Shown here: in pieces, positions 1 through 64,000 of the stretch
Numbering within the stretch: position 1 is the stretch's first letter
Layout of the letters: every line of letters starts with the position of its first letter
Source: Sphingomonas canadensis
Lineage (GTDB): Bacteria > Pseudomonadota > Alphaproteobacteria > Sphingomonadales > Sphingomonadaceae
Assembly: GCF_026013525.1 (NCBI RefSeq)
Contig: NZ_JAPDRA010000002.1
Location: forward strand, 1 to 64,000
Direction: 5' to 3'
DNA: 64,000 nucleotides
Notes under the pieces: model-generated
What the model was told of the DNA's origin: nothing
Seen by the model: only the letters and a program-made list of their open reading frames with translations
Databases searched by the model: none
Made by a program: the position numbers and the translations under genes

Positions 1-110
1 TCGATCTTGCGCGCGTCCTTGTCCACGCACACGACCTCATGGCCAAAATCCGAAAAACACGCCCCAGATACCAGGCCCACATAGCCCGTCCCTATCATCG
101 TGATACGCAA
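1..110 (-). CDS. ugd: UDP-glucose 6-dehydrogenase, N-terminal fragment
   Basis: The gene runs off the left edge; only about 36 codons are visible. The reading begins [16 protein letters not shown], the Rossmann NAD-binding start (GxGYVG) typical of UDP-glucose dehydrogenases, followed by [16 protein letters not shown]. The enzyme oxidises UDP-glucose to UDP-glucuronate, a precursor for acidic polysaccharides, which fits the polysaccharide locus further right. I chose a TTG start at 110 because AAGGGG lies about eight bases upstream and because the family normally has four residues before the internal Met; an ATG at 98 is the alternative. The other UDP-sugar dehydrogenases in the window (WecC and WbpA types) are clearly different proteins. 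Confidence 0.85.
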
Positions 111-224
111 TGGTGATCCCCTTGGTGCCGACGTTCCGCCTGCCCTTAACGCACGTCACGGGGAGGGCAAGGGCGCGACCGCCGCAGGATGCGGGAACTT
201 TCGCAGCCGAAACGAAGGTGCAAC

Positions 225-254
225 AAAAAAGCCGCGTCCCACGAAGGGCGCGGC
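225..254 (-). terminator. Rho-independent terminator of the small minus-strand transcript
   Basis: Read on the minus strand, GCCGCGCCC pairs with GGGACGCGGC around a TTCGT loop, with one bulged A, and is followed by a run of six T. It lies about 78 bases beyond the stop of the 20-codon ORF and about 115 bases before the ugd start. It would therefore end a short transcript starting near 400-430, or attenuate transcription into ugd. Confidence 0.75.
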
Positions 255-266
255 CTTTGAAACCAT

Positions 267-318
267 CCGGGCCGGTCAGCGCTGCCTCACCAGTGAGACA
301 GCATCACCGCCGGCCCGG
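267..318 (-). ncRNA. Long hairpin in a candidate small RNA
   Basis: A perfect 9-bp outer stem (267-275 with 310-318) encloses an inner stem (281-290 with 293-302). One position of the inner stem is a G-U wobble when transcribed leftward but an A-C mismatch when transcribed rightward. That asymmetry supports the minus strand as the functional RNA. The hairpin sits between a tiny ORF (332-394) and a strong terminator (225-254), so the whole unit resembles a small-RNA gene of roughly 180-200 nt. I do not recognise a named RNA family. Confidence 0.5.
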
Positions 319-331
319 AAGTGGCGATCGT

Positions 332-394
332 TCAGAACGGACGAATGTCTTCGCCGCCCTCACCGTCGCGGAAGAAAAGGTTGAACGCGAACAT
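332..394 (-). CDS. Possible 20-residue peptide in the small transcript
   Basis: A 20-codon ORF reads MFAFNLFFRDGEGGEDIRPF and ends in TGA. GGGAG lies about seven bases before the ATG, a good ribosome-binding site. The peptide has a hydrophobic, aromatic N-terminal half and an acidic, glycine-rich second half. It has no signal-peptidase site and does not look like a lasso-peptide precursor. It could be a true small protein, a leader peptide controlling the downstream hairpin or ugd, or a chance ORF in a non-coding RNA. The RBS and the downstream hairpin plus terminator argue mildly against chance. Confidence 0.4.
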   Translation of the reverse strand: MFAFNLFFRDGEGGEDIRPF

Positions 395-411
395 CGTTAG
401 TCTCCCATCGT

Positions 412-425
412 GCGCAATTTTGCGC
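412..425. promoter_or_regulatory. 14-bp palindrome GCGCAATTTTGCGC
   Basis: GCGCAA and TTGCGC flank a two-base spacer. The palindrome lies between the small minus-strand transcript and the CtrA-type box, about 18 bases upstream of the small ORF start. It resembles a dimeric repressor operator, but no cognate regulator can be named. Confidence 0.4.
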
Positions 426-435
426 GATTCGGTGG

Positions 436-452
436 TTAACGGGAAATTAACC
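436..452. promoter_or_regulatory. CtrA-type box (TTAA-N7-TTAA)
   Basis: TTAACGGGAAATTAACC matches the alphaproteobacterial CtrA consensus TTAA-N7-TTAAC exactly and is also an inverted repeat. GATTC (GANTC, the CcrM methylation site) occurs at 426-430 and 467-471. Further TTAA half-sites with six- and eight-base spacing follow near 490-525. The box is about 110 bases upstream of the EAL gene and about 40 upstream of the small minus-strand ORF, so it could serve either direction. CtrA often controls motility and c-di-GMP genes, which fits the downstream operon. Confidence 0.6.
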
Positions 453-562
453 ATGATGCAATCCGGGATTCCACGATATTGCAGACTGTTAACCATTATT
501 AATCAGAGGTTAGCGGCAGACTTAACCGTTCCTTCAAGGCTGTCGGGCTAGTCCTCGGGCAG

Positions 563-2011
563 ATGTCTGCAGCGAGAGAGACAATAGTGGCCGCCGACGG
601 CAAAGCATCGCGCGCGAACGCCAATGCGGACGCGCGTGGCGGAACGCTGCCTGTGCGGCGCACGGCTGCGGAAATGCCCATGCATCCTGCGCGAAAAGCG
701 GCACGGCCCCGCCGGATGGCCGCGCGTAACGGCGCCGGCGCCGCCGCGTCGCGCGTGCCGGCTGCCGAGGGCCGCTACTGGCACGTGCTCTGCCTGTGCG
801 AGATCACCAACTTCGCCACGCTGCGCCGCCATCTGGGCAGGCCGCGCGCCGACCGGCTGTCGCTCGACGTGGCGGATCATATCCTTGCGCTTTGCCCCGA
901 TGCGCGGATTTCGTCGGCGGCGCGGTGGATGGTGGAGATCGCGTTCGAGCGTGAGGCGCCGGAACATGCCGCCGCCGATATTGACGCCCTGCGCCAGGCT
1001 TTCCAGCGCCCGCTCGACCTGGACGGCGAGGCGCATCAGTTGCAGATGGTGTTCGGCATCGCCGCCGCCCCGGCTTCCGAGACCGACGACGTCCGCCTTT
1101 CCGAAGCCGCCGAGACCGCGCTGGACGAGGCGCGCGGCGAGAACCGCGTGGTGATGCTGGACCTGTCGCGCGCCGACCTGGCGTTCGACAAGCTGACCCT
1201 GATGCGCGAGCTGCCACGCGCGATCAGCAATGGCGAGATGTTCCTGGCCTATCAGCCCAAGGTCCATGTCCGCCGCCAGGAGATCGCATCGGCCGAGGCG
1301 CTGATCCGCTGGCAGCATCCGACGCGCGGGCTGATCCTGCCCGGCGACTTCATCTCGGTGGCGGAACAGGCCGGCGAGATCGGCGCGCTGACGATGTGGA
1401 CGCTCGAGCAGGTGATCGCCGACCAGAAGCGGCTGGCCCAGGACGGGCACGATTTCCCGATCTTCATCAACATCTCCGGCGTGCTGCTGGCCGATTCGGT
1501 GTTCGTGGCCGAGGCGTGCGACCTGATCCGCCGCGGCGGCGCGCGCATCGGCTTCGAGATCACCGAGACCGCGGTGATCCGCGATCCGGACGTCGCGATC
1601 CGCCACCTCCAGCAGTTCGCCGACATCGGTGTCGAGCTGGCGATCGACGATTACGGCGCAGGCCTCTCTTCGCTCGCCTATCTGAAACAGCTTCCTGCGC
1701 GCGAGCTGAAGATCGACAAGATGTTTGTGCTGCAGCTTACCAGCAGCAATCGCGATCCGCTGATCGTGCGTTCCACCATCGATCTGGCGCACGCGCTGGA
1801 GATGGAGGTGACCGCGGAAGGCGTGGAGACCCCGTCGGCGCTGGCGCTGCTCAGCGTGATGGGTTGCGACATGGTGCAGGGCTTCCTGATCTCGCGCCCG
1901 CTCGCGATCGAGGCCTTCCGCCACTTCCTCGTCGAGGAGAACCCGCTGCTTTCGCCCGGCGGCGCGCAGCATTCGTTCATCCGCCCCGAGAGCTTCTGGA
2001 AGCGCGCGTGA
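563..2011 (+). CDS. EAL-domain c-di-GMP phosphodiesterase with degenerate GGDEF-like N-terminus
   Basis: A 482-residue protein. The C-terminal half is a complete EAL domain. EALIRW starts at about residue 245, the metal-binding Glu lies in FEITET (about 332), the Asp pair in IDDYGAG (362-363), the Lys in LKIDK, the Glu in TAEGVET and the Gln in QGFLISRP. All catalytic positions appear intact, so hydrolysis of c-di-GMP is expected. Residues about 70-220 look like a decayed GGDEF fold without a GGDEF motif. The first 60 residues are basic, Ala/Arg-rich and poorly supported, and the RBS is weak, so a later Met (for example residue 38 or 40) may be the true start. No membrane segment is seen. The stop overlaps the next gene (TGATG), implying translational coupling to the sensor kinase. 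Confidence 0.9.
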
Positions 2012-4473
2012 TGCGCGGCGCGCTGCGTCTGTTCTCCGCGGCGCTCCTGTGGCTCGCGGCGCTGGCGGCGATCCCCGGCGCGGCGCTGGCGCAACCCTTT
2101 CCCAAGCCGGTCGAGGACGCCTTTGCCGCCGCCAAGGCGGAGATGATGACCGACCAGCAGGCCACGCTGCGCCATGTGGCGCAGGCGGAGGCGCTGGCGG
2201 CGAAGCTGCCCGACGAGCGGCAGCGCGTGCTGGCGCTGGCCACCGCGCGCTGGCTGGCGGGCGAGGCGCACCTGCGATCCAACGCGCCGGACAAGGCCGC
2301 GCCGCTGCTCGCCCAGGGCCTGGCGCTGGTGAACGGCATCCGCGAGCCGATCAAGCTGCGCGGCGACCTGCTGATGTCGCAGGGCGCGCTGTTCATGCAG
2401 CGCGACCAGGCCGCGGAGGCGCTATCGAACTTCCAGCAGGCCTATTACATCTTCCGCGAGGTGAAGGAACCGCGCAGCCAGGCGATCGCCTATCAGAACA
2501 TGGCGACGCTCTATTCGACCGCGAACGACAACGAGAAGGCCGAGCAATATCTGCGCGAGGCCGCCGAGCTGTTCGACGGCGATCCGATGCTGTCGCTGTC
2601 GCTGCACAACAACCGCGGCAACGTGCTGCTGGTGCTCGAACGCTATCCGGAGGCGGAGGCCGAGCATCTGAAGGCGGTGGAGATCGCCCGCAAGCTGGGC
2701 AAGCCGCTGCTGGAGGCGCGCGTGCTGGTGAACCTGGTGCGCAGCCAGGTGAACATGCGCAAGTTCGCCGATGCGGAACGCACGCTGGCGCGGGGATTCG
2801 CGCTGATCCGCGATGCGGATGCGCCGCCGATGCTGCGCCGCCACCTGCTCGCCACCTCGGCGCGGATGGCGGCCGATCGCGGCAACTGGCGCCGTGCCAC
2901 CGAGCTGATCCGCGACGCCTTCGACGGCGTTGACCTGAAGACCACCTCGATCGACTATCGCAACGCCCATCTCTACGCGCATGAGATCTTCAGCCATGTC
3001 GGCGAGCCGGCGCTGGCGCTGCAGCATCTGGAGGCGCTCAAGCGGCTGAACGACGAATCGGCGAAGGTGGCGACCAGCACCAGCGCCGCGCTGATGGCCG
3101 CGCGCTTCGATACCGCGGGCAGGGAAGCCAAGATCGCGACGCTGCGCGCCGAGCAGGTGGAGCGCGCCGCACAGTTCCAGCGCACCATGTTCCTGAGCAT
3201 CGGCGCCGCCACGCTGGTGGTAATGGGCGCGCTGGCCTGGGGCCTGATCAGCATCCGCCGCAGCCGCAACAAGGTGCGCGCGGCCAATGTGGTGCTGGGC
3301 GAGACCAACGAGGCGCTGGAGAAGGCGCTGAAGGCCAAGACCGAGTTCCTGGCCACCACCAGCCACGAGATCCGCACGCCGCTGAACGGCATCCTGGGGA
3401 TGACCCAGGTGATGCTCTCCGATCCGAAGCTGGACGCGGGCACGCGCGACCGCATCGGCATCGTCCATGGCGCGGGCGTCACCATGCGCAGCCTGGTGGA
3501 CGACATCCTGGACGTGGCGAAGATGGAGACGGGTAACCTGACCGTGGACGCCGCGCCGATGGACCTGTGCGCGACGATGAAGGAAGTCACGCGCATGTGG
3601 GAGGAGCAGGCGCGCGCCAAGGGCCTGGCCTTTTCGCTGGACCTGGCCGATGCGCCGCACTGGATCGTCAGCGATGCCGGGCGGCTGCGGCAGATCGTGT
3701 TCAACCTTCTCTCCAACGCGATCAAGTTCACCGAGAAGGGCGCGGTGAGCGTGCGCGCGGCCGCGGAAGGGGAGGGCGACGCGCGGCGCCTGCGCCTGGA
3801 GGTCCGCGACAGCGGCATCGGCATTCCGGCCGAGAAGTTCGACGAGATCTTCGAATCGTTCAAACAGGCCGATTCGGGCACGACGCGCCGGTTCGGCGGC
3901 ACGGGGCTGGGCCTTACCATCTGCCGCAACCTGGCGCGCGCGCTGGGCGGCGACATCGCCGTGGAAAGCCGCGAGGGCGAGGGTTCGGCCTTCGCCGTCG
4001 ATCTGCCGCTGGTGCCCGCCGAGGCGCCCGAGCAGGAGGCCAAGGGCGCCGGCGCGGGCACGCTGCTGATCCTGGATCGCAATCCGATCGCGCGTTCGAT
4101 GCTGAAGACGCTGTTCGAGCCGCGCTTCGGCGCGGTGAAATTCGCCGCGAATCCCGATGAGGCCGCGGCTGAGCTGGCCGCGCCCGGCGTCACCCATCTG
4201 CTGGTCGACGAAATGACGTTGAAGGCCGCCGGGGAGGACCCGTTCGCGGCACTTGCGCCGCTGACGCGGGCAGCGGGCGATCTGGGCGCGCAAACCACGA
4301 TCCTGTGGCTGAAGCCGGACGATGCCGTGCGCGATGCGCTGGCGGCGGCCGGAATCGGTCAAGTCATTGAAAAGCCTGTGGCGGGGGCGGCTTTGGTAGA
4401 AAAAATCATTTCGGATACGAAAGAAAATTCCGACAGCCCGAGTCCGGGGCCGCTTGTTTCGCGCGCCGCATAG
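2011..4473 (+). CDS. TPR-sensor histidine kinase with C-terminal receiver-like domain
   Basis: The protein has 820 residues from the ATG that overlaps the EAL stop. It begins with a signal peptide ending near GAALA-QPF. A periplasmic helical TPR region covers about 30-370, and one membrane helix lies at about 392-413 (MFLSIGAATLVVMGALAWGL). A HisKA domain follows with SHEIRTPLNG (His about 452), then a HATPase_c domain (NLLSNAIKFTEKG, DSGIGIP, FGGTGLGL). The last 120 residues look like a receiver: Asp in LLVDEMT at about 733 and Lys-Pro in IEKPV, but the usual acidic pair and Thr are not clear, so it may be a pseudo-receiver. The same frame stays open upstream, but the signal peptide and the TGATG overlap fix the start at 2011. 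It probably signals to the receiver protein just downstream and, through it, to the EAL enzyme. Confidence 0.9.
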   Translation: MRGALRLFSAALLWLAALAAIPGAALAQPFPKPVEDAFAAAKAEMMTDQQATLRHVAQAEALAAKLPDERQRVLALATARWLAGEAHLRSNAPDKAAPLLAQGLALVNGIREPIKLRGDLLMSQGALFMQRDQAAEALSNFQQAYYIFREVKEPRSQAIAYQNMATLYSTANDNEKAEQYLREAAELFDGDPMLSLSLHNNRGNVLLVLERYPEAEAEHLKAVEIARKLGKPLLEARVLVNLVRSQVNMRKFADAERTLARGFALIRDADAPPMLRRHLLATSARMAADRGNWRRATELIRDAFDGVDLKTTSIDYRNAHLYAHEIFSHVGEPALALQHLEALKRLNDESAKVATSTSAALMAARFDTAGREAKIATLRAEQVERAAQFQRTMFLSIGAATLVVMGALAWGLISIRRSRNKVRAANVVLGETNEALEKALKAKTEFLATTSHEIRTPLNGILGMTQVMLSDPKLDAGTRDRIGIVHGAGVTMRSLVDDILDVAKMETGNLTVDAAPMDLCATMKEVTRMWEEQARAKGLAFSLDLADAPHWIVSDAGRLRQIVFNLLSNAIKFTEKGAVSVRAAAEGEGDARRLRLEVRDSGIGIPAEKFDEIFESFKQADSGTTRRFGGTGLGLTICRNLARALGGDIAVESREGEGSAFAVDLPLVPAEAPEQEAKGAGAGTLLILDRNPIARSMLKTLFEPRFGAVKFAANPDEAAAELAAPGVTHLLVDEMTLKAAGEDPFAALAPLTRAAGDLGAQTTILWLKPDDAVRDALAAAGIGQVIEKPVAGAALVEKIISDTKENSDSPSPGPLVSRAA

Positions 4474-4539
4474 CGCGATACCCATGTCCGATATGTACAA
4501 GGTCGCAAAAACAACCTCCCTTCAAAGGGCCGGGATCGG

Positions 4540-4926
4540 ATGAACATCCTCTTCATCGAGGACGATCCGATGAACCGACGGGTCGTGAAAGACATGCTCG
4601 ATGTCGCCGGGGCCACCATGGCCGAGGCGGCTCTGGCCGAGGAAGGCCTGAAGCGAATCGACGAGGACGATTACGACGTCGTCCTGGTCGATCTGCGCAT
4701 GCCGGGGATGGACGGGATGGAGGCGATTCGCCGCATCCGCGCGCGCGGCGACGCCAAGGCCGAGTTGCCGATCATCGTCGTCACCGCCGATACCGCGATC
4801 GACCTGCGCGAACGCTGCCTGGAGGCGGGGGCCGACGATGTGCTGTTCAAGCCGGTGGCGATGGACGCGCTGTTCGATTCGATCGGCCGCGTGCTCGCGA
4901 TCCGCGGCGGCGGCGGGATACTGTAG
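4540..4926 (+). CDS. Single-domain response regulator (CheY/DivK-like)
   Basis: A 128-residue stand-alone receiver domain. The acidic pocket is E7-D8-D9, the phosphoacceptor Asp51 is in VLVDLRMPGMDG, Thr82 in IIVVTAD and Lys104 in LFKPV. There is no output domain, so it acts by protein contact or phosphotransfer, as DivK and CheY do. It lies 66 bases after the sensor kinase on the same strand, and the pair plus the EAL gene forms a likely operon. GGGCCGGGATCGG precedes the ATG as a moderate RBS. Confidence 0.88.
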   Translation: MNILFIEDDPMNRRVVKDMLDVAGATMAEAALAEEGLKRIDEDDYDVVLVDLRMPGMDGMEAIRRIRARGDAKAELPIIVVTADTAIDLRERCLEAGADDVLFKPVAMDALFDSIGRVLAIRGGGGIL

Positions 4927-4946
4927 CGGCTTTCCAGTTTGCTCCG

Positions 4947-4975
4947 CTCCGGCCCGCAATGCGGCTGAACCGGAG
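4947..4975. terminator. Nested hairpin between convergent genes
   Basis: CTCCGG (4947-4952) pairs with CCGGAG (4970-4975), and inside it CCGC (4954-4957) pairs with GCGG (4961-4964). It lies between the convergent response-regulator and permease genes. No T-run follows on either side, so it is a weak bidirectional terminator at best. Confidence 0.4.
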
Positions 4976-4990
4976 CATCCGGACGGCTGA

Positions 4991-6286
4991 TCAATCCTCC
5001 AGGATCAGGCTGTGCCGGCGCGTGTCGCGCATGCGCAGATAGGTGACCAGCGAGATCGCGATCATCGCGGTGACATACCAGTAGAAGCCCTGTTGCCACC
5101 CGCCCTTCTTGAACCAGAAGGCGATCGTTTCCGCCGTGCCGCCGAAGATCGCGTTGGCGATGGCATAGGGCAGGGCGACGCCCAGCGTGCGGATGTGCGC
5201 GGGGAACATCTCTGCCTTCACCACGCCGCTGATCGCGCTGTAGCCGCTGACGATCACCAGCGCGGCGGTGACGAACAGGAACGCGCTCAGCGCGTCGCGC
5301 GTGCCCTCCAGCGCGATGAAGATGGGATAGGTCAGCAGCGTGCCCAGTACGCCGAACGCCACCATCAGCGGCTTTCGCCCGATCCGGTCCGACAGCGCGC
5401 CGACGAGCGGCTGGAGGCACATGAACACGAACAGCGCGGCCGCGTTGATCCGCGAGGCGGCCTCTTTCGAGAAGCCCGAGGTATCGACCAGGAACTTCTG
5501 CATGTAGATCGAATAGGCATAGAAGGCGAGCGTGCCGCCCGCGGTGAGGAACATCACCGTGATCGTCTCGCGCGGATGCTCGGTCAGCAGCTTCCAGAAG
5601 CCCGATCGCGGGCCCTGGGCCTGATGCTCGATATTCTGGAAGCTTTCGGTCTCCACCAGCCCGCGCCGGAGCCAGAACACCGTCACCGCCAGCACGCCGC
5701 CCAGCAGGAAGGGGATGCGCCACGCCCAATCGTCCAGCGCTCCCTTGCCCAGCGTCGCCTGGAGCAGCAGCAGCACGCACAGCGCGACGAGCTGGCCGGA
5801 GATCAGCGTGACATATTGGAAGCTGGCGAAGAAGCCGCGGTGCTTCTCTCCCGCGATCTCGCTGAGATAGGTGGCGCTGGCGCCATATTCGCCGCCCACC
5901 GACAGGCCCTGCATCAGCCGCGCCAGGATCACCAGCGCGGGCGCGGCCACGCCGATCTGTTCGTATCCGGGGGTCAGCGCGATCATCAGCGATCCCGCGC
6001 ACATCAGCGTGACCGACAGCGCCAGCCCCGCCTTGCGCCCGTGCCGGTCCGAATAGATGCCCATCAGCCAGCCGCCGATCGGCCGCATCAGGAAGCCCAG
6101 CGCGAACACCCCGGCCGAGTTCAGCAGCTCGGTTGTAGGATCGTCGGCGGGGAAGAAATGCGGCGCGAAATAGAGGGCGAAGGCGGCATAGGCATACCAG
6201 TCGTACCATTCGACCAGATTGCCGGCCGATCCGCCGACGATCGATCGGATGCGCTGCGTGCGCGACATGCCCCCGGCTTGCGCCAT
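4991..6286 (-). CDS. kgtP: MFS dicarboxylate/alpha-ketoglutarate:H+ symporter (KgtP-like)
   Basis: A 431-residue, 12-helix MFS permease of the metabolite:H+ symporter family, almost the length of E. coli KgtP. Family signatures include GNLVEWYDWYAYA at the first helix, GFLMRPIGGWLMG plus SDRHGRK in loop 2-3, and ARLMQGLSVGGEYG in helix 4. Between helices 8 and 9, SDRIGRKPLM repeats the loop motif. It likely imports alpha-ketoglutarate or a related organic acid by proton symport at the inner membrane. The start at 6286 has GGAGG six bases upstream and lies one base after the preceding gene's stop (TAG-G-ATG), so the two are co-transcribed. Confidence 0.85.
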   Translation of the reverse strand: MAQAGGMSRTQRIRSIVGGSAGNLVEWYDWYAYAAFALYFAPHFFPADDPTTELLNSAGVFALGFLMRPIGGWLMGIYSDRHGRKAGLALSVTLMCAGSLMIALTPGYEQIGVAAPALVILARLMQGLSVGGEYGASATYLSEIAGEKHRGFFASFQYVTLISGQLVALCVLLLLQATLGKGALDDWAWRIPFLLGGVLAVTVFWLRRGLVETESFQNIEHQAQGPRSGFWKLLTEHPRETITVMFLTAGGTLAFYAYSIYMQKFLVDTSGFSKEAASRINAAALFVFMCLQPLVGALSDRIGRKPLMVAFGVLGTLLTYPIFIALEGTRDALSAFLFVTAALVIVSGYSAISGVVKAEMFPAHIRTLGVALPYAIANAIFGGTAETIAFWFKKGGWQQGFYWYVTAMIAISLVTYLRMRDTRRHSLILED

Positions 6287-6287
6287 C

Positions 6288-7496
6288 CTATCCTCCCCTG
6301 GCCGGCGCGTGCCCGTCCATCAGGCCCGTCATCCGGCGGATCCAGCGGAACCCGCCCAGCACCGGATAGAGGAAACCGAGCCCCTTCGGCAGCCGCCCCG
6401 TCGCGCGGTCCACCGGGTTGGCGGCCATGCTGGCAAGCTCGCGCCATTTATAGCCGATGCCCCGGCGCAGCAGCAGGTTGCCGAAGGTGGCGGGCAACAG
6501 CGAGCGCGCCGCCGGGCCGTCATGCTCCTCCGCCTCGTGCCGCCCGGCCATCACCGAAAGCGCGATCCGCACCAGCAGCCGGTGGATCGCGGGCCGGCGC
6601 AGCTCGCGCTCGAAGGCGGGATCGAGCGGCAGCGCGAGCAGGTCATGCGCCAGCAGCAGCGCCTGCGCGGCGCAGCGGCCGACGCCCAGCGCCTGCGCGG
6701 CGCGGTACTGACGCTCGATCGCGACGGCGTCGCTCGCGGAGAGCAGCGCGGCGACGTCCACCAGCCATTTGATGCGGAACCAGCCGTGGTGCGCGCCATG
6801 CGCGACCAGATAGGCGAACAGCAGTTCCCGCCCCATCGTGGGCACCGTGGTGGCGGGCGAAATCGCGATGCGCCGCCGCGGCATGCCCAGCGCGGCCTGG
6901 GGCAGCAGCGCGGGATTGGCCATCAGCCGCGCGTGCAGCTCGACGATCAGCCCGTTGCCGGGATGCCGCCAGCCGCTCTCCTTGCACAATTCCATCCAGC
7001 GCGGGATCTGGGCGTCGGCTACCTCGGGACCCGGGCTGAACCGCGCATAGCCGGCGTCGCGCAGCACCTGGCATGCCGCGGGAACCTGATCCTGCGGCAC
7101 CAGCAGGTCGATGTCGTTGGACATCTTTACCGTCAGGTTGCCGAACGCCTCGATCGCGAGCGGCATCCCCTTGAAGCACATCCAGTCGATGCCCGCCGCA
7201 TCGAACGCCGCGCCGATCCGCGCGACCTCCGCCGCGGCGAACAGGTTGGTCCGGGCGATCCGCTGGGCGCGCTTGTCCAGCGCCTCGGCGACATGGGGCG
7301 GGGCAGCGACCCCCGCTTCGGCCAGGCCGTTGGCCACCATGCCCCATACGCGCTGGCGCTTCGTGACGGCGATCACCCGGTCCCAGTCGAGTGCGGGATC
7401 CGCCGCCGCGGCGCGCACCGCCGCGATGCGCGCCTCACCCCGCGGCCAGCGGCACGTAGCGCAGACGAGGCGGAACTCGGGGGACAGCGGCGGCAT
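6288..7496 (-). CDS. Uncharacterised nucleotidyltransferase-family protein
   Basis: A 402-residue protein starting MPPLSPEFRLVC. Its core resembles the uncharacterised nucleotidyltransferase family (Pfam PF14907 type): IDWMCFKGMPLA, then VKMSNDIDLLVP, where the Asp-x-Asp of NDIDLLV is the expected metal-binding pair, and an HARLM segment. The C-terminal half is helical with HGAHHGWFRIKWLVDVA, a family hallmark. The substrate is unknown; relatives occur near polysaccharide and peptide-modification genes. The frame remains open upstream to 7805, but that part overlaps the hairpin-rich spacer and is Arg/Pro-rich noise. The start at 7496 has a GGGG run just before it. The next gene, kgtP, follows after one base. 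Confidence 0.75.
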   Translation of the reverse strand: MPPLSPEFRLVCATCRWPRGEARIAAVRAAAADPALDWDRVIAVTKRQRVWGMVANGLAEAGVAAPPHVAEALDKRAQRIARTNLFAAAEVARIGAAFDAAGIDWMCFKGMPLAIEAFGNLTVKMSNDIDLLVPQDQVPAACQVLRDAGYARFSPGPEVADAQIPRWMELCKESGWRHPGNGLIVELHARLMANPALLPQAALGMPRRRIAISPATTVPTMGRELLFAYLVAHGAHHGWFRIKWLVDVAALLSASDAVAIERQYRAAQALGVGRCAAQALLLAHDLLALPLDPAFERELRRPAIHRLLVRIALSVMAGRHEAEEHDGPAARSLLPATFGNLLLRRGIGYKWRELASMAANPVDRATGRLPKGLGFLYPVLGGFRWIRRMTGLMDGHAPARGG

Positions 7497-7516
7497 CCCC
7501 CGGTCCCTATCGCAAT

Positions 7517-7552
7517 GTCCCGCCCGCAGGAAGCACCGCTGGCGGGCGGGAC
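7517..7552. repeat. Hairpin 1 of a triple stem-loop spacer
   Basis: GTCCCGCCCGC (7517-7527) and GCGGGCGGGAC (7542-7552) form a perfect 11-bp stem with a 14-base loop. It lies about 20 bases upstream of the nucleotidyltransferase start on the minus strand, so in a read-through transcript it would fold just before the ribosome-binding region. Confidence 0.6.
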
Positions 7553-7576
7553 ACGCTTGCCCCCCGGCAAGGGCAG

Positions 7577-7627
7577 GACGAGGGCCTTTGACCGTCCAAG
7601 GGGCCTGGGACGGCAAAGACCCTCGTC
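7577..7627. repeat. Hairpin 2 of the triple stem-loop spacer
   Basis: GACGAGGG-CTTTG-CCGTCC is matched by an almost perfect reverse complement ending at 7627. About nineteen pairs form, with one mismatch, a one-base bulge and a loop of about ten bases. This is far longer than an ordinary terminator stem and no T-run follows. It could be a cruciform or repeat element or a structured RNA segment. Confidence 0.6.
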
Positions 7628-7666
7628 GGCGCACCGGGTCCTTCAGGGGAGAAAACCGGGTACGCC

Positions 7667-7692
7667 CCCCGCCCCGGCAATGGCGGGCGGGG
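7667..7692 (-). terminator. Hairpin 3, probable terminator of the dioxygenase gene
   Basis: CCCCGCCC (7667-7674) pairs with GGGCGGGG (7685-7692) around a ten-base loop. It begins ten bases beyond the stop codon of the leftward dioxygenase gene. There is no T-run, so termination strength is uncertain. Confidence 0.45.
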
Positions 7693-7701
7693 CTGATCGG
7701 A

Positions 7702-8601
7702 TTAGCGCGCCAGGCCGATAAGCGCGCTTGCGGTGTATCCGGCGGCGACGCTGCCGGAGATCGCGGGAGTTTGTTGCGCCAGTTGGGCGGCGCTGTTGTC
7801 TGCAAAGATATTGTCGCTCGCCAGGGTGATGCGGGAATAGTTGGATGCGCTGGCCGAATAGCCCGACGCGCTGCCGTAGACGGTGGCGCAGATCGCCGCC
7901 GGCATCGCCAACTGGCCGATCAACGTCGCGTAGCGGCCGCTGGTGGCGGTCGAGAGGCTGGAAAACACCTCGAAATGGATGTGCGGCCAGCGGCCGGAAT
8001 AGCATCCCGGGAAGATCGTGGTGAAGGTGACCTGGCCGTTGCTGTCGGTAACGCCGATGCCGCGCAGATAGCTTTCCGCGGGCAGGTTATAGAGCGAATA
8101 ATTGCCGTCGCGATCGCATTGCCAGATGTAGACGGCATATCCCGCCAGCGGCGCGCAGGCGGCGTTGACGTTCACCACCGTCAGCGTGATCGTCATCGTG
8201 ACCCCTGCGGCGGTGGCGGTGGAGCTTCCGACGAAGCTGGAACGGATGTCGCTGCGCACGGCGGTGCTGAGTGTCAGCACGTTCGAGGTGGCGCCGGCCG
8301 AACTGTTGGTTCCGTCGGCCGGGTAGGGGCCGTTGGTTTCGCTGGAATCGGCGACGCACGAGCCGGCGGGCGTCGGCGTCGGCGTCGGTGTCGCGCTGGT
8401 GGAGGTCGGTGTCGGTGTGGGTGTCGGCGCGACGACCGAGCCGCTGGTAACCCCTCCGCTGTCGCATCCGGCGAGCAGCCCCGCCGTTCCGGCGCCGGCA
8501 AAGCAGCGTAGCGCCCGGCGGCGGCTGGCCAGCGCGGTCAGCATCTTCATATCCTGCGCCAGCCCGTGGCCGTGTTCGCCGGCATGGTCTTCGTGCGCCA
8601 T
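7702..8601 (-). CDS. Tat-exported lipoprotein, intradiol ring-cleavage dioxygenase-like
   Basis: The core resembles protocatechuate 3,4-dioxygenase-type intradiol enzymes: YAVYIWQCDRDGNYSLY supplies a ligand Tyr, and GCYSGRWPHIHFEVF supplies a Tyr and the two His ligands of the non-haem iron. The N-terminus (from 8601) is His-rich, then SRRRALRCF resembles a twin-arginine motif and LLAGC a lipobox with Cys46. A Thr-Pro repeat linker follows (PTPTPTPTSTSATPTPTPTP). The protein is thus predicted to be exported folded and anchored in the envelope; the aromatic substrate is unknown. I prefer the Met at 8601 because GGAG lies nine bases upstream; Mets at 8607, 8622 and 8691 are alternatives. About 299 residues. 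Confidence 0.8.
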   Translation of the reverse strand: MAHEDHAGEHGHGLAQDMKMLTALASRRRALRCFAGAGTAGLLAGCDSGGVTSGSVVAPTPTPTPTSTSATPTPTPTPAGSCVADSSETNGPYPADGTNSSAGATSNVLTLSTAVRSDIRSSFVGSSTATAAGVTMTITLTVVNVNAACAPLAGYAVYIWQCDRDGNYSLYNLPAESYLRGIGVTDSNGQVTFTTIFPGCYSGRWPHIHFEVFSSLSTATSGRYATLIGQLAMPAAICATVYGSASGYSASASNYSRITLASDNIFADNSAAQLAQQTPAISGSVAAGYTASALIGLAR

Positions 8602-8726
8602 GAGCATCAGCTCCGTCTCCATCGGCCGTTCCAAGTCGGCCACCGGAGTCGCAGCCTCGCCGCGCCGCAGGATTTCTTGGCATCGCAACATGTTTCAGCG
8701 TGTTACAGCGCGCGCCTTGCCCGGCG

Positions 8727-10004
<1,278 letters not shown>

Positions 10005-10019
10005 CCGATCACCCCGTTC

Positions 10020-10760
10020 TCAGCGCCGCACAACGTCTACAACGAACATATAGCCTTCGTTGCGGATGGTGCGGATCATGTCGGCGTCGCCCGGCCGGCC
10101 GAGCTTCCTGCGCAGGCGGCTCATCTGAACGTCGATGGCGCGATCGAAATGTTCCGCGTTCACGCCGCGCGACAGATCGAGCAGCATGTCGCGCGAAAGC
10201 ACGCGGCGGGGATTTTCGACCAGCGCGAGCAGCAGGCGGAACTCGCCATCGGAAAGGTTGATCACCACGCCGTCGGGATCGAGCAACTGCCGGCCGACGG
10301 GATCGAGCCGCCATCCGGAGAAATGGAGCAGCGAGCGGCGCACGGGATCGGGCGCGGTGCCCGTTCCGGCGCGGGCGCGGCGCAGCACCGAGCGGACCCG
10401 GGCCAGCAGTTCGCGCGGGTTCGCCGGCTTCGGCAGATAATCGTCCGCCCCCATCTCCAGCCCCACGATCCGGTCCACGTCGCCGCCGATGATGGAATGG
10501 AGGATAACCGCGGGGCCGGTGCTGCGATCCAGCGTCATCAGCAACTGCAGCCCGTCTTCGCCGGGCATCATCACGTCGAGAATGATCAGTGCGTAATCGT
10601 GGTGCGCCATCGCCTCGCGCATCTCGGCGCCGTTGGCGGCTGAATCGATGACATAGCCATGCTGCGACAGGAACGCGGCCGTCAGCTCGCGGATGCCGGG
10701 ATCGTCGTCGACAATCAGAAGACGGGTTTCGTAGTTCAAGGCGTCGGCGATCGGTGTCAT
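10020..10760 (-). CDS. OmpR-family response regulator
   Basis: A 246-residue regulator. The receiver domain has V17-DDD acidic residues, phosphoacceptor Asp62 in IILDVMMPGEDG, Ser89 in place of the usual Thr (ILHSIIG) and Lys111 in LPKPANP. A winged-helix DNA-binding domain follows, with ending FDRAIDVQMSRLRRKLG and IRTIRNEGYMFV typical of OmpR/PhoB. It is first in a two-gene operon with the histidine kinase. Its promoter must lie in the 231-base gap shared with the divergent rpsU gene; that gap contains a small GCCCCT/AGGGGC hairpin at 10905-10919. Confidence 0.92.
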   Translation of the reverse strand: MTPIADALNYETRLLIVDDDPGIRELTAAFLSQHGYVIDSAANGAEMREAMAHHDYALIILDVMMPGEDGLQLLMTLDRSTGPAVILHSIIGGDVDRIVGLEMGADDYLPKPANPRELLARVRSVLRRARAGTGTAPDPVRRSLLHFSGWRLDPVGRQLLDPDGVVINLSDGEFRLLLALVENPRRVLSRDMLLDLSRGVNAEHFDRAIDVQMSRLRRKLGRPGDADMIRTIRNEGYMFVVDVVRR

Positions 10761-10991
10761 GCCCAGCCGGGCTGTGCTGCGAACCTATCCGCGGCATTAC
10801 GGCGCTGCAATCCCGTGTAATATGGCGGCATTGTGGCTTTTGGGGCACAGTCTGCATGCGCCGCCGGCCCGGTCCCGGCCCCGCGAGGGTTGTAATCGTG
10901 CCGTGCCCCTGATAGGGGCGCCGCAACGCCGTAGCCCCGCGCTCCGGCGAACCCTATTCTATTGAATTGATACTGGAGCAAAGACGGCTTT

Positions 10992-11198
10992 ATGCAGATC
11001 ATCGTTCGCGACAACAACGTCGATCAGGCGCTGCGCGCGCTCAAGAAGAAGCTGCAGCGCGAAGGCGTCTACCGCGAGATGAAGCTGCGCCGTCACTATG
11101 AGAAGCCGAGCGAGAAGCGCGCCCGCGAGCGCGCCGCCGCGGTCCGCCGCGCGCGCAAGCTCGAGCGCAAGCGCCTGGAGCGCGACGGCGCCCGTTGA
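10992..11198 (+). CDS. rpsU: 30S ribosomal protein S21
   Basis: A 68-residue, strongly basic protein beginning [20 protein letters not shown], the conserved S21 start, followed by [18 protein letters not shown]. Length and sequence fit alphaproteobacterial S21, a small-subunit protein that supports mRNA recognition during initiation. GGAG lies about twelve bases before the ATG. It stands alone, 118 bases ahead of the FKBP gene. Confidence 0.97.
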
Positions 11199-11316
11199 GG
11201 CCCGATAGCCCGCCGGGCGCGCTTGCGCCCGCGGGCGTCCCGTGACATTTGACGCCCAGCCCATAGACCCCGGCCGCGCCCGATCCGGCGCACCGGCAGA
11301 GCCAGGATTACGCCGC

Positions 11317-11964
11317 ATGTCCGTGACCGCCGTGCCCATCGCGCCCGTCAAGTCCAGCTACAAGCTGTGGCTGTGGCTGGGCATCGTTCTGGCAGCGCTC
11401 CTTGCCGTCGCGCTGGCCTGGACGGGAACGCGCGCGGTGGTGGCGGCCAAGGGCACCGACGCCGACTATCTGGCCTGGAACAAGGGCCAGATCGGCGTGC
11501 AGACCACGGCGTCCGGCCTGCAATATGTGGTGCTGAAGTCCGGCAGCGGGCCGCTCGCCAAGGATGGCGACATGGCCAATCTGAGCCTCGAGGGCCGCTT
11601 CCGCGACGGCACGGTCTTCCAGCCGCGCACCACGGCGCCGCTTCCGATCCAGCCGAACGATCCCACCCGCCCCTCGATGATGCCGGGCTTCCTGGAGGCT
11701 ATGAAGCTGATGAAGAAGGGCTCGTCCTTCCGCATCTGGCTGCCTGCCTCGCTCGGCTTCGATGCGCTTCCGGGCGTGCCGCCGGAGATGCGGGGCAAGA
11801 TGGTGGTGTTCGACGTCGAGATGTCCGAGCTGATGTCCGCCGCCGAGGTGGAGGAGCAGCGCCGCCAGCAGCAGGAGGCGATGCGCCAGCAGCTCGAGCA
11901 GCAGGGCGCGCTTCCCCCGCCGGGTGAAGCCCCCGCCTTGCCGCCGGGTGCCGAAGGGCATTGA
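11317..11964 (+). CDS. Membrane-anchored FKBP-type peptidyl-prolyl isomerase
   Basis: About 215 residues from MSVTAVPIAPVK. One membrane helix (LWLWLGIVLAALLAVALAW, about 17-36) places the rest in the periplasm. The FKBP domain covers about 60-175: LQYVVLKSGSGPLA, the DGTVF turn, PGFLEAMKLMKKGS, FRIWLPASLGF and MVVFDVEM. Several canonical active-site aromatics are substituted, so isomerase activity may be reduced. The tail is Gln/Glu-rich, then Pro-rich. An in-frame ATG at 11242 exists, but the upstream 25 residues look non-coding and AGGA precedes 11317. Confidence 0.82.
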   Translation: MSVTAVPIAPVKSSYKLWLWLGIVLAALLAVALAWTGTRAVVAAKGTDADYLAWNKGQIGVQTTASGLQYVVLKSGSGPLAKDGDMANLSLEGRFRDGTVFQPRTTAPLPIQPNDPTRPSMMPGFLEAMKLMKKGSSFRIWLPASLGFDALPGVPPEMRGKMVVFDVEMSELMSAAEVEEQRRQQQEAMRQQLEQQGALPPPGEAPALPPGAEGH

Positions 11965-11971
11965 TCCCGCG

Positions 11972-11992
11972 CCGGGGCGCAAGCCGCCCCGG
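11972..11992 (+). terminator. Hairpin after the FKBP gene
   Basis: CCGGGGCG (11972-11979) pairs with CGCCCCGG (11985-11992) around CAAGC, seven bases past the stop codon. TTCCCC follows rather than a clear T-run, so it is a weak or factor-assisted terminator. Confidence 0.5.
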
Positions 11993-12236
11993 TTCCCCAC
12001 CCCCTGATGCTAAGGAGCGGGCGCGGCCCGTCCTTCGCCCGTGTCCCGCATGGCGCGCGGGTTCCGGAAAAAGCGGGTGTATCGCCGGCGATGTTGGACT
12101 ATGACTGCGCGGCGGGCGGGCGGCTTGGCAGTGTATGGCGTAGCGAAGCACCGCAGGATGGATCGAATCACAACAAGATGATCCGTCGTTGCGGCCGGGG
12201 AATGCTTCGGAACTACGCAGTGAGCGAGGATGCCAA

Positions 12237-13520
12237 ATGCTGATGACGCGGGACCGGACTGCGCCAATTACCCGCAGCTTCTGGGAATCGCTCGGATTCC
12301 AGTTGATCGGCATCACGGTGGCGGCGCTGTTCGTACCGCTGCTCTATCTTTTCACCCAGGCACTCGATCATTTCGCCGAGGCGACGATCATCAACAGCGC
12401 GATCGCCAGCTATGGCTCGGCGGTGGTATCGCTGTTCCTCTACCGGCGGGTGACGTCGTTCCCGGGCACGCGCGGCTTTGCCTATATTATCCCCACCTTC
12501 ACCGCCGCCTTCGGCATCGCCGTGCTGATGATGTTCGGGCTGCGCCTGCCCTATTCGGGGGCGATGCTGGCAACGGGCTATGTCGCGTCGATGGTATTCG
12601 GCTTCCTGGCGACGCATCTGTCGCAGAAGTTCATGCGGCGGCATTTCTACCTCGTGCCCTTTGGCAATACCGAAATCGCCTATGACGCGGCCTGGGTGCA
12701 GTGGATCGTGCTGCACGAGCCGCGCGTGCCCGACCATGACCGGCACGGCGCGATCGTGGCCGACCTGCGCCACGATCACCCCGCCGAATGGGAGCGGATG
12801 CTGGCGGAGGCGGCCGTTTCGGGCCGGGTCGTCTATCACACCAAGCAGCTCCGCGAATCGCTCACCGGGCGGGTGGAGATCGAGCATCTTTCGGAAAACA
12901 GCTTCGGATCGCTGCTGCCCAACCTGGCCTATCGCAAGATCAAGCGGACCGGCGACGTGATGCTCGCCGCGATGGCGCTGCCGCTGCTGGCGGTGCCGCT
13001 GCTGCTGATCGCGCTGTGGATTCGGCTCGATTCGCCGGGGCCGGTTCTGTTCCGGCAACAGCGCATGGGCTATCGCTCGCGGCCCTTCGACGTGCTCAAG
13101 TTCCGCACGATGGAGCATCGCCCCGACGATACCGCCTGCCGCGACGCCGCGATCACCCAGGACGACGATCAGCGCATCACCCGCGCCGGGCGTTTCCTGC
13201 GGCGCACCCGGATCGACGAGCTGCCCCAGCTCGTGAACGTGCTGCGCGGCGAGATGAGCCTGATCGGCCCGCGGCCCGAGGCGCTGGCGCTATCCGAATG
13301 GTATGAGCGCGAGCTGCCCTTCTATTCCTATCGCCACATCGTGCGGCCGGGGATCACCGGCTGGGCGCAGGTGAACCAGGGGCATGTCGCGGCGCTGCAC
13401 GACGTACACATCAAGCTCCACTACGACTTTTACTACATCAAGCATTTCTCGGCCTGGCTCGACATCCTGATCATGATGCGGACCGTGGGCACGATGCTGA
13501 CGGGCTTCGGATCGAAATAG
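12237..13520 (+). CDS. Undecaprenyl-phosphate sugar-1-phosphate transferase (initiating glycosyltransferase)
   Basis: About 427 residues. Four to five hydrophobic helices occupy the first 125, followed by a soluble linker. The C-terminal bacterial sugar transferase domain starts with [16 protein letters not shown] and contains [44 protein letters not shown] and [10 protein letters not shown]. This family transfers hexose-1-phosphate from a UDP-sugar to the lipid carrier, the first step of repeat-unit assembly; it resembles exopolysaccharide starters such as SpsB/PssY. GAGGA six bases ahead supports ATG 12237. The 270-base region upstream has no other gene and probably carries its promoter. 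Convergent with the M48-type protein only 19 bases away. Confidence 0.88.
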
Positions 13521-13539
13521 CGCGCCCCGCGCGGCCGGA

Positions 13540-14544
13540 TCAGCGCGCGGCGTGGGCGGCCGCCAGCGCGCGCATCGCACGGATGCGTTCCCCGGTCGGC
13601 GGATGGGTGCGGAACAGCCCGAAGTTGGGCAGCCCCTCCGGCATGCGCGCCAGTATCTCCACGCCCAGCGCCAGGTCATAGCCCGCGGCCAGCACCAGCT
13701 CTCCGCCCAGCCGGTCGGCCTCTTCCTCGGTCCGGCGGACGACCCGGCCGTTGGCGCCCGCGCCCCGCGCGATGCCGCGCCTGGGCACGCCCGCCTCCGC
13801 CATCCGGGCGGTGTGCTCCAGCGCGATATGGGCCAGCTCATGCGCGATCAGGAACGCGATCTCGTCATCGTTGCGGGTCAGCGCCACCAGCGCATCGGTG
13901 AGGACGATGTAGCGGCCGCCCTGGGTGACCGCGGTGAGCTGGGACGAGGCGGCCAGGCGGACGCGCAGCGGACAGCCCCTCACCGGGGTCAGCGTGGCGG
14001 CTAGCGGGGCACCGTCGCGCAGCAGCGCGAGCCGGACCGGGCCGGCAGCCATCAGCGATTCGAGCCGTGCCTCCTCGGCCTCCAGCCGGGGGCGCCATTG
14101 GTCGCGGTCCGGCAGCGCGGCGATCTCGACCGGGGAGGCGAAGGCAGCGCCGTTTGCGGCGAGCAGCACGTCGCCCGCACGCAGGCCGGCGGCATCGGCG
14201 GGGCCGCCGGGAACCACCGCGAGCACGCCCGGCCCGCGGTCCAGGCCCTGCGTGGCCATCGCCGGGCGATCCGCGCGGCCATATTCGGCGAGATGGTGGA
14301 GCAGCATGCCGCCGAGCGGAACCTGCTGCGGGCAGAGCGCGCTGCCGCGGGTGGCGATGCGATAGCCGATGCGGGCGATGCGATAGTCGGCTTCGCGCAG
14401 GAAGCTGCCCGATTCGGGCTGGGGCCGGGTAAGGGGCGAGGCAATGGCCGCCTCGATGGCCGTCGCGGGGATTCCGGCGGCCGGGAGCAGCGCGGCGGCG
14501 ATCAGGAACGCGGCGGGTGCCGCCGGGTGGGAGCGAAGGACCAC
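13540..14544 (-). CDS. PDZ-containing M48-like metalloprotease
   Basis: A 334-residue secreted protein with an N-terminal signal peptide (AAFLIAAALLPAAG). A PDZ-like region covers about 100-200 (GPGVLAVVPGGPADAAGLRAGDVLLAANG). The C-terminal M48-like domain has the zinc motif HELAH (about 240) and the downstream Glu in RTEEEADRLG. It probably degrades or processes envelope proteins. The start is GTG 14544 with GGAG six bases upstream. GLFRTHPPTGERI near the end is the common M48 tail in which a His-Pro-Pro precedes the conserved Arg. Confidence 0.82.
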   Translation of the reverse strand: MVLRSHPAAPAAFLIAAALLPAAGIPATAIEAAIASPLTRPQPESGSFLREADYRIARIGYRIATRGSALCPQQVPLGGMLLHHLAEYGRADRPAMATQGLDRGPGVLAVVPGGPADAAGLRAGDVLLAANGAAFASPVEIAALPDRDQWRPRLEAEEARLESLMAAGPVRLALLRDGAPLAATLTPVRGCPLRVRLAASSQLTAVTQGGRYIVLTDALVALTRNDDEIAFLIAHELAHIALEHTARMAEAGVPRRGIARGAGANGRVVRRTEEEADRLGGELVLAAGYDLALGVEILARMPEGLPNFGLFRTHPPTGERIRAMRALAAAHAAR

Positions 14545-14553
14545 GGAAGCTCC

Positions 14554-14586
14554 AAAAAAGAAAAAGCCGGGCGTTTCGGCCCGGCT
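14554..14586 (-). terminator. Rho-independent terminator of the small membrane-protein gene
   Basis: On the minus strand AGCCGGGC pairs with GCCCGGCT around a six-base loop, followed by TTTTTCTTTTTT. It sits about 30 bases after the stop at 14616 and just before the M48-type gene start. The M48-type gene therefore probably has its own promoter or relies on read-through. Confidence 0.85.
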
Positions 14587-14615
14587 CCTTCGAAACGCGA
14601 TATATCGCGCGCCTG

Positions 14616-14840
14616 TTACGGGCTGGTCGGGCTCTTCTTACCACCGGCCGCAATGACCGAGCCGGCGATGATCGCCGCAAGCGCCAGCAGGCCGACAACC
14701 GCGGTGCTGCCCTTGATCTGGCTCTCACCCGAAACCTCTTCGGTCGCGGGGGCGGGAGCCGCCGACTGGGCGATCGCCGCCGAGGAAATCGTGACCAGCG
14801 AAAGCGCGGTCGCGATTGCCACCAACTTCTTGGATTTCAC
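14616..14840 (-). CDS. Small exported membrane protein of unknown function
   Basis: A 74-residue protein: a clear signal peptide (MKSKKLVAIATALSLVTISS-AAIAQ), a short Ala/Pro/Glu linker, then a second hydrophobic helix (STAVVGLLALAAIIAGSVIAA) and a GGKKSPTSP tail. After signal cleavage it would be a single-pass inner-membrane peptide of about 50 residues. GGGAG lies about thirteen bases upstream of the ATG and a strong terminator follows, so it is a real monocistronic gene. It lies between the starter transferase and the wecBC genes; similar small proteins accompany polysaccharide loci in sphingomonads, but I cannot assign a role. Confidence 0.7.
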   Translation of the reverse strand: MKSKKLVAIATALSLVTISSAAIAQSAAPAPATEEVSGESQIKGSTAVVGLLALAAIIAGSVIAAGGKKSPTSP

Positions 14841-15118
14841 TTCGCGTTCTCCCTCTCAAGCCATTGTCGGGCTTTCCCCAGCCTTATCCGATAGGATTGG
14901 CGGTGTCCACCCGGAACTGTTTGCTGGTCCCGGTGCTTAGCGTCCATCAGAAGATGCGATGCCAATTGCTGCGAAACCTGCGCTACTTATCAAACGGGCT
15001 AGGCGATTCGATCGTTACGGGCAAGCCCGCGCAGGCCCGATATGCAAAATGCTGCGCAGCGCGTTGCGTTCCGGCAACGATCGCGAGTCCCGCTTTGGAG
15101 CAGGAACGCGCCGCCGGT

Positions 15119-16417
15119 TCAGACCGCCAGGCGCAATCCCGCCGACGGTGCGTCCGGCCTGGGCTGATCCGGCCAGATGCCGCGCGTATCGTACACCAGC
15201 TTGTTCGCGCGCTCGCCCAGCGGGATCGATTTGAACACCTCATGATCGACCAGCACGATGAAGACCGGGCAGGTTTCGATCGCGGTGTCGATGTCGATCA
15301 GCGTGGCGCCATGCTGCGCCAGGCTGGGCGGCAGCGCGCCGGCATGCGGCTCCACGACGCGGATGCGGCTGCCGTGCCGTTCGGCCAGATGCTCGGCGAC
15401 CTTCAGCGCCGGGCTCTCGCGGAAATCGTCGATGTTCGCCTTGAACGCCAGGCCCAGGCACGCGACCGGCGCACCCGGAATCTGCGCAATCAGCTCCTCG
15501 GCGCGGGCGATGGTATAGTCGGTCTTGCCATCGTTCACCTCGCGCGCGGTGCGGATCAGCCGGGCGTTCTCGGGATCGCCATGGACGATGAACCAGGGGT
15601 CCACCGCGATGCAATGCCCGCCCACGCCGGGGCCGGGCGACAGGATGTTCACGCGCGGATGGCGGTTGGCCAGGCGAATCACCTCCCAAACGTCGATCCC
15701 CATGCCGCCCGCGATCACCGAAAGCTCGTTGGCGAAGGCGATGTTGACGTCGCGGAAGGCGTTTTCGACCAGCTTGGTCATCTCCGCCGCGCGTGCCGTG
15801 GTGGTGACGCAGGCGCCGCGCACGAAGCGGCGGTAGAATTGCAGCGCCTTGCGGCTGCACCGCGCGGTAATGCCGCCGATGCAGCGATCATTGTCGATCA
15901 GCTCGACGACGATGCGGCCGGGCAGCACGCGCTCCGGGCAATAGGCGACGGCGACATCGGGCGTGCCATCGCAATGGCCGGGGATCTTCAGGTCCGGGCG
16001 GAGTTGCGAGAGGAATTCGGCCAGCTTCTCCGTAGTGCCCACCGGCGAGGTCGATTCGAGGATCACCGTGTCGCCGGGCTTCAGCACCGTCGCCACCGTG
16101 GTGGTGGCCTTCAGGACATAGCCGATGTCGGGGGCGTGATTCTCGCAGAAGGGCGTCGGCACCGCGATCACGAACACGTCGGCCGGCTCGATCTGGGTCG
16201 ACGCGCGCAGCGTGCCGCGCGCCACCACGCCGGAGACCAGGCCGTCGAGGTCGATCTCCTCGATATGCACCCTGCCCGAGTTGACCGTGGCGACCACGTC
16301 CTCGCGCACGTCCACGCCAAGCACCATCGCGCCCGTGCGCGCGATCACCGCGGCGGTGGGCAGGCCGATATAGCCAAGCCCGACGACTGCGACCTTCAGT
16401 TCAGATTCCGGGCCCAT
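15119..16417 (-). CDS. wecC: UDP-N-acetyl-D-mannosamine dehydrogenase
   Basis: A 432-residue UDP-sugar dehydrogenase. The NAD-binding start is VAVVGLGYIGLPTAAVIA. The central domain has ENAFRDVNIAFANELS, and the catalytic Cys is in SPGPGVGGHCIAVDPWF. The C-terminal domain has LGLAFKANIDDFRESPA. The WecC type is distinguished from Ugd by HCIAVDPW and by the neighbouring WecB. It oxidises UDP-ManNAc twice to UDP-ManNAcA. Its start overlaps the end of wecB by 22 bases. The 278 bases downstream, before the small membrane-protein gene, hold no gene that I can see. Confidence 0.93.
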   Translation of the reverse strand: MGPESELKVAVVGLGYIGLPTAAVIARTGAMVLGVDVREDVVATVNSGRVHIEEIDLDGLVSGVVARGTLRASTQIEPADVFVIAVPTPFCENHAPDIGYVLKATTTVATVLKPGDTVILESTSPVGTTEKLAEFLSQLRPDLKIPGHCDGTPDVAVAYCPERVLPGRIVVELIDNDRCIGGITARCSRKALQFYRRFVRGACVTTTARAAEMTKLVENAFRDVNIAFANELSVIAGGMGIDVWEVIRLANRHPRVNILSPGPGVGGHCIAVDPWFIVHGDPENARLIRTAREVNDGKTDYTIARAEELIAQIPGAPVACLGLAFKANIDDFRESPALKVAEHLAERHGSRIRVVEPHAGALPPSLAQHGATLIDIDTAIETCPVFIVLVDHEVFKSIPLGERANKLVYDTRGIWPDQPRPDAPSAGLRLAV

Positions 16418-17532
16418 TCGGCGACTATCCCTGCGATCCGTTTTGCCGCGTGACCGTCGCCGAACGGATTGTGGGCGCGCGCCATCGCGGAATAGGCCTC
16501 AGGTACGTCGAGGAGGGTTGAGATTTCGGAAACGATACGTGCGGTGCCCGTTCCGACCAGCTTCGCGGTGCCGGCGGCCACGCCCTCCGGCCGCTCGGTG
16601 GTCTCGCGCATCACCAGCACGGGCTTGCCCAGCGCGGGCGCCTCTTCCTGCACCCCGCCCGAATCGGAGAGCACGACCTCGCACAGTTCCAGGGCGCGGA
16701 TGAAATGGGGGTAGTCGAGCGGATCGATGCGCGCGACGTTGGGCCGGTCGCCCAGGATCGCGTCCATCGCCACCGCGACATTGGGGTTGGGGTGCATCGG
16801 AAACAGGATCGCGGTGTCCGGCCGGTCCGCGATGCGGGCGATGGCATGGGCGATCCCCTCCATCCCCGAACCGAAATTCTCGCGCCGGTGGGTGGTGACC
16901 AGCACGATCCGCTTGCCCGCGAAGCGCGCCGCGATCGGATCGAGCCCGGCGGCCAGCGACGGATCGGCCGCGATCCGGTCGCGCGTCCAGTGCAGCGCGT
17001 CGATCACCGTGTTGCCGGTGACATGCACCGTGGCGGGATCGATGTTTTCGCGCAGCAGCGCGTCCGCGGCGGTTTGGGTCGGCGCGAAATGCTGGTCGGC
17101 GATCGGCGCCACGACGCGGCGGTTCACCTCCTCCGGCCAGGGCTGGTAGATGTCGCCCGAACGCAGCCCGGCCTCGACATGGCTGACCGGCACCTTGCGG
17201 TAATAGGCGGAGAGCGCGGCGGCCATCACCGTGGTGGTGTCGCCCTGGACGATTACCCGGTCGGGCTTCTCGCGGTCGAACACCTCGCCCAGCGCGAGCA
17301 GGAGCCGCGCGGTGAGCGCGTCGAGCGTCTGGCCCGGCTGCATGATGTCCAGATCGCTGTCGGGAACCAGCCCGGCGATCGCCAGCACCTGATCGAGCAG
17401 CCCGCGATGCTGGGCGGTGACGCAGGTGCGCACCTCCACGCTGCCCTCCGCCTTCAATGCGGAGACGACGGGGAACAGCTTGATGGCTTCGGGCCTGGTG
17501 CCGAATACGATCAGGACGCGCGGCTTGCTCAT
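16396..17532 (-). CDS. wecB: UDP-N-acetylglucosamine 2-epimerase (non-hydrolysing)
   Basis: A 378-residue protein with the family start VLIVFGTRPEAIKLFPVV, then VIVQGDTTTVMAAALSAYY, HVEAGLRSGDIYQPWPEE, TTHRRENFGSGME, and SDSGGVQEEAPALGKPVL, which forms the UDP-binding site. It converts UDP-GlcNAc to UDP-ManNAc, feeding WecC. It is clearly WecB-like rather than WbpI-like, which matters for interpreting the diacetamido-sugar genes further right. It is second in the GT2-wecB-wecC transcription unit. Confidence 0.93.
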   Translation of the reverse strand: MSKPRVLIVFGTRPEAIKLFPVVSALKAEGSVEVRTCVTAQHRGLLDQVLAIAGLVPDSDLDIMQPGQTLDALTARLLLALGEVFDREKPDRVIVQGDTTTVMAAALSAYYRKVPVSHVEAGLRSGDIYQPWPEEVNRRVVAPIADQHFAPTQTAADALLRENIDPATVHVTGNTVIDALHWTRDRIAADPSLAAGLDPIAARFAGKRIVLVTTHRRENFGSGMEGIAHAIARIADRPDTAILFPMHPNPNVAVAMDAILGDRPNVARIDPLDYPHFIRALELCEVVLSDSGGVQEEAPALGKPVLVMRETTERPEGVAAGTAKLVGTGTARIVSEISTLLDVPEAYSAMARAHNPFGDGHAAKRIAGIVAEWARNLN

Positions 17533-17568
17533 GCGCCCGGCACCTAGCAGCCGGGGCTTAAGGCAGCG

Positions 17569-18333
17569 CTAACCGATCCAGGGCGGCACATGATAGTCGC
17601 TGGGCCTGCGCAGGAGCTGTACCGCCTTGAACGGATAGCGCGCCCACAGCAGCGCGGGCGCGCTGGCGATGCCGTTGCGGCGGAGCGCGCCCAGTATCTC
17701 GCCATTCATCGTGCGGCGGTCCACGCTGGCGCCGCCGTCGCGGAATCCCACCAGCGTCTCGTCCAGCGTGTGCAGCCGCGCGCCGCCCGCGAACAGCCGC
17801 ACGATCAGCTCGAAATCGCCCGCGATGCGGAACCCGGCGTCGAACCCGCCCGCGCGCACCAGCGCCTCGCGCCGGGCATAGAAGGCCGGGTGGGGCGGCA
17901 TATGGCCGAAGCGCAGCATCCAGGGCTGGAAGCCGCGGGCGCGGTAATGGCGGCGCACCCGCGCCATGTCGTCGCGCGCGACGATGGCGACCGCACCGGA
18001 GACGAGGTCCGCGCCGCTTGCCTCCAGCCCGGCGGCGATCCGGGCCGCCGCGTCGGTGCGGCAGAAGAAATCGTCGGAGTTGAGGAAGCCCACCGCGTCG
18101 CCGGTCGCCAGCGCCAGCCCCTTGTTCATCGCGTCGTAGATGCCCTTGTCGGGCTCGCTGACCGCCCTGGCGACATGGGGGAAGCGGCCGACGATCGCCA
18201 TCGTGTCGTCGCGCGATCCGCCGTCGATCACGATATGCTCGATGTCCGCGCCCGTCTGCGCGGCGACGGAGCGGAGCGTGTCGCCGATCGTGGCGGCCGC
18301 GTTCCAGGAAACGGTGACGATCGACAGTTTCAT
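17569..18333 (-). CDS. Family 2 glycosyltransferase (WcaE-like)
   Basis: A 254-residue GT-A enzyme: MKLSIVTVSWNAAATIGDTL, then IEHIVIDGGSRDDTMAI, PDKGIYDAMNKGLALATGD and FLNSDDFF (the DXD-like metal site). HPAFYARREALVRAGGFD is also typical. The motif set matches the WcaE/colanic-acid type GT2 enzymes, which add one sugar to a growing lipid-linked repeat unit at the cytoplasmic face. No membrane helix is seen. It opens the leftward unit with wecB 36 bases downstream. Confidence 0.85.
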   Translation of the reverse strand: MKLSIVTVSWNAAATIGDTLRSVAAQTGADIEHIVIDGGSRDDTMAIVGRFPHVARAVSEPDKGIYDAMNKGLALATGDAVGFLNSDDFFCRTDAAARIAAGLEASGADLVSGAVAIVARDDMARVRRHYRARGFQPWMLRFGHMPPHPAFYARREALVRAGGFDAGFRIAGDFELIVRLFAGGARLHTLDETLVGFRDGGASVDRRTMNGEILGALRRNGIASAPALLWARYPFKAVQLLRRPSDYHVPPWIG

Positions 18334-18585
18334 CGCCGCTGTACGCCCCGGTTGCCCGTGGCGGGGCCGATGCTGCGGGATCGCCTCTTCTCCATCCGCC
18401 CGCCTTGGCAGCGGGCGGGGCGGGGGTCAACGCGCGGCCGTTCGCGGCGCCCGGACGATGGCGGTTGCGGTTCCGGATGGGCGGACCTATAGCCCCGTGA
18501 CCATTCGAGAAAAAATCGAAGCGCGGGGTTCGGGATCGCCCCTTGCGAAGCAATCAATCCAGGGATGTTCGAGGGGTAAGGGGTT

Positions 18586-20058
18586 TTGGCAGGATCATCG
18601 GGATTCGGTCCGGCCCCGGGCGGCGGCGCCGCGCATCTTACCGCGCGCCGGGGAATGCGCAGCGGCGATCGCCGCTTCATCGTGTTCCTGGCCTTTGTCG
18701 CGCTGGTATTCCTTACCGGCGGCGGATCGCGTGACGACATCCAGTCGCTGGTCTTCCTGCGCCCGGCCTGCGCCTTTTTCATCGCCTATGCGCTGACCGT
18801 CGGCAGCGGGACCGGGCTGGCGCGGCTGCGCGTGCCGCTGCTGCTGCTGCTGGGGCTGGCGGGGTGGATGATCCTCCAGCTCGTCCCGTTGCCGCCCGCG
18901 CTGTGGCAATCGCTGCCCGATCGTGCCGCCATCGCCGCGATGGACCATGCGGCGGGGCTGGACGGCATCTGGCGCCCGATCTCGCTTTCGCCGTCCAAGA
19001 CGCTGAATTCGCTGTGTTCGCTGGTCGTGCCGCTGGCCGGGCTGCTGCTCTATTCGGTGCTGCCGGACGAGCGGCGGCGGCTGTTGCCGATGGTGCTGGT
19101 GATCGCGGCCTCGGCCAGCGCGCTGCTGGGCCTCGCCCAGCTCGCCATGGGCGGGCACGGCCCGCTGTACCTCTATGCGATCACCAATGAGGGCAACGCC
19201 GTCGGCCTGTTCGCCAATCGCAATCACAACGCGGTGCTGGCCGCCACGATGCTGATCTTCGTCGGTCATCTGGTGCTGGAACGGCGGCCGGCATCCGGGC
19301 GCAGGCGCGGGCCGGATCTGGGGTTGGTGCTGCCCCTGTGCGCGGGTCTGCTGCTGCTGGTCGTGCTGCTGATCAACGGATCGCGCGCGGGATTGCTGGT
19401 CGGCGTGCTCGCGCTCGGCTTCGTCGCGGCATATCGCACGGCAGTGGAGCTGGGAACGCGGCGGGCCGATGCGATGCGCAGGGCGGACCGGCTGCGCCGC
19501 AACCTGAGCCTTGCCGTGCTGGGCGTGGCCGCACTGGTGGCGCTGGCGCTGCTGTTCGCCCGCGGGGAGACGATCGACCGGCTGGTGAACCTCTCCGTCG
19601 CGGACGAGCTGCGCGTCCGGGCGTTCGGCGTGATCAGCAAGATGGCTTCGGACAATTTCCTGTTCGGCATCGGCTTCGGCGCGTTCGAGAACGTCTTTCC
19701 GCGCTATGAGACGGCCGCGCTGCTGCAGGAAACCTATCTGAACAACGCCCATAACGACTGGTTGCAGTGGATCATCGAAGGCGGGCTGCCCGCGCTGGCG
19801 CTGGCCGGGGCCTTTGCGGCCTGGGCGGTGCAGCGGGGGGCGCAGCATTGGCGGCTGCGCGGCGCAGCGAAGCAGCGCGTGCGGCTGGCGGCGTGCGCCG
19901 GCTTCGCGCTGGTGCTGCTGCTGGCCGCCAGCCTGCTCGATTATCCGCTGCGCGTCCCGTCGATGATGCTCTATGCGGTGCTGCTGATCGCCCTGTTCGC
20001 CGACCCGCCCGAACCGGCGGCCGACGCGGGGCGGCGCAGATCGTCGCAGCGGCGCTAG
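18586..20058 (+). CDS. O-antigen ligase/Wzy-family polymerase
   Basis: A polytopic membrane protein of about 490 residues with ten or more hydrophobic helices. The large periplasmic loop carries NEGNAVGLFANRNHNAVLAA and, later, LFGIGFGAFENVFPRYE and TYLNNAHNDWLQW, hallmarks of the Wzy/WaaL ligase family (His in the NAHNDWLQ motif). It probably polymerises or ligates the repeat unit in the periplasm. The track-compatible start is TTG 18586 after AAGGGG; ATG 18655 is an alternative and would remove only a disordered N-terminus. It leads the rightward wzy-wza-wzc-TPR unit. The 252-base divergent region with the GT2 gene should hold promoters for both directions. Confidence 0.82.
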   Translation: MAGSSGFGPAPGGGAAHLTARRGMRSGDRRFIVFLAFVALVFLTGGGSRDDIQSLVFLRPACAFFIAYALTVGSGTGLARLRVPLLLLLGLAGWMILQLVPLPPALWQSLPDRAAIAAMDHAAGLDGIWRPISLSPSKTLNSLCSLVVPLAGLLLYSVLPDERRRLLPMVLVIAASASALLGLAQLAMGGHGPLYLYAITNEGNAVGLFANRNHNAVLAATMLIFVGHLVLERRPASGRRRGPDLGLVLPLCAGLLLLVVLLINGSRAGLLVGVLALGFVAAYRTAVELGTRRADAMRRADRLRRNLSLAVLGVAALVALALLFARGETIDRLVNLSVADELRVRAFGVISKMASDNFLFGIGFGAFENVFPRYETAALLQETYLNNAHNDWLQWIIEGGLPALALAGAFAAWAVQRGAQHWRLRGAAKQRVRLAACAGFALVLLLAASLLDYPLRVPSMMLYAVLLIALFADPPEPAADAGRRRSSQRR

Positions 20059-20121
20059 ATGGTGCAGAGGCTTGGCTGTATCCCAATGACCGGAGGATAC
20101 CGTGATTCGAGGGGAAGGCGA

Positions 20122-20847
20122 ATGAAGTTCAGACCCGCCGCCGCCGTGGCAGGCGCGTTTCTGGCCGTGATGCTGCTTTCCGGCTGCGAGGGCCGCATCC
20201 GCGAGATGGCGCAGGCCCCGGGCATCCAGATGGCGCCCGAAACCGGCATGCCGCGCCCCCAGCCGGCGGACCGGCTGACCGAGAGCGAGCCGTTGCTGAT
20301 CGGCGCCTTCGACAAGATCGATATCGACGTATACGGCGTGCAGGACCTGCACCGCGCCGTGACGGTGGACGCCAGCGGCACCTTCCTGTTCCCGCTGGTG
20401 GGCGAGGTTCAGGCCGCCGGCCGCGATCCGCGCACGATCGTGGCCGACCTGACCGAGCGGCTGCGGCCCTATGTCAAGAACCCCCAGGTCAGCGTGAACG
20501 TGGTCGAGCGCGTCAGCCAGGCGCTCACGGTCGACGGCCAGGTGCTGAAGCCGGGCCAGTATCAGGTGATCGGCCGCCAGACGCTGATGCGCGCGGTCGC
20601 CACCGCGGGCGGAACATCCGAATATGCCCGGCTGGACGATGTGGTGATCTTCCGCACCGTCGGCGGCCAGCGCTATGTGGGCCTCTACAACCTCGCGGCG
20701 ATCCGGCGCGGCAATTACGAGGATCCGGAGGTCTTCGCGAACGACATCGTGATCGTCGGCGATTCGAAGGCACGCCGCATGTTCCAGGACTTCCTGGCCG
20801 CAACACCGGTGCTCACCGCGCCGCTCATCCTTCTGCTGACGAGGTAA
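20122..20847 (+). CDS. wza: Polysaccharide export outer-membrane lipoprotein (Wza/OPX family)
   Basis: About 241 residues. The lipoprotein signal peptide ends LLSGC (Cys22). The Poly_export domain includes AFDKIDIDVYGVQDL, DASGTFLFPLVGEVQAAG and VNVVERVSQALTVDGQVLKPG, followed by a SLBB-like segment (YQVIGRQTLMRAVATAGG). A hydrophobic C-terminal stretch (LTAPLILLLTR) is short. Such proteins form the outer-membrane export channel and work with the Wzc-like protein seven bases downstream. ATG 20122 is chosen over 20059 because of the signal peptide and the GAAGG RBS. Confidence 0.92.
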   Translation: MKFRPAAAVAGAFLAVMLLSGCEGRIREMAQAPGIQMAPETGMPRPQPADRLTESEPLLIGAFDKIDIDVYGVQDLHRAVTVDASGTFLFPLVGEVQAAGRDPRTIVADLTERLRPYVKNPQVSVNVVERVSQALTVDGQVLKPGQYQVIGRQTLMRAVATAGGTSEYARLDDVVIFRTVGGQRYVGLYNLAAIRRGNYEDPEVFANDIVIVGDSKARRMFQDFLAATPVLTAPLILLLTR

Positions 20848-20854
20848 TCCGCGC

Positions 20855-23077
20855 GTGTCGACGGTGTATGAAGAAGCGCCCTTCGGCGGCGAGACGGTGG
20901 AAGCGGCGGCGCCGGCCCAGCGGCGGATGTCGCTGGACGAGCAGGCGGTTTCGATCCTCGAGCGCTATTGGCAGGCGGTCGTCGGCCGCTGGCTGGTCAT
21001 CGCGATCATCCTCGCACTCAGCATGGCGGTGGGGGTGATCGTCTATCTGCTCACCCAGCCGCAATACAGCGCCACCGCGCGCATGGAGATCAGCCGCATC
21101 CAGCCGAAGGTGACCAACCTGGAAGGCGTGCAGGTGGAGGATCGCGGCCGCGACGCGCAATTCTATGAAACCCAGTACAATCTGCTGCGCGCGCATTCGC
21201 TGGCCGAGCGTGTCGCGCGCGTGCTGGGCCTCCAGAACGACGACCGCTTCTTCGCGATGTATTCGGGCGGCAGCGCCGACGCCGGCAGCGCGCCCAAGGC
21301 GAAGCGCAGCGCCGGCGAGCAGGCGGCGCGGCTGAAGAGCGCGGCGTCGATCCTGCTCGACGGGATCGAGGTCGATCCGGTGGGCAACTCCAACCTGGTG
21401 GACGTGAACTTCGTCAGCCCGAGCGCGGAATTCTCCGCGAAGGTCGCCAACGCCTGGGTGCAGGAATATGTGCAGGCTAGCCTGGACCGCCGCTTCGCCA
21501 CCACGTCCGACGCGCGCGCCTTCCTGGAGCAGCGGCTGAACCAGCTTCGTACCCGGCTTGAGGCTTCGGAGCGCGAGCTGGTGGCCTATGCCTCCAGCCG
21601 CGGCATCGTGGCGCTGACCGCGACGGACGCGCAGGGCCGTTCGGCGGGCAGCAAGACGCTGGTCGGCGACGAGCTGACCGCGCTCAACGCCGCGCTGTCC
21701 GAAGCGATTACCGAGCGGATCACGGCCGAGGCGGCGATGCGTGCCTCCGTGGCCAATCCGAACGCGCCGTCGCAGGGCACCGTCGCCAGCCTGCGCCAGC
21801 GCCGTGCCGAGCTTGCCGCGCGCTATTCGGCGCTGCTCACCAAGTTCGAGCCCGGCTATCCCGAGGCGGAGGCGCTGCGTTCGGAGATCCTGGCGCTCGA
21901 CCAGAGCATCCAGCAGGAATCCGGCCGTTCGCGCGGCGATGCGGAGGCGGCCTATCGCAGCGCCGCGGCCAAGGAGGCCAAGCTCCGCACCCAGCTCGAC
22001 GGGCTGAAGCAGAACTACAACACCCAGCGCAGCGACCTGATCCAGTACACGATCCTGGAGCGCGAGGTGGACACCAACCGCCAGCTCTATGACGGGCTGC
22101 TCCAGCGCTACAAGGAAATCGGCGTCGCGGGCGTGGGCACCAACAACATCGCCATCGTCGATGTCGCGCGCGTGCCCGGCAGCCCGTCCGATCCCTATTT
22201 GCCGCGCAACATCCTGGTTGCGCTGCTGGTCGGCATCATGCTGTCGGCGGCCTATGTGATCGTGGCCGAGGAGATCGACCAGAGCCTGCGCGATCCGGCC
22301 GATGTGCAGCGGGAGCTGGGCCTTCCGCTGCTCGGCACGATCCCGCGCGTCGACGAACGCGACGTGGCGGCGCAGCTTCGCGACAAGAAGACGCATCTCT
22401 ACGAGAGCTATCTGGCGGTGCGCACCAACCTGTCGTTCCTTACCGAGAAGGGCGCGCCGAAGGTCTTCATGCTCACCAGCTCGCGCCCGAACGAGGGCAA
22501 GAGCCTGTCGGCTTTCGCGCTGGCGCGCCTGTTCGGCGAGACCGGGGCGTCGACGCTGCTGATCGACGCCGACATGCGCAACACCCGGCTCGAGGATCTG
22601 GTGGAAGGATCGCACGGCCCGGGGCTCAGCAACTATCTGGTCGGCGCGGTGCAGGTGAGCGACATCATCCAGCGGCCGGAGGGGCAGCCCTTCTCGGTGA
22701 TCACCGCAGGCCCGACGCCGCCGAACGCGGCCGAGCTGATCGCGTCGGAGCGGTTCCGCGAGCTGCTGGCTACCCTGTCGCGCGATTATGCGCACATCAT
22801 CATCGATGCGCCGCCGGTTCTGGGCCTGGCGGATGCGCCGCTGCTCAGCCGCTTCGTCGACGGCGTGCTGTTCGTGATCGAATCGAACGTGGGCAAGATC
22901 CGCGTGGTGCGCGGCGCGCTGCGGCGGCTGGAGCTACCGGGCGCCAAGATCTTCGGTGCGCTGGTTACCAAGCTCGACGGGCGTAACAGCAGCTATGGCT
23001 ACGGCTATGGCTATGGGTACGGCTATGGCCAGGGCCGCGAGGCCCGGCAGCAAGGAGCGGCGGGGCAGCGCGCCTGA
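20855..23077 (+). CDS. wzc: Wzc-like polysaccharide co-polymerase and tyrosine autokinase
   Basis: A 740-residue protein starting at GTG. The N-terminal Wzz domain has membrane helix 1 at about 48-68 and a long coiled-coil periplasmic region. PxxP-type PSDPYLPRN precedes helix 2 (ILVALLVGIMLSAAYVIV). The BY-kinase domain has Walker A SRPNEGKS (Lys about 549), Walker A' LLIDADMRNT and Walker B IIIDAPPVLG. The tail has six Tyr-Gly pairs, the likely autophosphorylation cluster. Cycles of phosphorylation control polymer length and export through Wza. It follows wza after seven bases and ends by overlapping the next start (TGATG). Confidence 0.94.
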   Translation: MSTVYEEAPFGGETVEAAAPAQRRMSLDEQAVSILERYWQAVVGRWLVIAIILALSMAVGVIVYLLTQPQYSATARMEISRIQPKVTNLEGVQVEDRGRDAQFYETQYNLLRAHSLAERVARVLGLQNDDRFFAMYSGGSADAGSAPKAKRSAGEQAARLKSAASILLDGIEVDPVGNSNLVDVNFVSPSAEFSAKVANAWVQEYVQASLDRRFATTSDARAFLEQRLNQLRTRLEASERELVAYASSRGIVALTATDAQGRSAGSKTLVGDELTALNAALSEAITERITAEAAMRASVANPNAPSQGTVASLRQRRAELAARYSALLTKFEPGYPEAEALRSEILALDQSIQQESGRSRGDAEAAYRSAAAKEAKLRTQLDGLKQNYNTQRSDLIQYTILEREVDTNRQLYDGLLQRYKEIGVAGVGTNNIAIVDVARVPGSPSDPYLPRNILVALLVGIMLSAAYVIVAEEIDQSLRDPADVQRELGLPLLGTIPRVDERDVAAQLRDKKTHLYESYLAVRTNLSFLTEKGAPKVFMLTSSRPNEGKSLSAFALARLFGETGASTLLIDADMRNTRLEDLVEGSHGPGLSNYLVGAVQVSDIIQRPEGQPFSVITAGPTPPNAAELIASERFRELLATLSRDYAHIIIDAPPVLGLADAPLLSRFVDGVLFVIESNVGKIRVVRGALRRLELPGAKIFGALVTKLDGRNSSYGYGYGYGYGYGQGREARQQGAAGQRA
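22994..23029 (+). repeat. Hexanucleotide repeat coding the Tyr-Gly tail of Wzc
   Basis: Six copies of a six-base unit (TAT or TAC followed by GGC or GGG) encode (YG)6. The units are near-identical, so copy number could change by strand slippage without breaking the frame, altering the number of phosphorylatable Tyr. Confidence 0.7.
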
Positions 23078-24291
23078 TGCCGGTTGCGGGTTCGATCCTT
23101 CAGCCCCGGGTTCTGCTGATCTGGGGCGTGGCGCTGCTGGCTGCGGTGTTCCTGGGCGCATCGGCGCTGGGCGGCGTGGCCAAGGGCTCCAGCCCGGCGC
23201 TGGCGCTGTCGGTCAGCCCGCGCAACGGCTTCGCCTATCAGAATCTGGCGGCGCAGAAGCTGATCCTGGCCGGCACCAATTTCCAGAACGGCGGCGCGGC
23301 GGCGGGCCAGGCGGCGCTGGCGCGCGAGGCGCTGCGTCGCGAGCCCTATGCCGTCACCGCGATCTCGATCCTGGCCATGGCGAGCGAGGCGCGCGGCGAC
23401 GGGCGGCGTGCAGGCGAGCTGTTCCGCATGGCCAACGCCTTCAGCAAGCGCGAACAGATCGCCAATTCGTGGCTGATCCTCGATTCCAGCAAGTCCGGCG
23501 ATGGCGCTGCGGCGCTGCGGCTGGTGGACGAGGCGCTGCGCGTGCGCCCGGATCAGGCCACGCTCTATGTCCCGGCTTTGGCGCAGGGCCTGGCCCAGCC
23601 GGGCGTGGTGCCCTTCTTCCGCGCGGCGCTGGCACGCAATCCGGACTGGAGCGGCCAGTTCTGGTCGGCCGTCACCGAAGTCCCGGCGGCGCTCCCCAAC
23701 GCGGTGCAACTGCGCGAGCAGATGCTGGGCGGTACCAAGGAAGCCGGCGACATCGATCGCGAGCTGGTGCTGGCGCTGGTCAAGAACGAGCGGTTCGATC
23801 TGGCGATGCAGCTCGGCCGCCGCTTCGCGCCGATCGATCTGTCGGTGGGGCTGGTGCGCAACCCGGGCTTTGCGGAAGAAGAGACGCTGCCGCCGCTCGA
23901 CTGGGATCTGCTTAGCGACGGACGCACCGGCGCGGCGCTCGATCCGGTTGCCGGAGTGCTCGAGGTCAGCGCCGAATCGGGCTCCAGCGGTGTCGTGGCG
24001 CGGCAATTGGTGGAGGTGCCGCCGGGGGATTATGCGCTGCTCGCCAAGCTCGCCACGGCCACGCTGCCGAGCGGATCGGAGCTGTTGTTCCACCTGCGCT
24101 GCGCCGGGGCGGGCGCCACGCCCCCCCTGCTCGCGCGGCTGGAGGGCGAGGTGGACCTGCGCTTCACCGCGGAACCCGATTCCTGCCGCTACCGGTGGCT
24201 GGAGATCGAGTTTTCCGCGATCGACGCTTCCAGCTCGGCCAGCGCGCGGCTGGGCGACGTGCGGATTTCGGCGCAACGCCGCGTCCGCTGA
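23077..24291 (+). CDS. Membrane-anchored protein with TPR-like half, linked to polysaccharide export
   Basis: A 404-residue protein of unrecognised family. One N-terminal helix (VLLIWGVALLAAVFLGASAL) anchors it. Residues about 45-260 are Ala/Leu/Arg-rich paired helices resembling TPRs. After about 275 the pattern changes to beta-strands (NPGFAEEETLPPLDWDL, VEVPPGDYALLAKL, CRYRWLEIEFSA), resembling the jelly-roll domains that often bind carbohydrate. Its ATG overlaps the wzc stop, which implies coupled translation and a role in assembly or export. It ends nine bases from the convergent wbpE-like gene. A two-Cys pair (C in LRCAGAG and SCRYRW) might form a disulphide in the second domain. Confidence 0.72.
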   Translation: MPVAGSILQPRVLLIWGVALLAAVFLGASALGGVAKGSSPALALSVSPRNGFAYQNLAAQKLILAGTNFQNGGAAAGQAALAREALRREPYAVTAISILAMASEARGDGRRAGELFRMANAFSKREQIANSWLILDSSKSGDGAAALRLVDEALRVRPDQATLYVPALAQGLAQPGVVPFFRAALARNPDWSGQFWSAVTEVPAALPNAVQLREQMLGGTKEAGDIDRELVLALVKNERFDLAMQLGRRFAPIDLSVGLVRNPGFAEEETLPPLDWDLLSDGRTGAALDPVAGVLEVSAESGSSGVVARQLVEVPPGDYALLAKLATATLPSGSELLFHLRCAGAGATPPLLARLEGEVDLRFTAEPDSCRYRWLEIEFSAIDASSSASARLGDVRISAQRRVR

Positions 24292-24300
24292 CGCGGAGCC

Positions 24301-25452
24301 TCAGCCCCGGATCGCGGCCCTGAGCGCGGCGATGACGTAATCCTGGTCCTGCGCGGCCAGATAGGGGTGCATCGGCAGGCTCAGCACCTCCGCGCAAAGC
24401 CGCTCCGACACGGGCAGGCCGTTGCCGGTGAACGGATAGTGGCGGTAGGCGCCCTGATGGTGGACCGGCCGCGGATAATAGACGGCGCTGGGCACGCCTG
24501 CGGACTTCAGCGCGGCCTGCACGGCATCGCGGCGGCCGCCGGGCACGCGGATCGTATATTGCGCCCAGACCGAGACGGCGTCCTCCGGCACCACCGGGAC
24601 CTGCACCACGTCGCCCAGCCCCTCCGCATAGCGGTGCGCCACCGCCTGGCGCAGCGCGATCTCCTCTTCGAACACGCTGAGCTTCTGGAGGAGGATCGCG
24701 GCCTGGATGGTGTCGAGCCGGCCGTTCACGCCGATCCGCTCGATATCATATTTGTCCACCGTGCTGCGGCCATGAAGGCGGATCGAACGGCAGATCGAGG
24801 CCAGATCGTCGTCATCGGTGAACAGCGCGCCGCCATCGCCGTAGCAGCCGAGCGGCTTGGCCGGGAAAAAGCTGGTCGCGGTGAGCGTGCCGAAGGTGCC
24901 GACGCGCCCGGCAGGCGTCGCGCCGCCGAAGGATTGCGCCGCATCGGCCAGAATCCACAGCCCCTCCGCCGCCTGGCGGATCGCGGCATAGTCGGCGGGC
25001 AGGCCGAACAGATCGACGGCGATCAGCCCCGACGGGCGCAGGCCCCTTGCGCGGGCAAGCGCGATGCCGGCGGCGATTCCGGCCGGGTCAAGGTTGAAGT
25101 TCCCCGCATCGACATCGACGAACACCGGCGTCGCGCCCAGCAGCGCGATCGCTTCCGGCGTGGCGGTGTAGGTGAAGCCGGGGCACAGCACCGCGTCGCC
25201 CGGCCCCACGCCCAGCGCCATCATCGAAATCAGCAGCGCATCGGTGCCGCTGGCGCAGCTTATCGCATGCCGCGCGCCGGTGAAGGTCGCCAGCGCGCCC
25301 TCCAGCTCGGCGACCTCCGGCCCCATGATATATTGGCCGTGATCGAGCACACGGGCGATCGCCGCGTCGATCGCAGGGCGCAGCCGCGCCTGCTGGGCGG
25401 CGAGATCGATCAGTTCGATGCGCGGGGGCTTATTCGGCTGCAAGTCGGCCAT
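24301..25452 (-). CDS. wbpE: DegT/DnrJ/EryC1 aminotransferase (WbpE-like)
   Basis: A PLP sugar aminotransferase of 383 residues from [17 protein letters not shown]. Family motifs are [18 protein letters not shown] (phosphate-binding turn), DAAQSFG (Asp contacting the PLP ring) and [15 protein letters not shown] with the Schiff-base Lys at about 199. [14 protein letters not shown] lies near the substrate loop. Next to WbpD- and WbpA-like genes it most likely aminates UDP-3-keto-GlcNAcA using glutamate. The gene overlaps the end of the acetyltransferase gene by 23 bases and ends the long operon. A perosamine- or QdtB-type substrate is possible, but the neighbours favour the diacetamido-uronate route. 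Confidence 0.82.
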
Positions 25453-26026
25453 CGCCGGTCTCCCGGTAGCGCGATCCGTCGATCGGGCAGACAAGGCCGG
25501 GGCCGAGCCGGGCGCCGGCCCGGCTCATCCAGCCGATGCGGCGCGCGGGCACCCCCGCCATCATCGCGAAATCGGGCACGTCCTGCGTCACCACCGCGCC
25601 CGCGGCGATGAAGCAATATTCGCCAAGCACATGGCCGCACACGATCGTGGCATTGGCGCCGATCGAAGCGCCGCGGCGCACCAGCGTGGGCCGCGCCTCA
25701 TCCATCCGCACGATTTCGGCGCGCGGGTTGTTGACGTTGGTGAACACGGCGCTGGGGCCGCAGAACACGCCGTCCTCCAGCGTCACGCCCTTATAGATGC
25801 TGACGTTGTTCTGGATCTTGCAGCGATCGCCGATCCGCACGTCCGGCCCGGCCATCACATTCTGGCCCAGCACGCAATCGCGGCCGATCACGGTGCCGGG
25901 CAATATGTGGCAGAAATGCCAGATGCGCGTGCCCGCGCCGATCGTGGCGGGGGAATCGACATAGCTGCTCTCATGCGCCAGCGCTCCCGGATGCCCGGGC
26001 AGCTCGCGAAGGCCGCCAGCCGCCAT
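25430..26026 (-). CDS. wbpD: UDP-3-amino-uronate N-acetyltransferase (WbpD/WlbB-like)
   Basis: A 198-residue left-handed beta-helix protein made of hexapeptide repeats: [36 protein letters not shown] and [29 protein letters not shown] and the NNPRAE segment ([15 protein letters not shown]) are typical of WbpD/WlbB, which acetylate the 3-amino group using acetyl-CoA. Its ATG overlaps the stop of the dehydrogenase gene (ATGA at 26026). The C-terminal [12 protein letters not shown] tail is short. Cytoplasmic. Confidence 0.88.
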
Positions 26027-27345
26027 CAGGCGCGCACCACCTTGTCCGTATCGATCCCGGCACAGGCGTTGCGCGTGTCGACCACCAGCCGGGCGTGCGC
26101 GACGACATGGCCCCAATCGACATCGTCATGATCGGTCGCGATCAGCACCGCGTCATAGCTCGCCAGCACCTCTGGCGTCAGCGCCACCGACTGTCGCCCG
26201 GCAAGGGCGGCATGCTCCCGCGTGCGCGGGATAACGGGGATGTGGGGATCGTGATAATCGGTGTGCGCGCCGCGCGCCTCGATCAGTTCGGTCAGGCGCA
26301 GCGACGGACTCTCGCGCATGTCGTCGACGTTCTTCTTGTAGGCCATGCCGATGATCAGCACGCGCGCGCCGTTCAGGCCGCGCCCGCTCTGTTTGTCGAT
26401 CGCCTCCGCCAGCCGGTGGACGACGTGCTGGGGCATCGCGTTGTTGATGAGGCCGGCAAGCTCGATGAAGCGCGTGGGCACTTCGAACTCGCGCGCCTTC
26501 CAGGAGAGGTAGAAGGGGTCGATCGGGATACAGTGCCCGCCCAGGCCGGGGCCGGGATAGAATGCCATATATCCGAAGGGCTTGCTCTTCGCCGCGTCGA
26601 TCACTTCCCACACGTTGATGCCCATCGCGTCGTAGATAAGCTTCAACTCGTTCACGAGCGCGATGTTGACCGAGCGGAAGATATTCTCGGTCAGCTTCAC
26701 CGCCTCGGCGGTAGCCGAGGAGCTGACGGGAACGGTGCCCGCGACCAGATTGTCGTAGAGGCGGCAGGCCAGCGCGCGCGATGCGGGATCGTCGGCGCCC
26801 ACCACCTTGGGGATGATGGCGTTGGAGTATTTCGGGTTCCCGGGGTCTTCGCGTTCCGGCGAGAAGGCCAGGAAGAAGTCCTTGCCCGCGCGCAGCCCGC
26901 CCGCCTCCAGGATCGGCTTCATCACCTCGGTCGTGGTGCCGGGCCAGGTGGTCGATTCGAGCACGACGAGCTGGCCCGCGCGCAGCCGCCGGGCGATCGC
27001 TTCGGTACTCTTCACGACATAGGACAGATCCGGGTCCTGATGCCGGTCGAGCGGGGTGGGGACGGCGATCAGGATCGCGTCCGGCTCGCCCAGCCGGTTC
27101 ATGTCGCAGGTCGCGGAAAAGCTGCCGGCGGAGACGGCGGCGGCGATCGACGCGCTGGGGATATGCTTGATCGCGCTGACGCCCGCGTTGAGCTGTGCGA
27201 CGCGATCGGGATCGACATCAAAGCCCAGCACGCGGAAGCCGCGGTCCACCGCAGTCAGCGCCAGCGGCAGGCCGACATAGCCCATGCCGATGATGCCGAT
27301 CGTGAAATCGCGCCCCTCGATACGTGCAAGCAGTTCGTCCAGCAT
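26026..27345 (-). CDS. wbpA: UDP-GlcNAc 6-dehydrogenase-type nucleotide sugar dehydrogenase (WbpA-like)
   Basis: A 439-residue enzyme. It has the NAD fold [18 protein letters not shown], the substrate domain [17 protein letters not shown], catalytic Cys in [18 protein letters not shown] and C-terminal [30 protein letters not shown] and YKKNVDD are characteristic of WbpA/WbpO-type enzymes that oxidise UDP-GlcNAc (or UDP-GalNAc) to the uronic acid. The start at 27345 ([14 protein letters not shown]) matches the family; the longer reading adds an unlikely leader. It heads a wbpA-wbpD-wbpE block in the order of the pathway, except that no WbpB is present. Confidence 0.9.
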
Positions 27346-27438
27346 CCTCGGTCCCCGTATTTCGGCGCTGCAATGCCGCCTTGTGCCGGGCTTGTCTGCC
27401 CCGGAAGTGCAATTGAACAAAGAAAAACGCCGCGCCCT

Positions 27439-28524
27439 TCAGGATTCTCCAAGGTCCCGCGTGGTCAGCGCGCGATATTGGGCAAGGAACCGGGCGGCGA
27501 TGCCGTCCCAGCGGAAGCGTTCGGCGATCAGCGCGGTACCGCGGTCGCCCATCGCCGCGCGTTCGGCATCGCTCGCCGAGGTGGCGGCGGCGATCGCGGT
27601 GGCGATCGCTTCCGCTTCGGGCGCGACCCACCAGCCGCAGCGATGCTCCTCCAGAAGCTGCCACGGTGCCCCGGTGGTGGCGATCACCGGCAGGCCGTGT
27701 GCCAGCGCCTCGGCCGCGGCGATGCCGAAATTCTCGCTATAGCTGGGCAGTACGAAAAGGTCGGCGGAGCGCAGCAGCGCCCGTTTCTCGCCATTCCAGA
27801 CCGGGCCGCGGAGCCGCACCGTTCCCCCTAGCCCGTGTGCGGCGATGCGTGCGGCGACCTCGGCGGCATGGCCCGCCTCGTCCGGCCCGGCGATGACCAG
27901 CTCCCATCCCGCCGGCCGCACGCGCGCCCAGGCGTCTACCAGCATCGGCAGCCCCTTCACCGGATAGACCCGGCCCAGGAACAGCGCGGTGCGCGGCGCA
28001 CCCGGCGCGCGGGGCAGGCGCGGCGCGCCGGCGGGCAGGTCCATGCCGTTGGCGATCATGCAATAGGGGCCGTCGAGCCCGCGGGCGCGGGCATTGCGCT
28101 CCTCCGCCTCGCTGGTGGCGTGGAGCAGGCTGGCGGAGCGCAGGTCGGCGCGCTGGTAAAGGTGCCAGGCGATGCGCTTCTTCAGCCACTTATGGTTGAA
28201 CGCCCAGGGCTCCAGCATGCCGCGCAGGCTGACGACGCGAGGGATGTCCAGCCGGCGCGCCAGCCCCGCCAGCCGGTGGTTGTGGGGCAGCCAGATGCCG
28301 TTGTCGTGGATCAGATCGGGCCTGCCGAATGCGGCGATCGCTTCGTCCAGCGTCCCGCCCAGCAACGCCGCGTCGCCCGGCCGTTCGGGCGGGGTGGCGC
28401 CGTCCGCGCACCACAGGCCCACGGTGGCGCCCGCCCGCGCGAGCGCCGCGCCGAGCGTCGGCACCGAATAGGCGGGGCCGCCGTGGCTCCGGTCGAAGCT
28501 CGCCGACACCAGCAGCAGCTTCAT
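27439..28524 (-). CDS. Family 4 glycosyltransferase
   Basis: A 361-residue GT-B enzyme. The N-terminal domain has LLVSASFDRSHGGPAYSVP and IHDNGIWLPHNH; the C-terminal domain has ALFLGRVYPVKGLPMLVDAW, ELVIAGPDEAGH and the donor-site motif PSYSENFGIAAAEALAHGLPVI, whose second Glu binds the nucleotide sugar (E-x7-E). MIANGMDLPAG is also typical. It is cytoplasmic and adds one sugar to the lipid-linked unit. Its start overlaps the upstream polymerase stop by four bases (ATGA). The frame continues open to 28989 but that part belongs to the neighbouring gene in another frame. Confidence 0.87.
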   Translation of the reverse strand: MKLLLVSASFDRSHGGPAYSVPTLGAALARAGATVGLWCADGATPPERPGDAALLGGTLDEAIAAFGRPDLIHDNGIWLPHNHRLAGLARRLDIPRVVSLRGMLEPWAFNHKWLKKRIAWHLYQRADLRSASLLHATSEAEERNARARGLDGPYCMIANGMDLPAGAPRLPRAPGAPRTALFLGRVYPVKGLPMLVDAWARVRPAGWELVIAGPDEAGHAAEVAARIAAHGLGGTVRLRGPVWNGEKRALLRSADLFVLPSYSENFGIAAAEALAHGLPVIATTGAPWQLLEEHRCGWWVAPEAEAIATAIAAATSASDAERAAMGDRGTALIAERFRWDGIAARFLAQYRALTTRDLGES

Positions 28525-29855
28525 GCGGCGGGCCGCAGCCTTTGCGATGCGTTCGGCGCAGGCAGCAGCAGTTGCGGCTTGGCGCGCACCTTGACCTGGG
28601 TTTGGTGGTGGATCAGCCAGAACCAGGTCCAGAAGTTGAGCGTATTCACATTGCCGGCGGAAAGCACCCAGGTCTCGAACCCGGCATGGCCCAGCGCGCC
28701 CATCATCAAGGCGAAGGGCAGGGCGGAATAGACCCACGCCTCGTTCGACAGATTCTGCGTGCGCCGCGAATCGCGCAGCGCCTGCACGATCGTGGCGCCC
28801 AGCCCGAGCACGAAGGTGACGAGTCCCCAGAGCCCGAGCTCGACGAGGACGGTGAGGTAGGAGGAATGGAAGTGGCCGCCCTGGTGCCGGACGAAGCGCC
28901 ATTTGGCGGCTGTCAGAATCTCCTCCGACGTGCCCAGGCCATAGCCCTCGAACGGCCGCCGCTCGAACAGCGACCAGCCGTAGCGCCACACCTCCTCACG
29001 TCCGCTGAGCACGCTGGTGCGCCGCCGCAGCGATTCGGAGGTGAGGCCCAGCGCGTCGCCCAGATAGGCCATTATCGGCTGCCACCAGATGGTAAGGATC
29101 ATCGCGAAGCCGAGCACCAGCAGCGTGTTGAGCGCCAGTCCGCGGCGATAGATCCAGAAGGCGCCGACCGAGAGGATCATCCACACCACGGTCGCGCGGG
29201 AACCGGTGACCCAGATCAGCCCGAGCGAGATCATCAGGAAGGGCAGATGCTTGTACTGCCACCCCTCGCCGCGGGCCAGGCAGCCGGCAACGAACACCAC
29301 CGTGCCGGGCGCCAGGATCGTCGCCAGCGTGTTGGCGTTGTCGGTCCAGGCATTGAGGCCCATCGCGCCGCCGCCGCGGCCCAGATCGATGTTCAGGATG
29401 TAGAAGGGCAGCGTCGAGAGGACGATGATGCGGCAGAGGTTCGCGATGAGCTGGTAATAGGCCATCCGGCTGTTGGTCGCGACCAGAACGGCCGAGATCG
29501 AATAGCCCGCCGCGATCGTGCCGAAGACCGTCAGCGCGTTAAGGAACACCGTGGGCGAGCGCGAGCTGATGGCCGAGCTGGCGGTGAGCAGCGCCAGCGC
29601 TCCGATCATGATCGACGCCAGCGCCGGCGCCTTCGGGTGGGTGCGCAGCCGGAAGAAGGTGATGATCGAAACCACCGTAAGCGCCGCCAGCGGCGCCCAT
29701 TTGCCCAGCGTCATCGCGCGGGAGAAGGCGGAGCCGAAGCTGTTCGCGGCGGTGAAGGCCAGGATCGTGACAATCAGCAGCGCGTACATCAGCCGCGGCG
29801 GGCGTTGCACGTCGCCGGAGAGGCGCGCGAAGAGCTGGGCGAGCGGCCCGTTCAT
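28521..29855 (-). CDS. Second O-antigen ligase/Wzy-like polymerase
   Basis: A 444-residue protein with ten or more membrane helices. The ligase/polymerase family loop contains SGREEVWRYGWSLFERRPFEGYGLGTSEE and, after a gap, GGHFHSSYLTVLVELG, the family's conserved His region. Together with the 18586 gene the locus has two polymerase/ligase candidates. This one lies within the glycosyltransferase operon and is the better candidate for the repeat-unit Wzy; the other travels with wza-wzc. It lies 79 bases after the glycosyltransferase gene upstream of it and overlaps the next gene by four bases. Confidence 0.82.
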   Translation of the reverse strand: MNGPLAQLFARLSGDVQRPPRLMYALLIVTILAFTAANSFGSAFSRAMTLGKWAPLAALTVVSIITFFRLRTHPKAPALASIMIGALALLTASSAISSRSPTVFLNALTVFGTIAAGYSISAVLVATNSRMAYYQLIANLCRIIVLSTLPFYILNIDLGRGGGAMGLNAWTDNANTLATILAPGTVVFVAGCLARGEGWQYKHLPFLMISLGLIWVTGSRATVVWMILSVGAFWIYRRGLALNTLLVLGFAMILTIWWQPIMAYLGDALGLTSESLRRRTSVLSGREEVWRYGWSLFERRPFEGYGLGTSEEILTAAKWRFVRHQGGHFHSSYLTVLVELGLWGLVTFVLGLGATIVQALRDSRRTQNLSNEAWVYSALPFALMMGALGHAGFETWVLSAGNVNTLNFWTWFWLIHHQTQVKVRAKPQLLLPAPNASQRLRPAA

Positions 29856-29934
29856 CGAACGATCAATCCCCGGCAGACCGACGCGGAAAGCCCGCAGCCG
29901 AACTGGATCAACGCATCGCTCGCATGGGCCGCCA

Positions 29935-31122
29935 TCACTTGCTCTCCCGCCTCGCAGCAGTCGCCGCTAGCGCGCCCGAAATCAAGTTTCCGGCTGCGAA
30001 TTCCTCGCCTTGGGCGATCGCGGTGGCGCGCGCGGCGGCACCCATCGCATCGGCGCGCGCGGGATCGGCGAGCAGCGCCTCCATCGCCGCGGCGATGCCG
30101 GCCACGTCGCCCGCCGGCACCAGGAACCCGTTGACGCCGTCGTCGATCAGCTCGGTGGCGGCGCCCACCCGGTCGGACGAGATCACCGGCGTTCCTGCCG
30201 CCATCGCCTCGTTGACCACCGCCCCCCAGGGTTCGTGCCCGGATGGCAGGATCATCGCGGTGGCGATGGACATCAGCCCGGCGATCAGCGCCTGATCCCT
30301 GATCCAGCCGGTGGTGACGATCCGCGGATCGGCATCGGCGGCGGCGCGCACCTGGGGCATTAGCTCGCCATCGCCGACGATCACCAGCGCCGCGCCCTCC
30401 GCTCCGGCGGCGCGGCTCAGCGCCACCACGGCGTCCAGCGGGCGTTTGGCCGGGATCAGGCGGCCGACGAACAGGAATATCCGCGCGTCCGGCGCGATCC
30501 CCAGCTCGGCGCGCAGCGAAGGCTCGCCGCCGTTGGCGCGCAGCCGCTCCGCCTCCTCCACGATCGGGGCGGTGTCCGGCGTGTTGGGGAAATAGTGCAT
30601 CGGCACGTCGCACGGGCCGAAGCGGCGCAGATACTCCGCCGCCTCGCGCCCGACCGGCAGGCCGAACGCCATGTTGCGCACCAGCCATCCCGCCACCGCG
30701 CGCTTGACGAACCAGCGCAGGCCAGAGCTGGCGGAGTTGCGCGCGCTCGTCTCGCAACTGACGGCATAGGGAACGCGATTGGCGATGCACCAGCGGGCCG
30801 CCATCCACATGGTGGGGTGAACATAGCCGGAAAGCACCACAACGTCCGGCTGGAAGGCATCCAGAGCGCGGCCCACCCCCGGGTTCCACTTGACTGAAAA
30901 GGGGTTCACCTGGCGCGGCGGCCGCCACTGGCTGCCCGGCAGGATCACCGGATCGAGCCCGGTGAAGTCGAGGTCCCAGGTGCGCCCCGGCTCGGCTTGC
31001 GCGCAATAGGCCAGGCGGAACGGCCCCGGCCAATCCTCCGCGATGCGCCGCTGCACGCCCAGGCGATAGGGCGTGGGGATATCGTCCAGGTACAGGAGGC
31101 GCGGCCCGTCCGGATTGCTCAT
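29935..31122 (-). CDS. Glycosyltransferase (GT-B, GT1/GT4-like C-terminal domain)
   Basis: A 395-residue protein starting MSNPDGPRLLYLDDIPTPY. The N-terminal domain has LDAFQPDVVVLSGYVHPT; the C-terminal Glycos_transf_1 domain has IFLFVGRLIPAKRPLDAV, ALVIVGDGELMPQV and LPSGHEPWGAVVNEAMAAGTPV, where the Glu pair E-x7-E binds the donor. The N-terminal PTPYR segment is common in polysaccharide-locus transferases. The sugar donor cannot be inferred. Its start overlaps the upstream gene stop by four bases. The frame upstream to 31581 is spurious. Confidence 0.85.
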   Translation of the reverse strand: MSNPDGPRLLYLDDIPTPYRLGVQRRIAEDWPGPFRLAYCAQAEPGRTWDLDFTGLDPVILPGSQWRPPRQVNPFSVKWNPGVGRALDAFQPDVVVLSGYVHPTMWMAARWCIANRVPYAVSCETSARNSASSGLRWFVKRAVAGWLVRNMAFGLPVGREAAEYLRRFGPCDVPMHYFPNTPDTAPIVEEAERLRANGGEPSLRAELGIAPDARIFLFVGRLIPAKRPLDAVVALSRAAGAEGAALVIVGDGELMPQVRAAADADPRIVTTGWIRDQALIAGLMSIATAMILPSGHEPWGAVVNEAMAAGTPVISSDRVGAATELIDDGVNGFLVPAGDVAGIAAAMEALLADPARADAMGAAARATAIAQGEEFAAGNLISGALAATAARRESK

Positions 31123-32234
31123 CGGCGCAGTTCCGCGACGGTATCGCGCGTCGCGCGCGCGACGTGCTGCCAGGTGAAGTTGTCCGTCACCCGCGCCCGT
31201 GATGCGGCGCCCATGCCCGCGCGCGCGGCGGGCGGCAGCGCCAGGAAAGCCTCGATCGCGCCGCGCAGATCGGCGGAGGAGGCCGGCGGCACGACGAAGC
31301 CGTTGGCATCGTCCACCATGGTCGTGACCGCGCCGATCCGCGTCGCGATCACCGGCAGGCCGCACGCCATCGCCTCCAGGATCACGGTGGGCATGCCTTC
31401 GTACAGGCTGGCGAAGACGAAACAGTCGCTCGCACGATAGCGCGCGAACAGCGCAGCATCGTCCAGCCGGCCGGCGAACTCGATATTGGGGCCGGCGAAG
31501 CGGGCGCGCAGATCGGCCTCCAGCGGCCCCGATCCGACGATGGTCAGGTGCGCGCGATCCAGCCCGGCGAACGCCTCGCACAGATAGGCCACGCCCTTGT
31601 TGGCCTCCAGCCGCCCGACGAACACGAAGCGCGGGATGCCGTCCGCCGCGCGCGCGCCGCCGGTAAAGCCGTCGATATAGTCCAGGTCCACCGCGTTCGG
31701 CAGCGTTACGATCCGCGCGCCGGGCGCGTGCAGGAAGCGGCGCACCTCATCGGTCAGCCCGCCGCCGAGCGACACGGTGCGGTCCGCCAGCCGCGCGTGC
31801 GCGCGTCCGGCCCAGCGCATCGGCCAGCTCTTCAGCGTCTGCTCCAGCCCCACGGTCTTGAACATCTCCAGCCCATGGGGATTGTACAGCGTCACCGCCC
31901 CGTCGTCGCGCGGGCCGGCCAGATAGGCCCAGGCGTTGAAGCCCTGCGCATAGACCGCGTCGAAGCCGCCGCTGCGCAGATAGGGCGCGGCCTGCGCCGA
32001 GAAGAGATAGTTTGAGCGCAGCCAGAGCCGCGCGGACGGCCAGGGGAACTGGACGAGCTTGTAGGGATTGCCCGCAGCCGCGAACGCCGCCGTCTGCTCC
32101 GGCTTCAGCTCGGGGACGATCACCTCCACGTCCTCGCCCAGTTGCGCCAGGTGGTGGGCGAGGAAATGGGTGTGCCGCTCCATCCCGCCCATCAGGAAGG
32201 GGAACAGGCCGTGGTTGATGATCGCGATCCGCAT
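31119..32234 (-). CDS. Family 4 glycosyltransferase
   Basis: A 371-residue enzyme beginning MRIAIINHGLFPFLMGGMER, where GGMER matches the family acceptor-side GG-x-x-R region. The C-terminal domain shows FVFVGRLEANKGVAYLCEAF, LTIVGSGPLEADLRARF and ASLYEGMPTVILEAMACGLPVI (E-x7-E donor site). NPHGLEMFK in the middle is characteristic of GT4 proteins of polysaccharide loci. It ends by overlapping the next transferase (ATGA) and starts eight bases after the epimerase gene. Confidence 0.87.
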   Translation of the reverse strand: MRIAIINHGLFPFLMGGMERHTHFLAHHLAQLGEDVEVIVPELKPEQTAAFAAAGNPYKLVQFPWPSARLWLRSNYLFSAQAAPYLRSGGFDAVYAQGFNAWAYLAGPRDDGAVTLYNPHGLEMFKTVGLEQTLKSWPMRWAGRAHARLADRTVSLGGGLTDEVRRFLHAPGARIVTLPNAVDLDYIDGFTGGARAADGIPRFVFVGRLEANKGVAYLCEAFAGLDRAHLTIVGSGPLEADLRARFAGPNIEFAGRLDDAALFARYRASDCFVFASLYEGMPTVILEAMACGLPVIATRIGAVTTMVDDANGFVVPPASSADLRGAIEAFLALPPAARAGMGAASRARVTDNFTWQHVARATRDTVAELRR

Positions 32235-32242
32235 GCGGCCGT

Positions 32243-33145
32243 TCAGGCGCGGAGCAGTTCGGCGAGGGTGGTTTCGAACGGGATGCGCGCCTCCCAGCCG
32301 GAGGCGGAGCGTAGCGCTTCCGTCCCCGCGAGCAGGCTGGGGCGCTCCACCTTGCGGATGCGGGCGGGGTCCTGAACGATCGCGATCGGCTCGCCCAGGA
32401 TCGCCTCGCACATGCGCACGACCTCCTCGACGCTGTACTGGCGGCCGGCACCGATGTTGTAGGTGCCCGGATGCCCGGTGATCGCGGTGATCGCACGGGC
32501 CATGTCGCGCGCGTCGATGAAGTCGCGGCGCGGATCGATGTTGCCCAGGCTGAGCGTGCGCGTGCCCGTGGCGAGCTGCTTCATGATTTCCGGCAGCAGG
32601 TGGGGGTTGGTCTCGCGATGGCCGACGGCGTTGAACAGGCGGCCGATCGTCACCGCGACGCCACTGGCCCGGCCGAAGGCGCGCACCAGCGTCTCGCCCG
32701 CGGCCTTGGTGGCGCCATAGACGTCCATCGGGCTCACCGGGTCACCCTCGACATGCGCGCCTTCCTTGGGAGGATAGACCGCTGCGGTGGAGGCGAAGAA
32801 CAGCCGCGCTACGGGCGTGCCCGCAAGCGAATCGAGCAGGTTCTGGGTGCCGGCCACGTTGATCATCACCGCTTCGGCCGGATGCGCGTCGCAATAGGGG
32901 ATGAAATGTATCGCGGCGAGGTGATATACCTCCTCCGGCGCGATCGCGGCGACGGCCCCGGCGAGCCATTCGCGGTCGCGCAGGTCGCCCTCGTGCAGCC
33001 GCCCGGCGGGAAGCCCCGCAAGATGCTCGCGCCGCCCGTTCAGGAAATTGTCGATGACGTGGACCTCGGCCCCGCGATCTTGAAGCTCGTCGACCACATG
33101 CGAGCCGATGAAGCCCGCGCCGCCCGTCACCAATACCCGCTGCAT
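32243..33145 (-). CDS. NAD-dependent sugar epimerase/dehydratase (GalE-like SDR)
   Basis: A 300-residue extended SDR. The NAD site is VLVTGGAGFIGSHVVDEL; FFASTAAVYPP supplies the Ser/Thr and YGATKAAGE the Tyr-x3-Lys catalytic pair. Later motifs are GRLFNAVGHRETNPHL and NIDPRRDFIDARDMA. It probably epimerises a UDP-hexose or UDP-uronate at C4, for example UDP-Glc to UDP-Gal, but the exact substrate is not readable from sequence. It follows 51 bases after the next glycosyltransferase gene upstream. Confidence 0.85.
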   Translation of the reverse strand: MQRVLVTGGAGFIGSHVVDELQDRGAEVHVIDNFLNGRREHLAGLPAGRLHEGDLRDREWLAGAVAAIAPEEVYHLAAIHFIPYCDAHPAEAVMINVAGTQNLLDSLAGTPVARLFFASTAAVYPPKEGAHVEGDPVSPMDVYGATKAAGETLVRAFGRASGVAVTIGRLFNAVGHRETNPHLLPEIMKQLATGTRTLSLGNIDPRRDFIDARDMARAITAITGHPGTYNIGAGRQYSVEEVVRMCEAILGEPIAIVQDPARIRKVERPSLLAGTEALRSASGWEARIPFETTLAELLRA

Positions 33146-33196
33146 GCAATCCCCTCGCGCACGTCGAACAATTGCGGCGCTCGCACGCGGCTATAG

Positions 33197-34366
33197 TCAG
33201 GAAGCCGGCACCGTGCCAGACGCCAACTTTGGCAGAACAGGTTCCTGGCGGCCGGCGACTTGGGCCAGGAAGGCGAGGCGCTTCGCCTCGATCGCCGCGC
33301 TGGTGAGGAACGAAAGGTCGGCGGTCACGCGGCGCCCGGTCCATTCGCGCGCGAAGGCGGCGATGCGCGGGATCGCCTCGCGCACGTTCGCCTCATGGTT
33401 GCCGACGGGCAGGACATAGGGAGCCGTGTTCAGCTCCTCCTGCGCCTCGCGGTATCCGATCACCACCGGCAGGCCGTGCATCAGATATTCGCGTACCTTA
33501 AGCGGGCAGGCCTCCTCCATCGCCTTGCGGTGGAGCGCCAGCGTGCCCAGGCCGATGTCGCAGCGGGCATAGAGCGCCGACAGCGCCGCCGCGCCGAGCA
33601 TGCCGTGGAAGACCAGGTTGGGCGGGATCGGCCGGTCCGCGAAATCGGCGGCGGTCATGCCGGCGACATGGAAGGCGCTGGCGGGCATCGCCTCGGCCAG
33701 CGCGAAGATCTTGTCCACGCCGTGCCAGTTGGCGGAATCGTCGAGCGTCATCGGCGATCCGGTGAAGACGAAGGCCGGATCGGCATTGCCGGCGGGCGAC
33801 GCGGGGCTGGGATCGCCCCAGAAGGCGTTGCCGATCACAGCCGCGGGCTTGCCGGCCCAGGCCTCGTGCTCGGCGATCTCGCGCGTCATGCACACGAACC
33901 CGCCGACGGAGGTCAGCACGCGCGCTCGCGTCGCCGCCTGGAACCGGTTGAAGGTGCCGCCCCACAGCCGGTTCTCGGCGCCCTCATAGGTGTTGATCTC
34001 CGCCACCGACGGCCAGCGGCGCAGGATACCGCCCAGCCCTGGATACCAGGGGCCGTTCTGGCGATAGTAGATCAGATCGGTGCCGAACGCGCGCAGCGCG
34101 CGGCGCAGCCGCGGCACCGTCACGATCTTGTTGACGAAGCCCAGCCGCGCGCGGGGATGCCGGTCCAGCATCGCCTGGCCGATCGCGCCGATCACGCGCC
34201 CGTGCGCGTCGAACCCAGGCGCGGCGGGCCGGTCCTGCGGCGGCACCACGGTGAATATCTCCGCCTCGTGCCCCGCCGCGCGCCATGCCGCGATCTGGCC
34301 GATCATCTTCCGCAGCACCCCGCTCTCGGCATAAGGCGACCATTCGGTGAGATAGGCGATCCGCAT
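33197..34366 (-). CDS. Glycosyltransferase (GT-B fold)
   Basis: A 389-residue protein: MRIAYLTEWSPYAESGVLRKM, DLIYYRQNGPWYPGLGG, VAEINTYEGAENRLWGG and, in the C-terminal half, PAFVFTGSPMTLDDSANWHG, PLKVREYLMHGLPVVIGYR. The overall plan is that of GT4 enzymes, but the E-x7-E site is replaced by an EYLMHGLPVV variant (PLKVREYL, as in WcaC-like proteins), so donor binding may differ. It ends 51 bases before the epimerase gene and overlaps the wbpG-like gene's stop by one base. Confidence 0.8.
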   Translation of the reverse strand: MRIAYLTEWSPYAESGVLRKMIGQIAAWRAAGHEAEIFTVVPPQDRPAAPGFDAHGRVIGAIGQAMLDRHPRARLGFVNKIVTVPRLRRALRAFGTDLIYYRQNGPWYPGLGGILRRWPSVAEINTYEGAENRLWGGTFNRFQAATRARVLTSVGGFVCMTREIAEHEAWAGKPAAVIGNAFWGDPSPASPAGNADPAFVFTGSPMTLDDSANWHGVDKIFALAEAMPASAFHVAGMTAADFADRPIPPNLVFHGMLGAAALSALYARCDIGLGTLALHRKAMEEACPLKVREYLMHGLPVVIGYREAQEELNTAPYVLPVGNHEANVREAIPRIAAFAREWTGRRVTADLSFLTSAAIEAKRLAFLAQVAGRQEPVLPKLASGTVPAS

Positions 34367-35505
34367 CAGGCGCCGCCCTTCTTCATCGTCCGGTACACCT
34401 TGCGCGCAGCGTTGAAGAAAGGGCCTGTCAGCCGCTTCTCCCAGCTTTCGAAGTCCGCGAAGCTCGCGGGCGGGGCGGCCATGATCGCGTCGAACTCGGC
34501 GCGGGTGAACCCCAGCTTCTTCGCCACGAAGGCGCAGTCATCCTCTTGCAACTGCTCGTCATAGGTCGGCTGCTGGAGCTTGGCGCGTGCCTGATCGCGC
34601 GTGATCTCGCCCGTCGAGACGAGGCTGGAGAGGTGCATCTTGCGTTTGTCGAAGCCGAACTTGCGCGGAAGGTACACGCCCTGGAACCAGCGCGTGAACA
34701 CGCTCTCATGGTGCTTGCCGCCATAATCGCGCCAGCCCAGGTCCGCCTGGATGCGGTCCAGCGCCTTCTCGCGCGAATAATCGGCATAGTTGAGCACGTC
34801 GATCGTCTCGACGAAGCCGCCGCGGTACATGCGCAGGAACTCGACGAAATTGATGTGCGGGAAGGTCTTCACGCGCCCGCTGCCGAAGCGGCGGTGGATG
34901 CCGGAGATATAGCCATAGTCCATATGGCCCTGCGACCAGGCCGGAGGATGATGGCTCTCGGTCATCACATTGCCGCCGCGCATCACCGTGCGCACGCCGA
35001 ACTTCTCCGCGACGCGGAACATGATGGTGTTGATCGCGTGATCGGTCGGCACCTCCACGTCCGGCACGGAGGCGAGAAGGAAGGCGCGCTGGATGTCCTT
35101 ATACTCCTCCCAGTCGATGACATGGGTGTAGAGGTCGATCTCCAGCGCATCGATCGTCGCGGCGATGTTGCTGACCGCGATTTCCGAGTTCCAGCCGTTG
35201 TCGAGATGGACGGCCAGCGGGCGCAGGCCCAGATCCTTGACCAGCCATGCGACGTAGGTGGAATCGACGCCGCCGCTGACGCCGATGATGCAGTCATATC
35301 GGCGCCCGGCGTTGCGGCGGCGTAGCCTGTCCGCGATCGCCACCATCCGCGCCTGACCCTCGGCACCATGCAGCACCTGGGTGGCGATGGCGGCGTCATG
35401 CTCGTGGCAATGGTTGCACACCCCGGCGGCATCGAAGCGGATGTCCGGATCGGTGGTGTCCATCACGCAGCGCGTGCAGACGCGGTAGGATAGCGGGCCG
35501 GCCAT
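34366..35505 (-). CDS. wbpG: N-acetyl sugar amidotransferase (WbpG/PseA family)
   Basis: A 379-residue PP-loop enzyme. The N-terminal Cys pairs (C10-TR-C13 and C30-NH-C33) form a zinc finger. The ATP pyrophosphatase loop is IGVSGGVDSTYVAWL (about 74-88), followed by LAVHLDNGWNSE. GNVMTESHHPPAWSQGHMDY and KTFPHINFVEFLRMY are typical of WbpG/LegG/PseA. With HisH- and HisF-like partners it forms the acetamidino group on a diacetamido uronic acid, using ammonia from glutamine. The three genes are adjacent, separated by two bases or overlapping by four, as in P. aeruginosa O5-type loci. Confidence 0.92.
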   Translation of the reverse strand: MAGPLSYRVCTRCVMDTTDPDIRFDAAGVCNHCHEHDAAIATQVLHGAEGQARMVAIADRLRRRNAGRRYDCIIGVSGGVDSTYVAWLVKDLGLRPLAVHLDNGWNSEIAVSNIAATIDALEIDLYTHVIDWEEYKDIQRAFLLASVPDVEVPTDHAINTIMFRVAEKFGVRTVMRGGNVMTESHHPPAWSQGHMDYGYISGIHRRFGSGRVKTFPHINFVEFLRMYRGGFVETIDVLNYADYSREKALDRIQADLGWRDYGGKHHESVFTRWFQGVYLPRKFGFDKRKMHLSSLVSTGEITRDQARAKLQQPTYDEQLQEDDCAFVAKKLGFTRAEFDAIMAAPPASFADFESWEKRLTGPFFNAARKVYRTMKKGGA

Positions 35506-35507
35506 GC

Positions 35508-36290
35508 TCAGGCGGGGGTATTCGCCGCGAACAGCGCCTGCAACCGTGCGCGTTTGGGGTAGTTGACCAGCACGGCGCGGTGCGGCCCCTTGTAGACGAA
35601 AAGGCTGCCCGCCGCCGCCGCCTGGGCGCCCGCGTCCACCGCGCTGCGCAGATGCTCCGGCTCGCCCGCGCCGCCCAGCGCGATCACCGGCACCGGCACC
35701 GCCGCCGCTGCCGCGCGCACCAGATCGAGGTCATAGCCCTGGTAGGTGCCCTCGCGATCGATCGAACTCAGCAGGATCTCGCCCGCGCCCAGTTCCGCCG
35801 CGCGCACGGCGAGCGCGACGGGATCGAGCCCGGTGCCCTTGCGCCCGCCCAGGATGCGCGCGCGCTGGCGGCCGAACAGGTCGCGCTTCACGTCGATGCC
35901 CGCCACCACCGCCTGTTCGCCGAAGGTGTCCGCGATCTCGCGCACCAGCGCGGGGTTTTCGACCAGCGCGGTCGTCACCGCCACCTTCTCCACGCCCGAC
36001 TTGAACAGCCGCCGCGCGGCATCCAGGCTGGTGACCCCGCCGCCGTAGCAGATCGGCATGAACGCCTCGCCCGCGATCTCCGCGATGCGATCGAACGGCG
36101 GCTCGCGCCGCTCGGTGCTGGCGGTGATGTCGAGCAGGATCAGCTCGTCCACCTCAAGATCGTTGAACAGCCGCACCGCGTTGATCGGGTCGCCGATATA
36201 CTTCGGGTTACGGAAGCGAACCGTCTTCACCAGCCCTTCGCCGCGCAGCAGCAGGCAGGGGATGGCGCGCGCGGAGACGCCGATGCTCAT
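35508..36290 (-). CDS. hisF: HisF2/AglZ-family acetamidino-modification protein
   Basis: A 260-residue TIM-barrel HisF paralogue: ARAIPCLLLRGEGLVKTVRF, LDITASTERREPPF, ICYGGGVTSLDAARRLF, GIDVKRDLFG and VPVIALGGAGEPEHL. In true HisF an Asp follows the IPCL motif; here the position is Leu, so imidazole-glycerol-phosphate synthesis is unlikely. This change, and the neighbouring wbpG and hisH genes, identify it as the sugar acetamidino-modification subunit, which channels ammonia from HisH. The start at 36290 overlaps hisH by four bases. Confidence 0.9.
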   Translation of the reverse strand: MSIGVSARAIPCLLLRGEGLVKTVRFRNPKYIGDPINAVRLFNDLEVDELILLDITASTERREPPFDRIAEIAGEAFMPICYGGGVTSLDAARRLFKSGVEKVAVTTALVENPALVREIADTFGEQAVVAGIDVKRDLFGRQRARILGGRKGTGLDPVALAVRAAELGAGEILLSSIDREGTYQGYDLDLVRAAAAAVPVPVIALGGAGEPEHLRSAVDAGAQAAAAGSLFVYKGPHRAVLVNYPKRARLQALFAANTPA

Positions 36291-36901
36291 GCGCCCGGCA
36301 CCTTCTCGATGAAGTTGCGGATGAAGGTGAGGCCGTAGCGGTGGCTCTTCTCCGGGTGGCACTGGATGCCCCACACATTGCCGCGCCGCACCGCCGCCAC
36401 CACGCGCCCGCCGTGATCGGTGACGCCCAGCACGTCGCCCTCATCCTCCGGCACGACATGATAGCTGTGGACGAAATAGAAGCGCGCCTCCTCCTCCAGC
36501 CCTTCGGCCAGCGGATCGGGCCGGACGAAGCGCACCGCGTTCCAGCCCATGTGCGGCACTTTGAGCGGCGCGGGCACGTCGAAGCGGATCGTGCGTCCGG
36601 GTATCCAGCCGAGCCCATCGGCGTCGCCCTCGACGCTGTGGCCTGAAAGGAGCTGCATGCCGAGGCAAATGCCCAGCACCGGGGCGCCACGGGCATGTGC
36701 GGCGTCCAGCGCGGCGCGGATGCCGCTGGCGTTCAGCCGCTCCATCGCGCGGCCGAAATGGCCGACGCCGGGCAGGATCAGCTTCGATGCCGCTGCGATG
36801 CGATCGGGATCGGCGGAGATTTCCGCCTTGCCACCCGCCTTGCGGCAGATGTTGGCGACCGAGCCGATGTTGCCGGCGTCATAGTCGACGATCACGATCA
36901 T
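36287..36901 (-). CDS. hisH: HisH-type glutamine amidotransferase of the acetamidino pathway
   Basis: A 204-residue class I glutaminase. The nucleophile Cys79 lies in VLGICLGMQLL and the His/Glu pair in GIQCHPEKSH near 180. LPGVGHFGRAMERL and VPHMGWNAV are HisH hallmarks. It releases ammonia from glutamine for the HisF2/WbpG pair. A histidine biosynthesis role is improbable because no his genes are nearby and the partner HisF lacks its active-site Asp. Confidence 0.9.
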   Translation of the reverse strand: MIVIVDYDAGNIGSVANICRKAGGKAEISADPDRIAAASKLILPGVGHFGRAMERLNASGIRAALDAAHARGAPVLGICLGMQLLSGHSVEGDADGLGWIPGRTIRFDVPAPLKVPHMGWNAVRFVRPDPLAEGLEEEARFYFVHSYHVVPEDEGDVLGVTDHGGRVVAAVRRGNVWGIQCHPEKSHRYGLTFIRNFIEKVPGA

Positions 36902-36904
36902 CGA

Positions 36905-37717
36905 TCAGTCCCGCCGCTGGTACAGCATCGCGATGGCGCCGTAGCGCGTGTCGCGGCGGAGCAGCCGCTTGGCCAGCCCTTTCAGCCCGCCGCTCGTGCC
37001 CGGGGACTGCGCGGCCGGCCGGGCCGAAGGCAGGCTTCCCTCCGGCGGCAGGGTGAAGCCGCAGATCGGGCAGGGGATCGGGGTGTGGAACGGGTTGCCG
37101 CGCTTGCCCGCGTCGCGGCGGCGCTTCTCGGTCCAGTCCGGCACCAGCCAATAGCGCGCCATCGCACCCGACATCCGTTTGTCCACCGGCGCGAAGCCGT
37201 GCGGTTCCAGCAGGCTCGCCAGCATCGCATCGTCATAGCGGCGCATGTGATAGTCCGGATTGAACCGGGAGGTGCAGGAAGGGCAGCGGATCAGCGTGCC
37301 TTCCAGATCCTCTTCATAGGGCACGCTGATCAGCACATAGCGGGAGGCGACGCGCGCCAGCTCGCCCAGCCCGCGCTCATAGACGCCGAAGGGCAGGTGC
37401 TCGATCACCTCCAGGCAGGTCGCGATATCGAACGATCGATCCGCGAAGGGAAGGGCATCGATCGGGGCCTGGGACTTTTCGGCGCGCACGCATCGCAGGG
37501 CGGCTTCCGAACGGTCAACCGCGTGGATGGAGCCGAACGGCCGCCCGCTTGCCATCAGATAGTGGACGAAGGCGCCGTTCCCGCAGCCGACATCGATCAG
37601 CGATTGCGCGTCGCCCGGGATCAGCGAGGCGGTGGTGGCATAGCGATCATGCTCGCCCGCCAACGCTTCGTCGGTCCAGAAGTCAGGATTCTCGTAATAG
37701 GCGGTTTCGATGCTCAT
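36905..37717 (-). CDS. Class I SAM methyltransferase with zinc-ribbon-like segments
   Basis: A 270-residue protein. Motif I is SLIDVGCGNGAFVHYL, the acidic residue after strand 2 is in IHAVDRSEAA, and FDIATCLEVIEHLPFGVY is the post-II motif. Two Cys pairs (IRCPSCTS and IPCPICGF) may bind zinc. YEEDLEGTLIRCP is reminiscent of polysaccharide-locus methyltransferases. It might methylate a sugar of the repeat unit, but the target cannot be seen. The start at 37717 overlaps the flippase stop (ATGA). A much longer open frame upstream is not coding. Confidence 0.8.
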   Translation of the reverse strand: MSIETAYYENPDFWTDEALAGEHDRYATTASLIPGDAQSLIDVGCGNGAFVHYLMASGRPFGSIHAVDRSEAALRCVRAEKSQAPIDALPFADRSFDIATCLEVIEHLPFGVYERGLGELARVASRYVLISVPYEEDLEGTLIRCPSCTSRFNPDYHMRRYDDAMLASLLEPHGFAPVDKRMSGAMARYWLVPDWTEKRRRDAGKRGNPFHTPIPCPICGFTLPPEGSLPSARPAAQSPGTSGGLKGLAKRLLRRDTRYGAIAMLYQRRD

Positions 37718-38970
37718 CGAGCGCTCATGTCCTTTGCGAGCCTGTAGGAGATGATCAGATACCCGGCGTACAGCAGCATCTGAAAGACCGTGAGCGAAAC
37801 CACCATTGCAACGAAGCTGCCGAGCCAGGCACCCGTTCCCACCGCGGCGAGAGCGGACATCGCGTACATGGCCTGAAGTATCGCGTCCAGCCGCTGGCGG
37901 CCCGCGAGAAGCAGTATCACGCTCAGCGGACTTACGACGAACCGGGCGAAGACGACCGGCGACATGAGCTGAAGGTAGAAGCCGGCATCGTGCCATTTCG
38001 CGCCGAACACGAACGCGAAGAGCTGCGGCCCCGCTACCAGCAGCGGCAGCGTCACCAGCGCCCCCGCCAGGCACAGGCGCTTCAGCGTCGACCGGAACAG
38101 CGGCAGGATATCCTCGGGAGTGCTGTGCTGAGGCCCGACGGCGCTGCGGAACACCGATCCCATCGCGGATCCGATCACGCTGATCGGCATCGCCGCCACC
38201 CGCTGGCCCAGGCTGTACTGGCCAAGCGCCGCCGCGCTGAACAGCGCGGGCGTGACAAAGGCGACGAGCTGGGCGCCGAGATAGTTGAACACCTCGCTCG
38301 GGACCAGGTAGCGCGGGAAGCGCGCGTTGGCCTTCGCATGGGTCAGCACCGTCCCCGGGCGGAGGCGCCGGAGGTATCCGAAAAGCCCCAGGCGGAACCC
38401 CAGCATCGCCGCGAACAGCACCTGCCCGGCGACGAACCCGGCGATCAGCCCCATCTCGCCCCAATTGGCGAAGGCGAGCAGGATGCTGATCGCGGCGGCC
38501 GCAGCCGCCTGAAGCAGCCTGGCCGCGCTGATATCGGCGAAGCGCTTGATCTGGGTGGCCCAGGCGGTGAGCGCGGCGACGGCGCCGCCGCTTGCGGTGG
38601 CGGGCGCGAGCAGCAACATGAACAGGAAGGGATGGTCGGTTGCGGCGCCGGCGAGCAGGGCCGACAAAGGCAGCAGCGCCAGCAGGGCGATGCCCGCGGC
38701 CTGGGCGATGCAGAGCGAAAGCAGCGCCAGCTCCGCTGCCTCGTCCGCATCGCGCGCCAGGAACACCGCGCCATCATATTTACCGGTCGAGATCAGCGCG
38801 AGCAGGCCCGAAATGGCGAAGAACAGCGCGTATCCGCCGAATTCATGCGGCGAATAGAGCCGCGCCAGAACCAGCATCGAGAGGATGCCGATGGCCTGCG
38901 CGGCGGCGGTGCCGCCCATCAGCGTGCTGACCTGGCGCCAATAGCCGCCAACCGGCCGGGAGCTGGTCAT
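37714..38970 (-). CDS. wzx: Polysaccharide repeat-unit flippase (Wzx-like)
   Basis: A 418-residue membrane protein with about twelve hydrophobic helices. The start VGGYWRQVSTLMGGTAAAQAIG and the early LVLARLYSPHEFGGYALFFA segment are typical of the Wzx/oligosaccharide flippase family, as are VPSEVFNYLGAQLVAF and GQYSLGQRV in mid-protein. It would flip the lipid-linked repeat unit to the periplasm for the polymerase. It follows asnB after a 22-base gap. An open frame upstream to 39108 is noise. Confidence 0.87.
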   Translation of the reverse strand: MTSSRPVGGYWRQVSTLMGGTAAAQAIGILSMLVLARLYSPHEFGGYALFFAISGLLALISTGKYDGAVFLARDADEAAELALLSLCIAQAAGIALLALLPLSALLAGAATDHPFLFMLLLAPATASGGAVAALTAWATQIKRFADISAARLLQAAAAAAISILLAFANWGEMGLIAGFVAGQVLFAAMLGFRLGLFGYLRRLRPGTVLTHAKANARFPRYLVPSEVFNYLGAQLVAFVTPALFSAAALGQYSLGQRVAAMPISVIGSAMGSVFRSAVGPQHSTPEDILPLFRSTLKRLCLAGALVTLPLLVAGPQLFAFVFGAKWHDAGFYLQLMSPVVFARFVVSPLSVILLLAGRQRLDAILQAMYAMSALAAVGTGAWLGSFVAMVVSLTVFQMLLYAGYLIISYRLAKDMSAR

Positions 38971-38992
38971 GCGGTTAGCGCTGTTGTTTCGA

Positions 38993-40840
<1,848 letters not shown>

Positions 40841-40885
40841 TCCACGGCCTTCCTCCGCGCCACCGGTTTTGTCAACGCGCGACGG

Positions 40886-42181
40886 TCAGGCAGGCGCGAC
40901 GGTGGTCACCGTGCCGCTGGAGCCGCGCCATTTGAGCGCGCCGTTCTCAACGAACAGGATGCCGCCGCCGGACGGGTCGCTCGACGGGACGGTGGTGGCG
41001 TCGGCGATGAAGATGCACTTCACGCCGCCGCCGAACGACGTGCCGTTGATCCCCACGTTCAGATTGGCGAGCAGGCGCATGATCTCGCTAGAGGCGTTGA
41101 CGCGGAACGAGAGATAGTGACCGCTGCCGCCCGTCGCGCCGAGATAGACTTCGCCGGTGTTCAGGTTGTGCGCGAGCTTCGAGAATACGGTGTTGGTGGA
41201 ATTGGCGAATTCCAGCGCCGGGGTGCCCGAACTCGTGCTGCTCTGAAGCCGCGCGGCGGGATTGGTGGTGCCCGTAATCGTCGCGCGCACCTTGTCGAAC
41301 CGGTAGCGGGTGGTGCCGCCGATCTTCAGGTCCGCCAGCGCCGATGCGGCGTTGCTGGCGGTATCGGTGATATCGACATCGATCGCGGCGGGCGTGCCGC
41401 TGGTGTTCCATTCGCCCGTCACCGTGATCGCAGGCGTCGCGCCCGATCCCGTGACCGAATAGCCGGTGACGGCGATCGCGCCCGCGTCCGCGTCCGGGGC
41501 CAGCGCCAGCGAGCCCAGCGATGCGGCCGGCGCCTCGATCGTGCCGGTGCCGTCCACCTTGGCCAGCGTGGTCCAGGTGGTTGTGCCGGAATCATAGGTG
41601 CCGAAATGGACGATGTCGTCCGCGGGATCGACCACCGAGAAGGACACCACCGGGCTGGCGCGCGTGCCCGGCTGGCCGCTGTTGTTGAAATCGATCGTAC
41701 GGCCGGTGGAGGAGCCGGCCTCATAGCCGATCACCGAAAGCCGCGTGGCGCCCAGCCCTTCCCATTCGAAGCGGGCATTCTGCGCGATCATCGTCATCGT
41801 CGCCGCGCTTTCGAGCGAGAAGCGATTGGTGCCCATGCCGCGCAGCACCGCGGCATCGCCGATGGCGGCGGCGTTCTCCCAATAATAGCGCATCACCTGG
41901 GCCGGACGGCCGGTGCTGGGGCTGGTCAGCGAGGTGAGCGCCATTTCGCCTGCGTTGCCGGCGCGTACCATACCGCCCAGCGAGGTTCCCGCCGCGTTGC
42001 TGATGACGATCTCGCCATCCTTCACAACCTTGAAGATCGTGTCGCCGCCCGAGGTGAACTCAAGGAACTTCGACGCGGCGGAGGAGGCCGTGTCCGTCAC
42101 GTTCACCTTGATTCCGCCGAATACGCTTCCCGCGTCGTTCCATTCCTCGCCGTTGAGGGTGAGGATGTCGAATCCTGCCAT
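40886..42181 (-). CDS. Phage tail-fibre-like repeat protein (orphan)
   Basis: A 431-residue beta-rich protein with no signal peptide or membrane helix. Two internal repeats, about residues 10-65 and 254-305, share the pattern W-N-x2-G...T-D-T-A-S-x-A-A-S...G-G-x-T. The tail (DPSGGGILFVENGALKW, RGSSGTVTTVAPA) closely resembles C-terminal ends of phage tail-fibre or capsid-decorating proteins. No other phage gene is nearby, and the base composition matches its neighbours. It lies between asnB and galU and has its own AGGAGA RBS with a strong hairpin just upstream. Its role is unknown: a captured phage receptor-binding protein, a surface adhesin, or a polymer-binding protein. Confidence 0.78.
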   Translation of the reverse strand: MAGFDILTLNGEEWNDAGSVFGGIKVNVTDTASSAASKFLEFTSGGDTIFKVVKDGEIVISNAAGTSLGGMVRAGNAGEMALTSLTSPSTGRPAQVMRYYWENAAAIGDAAVLRGMGTNRFSLESAATMTMIAQNARFEWEGLGATRLSVIGYEAGSSTGRTIDFNNSGQPGTRASPVVSFSVVDPADDIVHFGTYDSGTTTWTTLAKVDGTGTIEAPAASLGSLALAPDADAGAIAVTGYSVTGSGATPAITVTGEWNTSGTPAAIDVDITDTASNAASALADLKIGGTTRYRFDKVRATITGTTNPAARLQSSTSSGTPALEFANSTNTVFSKLAHNLNTGEVYLGATGGSGHYLSFRVNASSEIMRLLANLNVGINGTSFGGGVKCIFIADATTVPSSDPSGGGILFVENGALKWRGSSGTVTTVAPA

Positions 42182-42197
42182 GCTATTCTCTCCTGAT

Positions 42198-42232
42198 CTT
42201 CGGGGACGGGTTCGAATGTCCCGGCCCCGAAG
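42198..42232 (-). promoter_or_regulatory. Leader hairpin before the fibre-like gene
   Basis: CTTCGGGG (42198-42205) pairs with CCCCGAAG (42225-42232), and inside it GGG pairs with CCC. The stem ends three bases before the AGGAGA ribosome-binding site (42189-42194). In the transcript it would be adjacent to, but not cover, the RBS, so it could stabilise the mRNA or bind a regulator. Confidence 0.5.
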
Positions 42233-42353
42233 CTAGGAGCTATCGCTTTCCCTGACATTTCAATATCCGTGCAGGTAATCGCGCCGTTTGCCACATTGTA
42301 TTGCACCGCAGCGAAGCGCCGTATATCCAGCGGACCACAACGAAGGGGTCAGC

Positions 42354-43220
42354 ATGTCGATCAAACCGCTGCGCAAGGCAGTGTTCCCGGTCGGGGGACT
42401 GGGAACGCGATTTCTTCCCGCGACCAAGGCGATTCCCAAGGAGATGCTGCCGGTGGTGGACCGGCCGTTGATCCAATATGCCGTCGATGAGGCGATCGAG
42501 GCGGGGATCGAGCAGATGATCTTCGTCACCGGCCGCGGCAAGAGCGCGATCGAGGACCATTTCGACATCTCCTACGAGCTCGAGCACACCATGTCCTCGC
42601 GCGGGAAATCGCTCGCGGTGCTCGACGGATCGCGGCTGAAGCCGGGCAACGTCGCCTATGTGCGCCAGCAGGAGCCGATGGGGCTGGGCCATGCCGTGTG
42701 GTGCGCGCGCGACATCGTGGGCGACGAGCCCTTTGCGGTGCTGCTGGCGGACGATTTCATGGTCGGCCAGCCGGGCTGCCTGAAGCAGATGGTCGAGGCC
42801 TATAACAAGACCGGCGGCAACATGATCTGCGCCCAGGAAGTCGCCTGGGACCAGACCGACAAATATGGCGTCATCACCCCCGGCACGCGCGACGGCGCGC
42901 TGACCGAGGTGAAGGGCCTGGTCGAAAAGCCCAAGGCGGGCACGGCGCCGTCGAACCTGGCGGTGATCGGCCGCTACATCCTCCAGCCCGAGGTGATGCG
43001 CGTGCTGGAAGGGCAGGAGAAGGGCGCGGGCGGCGAGATCCAGCTCACCGACGCGATGGCGCGGATGATCGGCGACCAGCCGTTCCACGGCGTCACCTTC
43101 GCGGGCACGCGCTATGATTGCGGCGACAAGGCGGGCTTCATCCACGCCAACATCGCGATGGCGCTGGGCCGTGAGGACATCGGGCCTTCGGTGCGCGAGT
43201 TCCTGACCACGCTGGGGTGA
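42354..43220 (+). CDS. galU: UTP-glucose-1-phosphate uridylyltransferase
   Basis: A 288-residue protein: RKAVFPVGGLGTRFLPATKA (nucleotide-binding start), PKEMLPVVDRPLIQYAVDE, QQEPMGLGHAVWCARD and FAVLLADDFMVG (metal site), VEKPKAGTAPSNLAVIGRYI. It makes UDP-glucose from UTP and glucose-1-phosphate and so supplies both the polysaccharide and Ugd. GAAGGGG eight bases before ATG 42354 fixes the start. It is transcribed divergently from the fibre-like gene. Confidence 0.95.
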   Translation: MSIKPLRKAVFPVGGLGTRFLPATKAIPKEMLPVVDRPLIQYAVDEAIEAGIEQMIFVTGRGKSAIEDHFDISYELEHTMSSRGKSLAVLDGSRLKPGNVAYVRQQEPMGLGHAVWCARDIVGDEPFAVLLADDFMVGQPGCLKQMVEAYNKTGGNMICAQEVAWDQTDKYGVITPGTRDGALTEVKGLVEKPKAGTAPSNLAVIGRYILQPEVMRVLEGQEKGAGGEIQLTDAMARMIGDQPFHGVTFAGTRYDCGDKAGFIHANIAMALGREDIGPSVREFLTTLG

Positions 43221-43258
43221 GGGCAGGGGGCTCCGGTGCCGCCGGAACAGGACAGACT

Positions 43259-43618
43259 CTAGACGCTGTCCAGCCGGTCGTCGTCCAGCGTCGCTAGCAG
43301 GCCCATCAGTCCCCCGGTCTCGAATCCGGGGGGCAGGTCGCGCTCTGCCAGTCCGGCCAGCGCGAGCCCGGTCTGGCAGGCGATCAGCGCCACGCCCGCC
43401 TCCGCCGCGGTGGCGATAAGCCCGGCGCGATCGGGAAGCCCGTGCGCGGCCAGCAGCGCGGCGTCCGGGTCCGCGCCGGGCGCGAGCAGCGGCACCGCGG
43501 CCTCATGGACGAACAGCCGCGTGCGCCCGCCCAGCGCGGCATGGGCGCAGGCCAGCGTCAGCGCCGATCGCAGCCGGCCGGCGTCGGCGCCCGCGACCAG
43601 GATCGTCAGCCCGCGCAT
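43259..43618 (-). CDS. DsrE/DsrF-like small protein
   Basis: A 119-residue protein resembling the DsrE family: TILVAGADAGRLRSALTLA, LGGRTRLFVHEAAVPLL, AAEAGVALIACQTGLALAGL. A single Cys in IACQTG is where DsrE/TusD-like proteins carry a sulphur-handling or structural residue. Its start lies inside the end of moeB (13-base overlap), suggesting a functional link to MoeB-type sulphur or cofactor chemistry. The family assignment is moderate. Confidence 0.62.
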   Translation of the reverse strand: MRGLTILVAGADAGRLRSALTLACAHAALGGRTRLFVHEAAVPLLAPGADPDAALLAAHGLPDRAGLIATAAEAGVALIACQTGLALAGLAERDLPPGFETGGLMGLLATLDDDRLDSV

Positions 43619-44364
43619 GCGAAGCAGCCGGGGTCTTTGGGCAGCGTCAGCGTGCGGAAGCGCAGCGACAGCGCGTCGGCGAGCAGCAGCTTGCCCGCGC
43701 TGTCTTCACCGAAGGGCACCAGCGCGCGGATCGTCTCCAGCGCGGCCAGGCTGCCCATCATGCCGGTGAGCGCGCCCAGCACGCCCTGTTCGGAACAGCT
43801 CACGCCTTCGCGCTGCGGATCGCTGCCGACGAAGCAGCGGTAGCAGGGCTTGTCCTTCTCCCAGCCGCGGAACACGCCGAGCTGTCCCTCGAACTCGGCG
43901 ACCGCGGCGGAGACGAGAGGGATGCGCAGCCGGTGCGCGGCGTCGGCCACCGCCAGCCGGGTATCGAAATTGTCGCTGCCGTCCAGGATCACGTCCGGCG
44001 CGGCCTGTGCCAGCAGCTCGCGCGCATTCTCGCGGGTGATGCGCCGGGCGATGCCGGTGAAGGCGACGCCGGGGTTCAGCCGCGCCACCGCATCGGCCGC
44101 CGCCTCCACCTTCGGCCGCCCGATCTCGCGCGTGGCGTAGAGCGTCTGGCGCTGGAGGTTGGAGAGCGCGACCCGATCGTCGTCGATCGCGGTCAACCGG
44201 CCAAGGCCCGCGGCGGCAAGATACTGGATCGCGGGCGATCCGATGCCGCCCGCGCCGATCAGCAGCGCATGGCATTCGGTGAGGTGGGCCTGGCCGCTGC
44301 CGCCGATCTCGCGCAGCACGATATGCCGCGCATAGCGGTCGAGCTCATCGTCGGTCAGCGTCAT
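43606..44364 (-). CDS. moeB: HesA/MoeB/ThiF-family adenylyltransferase
   Basis: A 252-residue E1-like enzyme: LDRYARHIVLREIGGSGQ, LLIGAGGIGSPAIQYLAAAG (nucleotide loop), DDDRVALSNLQRQTLY, DGSDNFDTRLAVAD, and zinc-binding Cys pairs in KPCYRCF and GCFACAG. It adenylates the C-terminus of MoaD- or ThiS-like proteins for molybdopterin or thiamin synthesis. The 44364 start overlaps the preceding gene's stop by four bases. Confidence 0.9.
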   Translation of the reverse strand: MTLTDDELDRYARHIVLREIGGSGQAHLTECHALLIGAGGIGSPAIQYLAAAGLGRLTAIDDDRVALSNLQRQTLYATREIGRPKVEAAADAVARLNPGVAFTGIARRITRENARELLAQAAPDVILDGSDNFDTRLAVADAAHRLRIPLVSAAVAEFEGQLGVFRGWEKDKPCYRCFVGSDPQREGVSCSEQGVLGALTGMMGSLAALETIRALVPFGEDSAGKLLLADALSLRFRTLTLPKDPGCFACAG

Positions 44365-44738
44365 CGCTGCCAGGAGAAGGTCAAGCTCGTCTTGTACCAT
44401 AGCGGATTGTCACCCACCCGCGGCAGCATGTTGCCCCGGGCAAAGCCGGCGGCGAGCCCCGCGGCATATTGCTCCACCGTCGGGCAGTTGATCGCGCGCG
44501 GTATCGCGGTGCGCAACTCGCCCGATCCGTCGATCAGCATCGCGACGTCCACGGTCAGGCTGCCGCGGCGCGCCGTGCCCTGAACCTTGCAGTGGCGCGA
44601 GACGGCCTCGCGTCCCACGAAGGCGTTCATCGCGGGGGTGATCGCCGGCGGCGAACGCAGCGGCAGGACCGGAAGCGCGTTCCAGTCGATCGGGCCGATC
44701 TGCAGCGCCGCGGCCAGGGTGATCGCGACAAGGCTCAC
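44361..44738 (-). CDS. Small secreted protein of unknown function
   Basis: A 125-residue protein with a short hydrophobic N-terminus ([15 protein letters not shown]) that may be a signal peptide. [28 protein letters not shown] and [23 protein letters not shown] follow; two Cys could form a disulphide. The beta-strand pattern recalls TonB-C-like or periplasmic sandwich domains, without a confident match. It overlaps dut and moeB by four bases at each end, so it is translated with them. Confidence 0.65.
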
Positions 44739-45181
44739 CGGCCGGTGGACCCGAATCCGCCCGCGCCCCGCGCGGTCTCGTCCAGCGAGGCCGTTTCCTC
44801 CAGCTCGGCGCGCTGGACGGGGGCGGGGACGAGCTGGGCGATGCGATCGCCGCGGGCGATGACGAACGGGTCGGCGCCCAGGTTCGCCAGGATCACCTTC
44901 ACCTCGCCGCGATAGTCGCTGTCGATGGTGCCGGGGGTGTTGAGGCAGGTCACGCCATGCTTCAGCGCCAGGCCCGAACGCGGGCGCACCTGCACCTCAA
45001 AGCCTTCGGGAATCGCCATGGCGAAGCCGGTGGCGACCGCGTGGCGCGCGCCCGGCGCGATCGTCAGGTCCTCCGCCGCGACCACGTCCATCCCCGCCGC
45101 CCCGGCGGTGGCATAGGCGGGCAGCGGCAGCCCCTCGCCATGCGGCAGGCGCAGGATCGCGATACGGATCGGGGGCAGCAT
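44735..45181 (-). CDS. dut: Deoxyuridine 5'-triphosphate nucleotidohydrolase
   Basis: A 148-residue dUTPase with the five family motifs: [11 protein letters not shown] (1), [13 protein letters not shown] (2), [15 protein letters not shown] (3), [10 protein letters not shown] (4) and the Gly-rich [12 protein letters not shown] (5). It hydrolyses dUTP to dUMP and pyrophosphate. The ATG at 45181 overlaps the hydrolase stop (TGATG); the TTG one codon earlier is less likely. Confidence 0.95.
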
Positions 45182-46014
45182 CAACGCTTCTCCGGCAGGC
45201 TGGCGGCAAGGCGGACGGTGGCGGCCAGCACCTCCGGATCGCCGAGCAGGTCGTGGCCCTTGCCGGGCAGGATTCGATAATCGGTCGCCACGCCGCGCAG
45301 CACCAGCGATTCGGCATAGGCGCGCGCGAAGCGGACCGGGATGAGCGGATCATCGGCGCCGACCAGCACCGCGGCGCGCAAGGCGGGTGATACGCCGCCC
45401 GCCGTCTTGAGCGGGTCCAGGCTGGCGGTGGCCGCCGACCAGGCCTTGTTCCCGGTGCGCTTCGCCATGTGCGCGCGCCATTCGGGCAGCGAGCAGGGGC
45501 AGCCCGCCAGCACGATACCGTCCACCAGCGCGGGATGCAGCCCGGCCAGGTTGGCGGCGATCGCCGCGCCGCCATCGTCGCCCACCAGCACGACGCGCGC
45601 GCGCGGATAGGCGGCGCGCAGGCGGGCGATGGTGCGCTCGACATCGGCGAGCCGGGGCGCGTCATAGCTGTCGCCGGTGGCATTGCCGGGATCTCCGGGG
45701 GATTTGTTGCCCTTCGCGTCCGAATAGCCGGGGCGAAGGATCGTCACCGCGGCGCTATCCGGCACCGCCTGCTGCGAGGCGGCGGCGAAGGCGAGTTCGT
45801 CGCCGCGCGTGCCCGGGGCGGCATCGCCGTGCAGCACCACCACCAGCGTGCGCACGCGGCGCGGCGCCAGCGTGCGGAAGGTCTCGACATGGAGCCTGAG
45901 GCCCGGCGCTGGACGGGGCGCGCCGGGGCCGGCCGGGCCGCCGGCGTGGGGCGCGCAGCCCGCCAGCGCCAGCCCGGCGGCGAACAGGGGGAGGGCGATC
46001 AGCCTAGAGCGCAT
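45181..46014 (-). CDS. Lipoprotein alpha/beta hydrolase with Asp nucleophile elbow
   Basis: A 277-residue protein with a lipoprotein signal peptide (LALAGC, Cys20). The alpha/beta-hydrolase core has [13 protein letters not shown] (oxyanion region), the nucleophile elbow [18 protein letters not shown] and the His in [10 protein letters not shown]. The elbow reads G-D-D-G-G-A, so the central residue is Asp rather than Ser, as in epoxide hydrolases and haloalkane dehalogenases. A Cys pair ([10 protein letters not shown]) is unusual. It lies in a tight operon between coaBC and dut. Substrate unknown. Confidence 0.72.
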
Positions 46015-47182
46015 CGGCGATCCGCTCCGCCAGCCGTGCCGCCACCTGATCCTTGGGCATGCGATCCCAATGCTCGACTCCCTGCGCGGTGACGATATGG
46101 ACGCTGTTGTCGTCGCCGCCCATCACGTCGCCGGAAACGTCGTTGGCGACGATCCAGTCGGCGCCCTTGCGTGCCCGCTTGGCGATGGCGTGCTCGATCA
46201 TGTCCCCGGTCTCCGCCGCGAATCCTATCACAAGCGGCGGGCGGCGGGCATCCCCGGCGATCGTTGCCAGGATGTCGGGGTTCTCGGTCAGCGTCAGCAT
46301 GGGCGGCCCCTTGCCGTCCTTCTTGATCTTCTGGCCGGTCGCCTCGGTCCGCCAGTCGGCGACGGCGGCGACCATCACCGCGGCGTCGGCGGGCAGCGCG
46401 GCGGCGGCAGCGGCGGCCATCTCGCGCGCGGTCTCCACATCGACGCGCGTTACGCCCGGCGGTGTCGCCAGCGCCACCGGTCCGGCCACCAGCGTAACCC
46501 GCGCGCCCAGAGCGGCCAGCGCCCCGGCGATCGCGAAGCCCTGCTTCCCCGACGATCGGTTCGCGATGTAGCGCACCGGATCGATCGGCTCATGCGTCGG
46601 CCCAGCGGTGACAAGGATGTGGCGGCCCGCGAGCCTGCCCTGCGCGGGACGTCCATGCGACTGGATCGCGGCCAGGATCGCCTCGGGCTCCGGCAGGCGG
46701 CCGGGGCCGTATTCGCCGCAGGCCATCGGCCCCGCGTCCGGCTCCAGCACGGTCACACCGTCGGCGCGCAGCCGGGCGACGTTGCGGCGGGTGGCGGCGT
46801 GCTGCCACATCCGCACGTTCATCGCGGGGGCGGCCAGCACCGGCTTGTCGGTGGCGAGCAGCAGCGTGGTCGCCAGATCGTCGGCGATGCCCGCCGCCAT
46901 CCTGGCCAGCAGATCGGCGGTCGCGGGGGCGACGACGATCAGATCCGCCTCGCGGCTGAGCTGGATATGGCCCATCTCGGCCTCGTCCTTCAGGTCCCAC
47001 AGCGTGGTGAAGACCTGGTTCTCGCTCAGCGCCGCCAGCGTCATCGGGGTGACGAAATGGGAGCCGCCATCGGTCAGCACGCATTTCACCGCGATCCCGG
47101 CCTTGCGGCACAGGCGCACCAGCTCGCACGCCTTGTAGGCCGCGATGCCGCCGCCGACGATCAGGAGGATGCGCTGGATCAC
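46004..47182 (-). CDS. coaBC: Bifunctional phosphopantothenoylcysteine decarboxylase/phosphopantothenate-cysteine ligase
   Basis: A 392-residue protein. The N-terminal FMN decarboxylase has LLIVGGGIAAYKACELVR, VAPATADLLARMAAGIADD and APAMNVRMWQHAA. The C-terminal ligase has VTAGPTHEPIDPVRYIANRSSGKQG, KIKKDGKGPPML and ANDVSGDVMGGDDN. It makes 4'-phosphopantetheine for coenzyme A. The GTG start at 47182 overlaps the membrane-protein stop (GTGA), and its end overlaps the hydrolase start by about eleven bases. Confidence 0.95.
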   Translation of the reverse strand: MIQRILLIVGGGIAAYKACELVRLCRKAGIAVKCVLTDGGSHFVTPMTLAALSENQVFTTLWDLKDEAEMGHIQLSREADLIVVAPATADLLARMAAGIADDLATTLLLATDKPVLAAPAMNVRMWQHAATRRNVARLRADGVTVLEPDAGPMACGEYGPGRLPEPEAILAAIQSHGRPAQGRLAGRHILVTAGPTHEPIDPVRYIANRSSGKQGFAIAGALAALGARVTLVAGPVALATPPGVTRVDVETAREMAAAAAAALPADAAVMVAAVADWRTEATGQKIKKDGKGPPMLTLTENPDILATIAGDARRPPLVIGFAAETGDMIEHAIAKRARKGADWIVANDVSGDVMGGDDNSVHIVTAQGVEHWDRMPKDQVAARLAERIADAL

Positions 47183-48291
47183 TGGGCGATCCTTGTCACG
47201 GTAACCCGCCGCCTGTCGAGCGACTGGCGGGCCAGATCGCGCAGCCCGTCCGGAACGAAGGCCAGTCCGGCGAGTATCACGGGGGACGCCATGAGCGCCC
47301 AATAGAAGGTATCGAGCCGCGCGAACAGCGCCAGCGCCAGCGCATAGCCCGCGAACAGCGCCAGCGCGCGCGCCGCCAGCGGATCGTTCCAGCTCGCCCA
47401 GCCGAACAGCGCCAGCCCGACCAGCGGCGCGGCGGCCCACAGCGGCACGAGCTGGAGCGCGGTGGAAAGCGCGATGCCCTTCACGAACAGTCCCGGCCCC
47501 TGAAGCCCCAGCCAGCCGGGCGAGGCGGGATCGTTCGGCCCGGTGACGCCTGCCACCGCCCAGGCATGGACGCCCAGCACCGCGGCGAACAGTAGCAGCG
47601 CCGCGCCCCATCCCATCGCCTCGCGCCGCGCGCCCTCCCGCCAGGCGAAGACGGCCATGACGAGGACATAGAGCGCGGCGGTCTCGCGGATCAGCATCGC
47701 GGCCAGCCCGATCGCCGCCGCCTCGATCCAGCGCCCCGGCCGCCGCAGCGCCAGGCTGAGCGCCACCAGCAGCCCGGCCCAGATCTCGTGGAAGGCCGCC
47801 AGCCCCGGCTGGAAGAAGGCGAGCATCGACCCCGCGAGCAGGAGGGCTGCGATCAGCCGCGGGGCGAGGCGCGGCATCGCCTCGGTCAGCCGCAGCATCC
47901 ACGCCATGCCCGTGAACAGCGCCAGCGCCACCAGCAGCATCCCGGGCAGCCAGGGCGGCATCGAAGCCTCCGCCGCCGCCAGCGCGGGCTGGCGCATCGT
48001 CAGGAAGGGGCGCAGCGGATAGCCGCCCGCGCGCAGCGCGTCCGCCGCCACCTCGTAATAATTGCCGCCGCCGCGCACCCCGGCGACGATATCCTCATAG
48101 ACGCCCAGATCGGTGCGGTTGCGATCGCCGCCGGAGGACGCGCCCAGCGCGGGCGGATCGCCGATCGCCAGCGCGGCGAAGCAGGCCGCGACGAGCAGCG
48201 CGAGCAGCGCAAGCGCCAGCCGCGCGTGCGCCTTGCGCAGGCCCGCGAAACGCGACGGCGCGGCAAGCCAGAGGGGATCCGAACGGGCCAT
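47179..48291 (-). CDS. Polytopic membrane protein of unknown function
   Basis: A 370-residue protein with eight or more hydrophobic helices. The first loop has RNRTDLGVYEDIVAGVRGGGNYYEV, reminiscent of the Asp-containing first loop of GT-C-type mannosyl or arabinosyl transferases, but no firm family can be given. It is the first gene of the leftward run ending at moeB and dsrE. Its promoter lies in the 158 bases shared with the divergent lipoprotein gene. Confidence 0.6.
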   Translation of the reverse strand: MARSDPLWLAAPSRFAGLRKAHARLALALLALLVAACFAALAIGDPPALGASSGGDRNRTDLGVYEDIVAGVRGGGNYYEVAADALRAGGYPLRPFLTMRQPALAAAEASMPPWLPGMLLVALALFTGMAWMLRLTEAMPRLAPRLIAALLLAGSMLAFFQPGLAAFHEIWAGLLVALSLALRRPGRWIEAAAIGLAAMLIRETAALYVLVMAVFAWREGARREAMGWGAALLLFAAVLGVHAWAVAGVTGPNDPASPGWLGLQGPGLFVKGIALSTALQLVPLWAAAPLVGLALFGWASWNDPLAARALALFAGYALALALFARLDTFYWALMASPVILAGLAFVPDGLRDLARQSLDRRRVTVTRIAQ

Positions 48292-48448
48292 TCCCGCGCG
48301 GGACTACACGGGCAGCGGGAGCGGTGTCGAGATGCGACCGGCAGCGGCGCGGACTGTACATTCGTCCCGTTGACTTGGGGCGGCCCGCGGGGTTGTTGCG
48401 GGGTAGGGCGGACGCCGCGTGCGGGGCCGCGTTATCGGGGAAAGAAAC

Positions 48449-49033
48449 ATGCGTAATCTCAGCATTTTGACGCCGCTTCTCGCAGCCGGTCTGGCGGCCT
48501 GCGGCGGGGGCGGGGCACCCGCCGGGAACGGCGCCGCGCCGGCCAATGCCGCCGCGCCCGCGGCCACCCCTGCTGCTGCCGCTGCTGCCCCCGCAGCCGC
48601 GCCGGCGGCCGGCACGCCCTTCGCCAAGGTGGGCGATTGGGAGATCGAGAAGCTGGCCAGCGGCTGCTCCGCGATGGTGCTGACGGGCAGCGAGGAAGGC
48701 GTGCGGCTGGAAAGCAACGCGACCGAGTTCAAGATCGGCTTCTCCGGCCTCGGCTCGGCGGCGGACAATGCGCCGATGAAGGTCTCCTACTGGTTCGGCA
48801 CGGCGCGCGAGGGCGTGCTGGAGGCCACCGCGGCGCTGGTGCCGGATTCCAACGGATTCGAATGGCGCACGATCGTCGAGAAGGTTGCCGACATGCCCTC
48901 GACCGACGGGTTCGCCAATTCGGGCCAGGTCAACTTCGCCTATCAGGTGGACGGCAAGGAGCATGTCCAGGTGATCCCGCTCAGGCAGAGCCATGATGCG
49001 GTGGGCAAGCTGATCGCCTGTTCGCAAGGCTGA
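48449..49033 (+). CDS. Secreted lipoprotein of unknown function
   Basis: A 194-residue lipoprotein. The signal peptide ends LAAC (Cys18). An Ala/Pro linker (about 20-60) precedes a domain beginning TPFAKVGDWEIEKLASGCSAMV; VGDWEI resembles the start of invasion-associated-locus-B-like periplasmic domains. The end has a conserved-looking VIPLRQSHDAVGKLIACSQG with a final Cys. GGGGAAAG eight bases ahead of ATG 48449 is a good RBS. A strong terminator follows, so it is monocistronic. Confidence 0.7.
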   Translation: MRNLSILTPLLAAGLAACGGGGAPAGNGAAPANAAAPAATPAAAAAAPAAAPAAGTPFAKVGDWEIEKLASGCSAMVLTGSEEGVRLESNATEFKIGFSGLGSAADNAPMKVSYWFGTAREGVLEATAALVPDSNGFEWRTIVEKVADMPSTDGFANSGQVNFAYQVDGKEHVQVIPLRQSHDAVGKLIACSQG

Positions 49034-49058
49034 TCCGGCCCTCTTCCCGGGGCCGGCG

Positions 49059-49095
49059 GGGCCCGCCGCAACGCACGCGCGGCGGGCCCTTTTTC
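49059..49095 (+). terminator. Strong rho-independent terminator of the lipoprotein gene
   Basis: GGGCCCGCCGC pairs perfectly with GCGGCGGGCCC (eleven pairs) around a nine-base loop, followed by TTTTTC. It begins 26 bases beyond the stop at 49033 and would also separate the gene from the convergent ubiB. Confidence 0.9.
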
Positions 49096-49126
49096 ATAGG
49101 CGGGCAGGTTTCATGGATCGGGGGGC

Positions 49127-50659
49127 TCAGCCCAGCAGGTACATCGCGGCGGCGCCCGCCGCGGCCGCCAGCGCGGCGACCAGGCCGTAGCGCCAGCCGC
49201 CGCCCACGCGCACCACCTCGATCGCCTTCAGCGGCGGGGCGGGCGGCGCGCCGCCGGGGGTGGGGAAGCGGCGTTCGATGTTGCGGATGAGCTGCGGCAG
49301 CCGCGCCAGCGTGCGGAAATCCTCCACCAGCCGGTCGGCCACCATCGCCTCGGGGCCAAGCTCGGTGCGGATCCATTCGCCGACGAACGGGCCGGAGGTC
49401 TCCCACAGGTTGATCTCGGGATCGAGCCCGCGCGCCACGCCCTCCACCATCACCATCGTCTTCTGCAGCAACAGCAGGTGCGGCTGGGTCTGCATGTCGA
49501 AATCGCGGGTGATCGTGAACAGCCCGTCGAGCATGCCGCCGACCGACATTTCCTTCACCGGCAGCCCGCGCATCGGCTCGCCCACCGCGCGCAGCGCCGT
49601 GGCGAACTCGTCGACATTATGGTGCGGCGGGACATAGCCGGCCTCGAAATGGATCTCGGCCACGCGCTTGTAGTTGCCGGTGATCAGCCCGTAGAGGATC
49701 TCCGCCAGCCAGACGCGCGCGCGCCGGTCGATCCGGCCCATGATGCCGAAATCGATCGCCGCGATCCGCCCGTCGGGCAGCGCGAACAGGTTTCCCTGGT
49801 GCATGTCGGCGTGGAAGAAGCCGTCCGAGATCGCCTGGCGCAGGAAGGCGCGGACCAGCGTTTCGGCCAGCGCGTGCGTGTCGTGCCCCGCGGCGACCAG
49901 CGCCTCGCGGTCGGAGAGCTTGATGCCGTCGATCCATTCGAGCGTCAGCACCTTGCCGGTGGTGCGCTGCCAGTCGATCTCCGGGACCATATAGCCCGGC
50001 TCCGACGTCATATGCTCCTTAAGTTCGGACGCGGACGCGGCCTCGCGCCGCAGGTCCAGCTCGCGCGCGGTCCAGCGCTTGAAGGTCTCGATCACCAGGC
50101 GGGGGCGCAGGCGCGAAGCCTCGCCGCCCAGCGCCTCTAGCTGCGCTGCGGCCCATTCATAGGTCTCGATCGCCCGGGCGAACTCGTTCTCGACGCCGGG
50201 GCGCAGCACCTTCACCGCCACCTTGCGCCCGTCGGTGGTTACCGCGCGGTGGACCTGGGCGATCGACGCGGCGCCCACGGGCACCTCCTCGATCGCGGCG
50301 AACATCCGCTCCAGCCCGTTGCCCAGGCTGGCCTGCATCCGCGCGCGGATGACGGCGAAGGGCAGCGGCGGCAGCGCGTCCTGAAGGCGCAACAGATCGT
50401 TCGCCACCGCTTCGCCGACGATGTCGGGGCGGGTGGCCAGCGTCTGGCCCAGCTTGATCGCGGCGGGGCCGATCGCCTGGAAGGCATCGGCATAGCGCGG
50501 CACCGCCGGCACGCGCGCGCCGAAACGGGCGATCCGCGCCAGGCGGCGGACCTGCGCGGGCGTGTGCGGATCGCGCTCGATCCCGGTCAGCGCCCCATGC
50601 CGCGCCAGCGTGCGGCCCCACTTGAGGAGCCGCCAGAGGTGGACGACGGGGTGGGTCAC
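49127..50659 (-). CDS. ubiB: UbiB-family ABC1-like kinase/ATPase for ubiquinone synthesis
   Basis: A 510-residue protein with the ABC1/UbiB motifs: PAAIKLGQTLATRPD (KxGQ region), ASIAQVHRA, KVAVKVLRPGVE (Lys), GFFHADMHQGNLF and AAIDFGIMG (DFG). One C-terminal membrane helix (YGLVAALAAAAGAAAMYLLG) is the usual family anchor. It supports ubiquinone biosynthesis at the inner membrane. It lies 46 bases downstream of ubiE on the same strand. Confidence 0.95.
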   Translation of the reverse strand: MTHPVVHLWRLLKWGRTLARHGALTGIERDPHTPAQVRRLARIARFGARVPAVPRYADAFQAIGPAAIKLGQTLATRPDIVGEAVANDLLRLQDALPPLPFAVIRARMQASLGNGLERMFAAIEEVPVGAASIAQVHRAVTTDGRKVAVKVLRPGVENEFARAIETYEWAAAQLEALGGEASRLRPRLVIETFKRWTARELDLRREAASASELKEHMTSEPGYMVPEIDWQRTTGKVLTLEWIDGIKLSDREALVAAGHDTHALAETLVRAFLRQAISDGFFHADMHQGNLFALPDGRIAAIDFGIMGRIDRRARVWLAEILYGLITGNYKRVAEIHFEAGYVPPHHNVDEFATALRAVGEPMRGLPVKEMSVGGMLDGLFTITRDFDMQTQPHLLLLQKTMVMVEGVARGLDPEINLWETSGPFVGEWIRTELGPEAMVADRLVEDFRTLARLPQLIRNIERRFPTPGGAPPAPPLKAIEVVRVGGGWRYGLVAALAAAAGAAAMYLLG

Positions 50660-50705
50660 GTGGCGGTTCGCGCCGCGTCCCGCGCGGGCATGGCGCCGGC
50701 GCGCA

Positions 50706-51437
50706 TCAGATCTTCCAGCCCGAATGGATCGCGACCAGCCCGCCCAGCACCGGCTCGGCCCGCGTGCGGATGAAGCCCGCCTCGCCGATCATCCGTTCGA
50801 AGCTGGGCATGTCGGGAAAGCGGCGGATCGATTCGATCAGGTAGCGATAGCTGTCCTCGTCATCGGCCAGCAGCTTGCCCAGCTTGGGCACCAGATGGTG
50901 CGAATAGGCGTCATAGACCTGGGCGAAGCCCGGCCAGACGGTGGTCGAGAATTCCAGGCAGAAGAAACGGCCGCCGCGCTTCAGCACGCGATGCGCCTCG
51001 CGCAGCGCCGCGGGGATGTCGGTCACGTTGCGGATGCCGAAGGCGATCGTATAGCCGTCGAAGAAGCGGTCCGGGAACTGCAGCTTCTCGGCGTTCGCCT
51101 CGGTCCACACCAGATTGTCGATGCCGCGTTCGGCGGCGCGCTCGACGCCCACCGCCAGCATCTCCGGGTTGATGTCGGCCACCGTCACCGCCGCGCCGGA
51201 CTTCGCCAGGCGGAAGGCGATGTCGCCGGTGCCGCCGGCCATGTCGAGGATCGTCTCGCCCGCCTGCGGCTTCACGCGGCGGACGAAGCGATCCTTCCAC
51301 AGCCGGTGCAGGCCGCCGGACATGGCGTCGTTCATCAGGTCGTAGCGGCTGGCCACATTCGAGAAGACGGCACCCACGCGGCGCGTCTTCTCCTCGGGGG
51401 CGACGTCTTCGTAGCCGAAGGAAACGGTGTCGGACAT
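50706..51437 (-). CDS. ubiE: Demethylmenaquinone/2-methoxy-6-polyprenyl-1,4-benzoquinol methyltransferase
   Basis: A 243-residue SAM methyltransferase: VFSNVASRYDLMNDAMSGGL, ILDMAGGTGDIAFRLA (motif I), ADINPEM, GIRNVTDIPAALREAHRVLKRGGRF (UbiE signature GxRN) and IESIRRFPDMPSFE. It carries out the C-methylation step of ubiquinone synthesis. The start ATG 51437 is the family start. It is divergent from mutM with only 45 bases between. Confidence 0.96.
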   Translation of the reverse strand: MSDTVSFGYEDVAPEEKTRRVGAVFSNVASRYDLMNDAMSGGLHRLWKDRFVRRVKPQAGETILDMAGGTGDIAFRLAKSGAAVTVADINPEMLAVGVERAAERGIDNLVWTEANAEKLQFPDRFFDGYTIAFGIRNVTDIPAALREAHRVLKRGGRFFCLEFSTTVWPGFAQVYDAYSHHLVPKLGKLLADDEDSYRYLIESIRRFPDMPSFERMIGEAGFIRTRAEPVLGGLVAIHSGWKI

Positions 51438-51482
51438 GGGGGCGCTCTAGCGGGGCGCGGCGGGGGAGGCTAGGGGGCGGCG

Positions 51483-52292
51483 ATGCCAGAGCTGCCTGAA
51501 GTCGAGACCACCGTCCGCGGCCTGCGCCCCGTGCTGGAAGGGCAGCGCATCGAACGGGTGACGGTGAACCGCCCCGATCTGCGCCGCCCCTTCCCGCACG
51601 ACCTGGGCCAGCGGCTGACCGGCGCCACCGTCACCGGCCTGGGCCGCCGCGCCAAATATGGGCTGGTCGAGACCGACCGGGGCGACACCATGGTGTTCCA
51701 CCTGGGCATGTCCGGGCGATGGCGCATCGATCCGGCGGAGGCGGGCAAGCACGATCATCTGCTGCTCGATACGCCGGGGCACCGGCTGGCGCTCAACGAC
51801 GCGCGGCGCTTCGGCTCGGTCGATCTGGTGCCCAGCGCTGAGCTGGCCGCCTGGCCCCCCTTCGCGGCGCTGGGGCCGGAGCCGCTGGGGCCGGATTTCT
51901 CCGCCGCGCATCTGGCCGCCGCCTTCGACGGACGGATCGCGCCGGTGAAGCTGTTGCTGCTCGATCAGCGGATCGTGGCCGGGCTGGGCAACATCTATGT
52001 GTGCGAGGCGCTGCACATGGCGGGCATCGCCCCGGTGCGCGAGGTGGGGCGGATCGCGCGCGCGCGGCTGGCCCGCCTGGTCGATGCGGTGCGCGAGGTG
52101 CTGGAGGCGGCGATCGCGGCGGGCGGATCGACGCTGCGCGACTATGCCCGGCCCGATGGCGAGCTGGGCTATTTCGCCAAGCAGTGGCGCGTGTACGGGC
52201 GCGAGGGGGAGGATTGCGCATGCGGCGCCCCGGTGCTGCGCCGGGTGGATGGCGGGCGTTCCACCTTCTGGTGCGCGAAATGCCAGCGGTGA
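51483..52292 (+). CDS. mutM: Bifunctional DNA-formamidopyrimidine glycosylase/DNA lyase
   Basis: A 269-residue enzyme. It begins MPELPEVETTVRGL, with Pro2 and Glu3 catalytic. RAKYGLVET, LLDQRIVAGLGNIYVCEAL (helix-two-turn-helix) and a C-terminal zinc finger (C-x-C...C-x2-C: CACGAP and CAKCQR) are present. It excises oxidised purines such as 8-oxoguanine. The upstream 45 bases must hold both divergent promoters. Confidence 0.96.
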   Translation: MPELPEVETTVRGLRPVLEGQRIERVTVNRPDLRRPFPHDLGQRLTGATVTGLGRRAKYGLVETDRGDTMVFHLGMSGRWRIDPAEAGKHDHLLLDTPGHRLALNDARRFGSVDLVPSAELAAWPPFAALGPEPLGPDFSAAHLAAAFDGRIAPVKLLLLDQRIVAGLGNIYVCEALHMAGIAPVREVGRIARARLARLVDAVREVLEAAIAAGGSTLRDYARPDGELGYFAKQWRVYGREGEDCACGAPVLRRVDGGRSTFWCAKCQR

Positions 52293-52400
52293 ACGCGCAT
52301 CCGGTGGTTGACCCGAATCGCCTCAGCCGTTAAGGGGCCGGGCTTTCCGGGCGTGGGCCAGTTTCCCGCGCCCTTCATTTTCGAGCAGGAACAAGACGGC

Positions 52401-52664
52401 ATGGCGAATACGCCGCAGGCGAAGAAGCGTATCCGGCGCAATGCGCGCCGCGCGGAGATCAATGGTGCGCGCGTCAGCCGCATCCGGACCTTCGTGAAGA
52501 AGGCCGAGTCCGCGCTGGAGTCGGGCGACAAGGCTGCCGCGACCGCCGCGCTGGCCGCCATGCAGCCTGAGCTGGCTCGCGGCGTTGCGAAAGGCGTGCT
52601 TCACAAGAACACCGCCTCGCGCAAGTTTTCGCGTCTCACGAAGCGCCTCGAAGCGCTCGCATAA
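52401..52664 (+). CDS. rpsT: 30S ribosomal protein S20
   Basis: An 87-residue basic protein: [20 protein letters not shown], then [12 protein letters not shown] and [20 protein letters not shown], all typical of S20. CAGGAAC about eleven bases before the ATG is the likely RBS. A strong terminator follows at 52689. Its position before dnaA matches the common sphingomonad order. Confidence 0.97.
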
Positions 52665-52688
52665 CCGTCATTTTTCTGAAATCGGGAT

Positions 52689-52717
52689 GCCGCCGGAGAG
52701 TCTCCGGCGGCTCTTTT
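52689..52717 (+). terminator. Rho-independent terminator of rpsT
   Basis: GCCGCCGGAG (52689-52698) pairs with CTCCGGCGGC (52702-52711) around AGT, followed by TCTTTTT. A GAGTC (GANTC) site spans the loop. Confidence 0.92.
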
Positions 52718-52766
52718 TGCGTGTGCGAAATGGCCGTTTCGGCCCCGTTATTGCATGCGAAAAGAC

Positions 52767-52948
52767 GAATCGGCGGAACCCGCAGGAACGCGCGAGTCGC
52801 GTGCCATCCCGCCCGCAATCTTGATTAATATCGTTTCATTTCAACGATGTAATTAGCGTGCAACTGGCTGTTCCGCAGAATTCCTTGAGTTCCGCGATGT
52901 CAACAAAACTATTTCAATTTTATTGCGCGCGGCCCTCTTGAACGACTC
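52767..52948. promoter_or_regulatory. dnaA upstream region with three GANTC sites and an AT-rich inverted repeat
   Basis: This is the only AT-rich stretch of the 457-base rpsT-dnaA gap. GANTC sites occur at 52767, 52794 and 52944, and a further one lies in the rpsT terminator at 52698. ATCGTT and AACGAT form an inverted repeat at 52830-52848 with partly symmetric TTAAT/ATTA flanks. No TTATCCACA-type DnaA box was found, so it looks like a promoter control region rather than an origin. CcrM methylation of GANTC sites controls dnaA in Caulobacter; whether that applies here is inference. Confidence 0.5.
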
Positions 52949-53121
52949 AGTTTCGGGTTCTTAGAACAGTCCTCCGGGCGCCGCGTTCTGGCAGCCCGAC
53001 AAGCGACGAATGTGCAGTGGCGCCGGATGCGTTTCCGGTGACGGGAGAGCTTTGTCGCGGTGGATGTGGCGTCCACGGAAGGGGGCAGATGCTTCCGTGA
53101 GTTAAGGGGTTGTCGGGAAAG

Positions 53122-54513
53122 ATGGCAGAGGTTTGCGCCTTGAATCAGGGAGAGAATAGCGCCGTCGCGAAGGCATGGGCCCATGTGCGCGCCAATCTGC
53201 GCCGCTCCGCGGGCCAGCGCCTGTTCGACCAGTGGCTGAAGCCCGTCGTGCTGATCGAATCGAGCGATTCGGACGCGGTACGACTCGGCCTGCCCTCGGC
53301 GTTCATGACCCAGTGGGTGAAGAATCACTATTCGGAACGGCTGCTGCTGGAATTCAAGGCGGTGTTGCCGTCGGTGCGCAGCGTCACGCTGGAGACGCTG
53401 GCCGAGCCGGGCCGCCGGATCGCGGCGCCCGCCGCTGCCGCCGCGGCCGGGCCGGTGGCGGACGCCCCCGTCGCGGCGCCCGCTGAGCGGCCCGCGTTCG
53501 ACGCGCGCTTCACCTTCGCCCGGTTCGTGGTCGATTCGTCGAATCGCGTGGCGTTCAACGCCGCGGCGATGGTGGCCGAGCCGGGCAGCCCGCGCTTCAG
53601 CCCGCTCTACCTCCATTCGGGCACCGGCCAGGGCAAGACGCACCTGATGCACGCGATCGGCCACGCTTTCCTGGAAGCCAATCCGGGCGCGACGGCGATC
53701 TACATGCCCGCCGAACGCTTCATGTTCGAATTCGTCCAGGCGCTGCGCGCGAAGGACACCCATGCCTTCAAGGCGCGGCTGCGCGGCGTTGACCTGCTGA
53801 TGATCGACGATCTTCAGTTCATCGGCGGCAAGGATTCGACGCAGCAGGAATTCTTCCACACGGTCAACGAGTTCATGTCGTCGGGCAAGCGGCTGGTGAT
53901 CGCGGCGGACCGCGCGCCCCAGGCGCTGGAGGGCTTCGAATCGCGGCTGGCCGGGCGGCTGGGCGCGGGGCTGGTGGCGGACATCCGCGCGCCGGAGCTG
54001 GAGCTGCGCCGCGCGATCGTGAAGCGCAAGCTGGAAGACATGCCCCAGGTGGCGATGCCGGGCGAGGTGATCGAGCTGCTGGCCCAGCGCATCACCGCCA
54101 ACGTCCGCGAGCTGGAAGGCGCGCTCAACCGGCTGGTCGCCTATGCCCAGCTCAACAATGAAGCGATCACGCTCGATTTCGCGACGCAGACGCTGGGCGA
54201 GGTGCTGCGCGCCACCCAGCGCCGCATCACCATCGACGAGATCCAGAACGCCGTCTCCACCCATTTCGAGGTGAAGAAGATCGACCTGATCTCGGAACGC
54301 CGCGCGGTGGCGATCGCGCGCCCGCGCCAGATCGCGATGTATCTCGCCAAGCGGCTCACCACCCGCTCGCTGCCGGAGATCGGCCGCAAGTTCGGCAACC
54401 GCGACCATTCCACCGTGATCCACGCCGTCCGCCGCATCGAGGAGCTGCGCGGAAAGGATGTTGAGATCGACGGCGCCGTCCGTAAGCTGATGCGTCAGCT
54501 CGAAGGGGCCTGA
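53122..54513 (+). CDS. dnaA: Chromosomal replication initiator protein DnaA
   Basis: A 463-residue protein. Domain I is AWAHVRANLRRSAGQRLFDQWL. The linker is Ala/Pro-rich. The AAA+ domain starts with RFVVDSSNRVAFNAA and has Walker A HSGTGQGKTHLM (Lys about 172), Walker B LLMIDDLQF and sensor regions. Domain IV ends with RKFGNRDHSTVIHAVRRIE, the DnaA signature. The DnaA fold is complete, so it is not the shorter Hda. ATG 53122 has AAGGGG about eleven bases upstream; TTG 53110 is an alternative. It initiates chromosome replication. Confidence 0.95.
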   Translation: MAEVCALNQGENSAVAKAWAHVRANLRRSAGQRLFDQWLKPVVLIESSDSDAVRLGLPSAFMTQWVKNHYSERLLLEFKAVLPSVRSVTLETLAEPGRRIAAPAAAAAAGPVADAPVAAPAERPAFDARFTFARFVVDSSNRVAFNAAAMVAEPGSPRFSPLYLHSGTGQGKTHLMHAIGHAFLEANPGATAIYMPAERFMFEFVQALRAKDTHAFKARLRGVDLLMIDDLQFIGGKDSTQQEFFHTVNEFMSSGKRLVIAADRAPQALEGFESRLAGRLGAGLVADIRAPELELRRAIVKRKLEDMPQVAMPGEVIELLAQRITANVRELEGALNRLVAYAQLNNEAITLDFATQTLGEVLRATQRRITIDEIQNAVSTHFEVKKIDLISERRAVAIARPRQIAMYLAKRLTTRSLPEIGRKFGNRDHSTVIHAVRRIEELRGKDVEIDGAVRKLMRQLEGA

Positions 54514-54548
54514 GGGTCCCCGCGCAATCCCACCCCCCAGGGTGGGGG

Positions 54549-54598
54549 CGGGGTGGAGGAGACGAGAGCGGGGCAAGCTTGGTCACGCCTCCACCCCG
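54549..54598. repeat. 11-bp inverted repeat with 28-base loop
   Basis: CGGGGTGGAGG (54549-54559) and CCTCCACCCCG (54588-54598) are perfect complements. It is close to dnaA's end and may form part of its termination. Confidence 0.6.
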
Positions 54599-54661
54599 AT
54601 CGGGTTGCGGATGCGGGCGCGTCCGCCCGCGTGCTCCGCGCGTGACTATCCCGCAGCCGAT

Positions 54662-54746
54662 CCGTTCGTCCTGAGTTTGTCGAAGGGCGTTCCCGCAGGC
54701 GATGGCTTCGCGGCGCCGCGCCCTTCGACCGGCTCGTGACGAGCGG
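54662..54746. repeat. REP-like palindromic element
   Basis: CCGTTCGTCCTGAGTTTGTC with CGAAGGGCG forms the left arm, and CGCCCTTCGACCGGCTC with GTGACGAGCGG the imperfect right arm. The TTCGTCCTGAG...GTCGAAGG core is a repeat I know as common in sphingomonad and related genomes. Its function here is unknown. Confidence 0.65.
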
Positions 54747-54819
54747 CGGGAAAGCGGCGTGGGGCCGCTTCAGTCTGTCTACTCTCCCGGCCTGCGCCGG
54801 GAAGCGTCACCCCTCCCCG

Positions 54820-54855
54820 CCGGGAAGGGGCGACGGGCCGGGAAGGGGCGACGGG
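54820..54855. repeat. Tandem duplication of an 18-bp unit
   Basis: CCGGGAAGGGGCGACGGG occurs twice without a gap, at 54820-54837 and 54838-54855. It lies just past the trpS stop on the + strand side. The exact duplication suggests a recent slippage event. Confidence 0.75.
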
Positions 54856-54868
54856 AACGCCCCGCCCG

Positions 54869-55858
54869 CTAGACCTGGAGCCCCACCGCCTGCTGCGCGG
54901 CCTTCAGCGTCGGCGCCGCCAGCGCGTTGGCCTTGGCCGCGCCCCTGGCCAGTTCGGCCGCCACCGCGCCGCGATCGTCGAGCAGCTTCACCAGACGCTC
55001 GCGCACCGGCCCCAGCACCGCCACGGCAAGGTCCGCCAGCGCCGGCTTGAACGCGCCGAAGCCCTTTCCGGCGAACTCGTCCACCACCGATTGCGGATCG
55101 CGATCGGACAGCGCGGCGAAGATGGTGACCAGGTTCTTCGCCTCCGGCCGCGCGTCCAGCGCGTCGAACACATCGGGCAGCGGCTCCGGATCGGTCTTCG
55201 CCTTGCGGAACTTCTGCGCGATCGTCTCGTCGCTGTCGGAAAGGTTGATCCGGCTCATGTCGGAGGGGTCGGACTTGCTCATCTTCGCGCTGCCGTCGCG
55301 CAGGCTCATGATTCGCGGCGCGGCCTTGCTGATGAAGGGCTCGGGCAGGGGGAACAGCTCGACGCCGAAATCGGTGTTGAACTTTGCCGCGATGTCGCGC
55401 GCCAGCTCCAGATGCTGCTTCTGGTCCTCGCCCACCGGCACGTGCGTCGCCTTATAGACCAGCACGTCGGCTGCCTGGAGCACCGGATAGGTGAACAGCC
55501 CCACGCTGGCGCCCTCGCGGTTCTTGCCGGCCTTGTCCTTCCACTGCGTCATGCGATTCAGCCAGCCCATCCGCGCGGTTCCGTTCAGGATCCAGCACAG
55601 CTCGGCATGGGCGGGGACGCGCGCCTGGTTGAACAGCGTCGAACGATCGTCGATCCCGGCGGCGATCAGCGTCGCGGCCATCTCGATCGTCGAATTCGCC
55701 AGTTCCTGCGGGCTGACGTTGCCGGTCAGCGCATGGAGATCGGCGAGGAAGAACAGGCACTCGCCCTGGTCCTGCATCGCCACCCACTGCTTGATCGCGC
55801 CCAGATAGTTGCCCAGGTGCAGGTTGCCGGTGGTCTGGATGCCTGAAACGACGCGCAT
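54869..55858 (-). CDS. trpS: Tryptophanyl-tRNA synthetase
   Basis: A 329-residue class I synthetase. The HIGH-like motif is [13 protein letters not shown] near the start, and the KMSKS loop is [35 protein letters not shown] is the TrpRS signature. Length agrees with bacterial TrpRS. ATG 55858 is preceded by GGATTTC-type context without a clear RBS. It lies 185 bases after murJ on the same strand. Confidence 0.96.
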
Positions 55859-56043
55859 GAAATCGTTACTCCGCGCCCGGTTGACCGTTCGGCCGTTGGA
55901 CCGGCCGCGGATTCCCGGCGGCGGGGGCGCGCCGCGCTCGATTGTGCCGGGAACGCGCGGGCTCTAGCGGGGCTGGCGGGGCCAGGAAAGCGCGAAGATG
56001 GGGAACTTCCGGCCGGCCCGCTTCCGCCAGGGGCAGACAGCTT

Positions 56044-57612
56044 CTAGGCCCGCCGCCGCCGGATCAGCGCCTTCAGGTCGCCCAGCGTGAACGCGCGCGT
56101 GACGAAGCAGGCGAGGCCATAGACCGCCCCGCCGCCCGAGACGAGCAGGCTCAGCCCCACGCCGCGTTCGACCAGCGAACCGGTGAGCCACGGGTCCAGC
56201 ACGCGGTCACCAGCCCACAGCGCGGCGCCCATCAGCACCGCCGCCAGCGCCAGCCGGGGGATGCGCCGGCGGAGCTGCGCGTCCGCCACGAAATCGCCGC
56301 GCAGCCGCAGCGTGCGATAAAGCAGCGCCACGTTGACGCACCCCGCCGCCGCGGTCGCCAGCGGCGGGCCGACATGGCCGATCAGCGGGATCAGCGCCAG
56401 GTTGCCCGCCAGGTTCACCCCCACCGCGATCATCGCGAAGCGCACCGGCGTCCGCGTATCCTCTCGCGCATAGAAGCCGGGGGTCAGCACCTTCACCAGC
56501 ACATAGGCGGGCAGGCCGGCCGAAAAGGCCGCCAGCGCCCAGGCGCAGCGCACCGTATCCTCGCCGGTGAATACGCCATGCTGGAACAGTCCGCGGACGA
56601 TCGGCTCGGCGGCGACGATCAGCGCCACCATCGCGGGCAGGGTGAGGAACAGCGCCAGCTCTATGCCGCGGTTCTGCGTCTCCATCGCCTCCGCCTCGCG
56701 CCCCGCGCCCAGCAGCCGCGATACGGTGGGCAACAGGATCGTGCCCAGCCCGATGCCGATCATCCCCAGCGGAAGCTGGTTCAGCCGGTCGGCGTAATAG
56801 ATGTACGAGATCGAGCCTTCGTCGAGCAGATAGCCCGAGAGCGCGGTGGAGATGACCAGGTTGATCTGCACCGCGCCCGCGCCTGCGGCGGCGGGCAGGA
56901 TCAGCTTCATGAGCTGGCGCACATCGTCGTCCAGCCGGGGCCATCTGAGCTTCAGCGACACGCCCGAGCGCCGGCACGCGAACCACAGCCAGCCGAGCTG
57001 GAGCACGCCGCCCACGGGTACCGCGATCGCCTGGGCCTGCGCGGTTTCGAACGGATCGCCGTTGAAGAACAGCAGCGCGGCCACCATCGCCACGTTGAGC
57101 AGGATCGGCGCCGCCGCGTTGACCCAGAATTTGTCGAGCGAATTCAGGATGCCGCCCAGCAGCGAGGCAAGGCTGATCAGCATCAGATAGGGGATGGTGA
57201 TCCGCGACAGCGTGACCGCGAAGGCGAATTCCTCGCTGCTCGGCGCCTGCTTGGAAAAGCCGCCCGAAAGCCCCCAGGTGATCGGCCAGGACGCCGCCAG
57301 CATCACCGCCGTGAACAGCAGCAGGAAGGCGAACAGCACCGCCAGCGCGCGTTCGGCAAAGGCCAGCGCGGCGGGCATGCCGCCGCCTTCCTCGCCCGCC
57401 TTGCGGTTGAACATCGGGATGAAGGCGGCATTGAACGCGCCCTCCGCGAAGAAGGCGCGGAACATGTTAGGCAGGCGGAACGCAACCAGGAAGGCGTCCG
57501 AAGCGAAGCTGGCGCCGACGAAGGTCGCCTGCAGCGAATCGCGGACCAGCGCCAGGATGCGGCTGACCAGCGTCAGCCCGCCCACCGATCCCAGCGTGCG
57601 CGCCAGCTTCAT
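56044..57612 (-). CDS. murJ: Lipid II flippase MurJ
   Basis: A 522-residue MATE-like protein with about fourteen helices. The family start is MKLARTLGSVGGLTLVSRIL, with RDSLQATFVGASFASDAFLVAF, FRAFFAEGAFNAAFIPMF and later FYAREDTRTPVRFAMI, all MurJ hallmarks. It flips lipid II for peptidoglycan synthesis. The ATG 57612 is chosen; Met codons at 57648 and 57708 would add a disordered leader. It lies 165 bases downstream of secB. Confidence 0.94.
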   Translation of the reverse strand: MKLARTLGSVGGLTLVSRILALVRDSLQATFVGASFASDAFLVAFRLPNMFRAFFAEGAFNAAFIPMFNRKAGEEGGGMPAALAFAERALAVLFAFLLLFTAVMLAASWPITWGLSGGFSKQAPSSEEFAFAVTLSRITIPYLMLISLASLLGGILNSLDKFWVNAAAPILLNVAMVAALLFFNGDPFETAQAQAIAVPVGGVLQLGWLWFACRRSGVSLKLRWPRLDDDVRQLMKLILPAAAGAGAVQINLVISTALSGYLLDEGSISYIYYADRLNQLPLGMIGIGLGTILLPTVSRLLGAGREAEAMETQNRGIELALFLTLPAMVALIVAAEPIVRGLFQHGVFTGEDTVRCAWALAAFSAGLPAYVLVKVLTPGFYAREDTRTPVRFAMIAVGVNLAGNLALIPLIGHVGPPLATAAAGCVNVALLYRTLRLRGDFVADAQLRRRIPRLALAAVLMGAALWAGDRVLDPWLTGSLVERGVGLSLLVSGGGAVYGLACFVTRAFTLGDLKALIRRRRA

Positions 57613-57777
57613 CGCGCGGTCCTCGGGTCCGGCCGCGCGGATGGCCATGGGGCGGCGCTTGGCGGCGGGGGGGCGAGTCGGCTGGGCACTGGCATCCTCC
57701 CCCTCCACCGCGTTCCGCCGTCCTCCTTCCCCCGGCGGGGGAGGATATCATGGAACGGGCCGGGCCGCCTCAGGCGG

Positions 57778-58284
57778 TCAGGCCTGGCCGGCCTCCTGCG
57801 CGGCCGCCTCGGCCTGCGCCTGCAGCCGCTGCATGTAGACGGCGCCGAAATCGATCGGCTCCAGCAGCAGCGGAATCGGGAAGCCGCCGTCGCGCACCGC
57901 GTCGGCGATGATGCGGCGGGCGAAGGGGAACAGGATGCGCGGCGCCTCGCCCAGCAGGAACGGCTCGATCTGCTCGGCCGGAACGTTGCGCAGCCCGAAC
58001 AGGCCGGCATATTCCAGATCGACGACGAAGGCGGTCGTGCTCTCTGCGGTGGCGCGGACGTCCACCTTCAGGATCACCTCGAACACTTCCTCGGCCACCT
58101 GGCCGAAGCCGATGTTGAAGTTAACCTCGATCTGCGGCGCGTTCTGGTTCTGGTAGATCGCCGGAGCGTTGGGGTTCTCGAACGAGAGGTCCTTCACATA
58201 TTGCGAGATCACGCCGACCGCGGGCGCGGTGTCTGCGCCATTGGCAACGGGCTCGCCGAAGGCTTCGTTCTCGGGCTCGGCCAT
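57778..58284 (-). CDS. secB: Protein-export chaperone SecB
   Basis: A 168-residue acidic protein: VISQYVKDLSFENPNAPAI is the SecB signature start, followed by FNIGFGQVAEEVFEVILKV and EAPRILFPFARRIIADAVRDGGFP. It keeps preproteins unfolded for SecA. A GC-rich hairpin (CCTTCCCCC/GGGGGAGG, about 57725-57745) follows the stop and may act as a terminator. Confidence 0.95.
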   Translation of the reverse strand: MAEPENEAFGEPVANGADTAPAVGVISQYVKDLSFENPNAPAIYQNQNAPQIEVNFNIGFGQVAEEVFEVILKVDVRATAESTTAFVVDLEYAGLFGLRNVPAEQIEPFLLGEAPRILFPFARRIIADAVRDGGFPIPLLLEPIDFGAVYMQRLQAQAEAAAQEAGQA

Positions 58285-58500
58285 CAGAATATTTCCTCTT
58301 CAACGGGGATCCGCGCGGTTTTCGCGCGGCAATTTCAGGCGCCGCGCCTAGCAGGGCCGCACCCGCGATTCAACGGCGCGCTTCGGGGCCGGGGCGTCCC
58401 GCTCCGGCGCGCGGAGGTGCCGCACGATCGCGTCGTCCGCCGGATTTGAATCCTGCGGCCATTCCCCCTATGTTGGATGCGACAACGCTCAGGAGGCTTG

Positions 58501-59148
58501 GTGCTTTTCTACGTAATCCTGTTCGCGATGGTGGCGGCGTTTCTGGCGCTGCGGCTCTATGCCGTCCTTGGCAAGCGCACCGGGCACGAGCAGCCGCTGC
58601 CCAAGCCCGCCGAGGAGCGGATGCCGGCCCCGCCGATGCCGCGCGGGATCGAAAGCCCGCCCGAAGCGCGCGAGCCGGGCGGCCGCAACGTGGATGTGGG
58701 AGCCGAAACCGGCCTGCGCGCCGTGATCTCCGCCGATCCGGCGTTCGACCTGCCCCAGTTCCTCGAAGGCGCCAAGGCGGCCTATCGCATGATCCTGGAA
58801 GCCTTTTGGAAGGGCGACGAGGAGACGCTCGACTGGCTGGTCGAGGATGACGTGCGCCGCGCCTTCGGCGAGGCCATCGCCGAGCGAAAGGCGGCGGGCC
58901 ATGTGCTGGAGAACCGCCTGATCGCGATCGAGCGCGTCCAGGTGATCGAAGCTTCGGTCGAGAACAAGGTGGCGCGGATCGCGGTGCGCTTCGACGCGGA
59001 TATCGCCGCGGTGACGCGCGACCAGGAGGGCAACGTCGTCGCCGGATCGCTTACTGACGCGGTCGAGACGCACGACATCTGGACCTTCCAGCGCACGCTG
59101 CGCAGCTCCGATCCCAACTGGAAGCTGGTCGACACCGACGAGGTGTGA
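58501..59148 (+). CDS. Tim44/TimA-domain membrane protein
   Basis: About 215 residues. A single N-terminal helix (VLFYVILFAMVAAFLALRLY) anchors it. The Tim44-like domain includes FLEGAKAAYRMILEAFWKGD, LVEDDVRRAFGEAIAERKAAG and ETHDIWTFQRTLRSSDPNW, the usual TimA ending. The likely start is GTG 58501, because AGGAGG lies at 58491-58496; the ATG at 58477 would put that RBS inside the gene. Alphaproteobacterial TimA proteins are thought to act in membrane-associated protein assembly. It lies 192 bases from secB, divergently. Confidence 0.88.
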   Translation: MLFYVILFAMVAAFLALRLYAVLGKRTGHEQPLPKPAEERMPAPPMPRGIESPPEAREPGGRNVDVGAETGLRAVISADPAFDLPQFLEGAKAAYRMILEAFWKGDEETLDWLVEDDVRRAFGEAIAERKAAGHVLENRLIAIERVQVIEASVENKVARIAVRFDADIAAVTRDQEGNVVAGSLTDAVETHDIWTFQRTLRSSDPNWKLVDTDEV

Positions 59149-59264
59149 TCCGTGCTCCGCGCGCGCCGCGGGGTTCTCCGTCATATCGGGTGATTGAGCG
59201 CGGCGCCGCGCCGGGTTAGGTCTGTCGGCCTGATCGACAACCGGATCGACAAGGGGAACCCGCG

Positions 59265-60545
59265 ATGCGCCGAATTGCTGCCATTGCCGCGGCCGCGCTG
59301 CTGGGCGGATGCGGCGGGCTCGTGCCGCCCTCGGCAGAGCGCGGGCCGCCGCCCGCCCGGCCGTACCAGCCATCCTATACGCCCGCGCCTTCGCACCCCT
59401 CCACCAATATCCCGGTGCGCCAGCCGACGGCGGCCACGCCGATCCCGGCCGCTCCCGCGCCAGCCGCGCCCGCGGGCAGCGCCACCGCGCTCGCCGCTGG
59501 GGCGCGTCCTGGCCCTGCCGTGGCCGATCTGCCGATCGATGCCGCCGGAGCGGCGCGCGCGCTGGCCGCCTACAAGCTGAGCTGCGGCGCGCTCCAGCGC
59601 CGGCCCGATGTCACCGGGCTGACGCGCGGGGCCGATTGGGCGCCGTCCTGCGCCGCTGCGCAGGATTGGCCGGGCCGCGATGCCGCCGCCTTCTTCGCCC
59701 GCTATTTCGAAACGGTGCAGATCGCCGACGGAAAGGCCTTCGCCACCGGCTATTACGAGCCCGAAATCGCCGGGTCGCGTGAGCGCCGGCCGGGCTATGA
59801 GGTGCCGATCTACGCCAAGCCGGCCGATCTGGTGGAGGTGGACCTGGGCCTCTTCTCCGACGCGCTGAAGGGCAAGCGCATCCGCGGCCGCGTGGATGGG
59901 CAGAGCTTCGTCCCCTATCACGACCGGACCGCGATCGAGCAGGGCGCGCTGAACGGTCGCGCGCCCATCATCGCCTGGGCGGCCGATCCGGTGGAGATAT
60001 TCTTCCTCCAGGTCCAGGGATCGGGGCGGCTGCGGCTGCCCGATGGCGGGGTGATGCGCATCGGCTATGCCGGGCAGAACGGGCGCGACTATACCGGCAT
60101 CGGCGCGCTGATGCGCCAGCGCGGGCTGCTCGCGCCCGGCCAGGCTTCGATGCAGGGCATCATGGCCTGGCTGCGCGCCAATCCCGAACAGGGCCGCGCG
60201 ATCATGCGCGAAAACAAGAGCTTCGTGTTTTTCCAGGAACTGAAGGGCGCCGGCCCGCTCGGCGCGATGGGGCTGCCGGTGACGGGAATGACCACCGTGG
60301 CGGCCGATCCCGCCTATGTGCCGCTCGGCGCCCCGGTGTTCCTGTCGATGGACCGCACCGACGCGACCGGCATCTGGGTGGCGCAGGACACGGGCGGGGC
60401 GATCAAGGGCGCCAACCGCTTCGACACCTTCTGGGGCGCGGGCGACGACGCGCGCGCGATCGCGGGCGGCATGTCCGCGCGCGGGAGCGCCTGGCTGCTG
60501 CTGCCGCTGGGCACGCTCTCCCGGCTGCCGCCGCCCGCGCAGTGA
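59265..60545 (+). CDS. mltA: Membrane-bound lytic murein transglycosylase A
   Basis: A 426-residue lipoprotein (signal ending LLGGC, Cys16) with a Pro/Ala-rich linker of about 70 residues. The MltA domain has FFARYFETVQIADGKAFATGYYEPE, and the 3D domain has WVAQDTGGAIKGANRFDTFWG, the Asp-containing motif of the family. It cleaves glycan strands of peptidoglycan. The stop overlaps the next start (GTGA). Confidence 0.93.
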   Translation: MRRIAAIAAAALLGGCGGLVPPSAERGPPPARPYQPSYTPAPSHPSTNIPVRQPTAATPIPAAPAPAAPAGSATALAAGARPGPAVADLPIDAAGAARALAAYKLSCGALQRRPDVTGLTRGADWAPSCAAAQDWPGRDAAAFFARYFETVQIADGKAFATGYYEPEIAGSRERRPGYEVPIYAKPADLVEVDLGLFSDALKGKRIRGRVDGQSFVPYHDRTAIEQGALNGRAPIIAWAADPVEIFFLQVQGSGRLRLPDGGVMRIGYAGQNGRDYTGIGALMRQRGLLAPGQASMQGIMAWLRANPEQGRAIMRENKSFVFFQELKGAGPLGAMGLPVTGMTTVAADPAYVPLGAPVFLSMDRTDATGIWVAQDTGGAIKGANRFDTFWGAGDDARAIAGGMSARGSAWLLLPLGTLSRLPPPAQ

Positions 60546-61126
60546 GGCGCCTTTCGGCTGAGGAGGCGGCGCTGTGGCGGCGGGTGGCGCAGAGCGTCAC
60601 GCCGCTCCATCCGCCGCGCCCGGCCCGGACGGCGGCGGGGGAGGGGGTCGCGCCCGCCGCCGCCCAGCCGCCTGCGCCTGCGCCCCGGGCGCGTTCGCAT
60701 CCCGCCCCCGCGCGGCCGGTCCAGCAGCCCGCCGCCCGTGCCGTCCCGGCCGCCGCCGCCACGCTCGACGCCTCATGGGACCGCCGCCTGTCGCGTGGGC
60801 TGGTCGCGCCCGAAAGCACCGTGGATTTGCACGGCCATACGCTCGGCTCCGCCTATGACCGGCTCGATCGCGGGCTGGCGCACGCCATCGCGCGCGGCGA
60901 TCGCGTGCTGCTGCTCGTCACCGGCAAGCCGCCGCGGCCGGAATCGCAGCGCCCGCACGCCCGCGGCGCGATCCGGGCGGCGGTGGGCGACTGGCTGGCG
61001 GCATCGCGCCATGCGGAGCGGATCGCCGCGGTCCGCGCCGCCCACCCGCGCCACGGCGGGGCGGGGGCGCTCTATATTGTCCTGCGGCGGGATCGTTCCG
61101 CCCCGGTATCGGAACGAAATTCTTAA
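60542..61126 (+). CDS. Smr-domain protein
   Basis: About 194 residues from a GTG that overlaps mltA's stop. A Pro/Ala-rich linker leads into a C-terminal Smr (MutS2-like) domain: STVDLHGHTLGSAYDRL (DLHGxT), VLLLVTGKPP and PRHGGAGALYIVLRR. Smr proteins may nick or bind nucleic acids. The Gly of the usual TGKG is replaced by Pro (TGKPP). Its coupling to mltA is common in this group. Confidence 0.88.
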   Translation: MRRLSAEEAALWRRVAQSVTPLHPPRPARTAAGEGVAPAAAQPPAPAPRARSHPAPARPVQQPAARAVPAAAATLDASWDRRLSRGLVAPESTVDLHGHTLGSAYDRLDRGLAHAIARGDRVLLLVTGKPPRPESQRPHARGAIRAAVGDWLAASRHAERIAAVRAAHPRHGGAGALYIVLRRDRSAPVSERNS

Positions 61127-61206
61127 CCCCTTTCTGCAACTCTGCGCGCTGCCGAACCGGACAGGAGGGTGTCCCGGTAAGCCGTAGCGAGGGGTCAATC
61201 GGACCG

Positions 61207-62880
61207 GTGGAAGGATTTTCGCTAAAGAGCCGCGCAATCGCCTTCGCGATGTGCGCCGGTGCGGTGGCGTTCATCCTTGCGCTCGCCGCAGGCTCCACCC
61301 ACACGCTCAGCGTCGAAAGCGCGGGCCGCGCGCTGATCGCCGCGATAGTCTGCGGCGTGATGAGCTGGGCCTCGGCCGAGCGTACCGTCGCCTCCACCGC
61401 CTCCGCCATCGACGCCGCCATCGCCCGCCTCTCGCGCGCCGCCAACGGCGACCTTGAGGGAGAAATCCCCGAAGAGGTGAAGGAATGCGTCCCCCCGCTC
61501 GCCACCGCGATGGAGGGCCTGTTCCGCCAGCTCAACGCCAACCTGGACAGCGTCCAGCGGCTGGCGATGTTCGATCCGGTCACCGGGCTGGCGAATCGCA
61601 CCAATTTCCGCCGGACCGCGGAGCGCGTCCTGGCGGATATGCAGCCCGGCACGGTCGCGGCGCTCTATTTCATCGATCTCGATCGCTTCAAGGCGGTGAA
61701 CGACACGCTGGGCCACGCCACCGGCGACATGCTGCTCGGCATGGTGGCCAACCGGCTGCGCGCCGTGGCCGACCGCTTTACCGCGGAGGGCAATGGGCGG
61801 CCGCCGCTGATCGGGCGGCTGGCGGGCGACGAGTTCACCATGTTCTTCCCCGAAATCCGCACCGTGCGCGATGCCGACCGGATCGGCCGGGGCATCCTTT
61901 ACGCGCTGTCGGAGGCGTTCGACCTGGCCGATCAGGAGGTGTCGATCGGCGCCTCGATCGGCATCGCGATGCGCCCCGAGCATGGCACGACGCTGCACGA
62001 TCTGATGCGTGCCGCCGATGCCGCCATGTATCACGCCAAGTCGCTGGGCCGCGGCCGCGCCGAGCATTTCACCGATCTGCTTGCCGCCGAGATCGCCGAG
62101 CGCGCGCAGCTTGAGAGCGACCTGCGCGAGGCGGTGGACAAGGACGAGTTCGCGCTGGTCTTCCAGCCCCAGGTGAGCGCAGGCGATGGCCATATCGTCG
62201 GCGCGGAGGCCTTGCTGCGCTGGAAGCACCGCGACGGGCTGAAGATGCCGGCCGCCTTCATCCAGCGCGCCGAGGAAACCGGCCTGATCGTCGAGATCGG
62301 CGAATGGGTGATCGAGGAGGTGGCCGAGACCATCTCGCGCTGGGGCCGCATGGGCATTCCCCAGCGGCTCGCGGTCAACATCAGCCCGCGCCAGCTCGAT
62401 CACGCCAGCTTCTTCCGCCGCCTGCGCGAGGCGATGCTGGCCGCCAGCGCCCCCGCCAAGCTGCTCGAGCTGGAGATCACCGAGACGCTGGCGATGCATT
62501 GTTCCGAAGAGGTGGTGGACGCCATCGCGCTGCTCCGCGCCGACGGCGCCAGCATCGCGATCGACGATTTCGGCACCGGCTATTCGAACCTGGCGCGCCT
62601 GCGCGAGCTGCCGGTCGATCGCGTCAAGCTCGATCGCAGCCTGATCGAGAAGGTCGCCGAGAACGCCGAGGCCCGCGCCATCGCCCAGGCGGTGATCGGC
62701 CTGGTCCATGGCCTGGGCTGCGAAGCGGTGGCCGAAGGGATCGAGAGCGAGGCCCAGGCCGCGGTGCTCCGCGTGATCGGCTGCGACATTCTCCAGGGCT
62801 ATGCGATCGCCCAGCCGATGGCCGAGGGCGCCTTCCTGGAATGGGTCCGCACCGAAGGCTGGGAACGCGCGGCGGGCTGA
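61207..62880 (+). CDS. Membrane GGDEF-EAL protein for c-di-GMP
   Basis: A 557-residue protein from GTG 61207. Two short hydrophobic helices (about 9-29 and 40-56) precede a HAMP-like helix (about 57-110). The GGDEF domain has LYFIDLDRFKAVNDTLGHATGD and LAGDEF (Asp about 208); the first Gly is Ala, which is tolerated in active cyclases. The EAL domain has GAEALLRW (Glu about 334), NISP, EITET, IDDFGTGYS, VKLDRS, EGIES and QGYAIAQP, all catalytic positions present. It could make or degrade c-di-GMP; the EAL half looks fully active. No sensor domain is visible. Confidence 0.92.
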   Translation: MEGFSLKSRAIAFAMCAGAVAFILALAAGSTHTLSVESAGRALIAAIVCGVMSWASAERTVASTASAIDAAIARLSRAANGDLEGEIPEEVKECVPPLATAMEGLFRQLNANLDSVQRLAMFDPVTGLANRTNFRRTAERVLADMQPGTVAALYFIDLDRFKAVNDTLGHATGDMLLGMVANRLRAVADRFTAEGNGRPPLIGRLAGDEFTMFFPEIRTVRDADRIGRGILYALSEAFDLADQEVSIGASIGIAMRPEHGTTLHDLMRAADAAMYHAKSLGRGRAEHFTDLLAAEIAERAQLESDLREAVDKDEFALVFQPQVSAGDGHIVGAEALLRWKHRDGLKMPAAFIQRAEETGLIVEIGEWVIEEVAETISRWGRMGIPQRLAVNISPRQLDHASFFRRLREAMLAASAPAKLLELEITETLAMHCSEEVVDAIALLRADGASIAIDDFGTGYSNLARLRELPVDRVKLDRSLIEKVAENAEARAIAQAVIGLVHGLGCEAVAEGIESEAQAAVLRVIGCDILQGYAIAQPMAEGAFLEWVRTEGWERAAG

Positions 62881-62904
62881 CGCTGCCCCGGTTCGCCCCG
62901 GGCC

Positions 62905-64000
62905 TCAGGCGAACGCCCGGCGCAGGATATCCTCATACACTCCGGTCAGCGCCTCCAGGTCGTCCAGCGCCACCGCCTCGTCCAGCTTGTGCATCGTCGC
63001 GTTGACCAGGCCGAATTCCACCACCGGGCAGATCTTCGACAGGAAGCGCGCGTCGCTGGTGCCGCCGGTGGTCGATAGCTGGGGGCGGATGCCCAGTCTG
63101 GCTTCGGCCGCGTCCTGCACCAGCGTGGAGAGCGCGCCCGGCGCGGTCAGGAACGCCTCGCCATAGACGGTGCCCTTCACCACCGCTTCGGGTGCGTGGG
63201 CGTGGACGATCGCGCGGATGCGCTCCACCAGATCGGCGCCGCGATGCAGGTCGTTGAAGCGGATGCTCAGCCGCGCGGCGGCATGGCCGGGGATCACATT
63301 GCCCGCCGGATTGCCGACGGTGATGTCGGTCGGTTCGATGTTCGATGCCTGGAACCAGTCGGTCCCCTCGTCCAGCACGATGCCCTCGATCTCGTGCAGC
63401 GCGGCCACCAGCTTGGGAATCGGATTGTCGGCCAGATGGGGATAGGCGACATGGCCCTGCTTGCCCGGCACGTCGATCCAGATGATGGTGGAGCCGCGGC
63501 GCCCGATCTTGATCATGTCGCCCAGCCGGACGTGCGAGCTGGGTTCGCCGACGATGCACATATCGGGGATCAGGTTGCGCGCCACCATCCGCTCGATCAG
63601 CCGGGGGGTGCCCCAGGTGGCGGGGCCTTCCTCGTCGCCGGTGATGATGAAGCTCACCGTGCCCGGCGTCTCCACCCGCGCCACCGCCGCGGCGAAGCAG
63701 GCGATGGAGCCCTTCATGTCCACCGCGCCGCGCCCGTAGAGCAGGCCGCCGCGCACTTCGGGGCCGAAGGGGTCGCTGGCCCAGCCCTTGCCGGGGGGCA
63801 CCACGTCCAGATGCCCCGCGAAGGCGAAGTGGCGCCCGCCGCTGCCGCGCACGGCGAGCATATTCTCCACCGGCCCGTCCGGCGCCTCGCCGTCGACGAA
63901 GCGTTCGACGATGAAGCCCAGCGGCGTCAGCGCGGCCTCCAGCACGTCGAAAACGCTGCCGCGCGCGGGCGTCACGCTCTCGGCGGCGAGCAGGGCCTTG
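62905..64000 (-). CDS. dapE: Succinyl-diaminopimelate desuccinylase, partial
   Basis: About 365 residues are visible; the N-terminus lies past the right edge (the frame is open to 64000 and continues KALLAAES upstream of the first in-window Met). The M20 core has FAFAGHLDVVPPGKGW (metal His and Asp), YGRGAVDMKGSIACF, GDEEGPATWG (catalytic Glu) and RGSTIIWIDVPGKQGHVAYP. It cleaves N-succinyl-LL-diaminopimelate in lysine and cell-wall synthesis. Its end is 24 bases from the convergent GGDEF-EAL gene. Confidence 0.93.
   Translation of the reverse strand, partial: KALLAAESVTPARGSVFDVLEAALTPLGFIVERFVDGEAPDGPVENMLAVRGSGGRHFAFAGHLDVVPPGKGWASDPFGPEVRGGLLYGRGAVDMKGSIACFAAAVARVETPGTVSFIITGDEEGPATWGTPRLIERMVARNLIPDMCIVGEPSSHVRLGDMIKIGRRGSTIIWIDVPGKQGHVAYPHLADNPIPKLVAALHEIEGIVLDEGTDWFQASNIEPTDITVGNPAGNVIPGHAAARLSIRFNDLHRGADLVERIRAIVHAHAPEAVVKGTVYGEAFLTAPGALSTLVQDAAEARLGIRPQLSTTGGTSDARFLSKICPVVEFGLVNATMHKLDEAVALDDLEALTGVYEDILRRAFA

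Follow-up and report, generated by a model that had tools for sequence, protein, structure and literature searches.

Small microproteins such as SidA, MgrB and Sda act on sensor kinases or on cell division, and SHP/Rgg and other RRNPP systems rely on peptide signals that are sensed by TPR proteins. The micro-gene described here resembles the SHP/Rgg and RRNPP systems in having an ORF of about 20 codons, a conserved C-terminus and the gene of a TPR protein alongside. Unlike in SHP/Rgg, however, the TPR protein is a histidine kinase encoded by the second gene of a divergent operon and the host is Gram-negative, and the tail of the predicted micropeptide is conserved whereas RRNPP signals have diversified. 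PMC7667032, on TimP, states that ORFs of fewer than 50 codons are generally left out of annotation, and the micro-gene has in common with SidA, MgrB, Sda and TimP that all are tiny genes which annotation tends to omit. It departs from these four in a peptide of 15-21 aa, a fixed G-x-x-[IL]-R-P-hydrophobic tail, a CtrA-type box and an ORF flanked by hairpins. With CtrA-controlled genes (PMC6180460 and PMC8921679), it shares the TTAA-N7-TTAA motif, found within one mismatch at 63 of the 67 loci detected by profile HMM; unlike in those genes, the predicted box lies ~57 nt ahead of a micro-ORF and overlaps a -10-like TAAC. Among the top-ranked papers of searches in open-access PMC, we recognised none that describes this peptide.

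The unit, promoter included, occupies positions 225-461 on the minus strand of the window, by which we mean the whole 64,000-nt stretch of Sphingomonas canadensis DNA that was analysed. Its parts and the genes around it are as follows.

456-461, minus strand: -35-like element TTGCAT
436-450 (read 450-436), minus strand: CtrA-type full site TTAA-N7-TTAA, TTAATTTCCCGTTAA, read directly
438-433, minus strand: -10-like TAACCA, overlapped by the second half of the CtrA-type box
412-425, minus strand: palindrome of the putative 5' hairpin, GCGCAAAATTGCGC, read directly
401-406, minus strand: ribosome-binding site GGGAGA, read directly
332-394, minus strand: 20-codon ORF MFAFNLFFRDGEGGEDIRPF with stop TGA, read directly
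266-319, minus strand: two-part hairpin with a 3-nt bulge and a bulged A, 12 nt past the stop codon
225-254, minus strand: intrinsic terminator with stem 254-231 and six T at 230-225, from sequence and fold
1-110, minus strand: start of ugd, truncated by the contig end, from likeness to the gene at the same place in relatives
563-2011, plus strand: divergent EAL-domain gene (Pfam EAL E 5.9e-66; a GGDEF match just under the cut-off)
2011-4473, plus strand: TPR sensor histidine kinase (Pfam TPR_12, HisKA, HATPase_c)
4540-4926, plus strand: single-domain response regulator (Pfam Response_reg E 3.8e-29)

The ribosome-binding site, 20-codon ORF, two-part hairpin and terminator that the earlier note had read on the minus strand are all present, and the predicted fold of 425-220, 206 nt long, reaches -102.4 kcal/mol (z = -5.89; 0 of 200 shuffles did as well); the anatomy in the window exceeds chance. 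That note had placed the unit between the box and palindrome on one side and ugd on the other: all of these elements are there, but the box and palindrome belong inside the unit. Transcription would start near 426, with the 412-425 palindrome as the 5' hairpin of the mRNA. The gene at 1-110 we take to be ugd partly from knowledge of the family; it is cut by the contig end, the window beginning at contig base 1, so that the window cannot show the downstream genes of this genome. Rfam 15 gave no matches against the whole window at gathering thresholds, Pfam gave none for the peptide, and a peptide HMM found a single copy in the genome from which the window comes.

When 41 genomes were searched at the DNA level, two convincing relatives emerged (L003 and L004), whose peptides are 70% identical to that of the window. 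Other short BLAST matches were judged to be chance; L005-L010 and L014-L016 proved on inspection to be different sequence, and the judgement extends to the uninspected L011-L013. A pattern search matched 16 of 295 genomes of the genus at 17 places, one of these by chance, and a scan of named genomes gave 15 loci, nine with the 20-aa form, two with a 19-aa variant (in Sphingomonas sp. Leaf10 and S. lacusdianchii) and four by chance. The named carriers comprise Sphingomonas strains and species, Sphingosinithalassobacter portus and MAGs. Profile HMMs matched 72 of the 295 genomes at E 0.02 and 86 at E 0.05, and 81 of these 86 were counted as real, not all 81 having been read individually; G063 and G275 were dismissed on inspection, and G122, G181 and G187 from coordinates and open frames only.

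All 58 of the HMM-found six-kb loci have the EAL gene as their divergent neighbour, and we therefore examined the loci of this gene that lacked a real HMM match. At E 1e-80 it was present in 136 of 141 sampled genomes, 39 of which were HMM matches; the other 97 loci were examined in sets of 40, 12 and 45, and one of them was cut by a contig end, leaving 96 readable. Our detection rule called for an ATG start, a GGAG, 14-22 codons, a tail with P last but one and a hydrophobic end, and the box with at most one mismatch. This rule was satisfied at 92 of the 96 loci, and at 0 of 96 on the opposite strand. For the first 51 loci the rule had been composed after viewing examples; 50 of them passed, whereas neither the reverse strand (0 of 51) nor 20 rounds of dinucleotide shuffling (0) gave a pass, and the counts were again 50 and 0 when the tail requirement or the box requirement was lifted. 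The rule was then frozen before we turned to the last 45 loci; of these, 42 passed, with 0 of 45 on the reverse strand, where the control applied the strict rule and not the relaxed near-miss rules. The four near misses were a GTG start in the first set and, in the frozen set, a second GTG start, a Ser at -4 and a locus without a box within one mismatch. When near misses are included, the micro-ORF is found at all 96 readable EAL loci lacking a real HMM match, bringing the total to 163 loci with 142 distinct peptides of 15-21 aa. Collectively, these searches place the unit in the window within a family of micro-genes that extends throughout the sampled genus.

Beyond the genus, the A6 HMM run on 397 family genomes gave full-length matches in four same-genus genomes only, along with 8 weak partial matches, and the A7 HMM run on 40 other-genus genomes gave nothing full-length and 3 weak partial matches. 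EAL-homologue loci in 7 other genera carried the micro-ORF in 0 of 8 cases (four of the 8 were scanned twice). These outside-genus negatives carry little weight, since most members within the genus escaped the A6 HMM too. In two same-genus genomes that lack the EAL gene the A7 HMM had no match, likewise a weak negative. The EAL operon occurs in three other genera with no recognisable micro-ORF there, indicating that the operon does not need the micro-gene. In another genus, a 20-codon ORF with a ribosome-binding site, MSFLVGIISILFRDIPPWVD, lies upstream of an EAL-TPR kinase-receiver operon (L224:1524-1586, minus strand); it has neither box, RP-tail nor strong hairpin, and is possibly a distant relative of the micropeptide.

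The N-terminus of the predicted peptide is hydrophobic and of varying length, and the conserved positions keep their place relative to the stop codon. The 67 HMM-found loci, which did not have to contain the proline, all have P last but one; R/K stands at -3 in 63 of them, I/L/V at -4 and Gly at -7 in all 67, and they end in F (29), L (13), W (10), I (8), V (5) or Y (2). A GGAG, also not required there, stands before the start codon in 66 of these 67. The 96 rule-found loci, in which P last but one and a hydrophobic end were required by the rule, end in W (85), F (10) or V (1), and Gly at -7, which was free of the rule, occurs in 77 of them. Across all 163 loci the ORF spans 15-21 codons and its stop is TAA in 109 and TGA in 54. 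No signal peptide was evident by eye. Over 40 disjoint pairs, dN/dS was 0.306 and 141 of 241 differences fell at third positions, and the other two frames displayed no comparable constraint in the same pairs. By this measure the reading frame is under purifying selection, and the codon pattern led us to discard a purely noncoding RNA. The dN/dS of about 0.31, together with the conserved stems described below, bears out the earlier proposal of a discrete minus-strand unit with a genuine 20-codon ORF.

The CtrA-type box was not required in the 67 HMM-found loci, yet 48 carry an exact copy and 15 a copy with one mismatch, with 4 having none; in a control interval it was found in 0 of 162. Exact boxes no more than 150 nt away from the ATG number 115; their distances cluster at 50-70 nt (100 boxes, 80 of them at 55-60 nt), a further 11 fall at 89-95 nt, and 5 of the 163 loci have no box within one mismatch. 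The box stands 57.6 +- 2.1 nt from the ATG when sought only 40-75 nt from it, compared to 348 +- 30 nt from the EAL motif (motif in 37 of 58 loci). A TTG precedes the box by 11 nt in 91-94% of 100 distinct aligned relatives and was not required by the alignment, whereas conservation of TTAA in that alignment is partly by construction. The arrangement TTG-17 nt-TAAC reads as a sigma-70-like promoter with its -10 inside the box. PMC6180460 associates a CtrA full site near the -35 with activation and a half site over the -10 with repression. Since the full site covers the -10 here, this geometry slightly favours repression over activation, assuming that CtrA does control the micro-gene. The assignment as a candidate CtrA site draws on the cited motif, and with full sites near the -35 described for activation, the putative control could run in either sense.

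Folded structures flank the ORF across the family. Ahead of it, a perfect stem of at least 5 pairs is present in 82 of 118 loci, compared to 15.9 in shuffles (maximum 27), and 32 different 5-nt arms occur, some of them register shifts of one stem. The 80 nt past the stop have a mean z of -4.43 in the 118 loci, below -2 in 97%, compared to -0.20 for a control stretch and -3.36 for the reverse complement. In the 45 frozen-test loci, 40 lie below -2 against mononucleotide shuffles; L268 (-1.8) and the first copy in each of four arrays do not. A terminator-like site was found downstream at 87 of 118 loci, compared to 30 when the reverse strand was scanned and 17 after mononucleotide shuffling, and the remaining 31 yielded none. 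The window-type 3' hairpin was picked by motif at 28 of the 118 loci, and two rows were dropped (a mis-found 7-nt fragment and a shortened hairpin) to give 26 relatives. Among these, 11 of 23 pairs changed on both sides and 95.7% of cells pair, compared to 90.9% in shuffles, with two inner pairs broken in 11 and 9 sequences. The earlier note's remark that one base pair is valid, as G-U, on this strand only holds true, and the feature is conserved: one wobble pair is G-U in 24 relatives and A-U in 2, and a second is U-G in 26 of 26. Conserved stems with compensatory changes, which that note had proposed as a check, were found among the 26 relatives and across the 118 loci. A kink-turn in the 3' hairpin, weighed by eye, was dropped because diverged members do not retain the steps that it needs.

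Five genomes, belonging to one lineage, carry the micro-ORF four times in tandem. In these arrays (L234:339-618 on the plus strand, L296, L297, L298 and L300), four MFAFVLALIGFVGTTIRPW-type copies each have their own GGAG and share one box; in L300 all four copies end in IKPW, which looks like concerted change. The 80 nt past the last copy gave z values of -1.66, -1.53, -3.02, -2.95 and -4.23, so the hairpin is clear in three arrays and weak in two. The four-copy arrangement suggests that the peptide is the main product.

The genes on the divergent side are constant, with the TPR kinase and receiver present at 11 of 11 further same-genus loci. In the window's sensor kinase (2011-4473, plus strand) a likely membrane segment follows the TPR part, by eye, which may put the TPRs on the periplasmic side. 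On the other side, cysD stands directly in ugd's usual place at L106, L110, L119, L138 and L139, which carry a MQAFFALFRD-type peptide.

This variable side bears on the earlier suggestion that the unit is a leader in which translation of the ORF sets terminator formation and hence the reading of ugd. An ORF followed by a hairpin and a terminator has the layout of such an attenuator, and ugd comes next both in the window and, within 700 nt downstream, in 40 of 58 HMM-found loci; however, cysD follows in 8 and neither gene in 10 (one of which stops at a contig end, while another has ugd farther away), so that the unit is kept in 18 loci without ugd, whereas the EAL gene adjoins it in every one. 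We rejected attenuation on this synteny. Neither the MFE nor the centroid fold contains an antiterminator pairing, a promoter-like G[CT]TAAG seen by eye past the terminator would serve ugd itself, and four serial ORF copies are ill-suited to a cis leader, making this reading extremely improbable. The lack of a constant downstream gene as target also argues against nascent-chain arrest, in which the fixed C-terminus would stall the ribosome at the stop and the downstream hairpin would read the stall. Conservation anchored at the stop, the invariant proline in 67 of 67 HMM-found loci and a longest stem beginning a median of 11 nt past the stop are what one would look for in such a device, but in the four arrays tested the first copy has no hairpin behind it, and we consider arrest very unlikely.

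A dual-function RNA, coding for the peptide and also pairing with mRNAs or binding a protein through its 3' hairpin, would be consistent with the strong fold past the stop almost everywhere and with an outer stem and bulges that are near-invariant in sequence, and not just in pairing, among the 26 close relatives. Across the genus, however, the sequence of this hairpin changes completely while a fold alone persists, and no conserved unpaired seed was seen by eye, leaving a second function unlikely. A type I toxin-like membrane peptide, checked by a hypothetical antisense RNA, would suit the length of 15-21 aa, the existence of tandem arrays and the 40 of 111 peptides whose N-terminus is strongly hydrophobic (mean Kyte-Doolittle 2.54 over the first 9 residues, overall mean 0.94). 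The remaining 71 peptides are only weakly hydrophobic (overall mean 0.12), the tail is fixed, and HMM searches find one copy per genome at one fixed locus, not scattered; we regard a toxin as distinctly improbable.

We therefore favour a translated micro-gene with a CtrA-type box that acts as a peptide, at a probability of roughly 0.72. An independent, conserved micro-gene with such a box is well supported, and its translation is very probable. In the proposed mechanism, a promoter whose -10 is covered or adjoined by a CtrA full site would drive a very short mRNA that begins in a hairpin and carries a strong ribosome-binding site. This mRNA would yield a peptide of 20 residues, hydrophobic at the N-terminus and fixed in its tail, and the 3' hairpin and terminator would end the message and probably also protect it. 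The codon pattern and arrays point to an action in trans, and the CtrA-gated microprotein would then act on the neighbouring EAL signalling module. That the partner lies in this phosphodiesterase/TPR kinase/receiver module or in the CtrA relay is a tentative and rather doubtful assignment, suggested by the fixed neighbourhood; the large differences in hydrophobicity among lineages are awkward for a single partner. A dedicated peptide ligand of the TPR sensor kinase of the divergent operon, working inside or between cells, would be a long shot.

PMC8921679 links CtrA, a phosphodiesterase, c-di-GMP, gum and motility in Sphingomonas sp. WG, where a kinase mutant has a phosphodiesterase gene up together with ctrA; this may or may not be the EAL gene considered here. 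This link of CtrA, phosphodiesterase and c-di-GMP makes the EAL module a sensible place to look. Were the ligand reading true, it would tie CtrA timing to c-di-GMP in a Gram-negative genus through an SHP/Rgg analogue built on a histidine kinase. The micro-gene itself offers a compact, testable case of a microprotein whose position ties it to CtrA and c-di-GMP circuitry, and the fixed tail of its predicted product provides a handle for the partner search.
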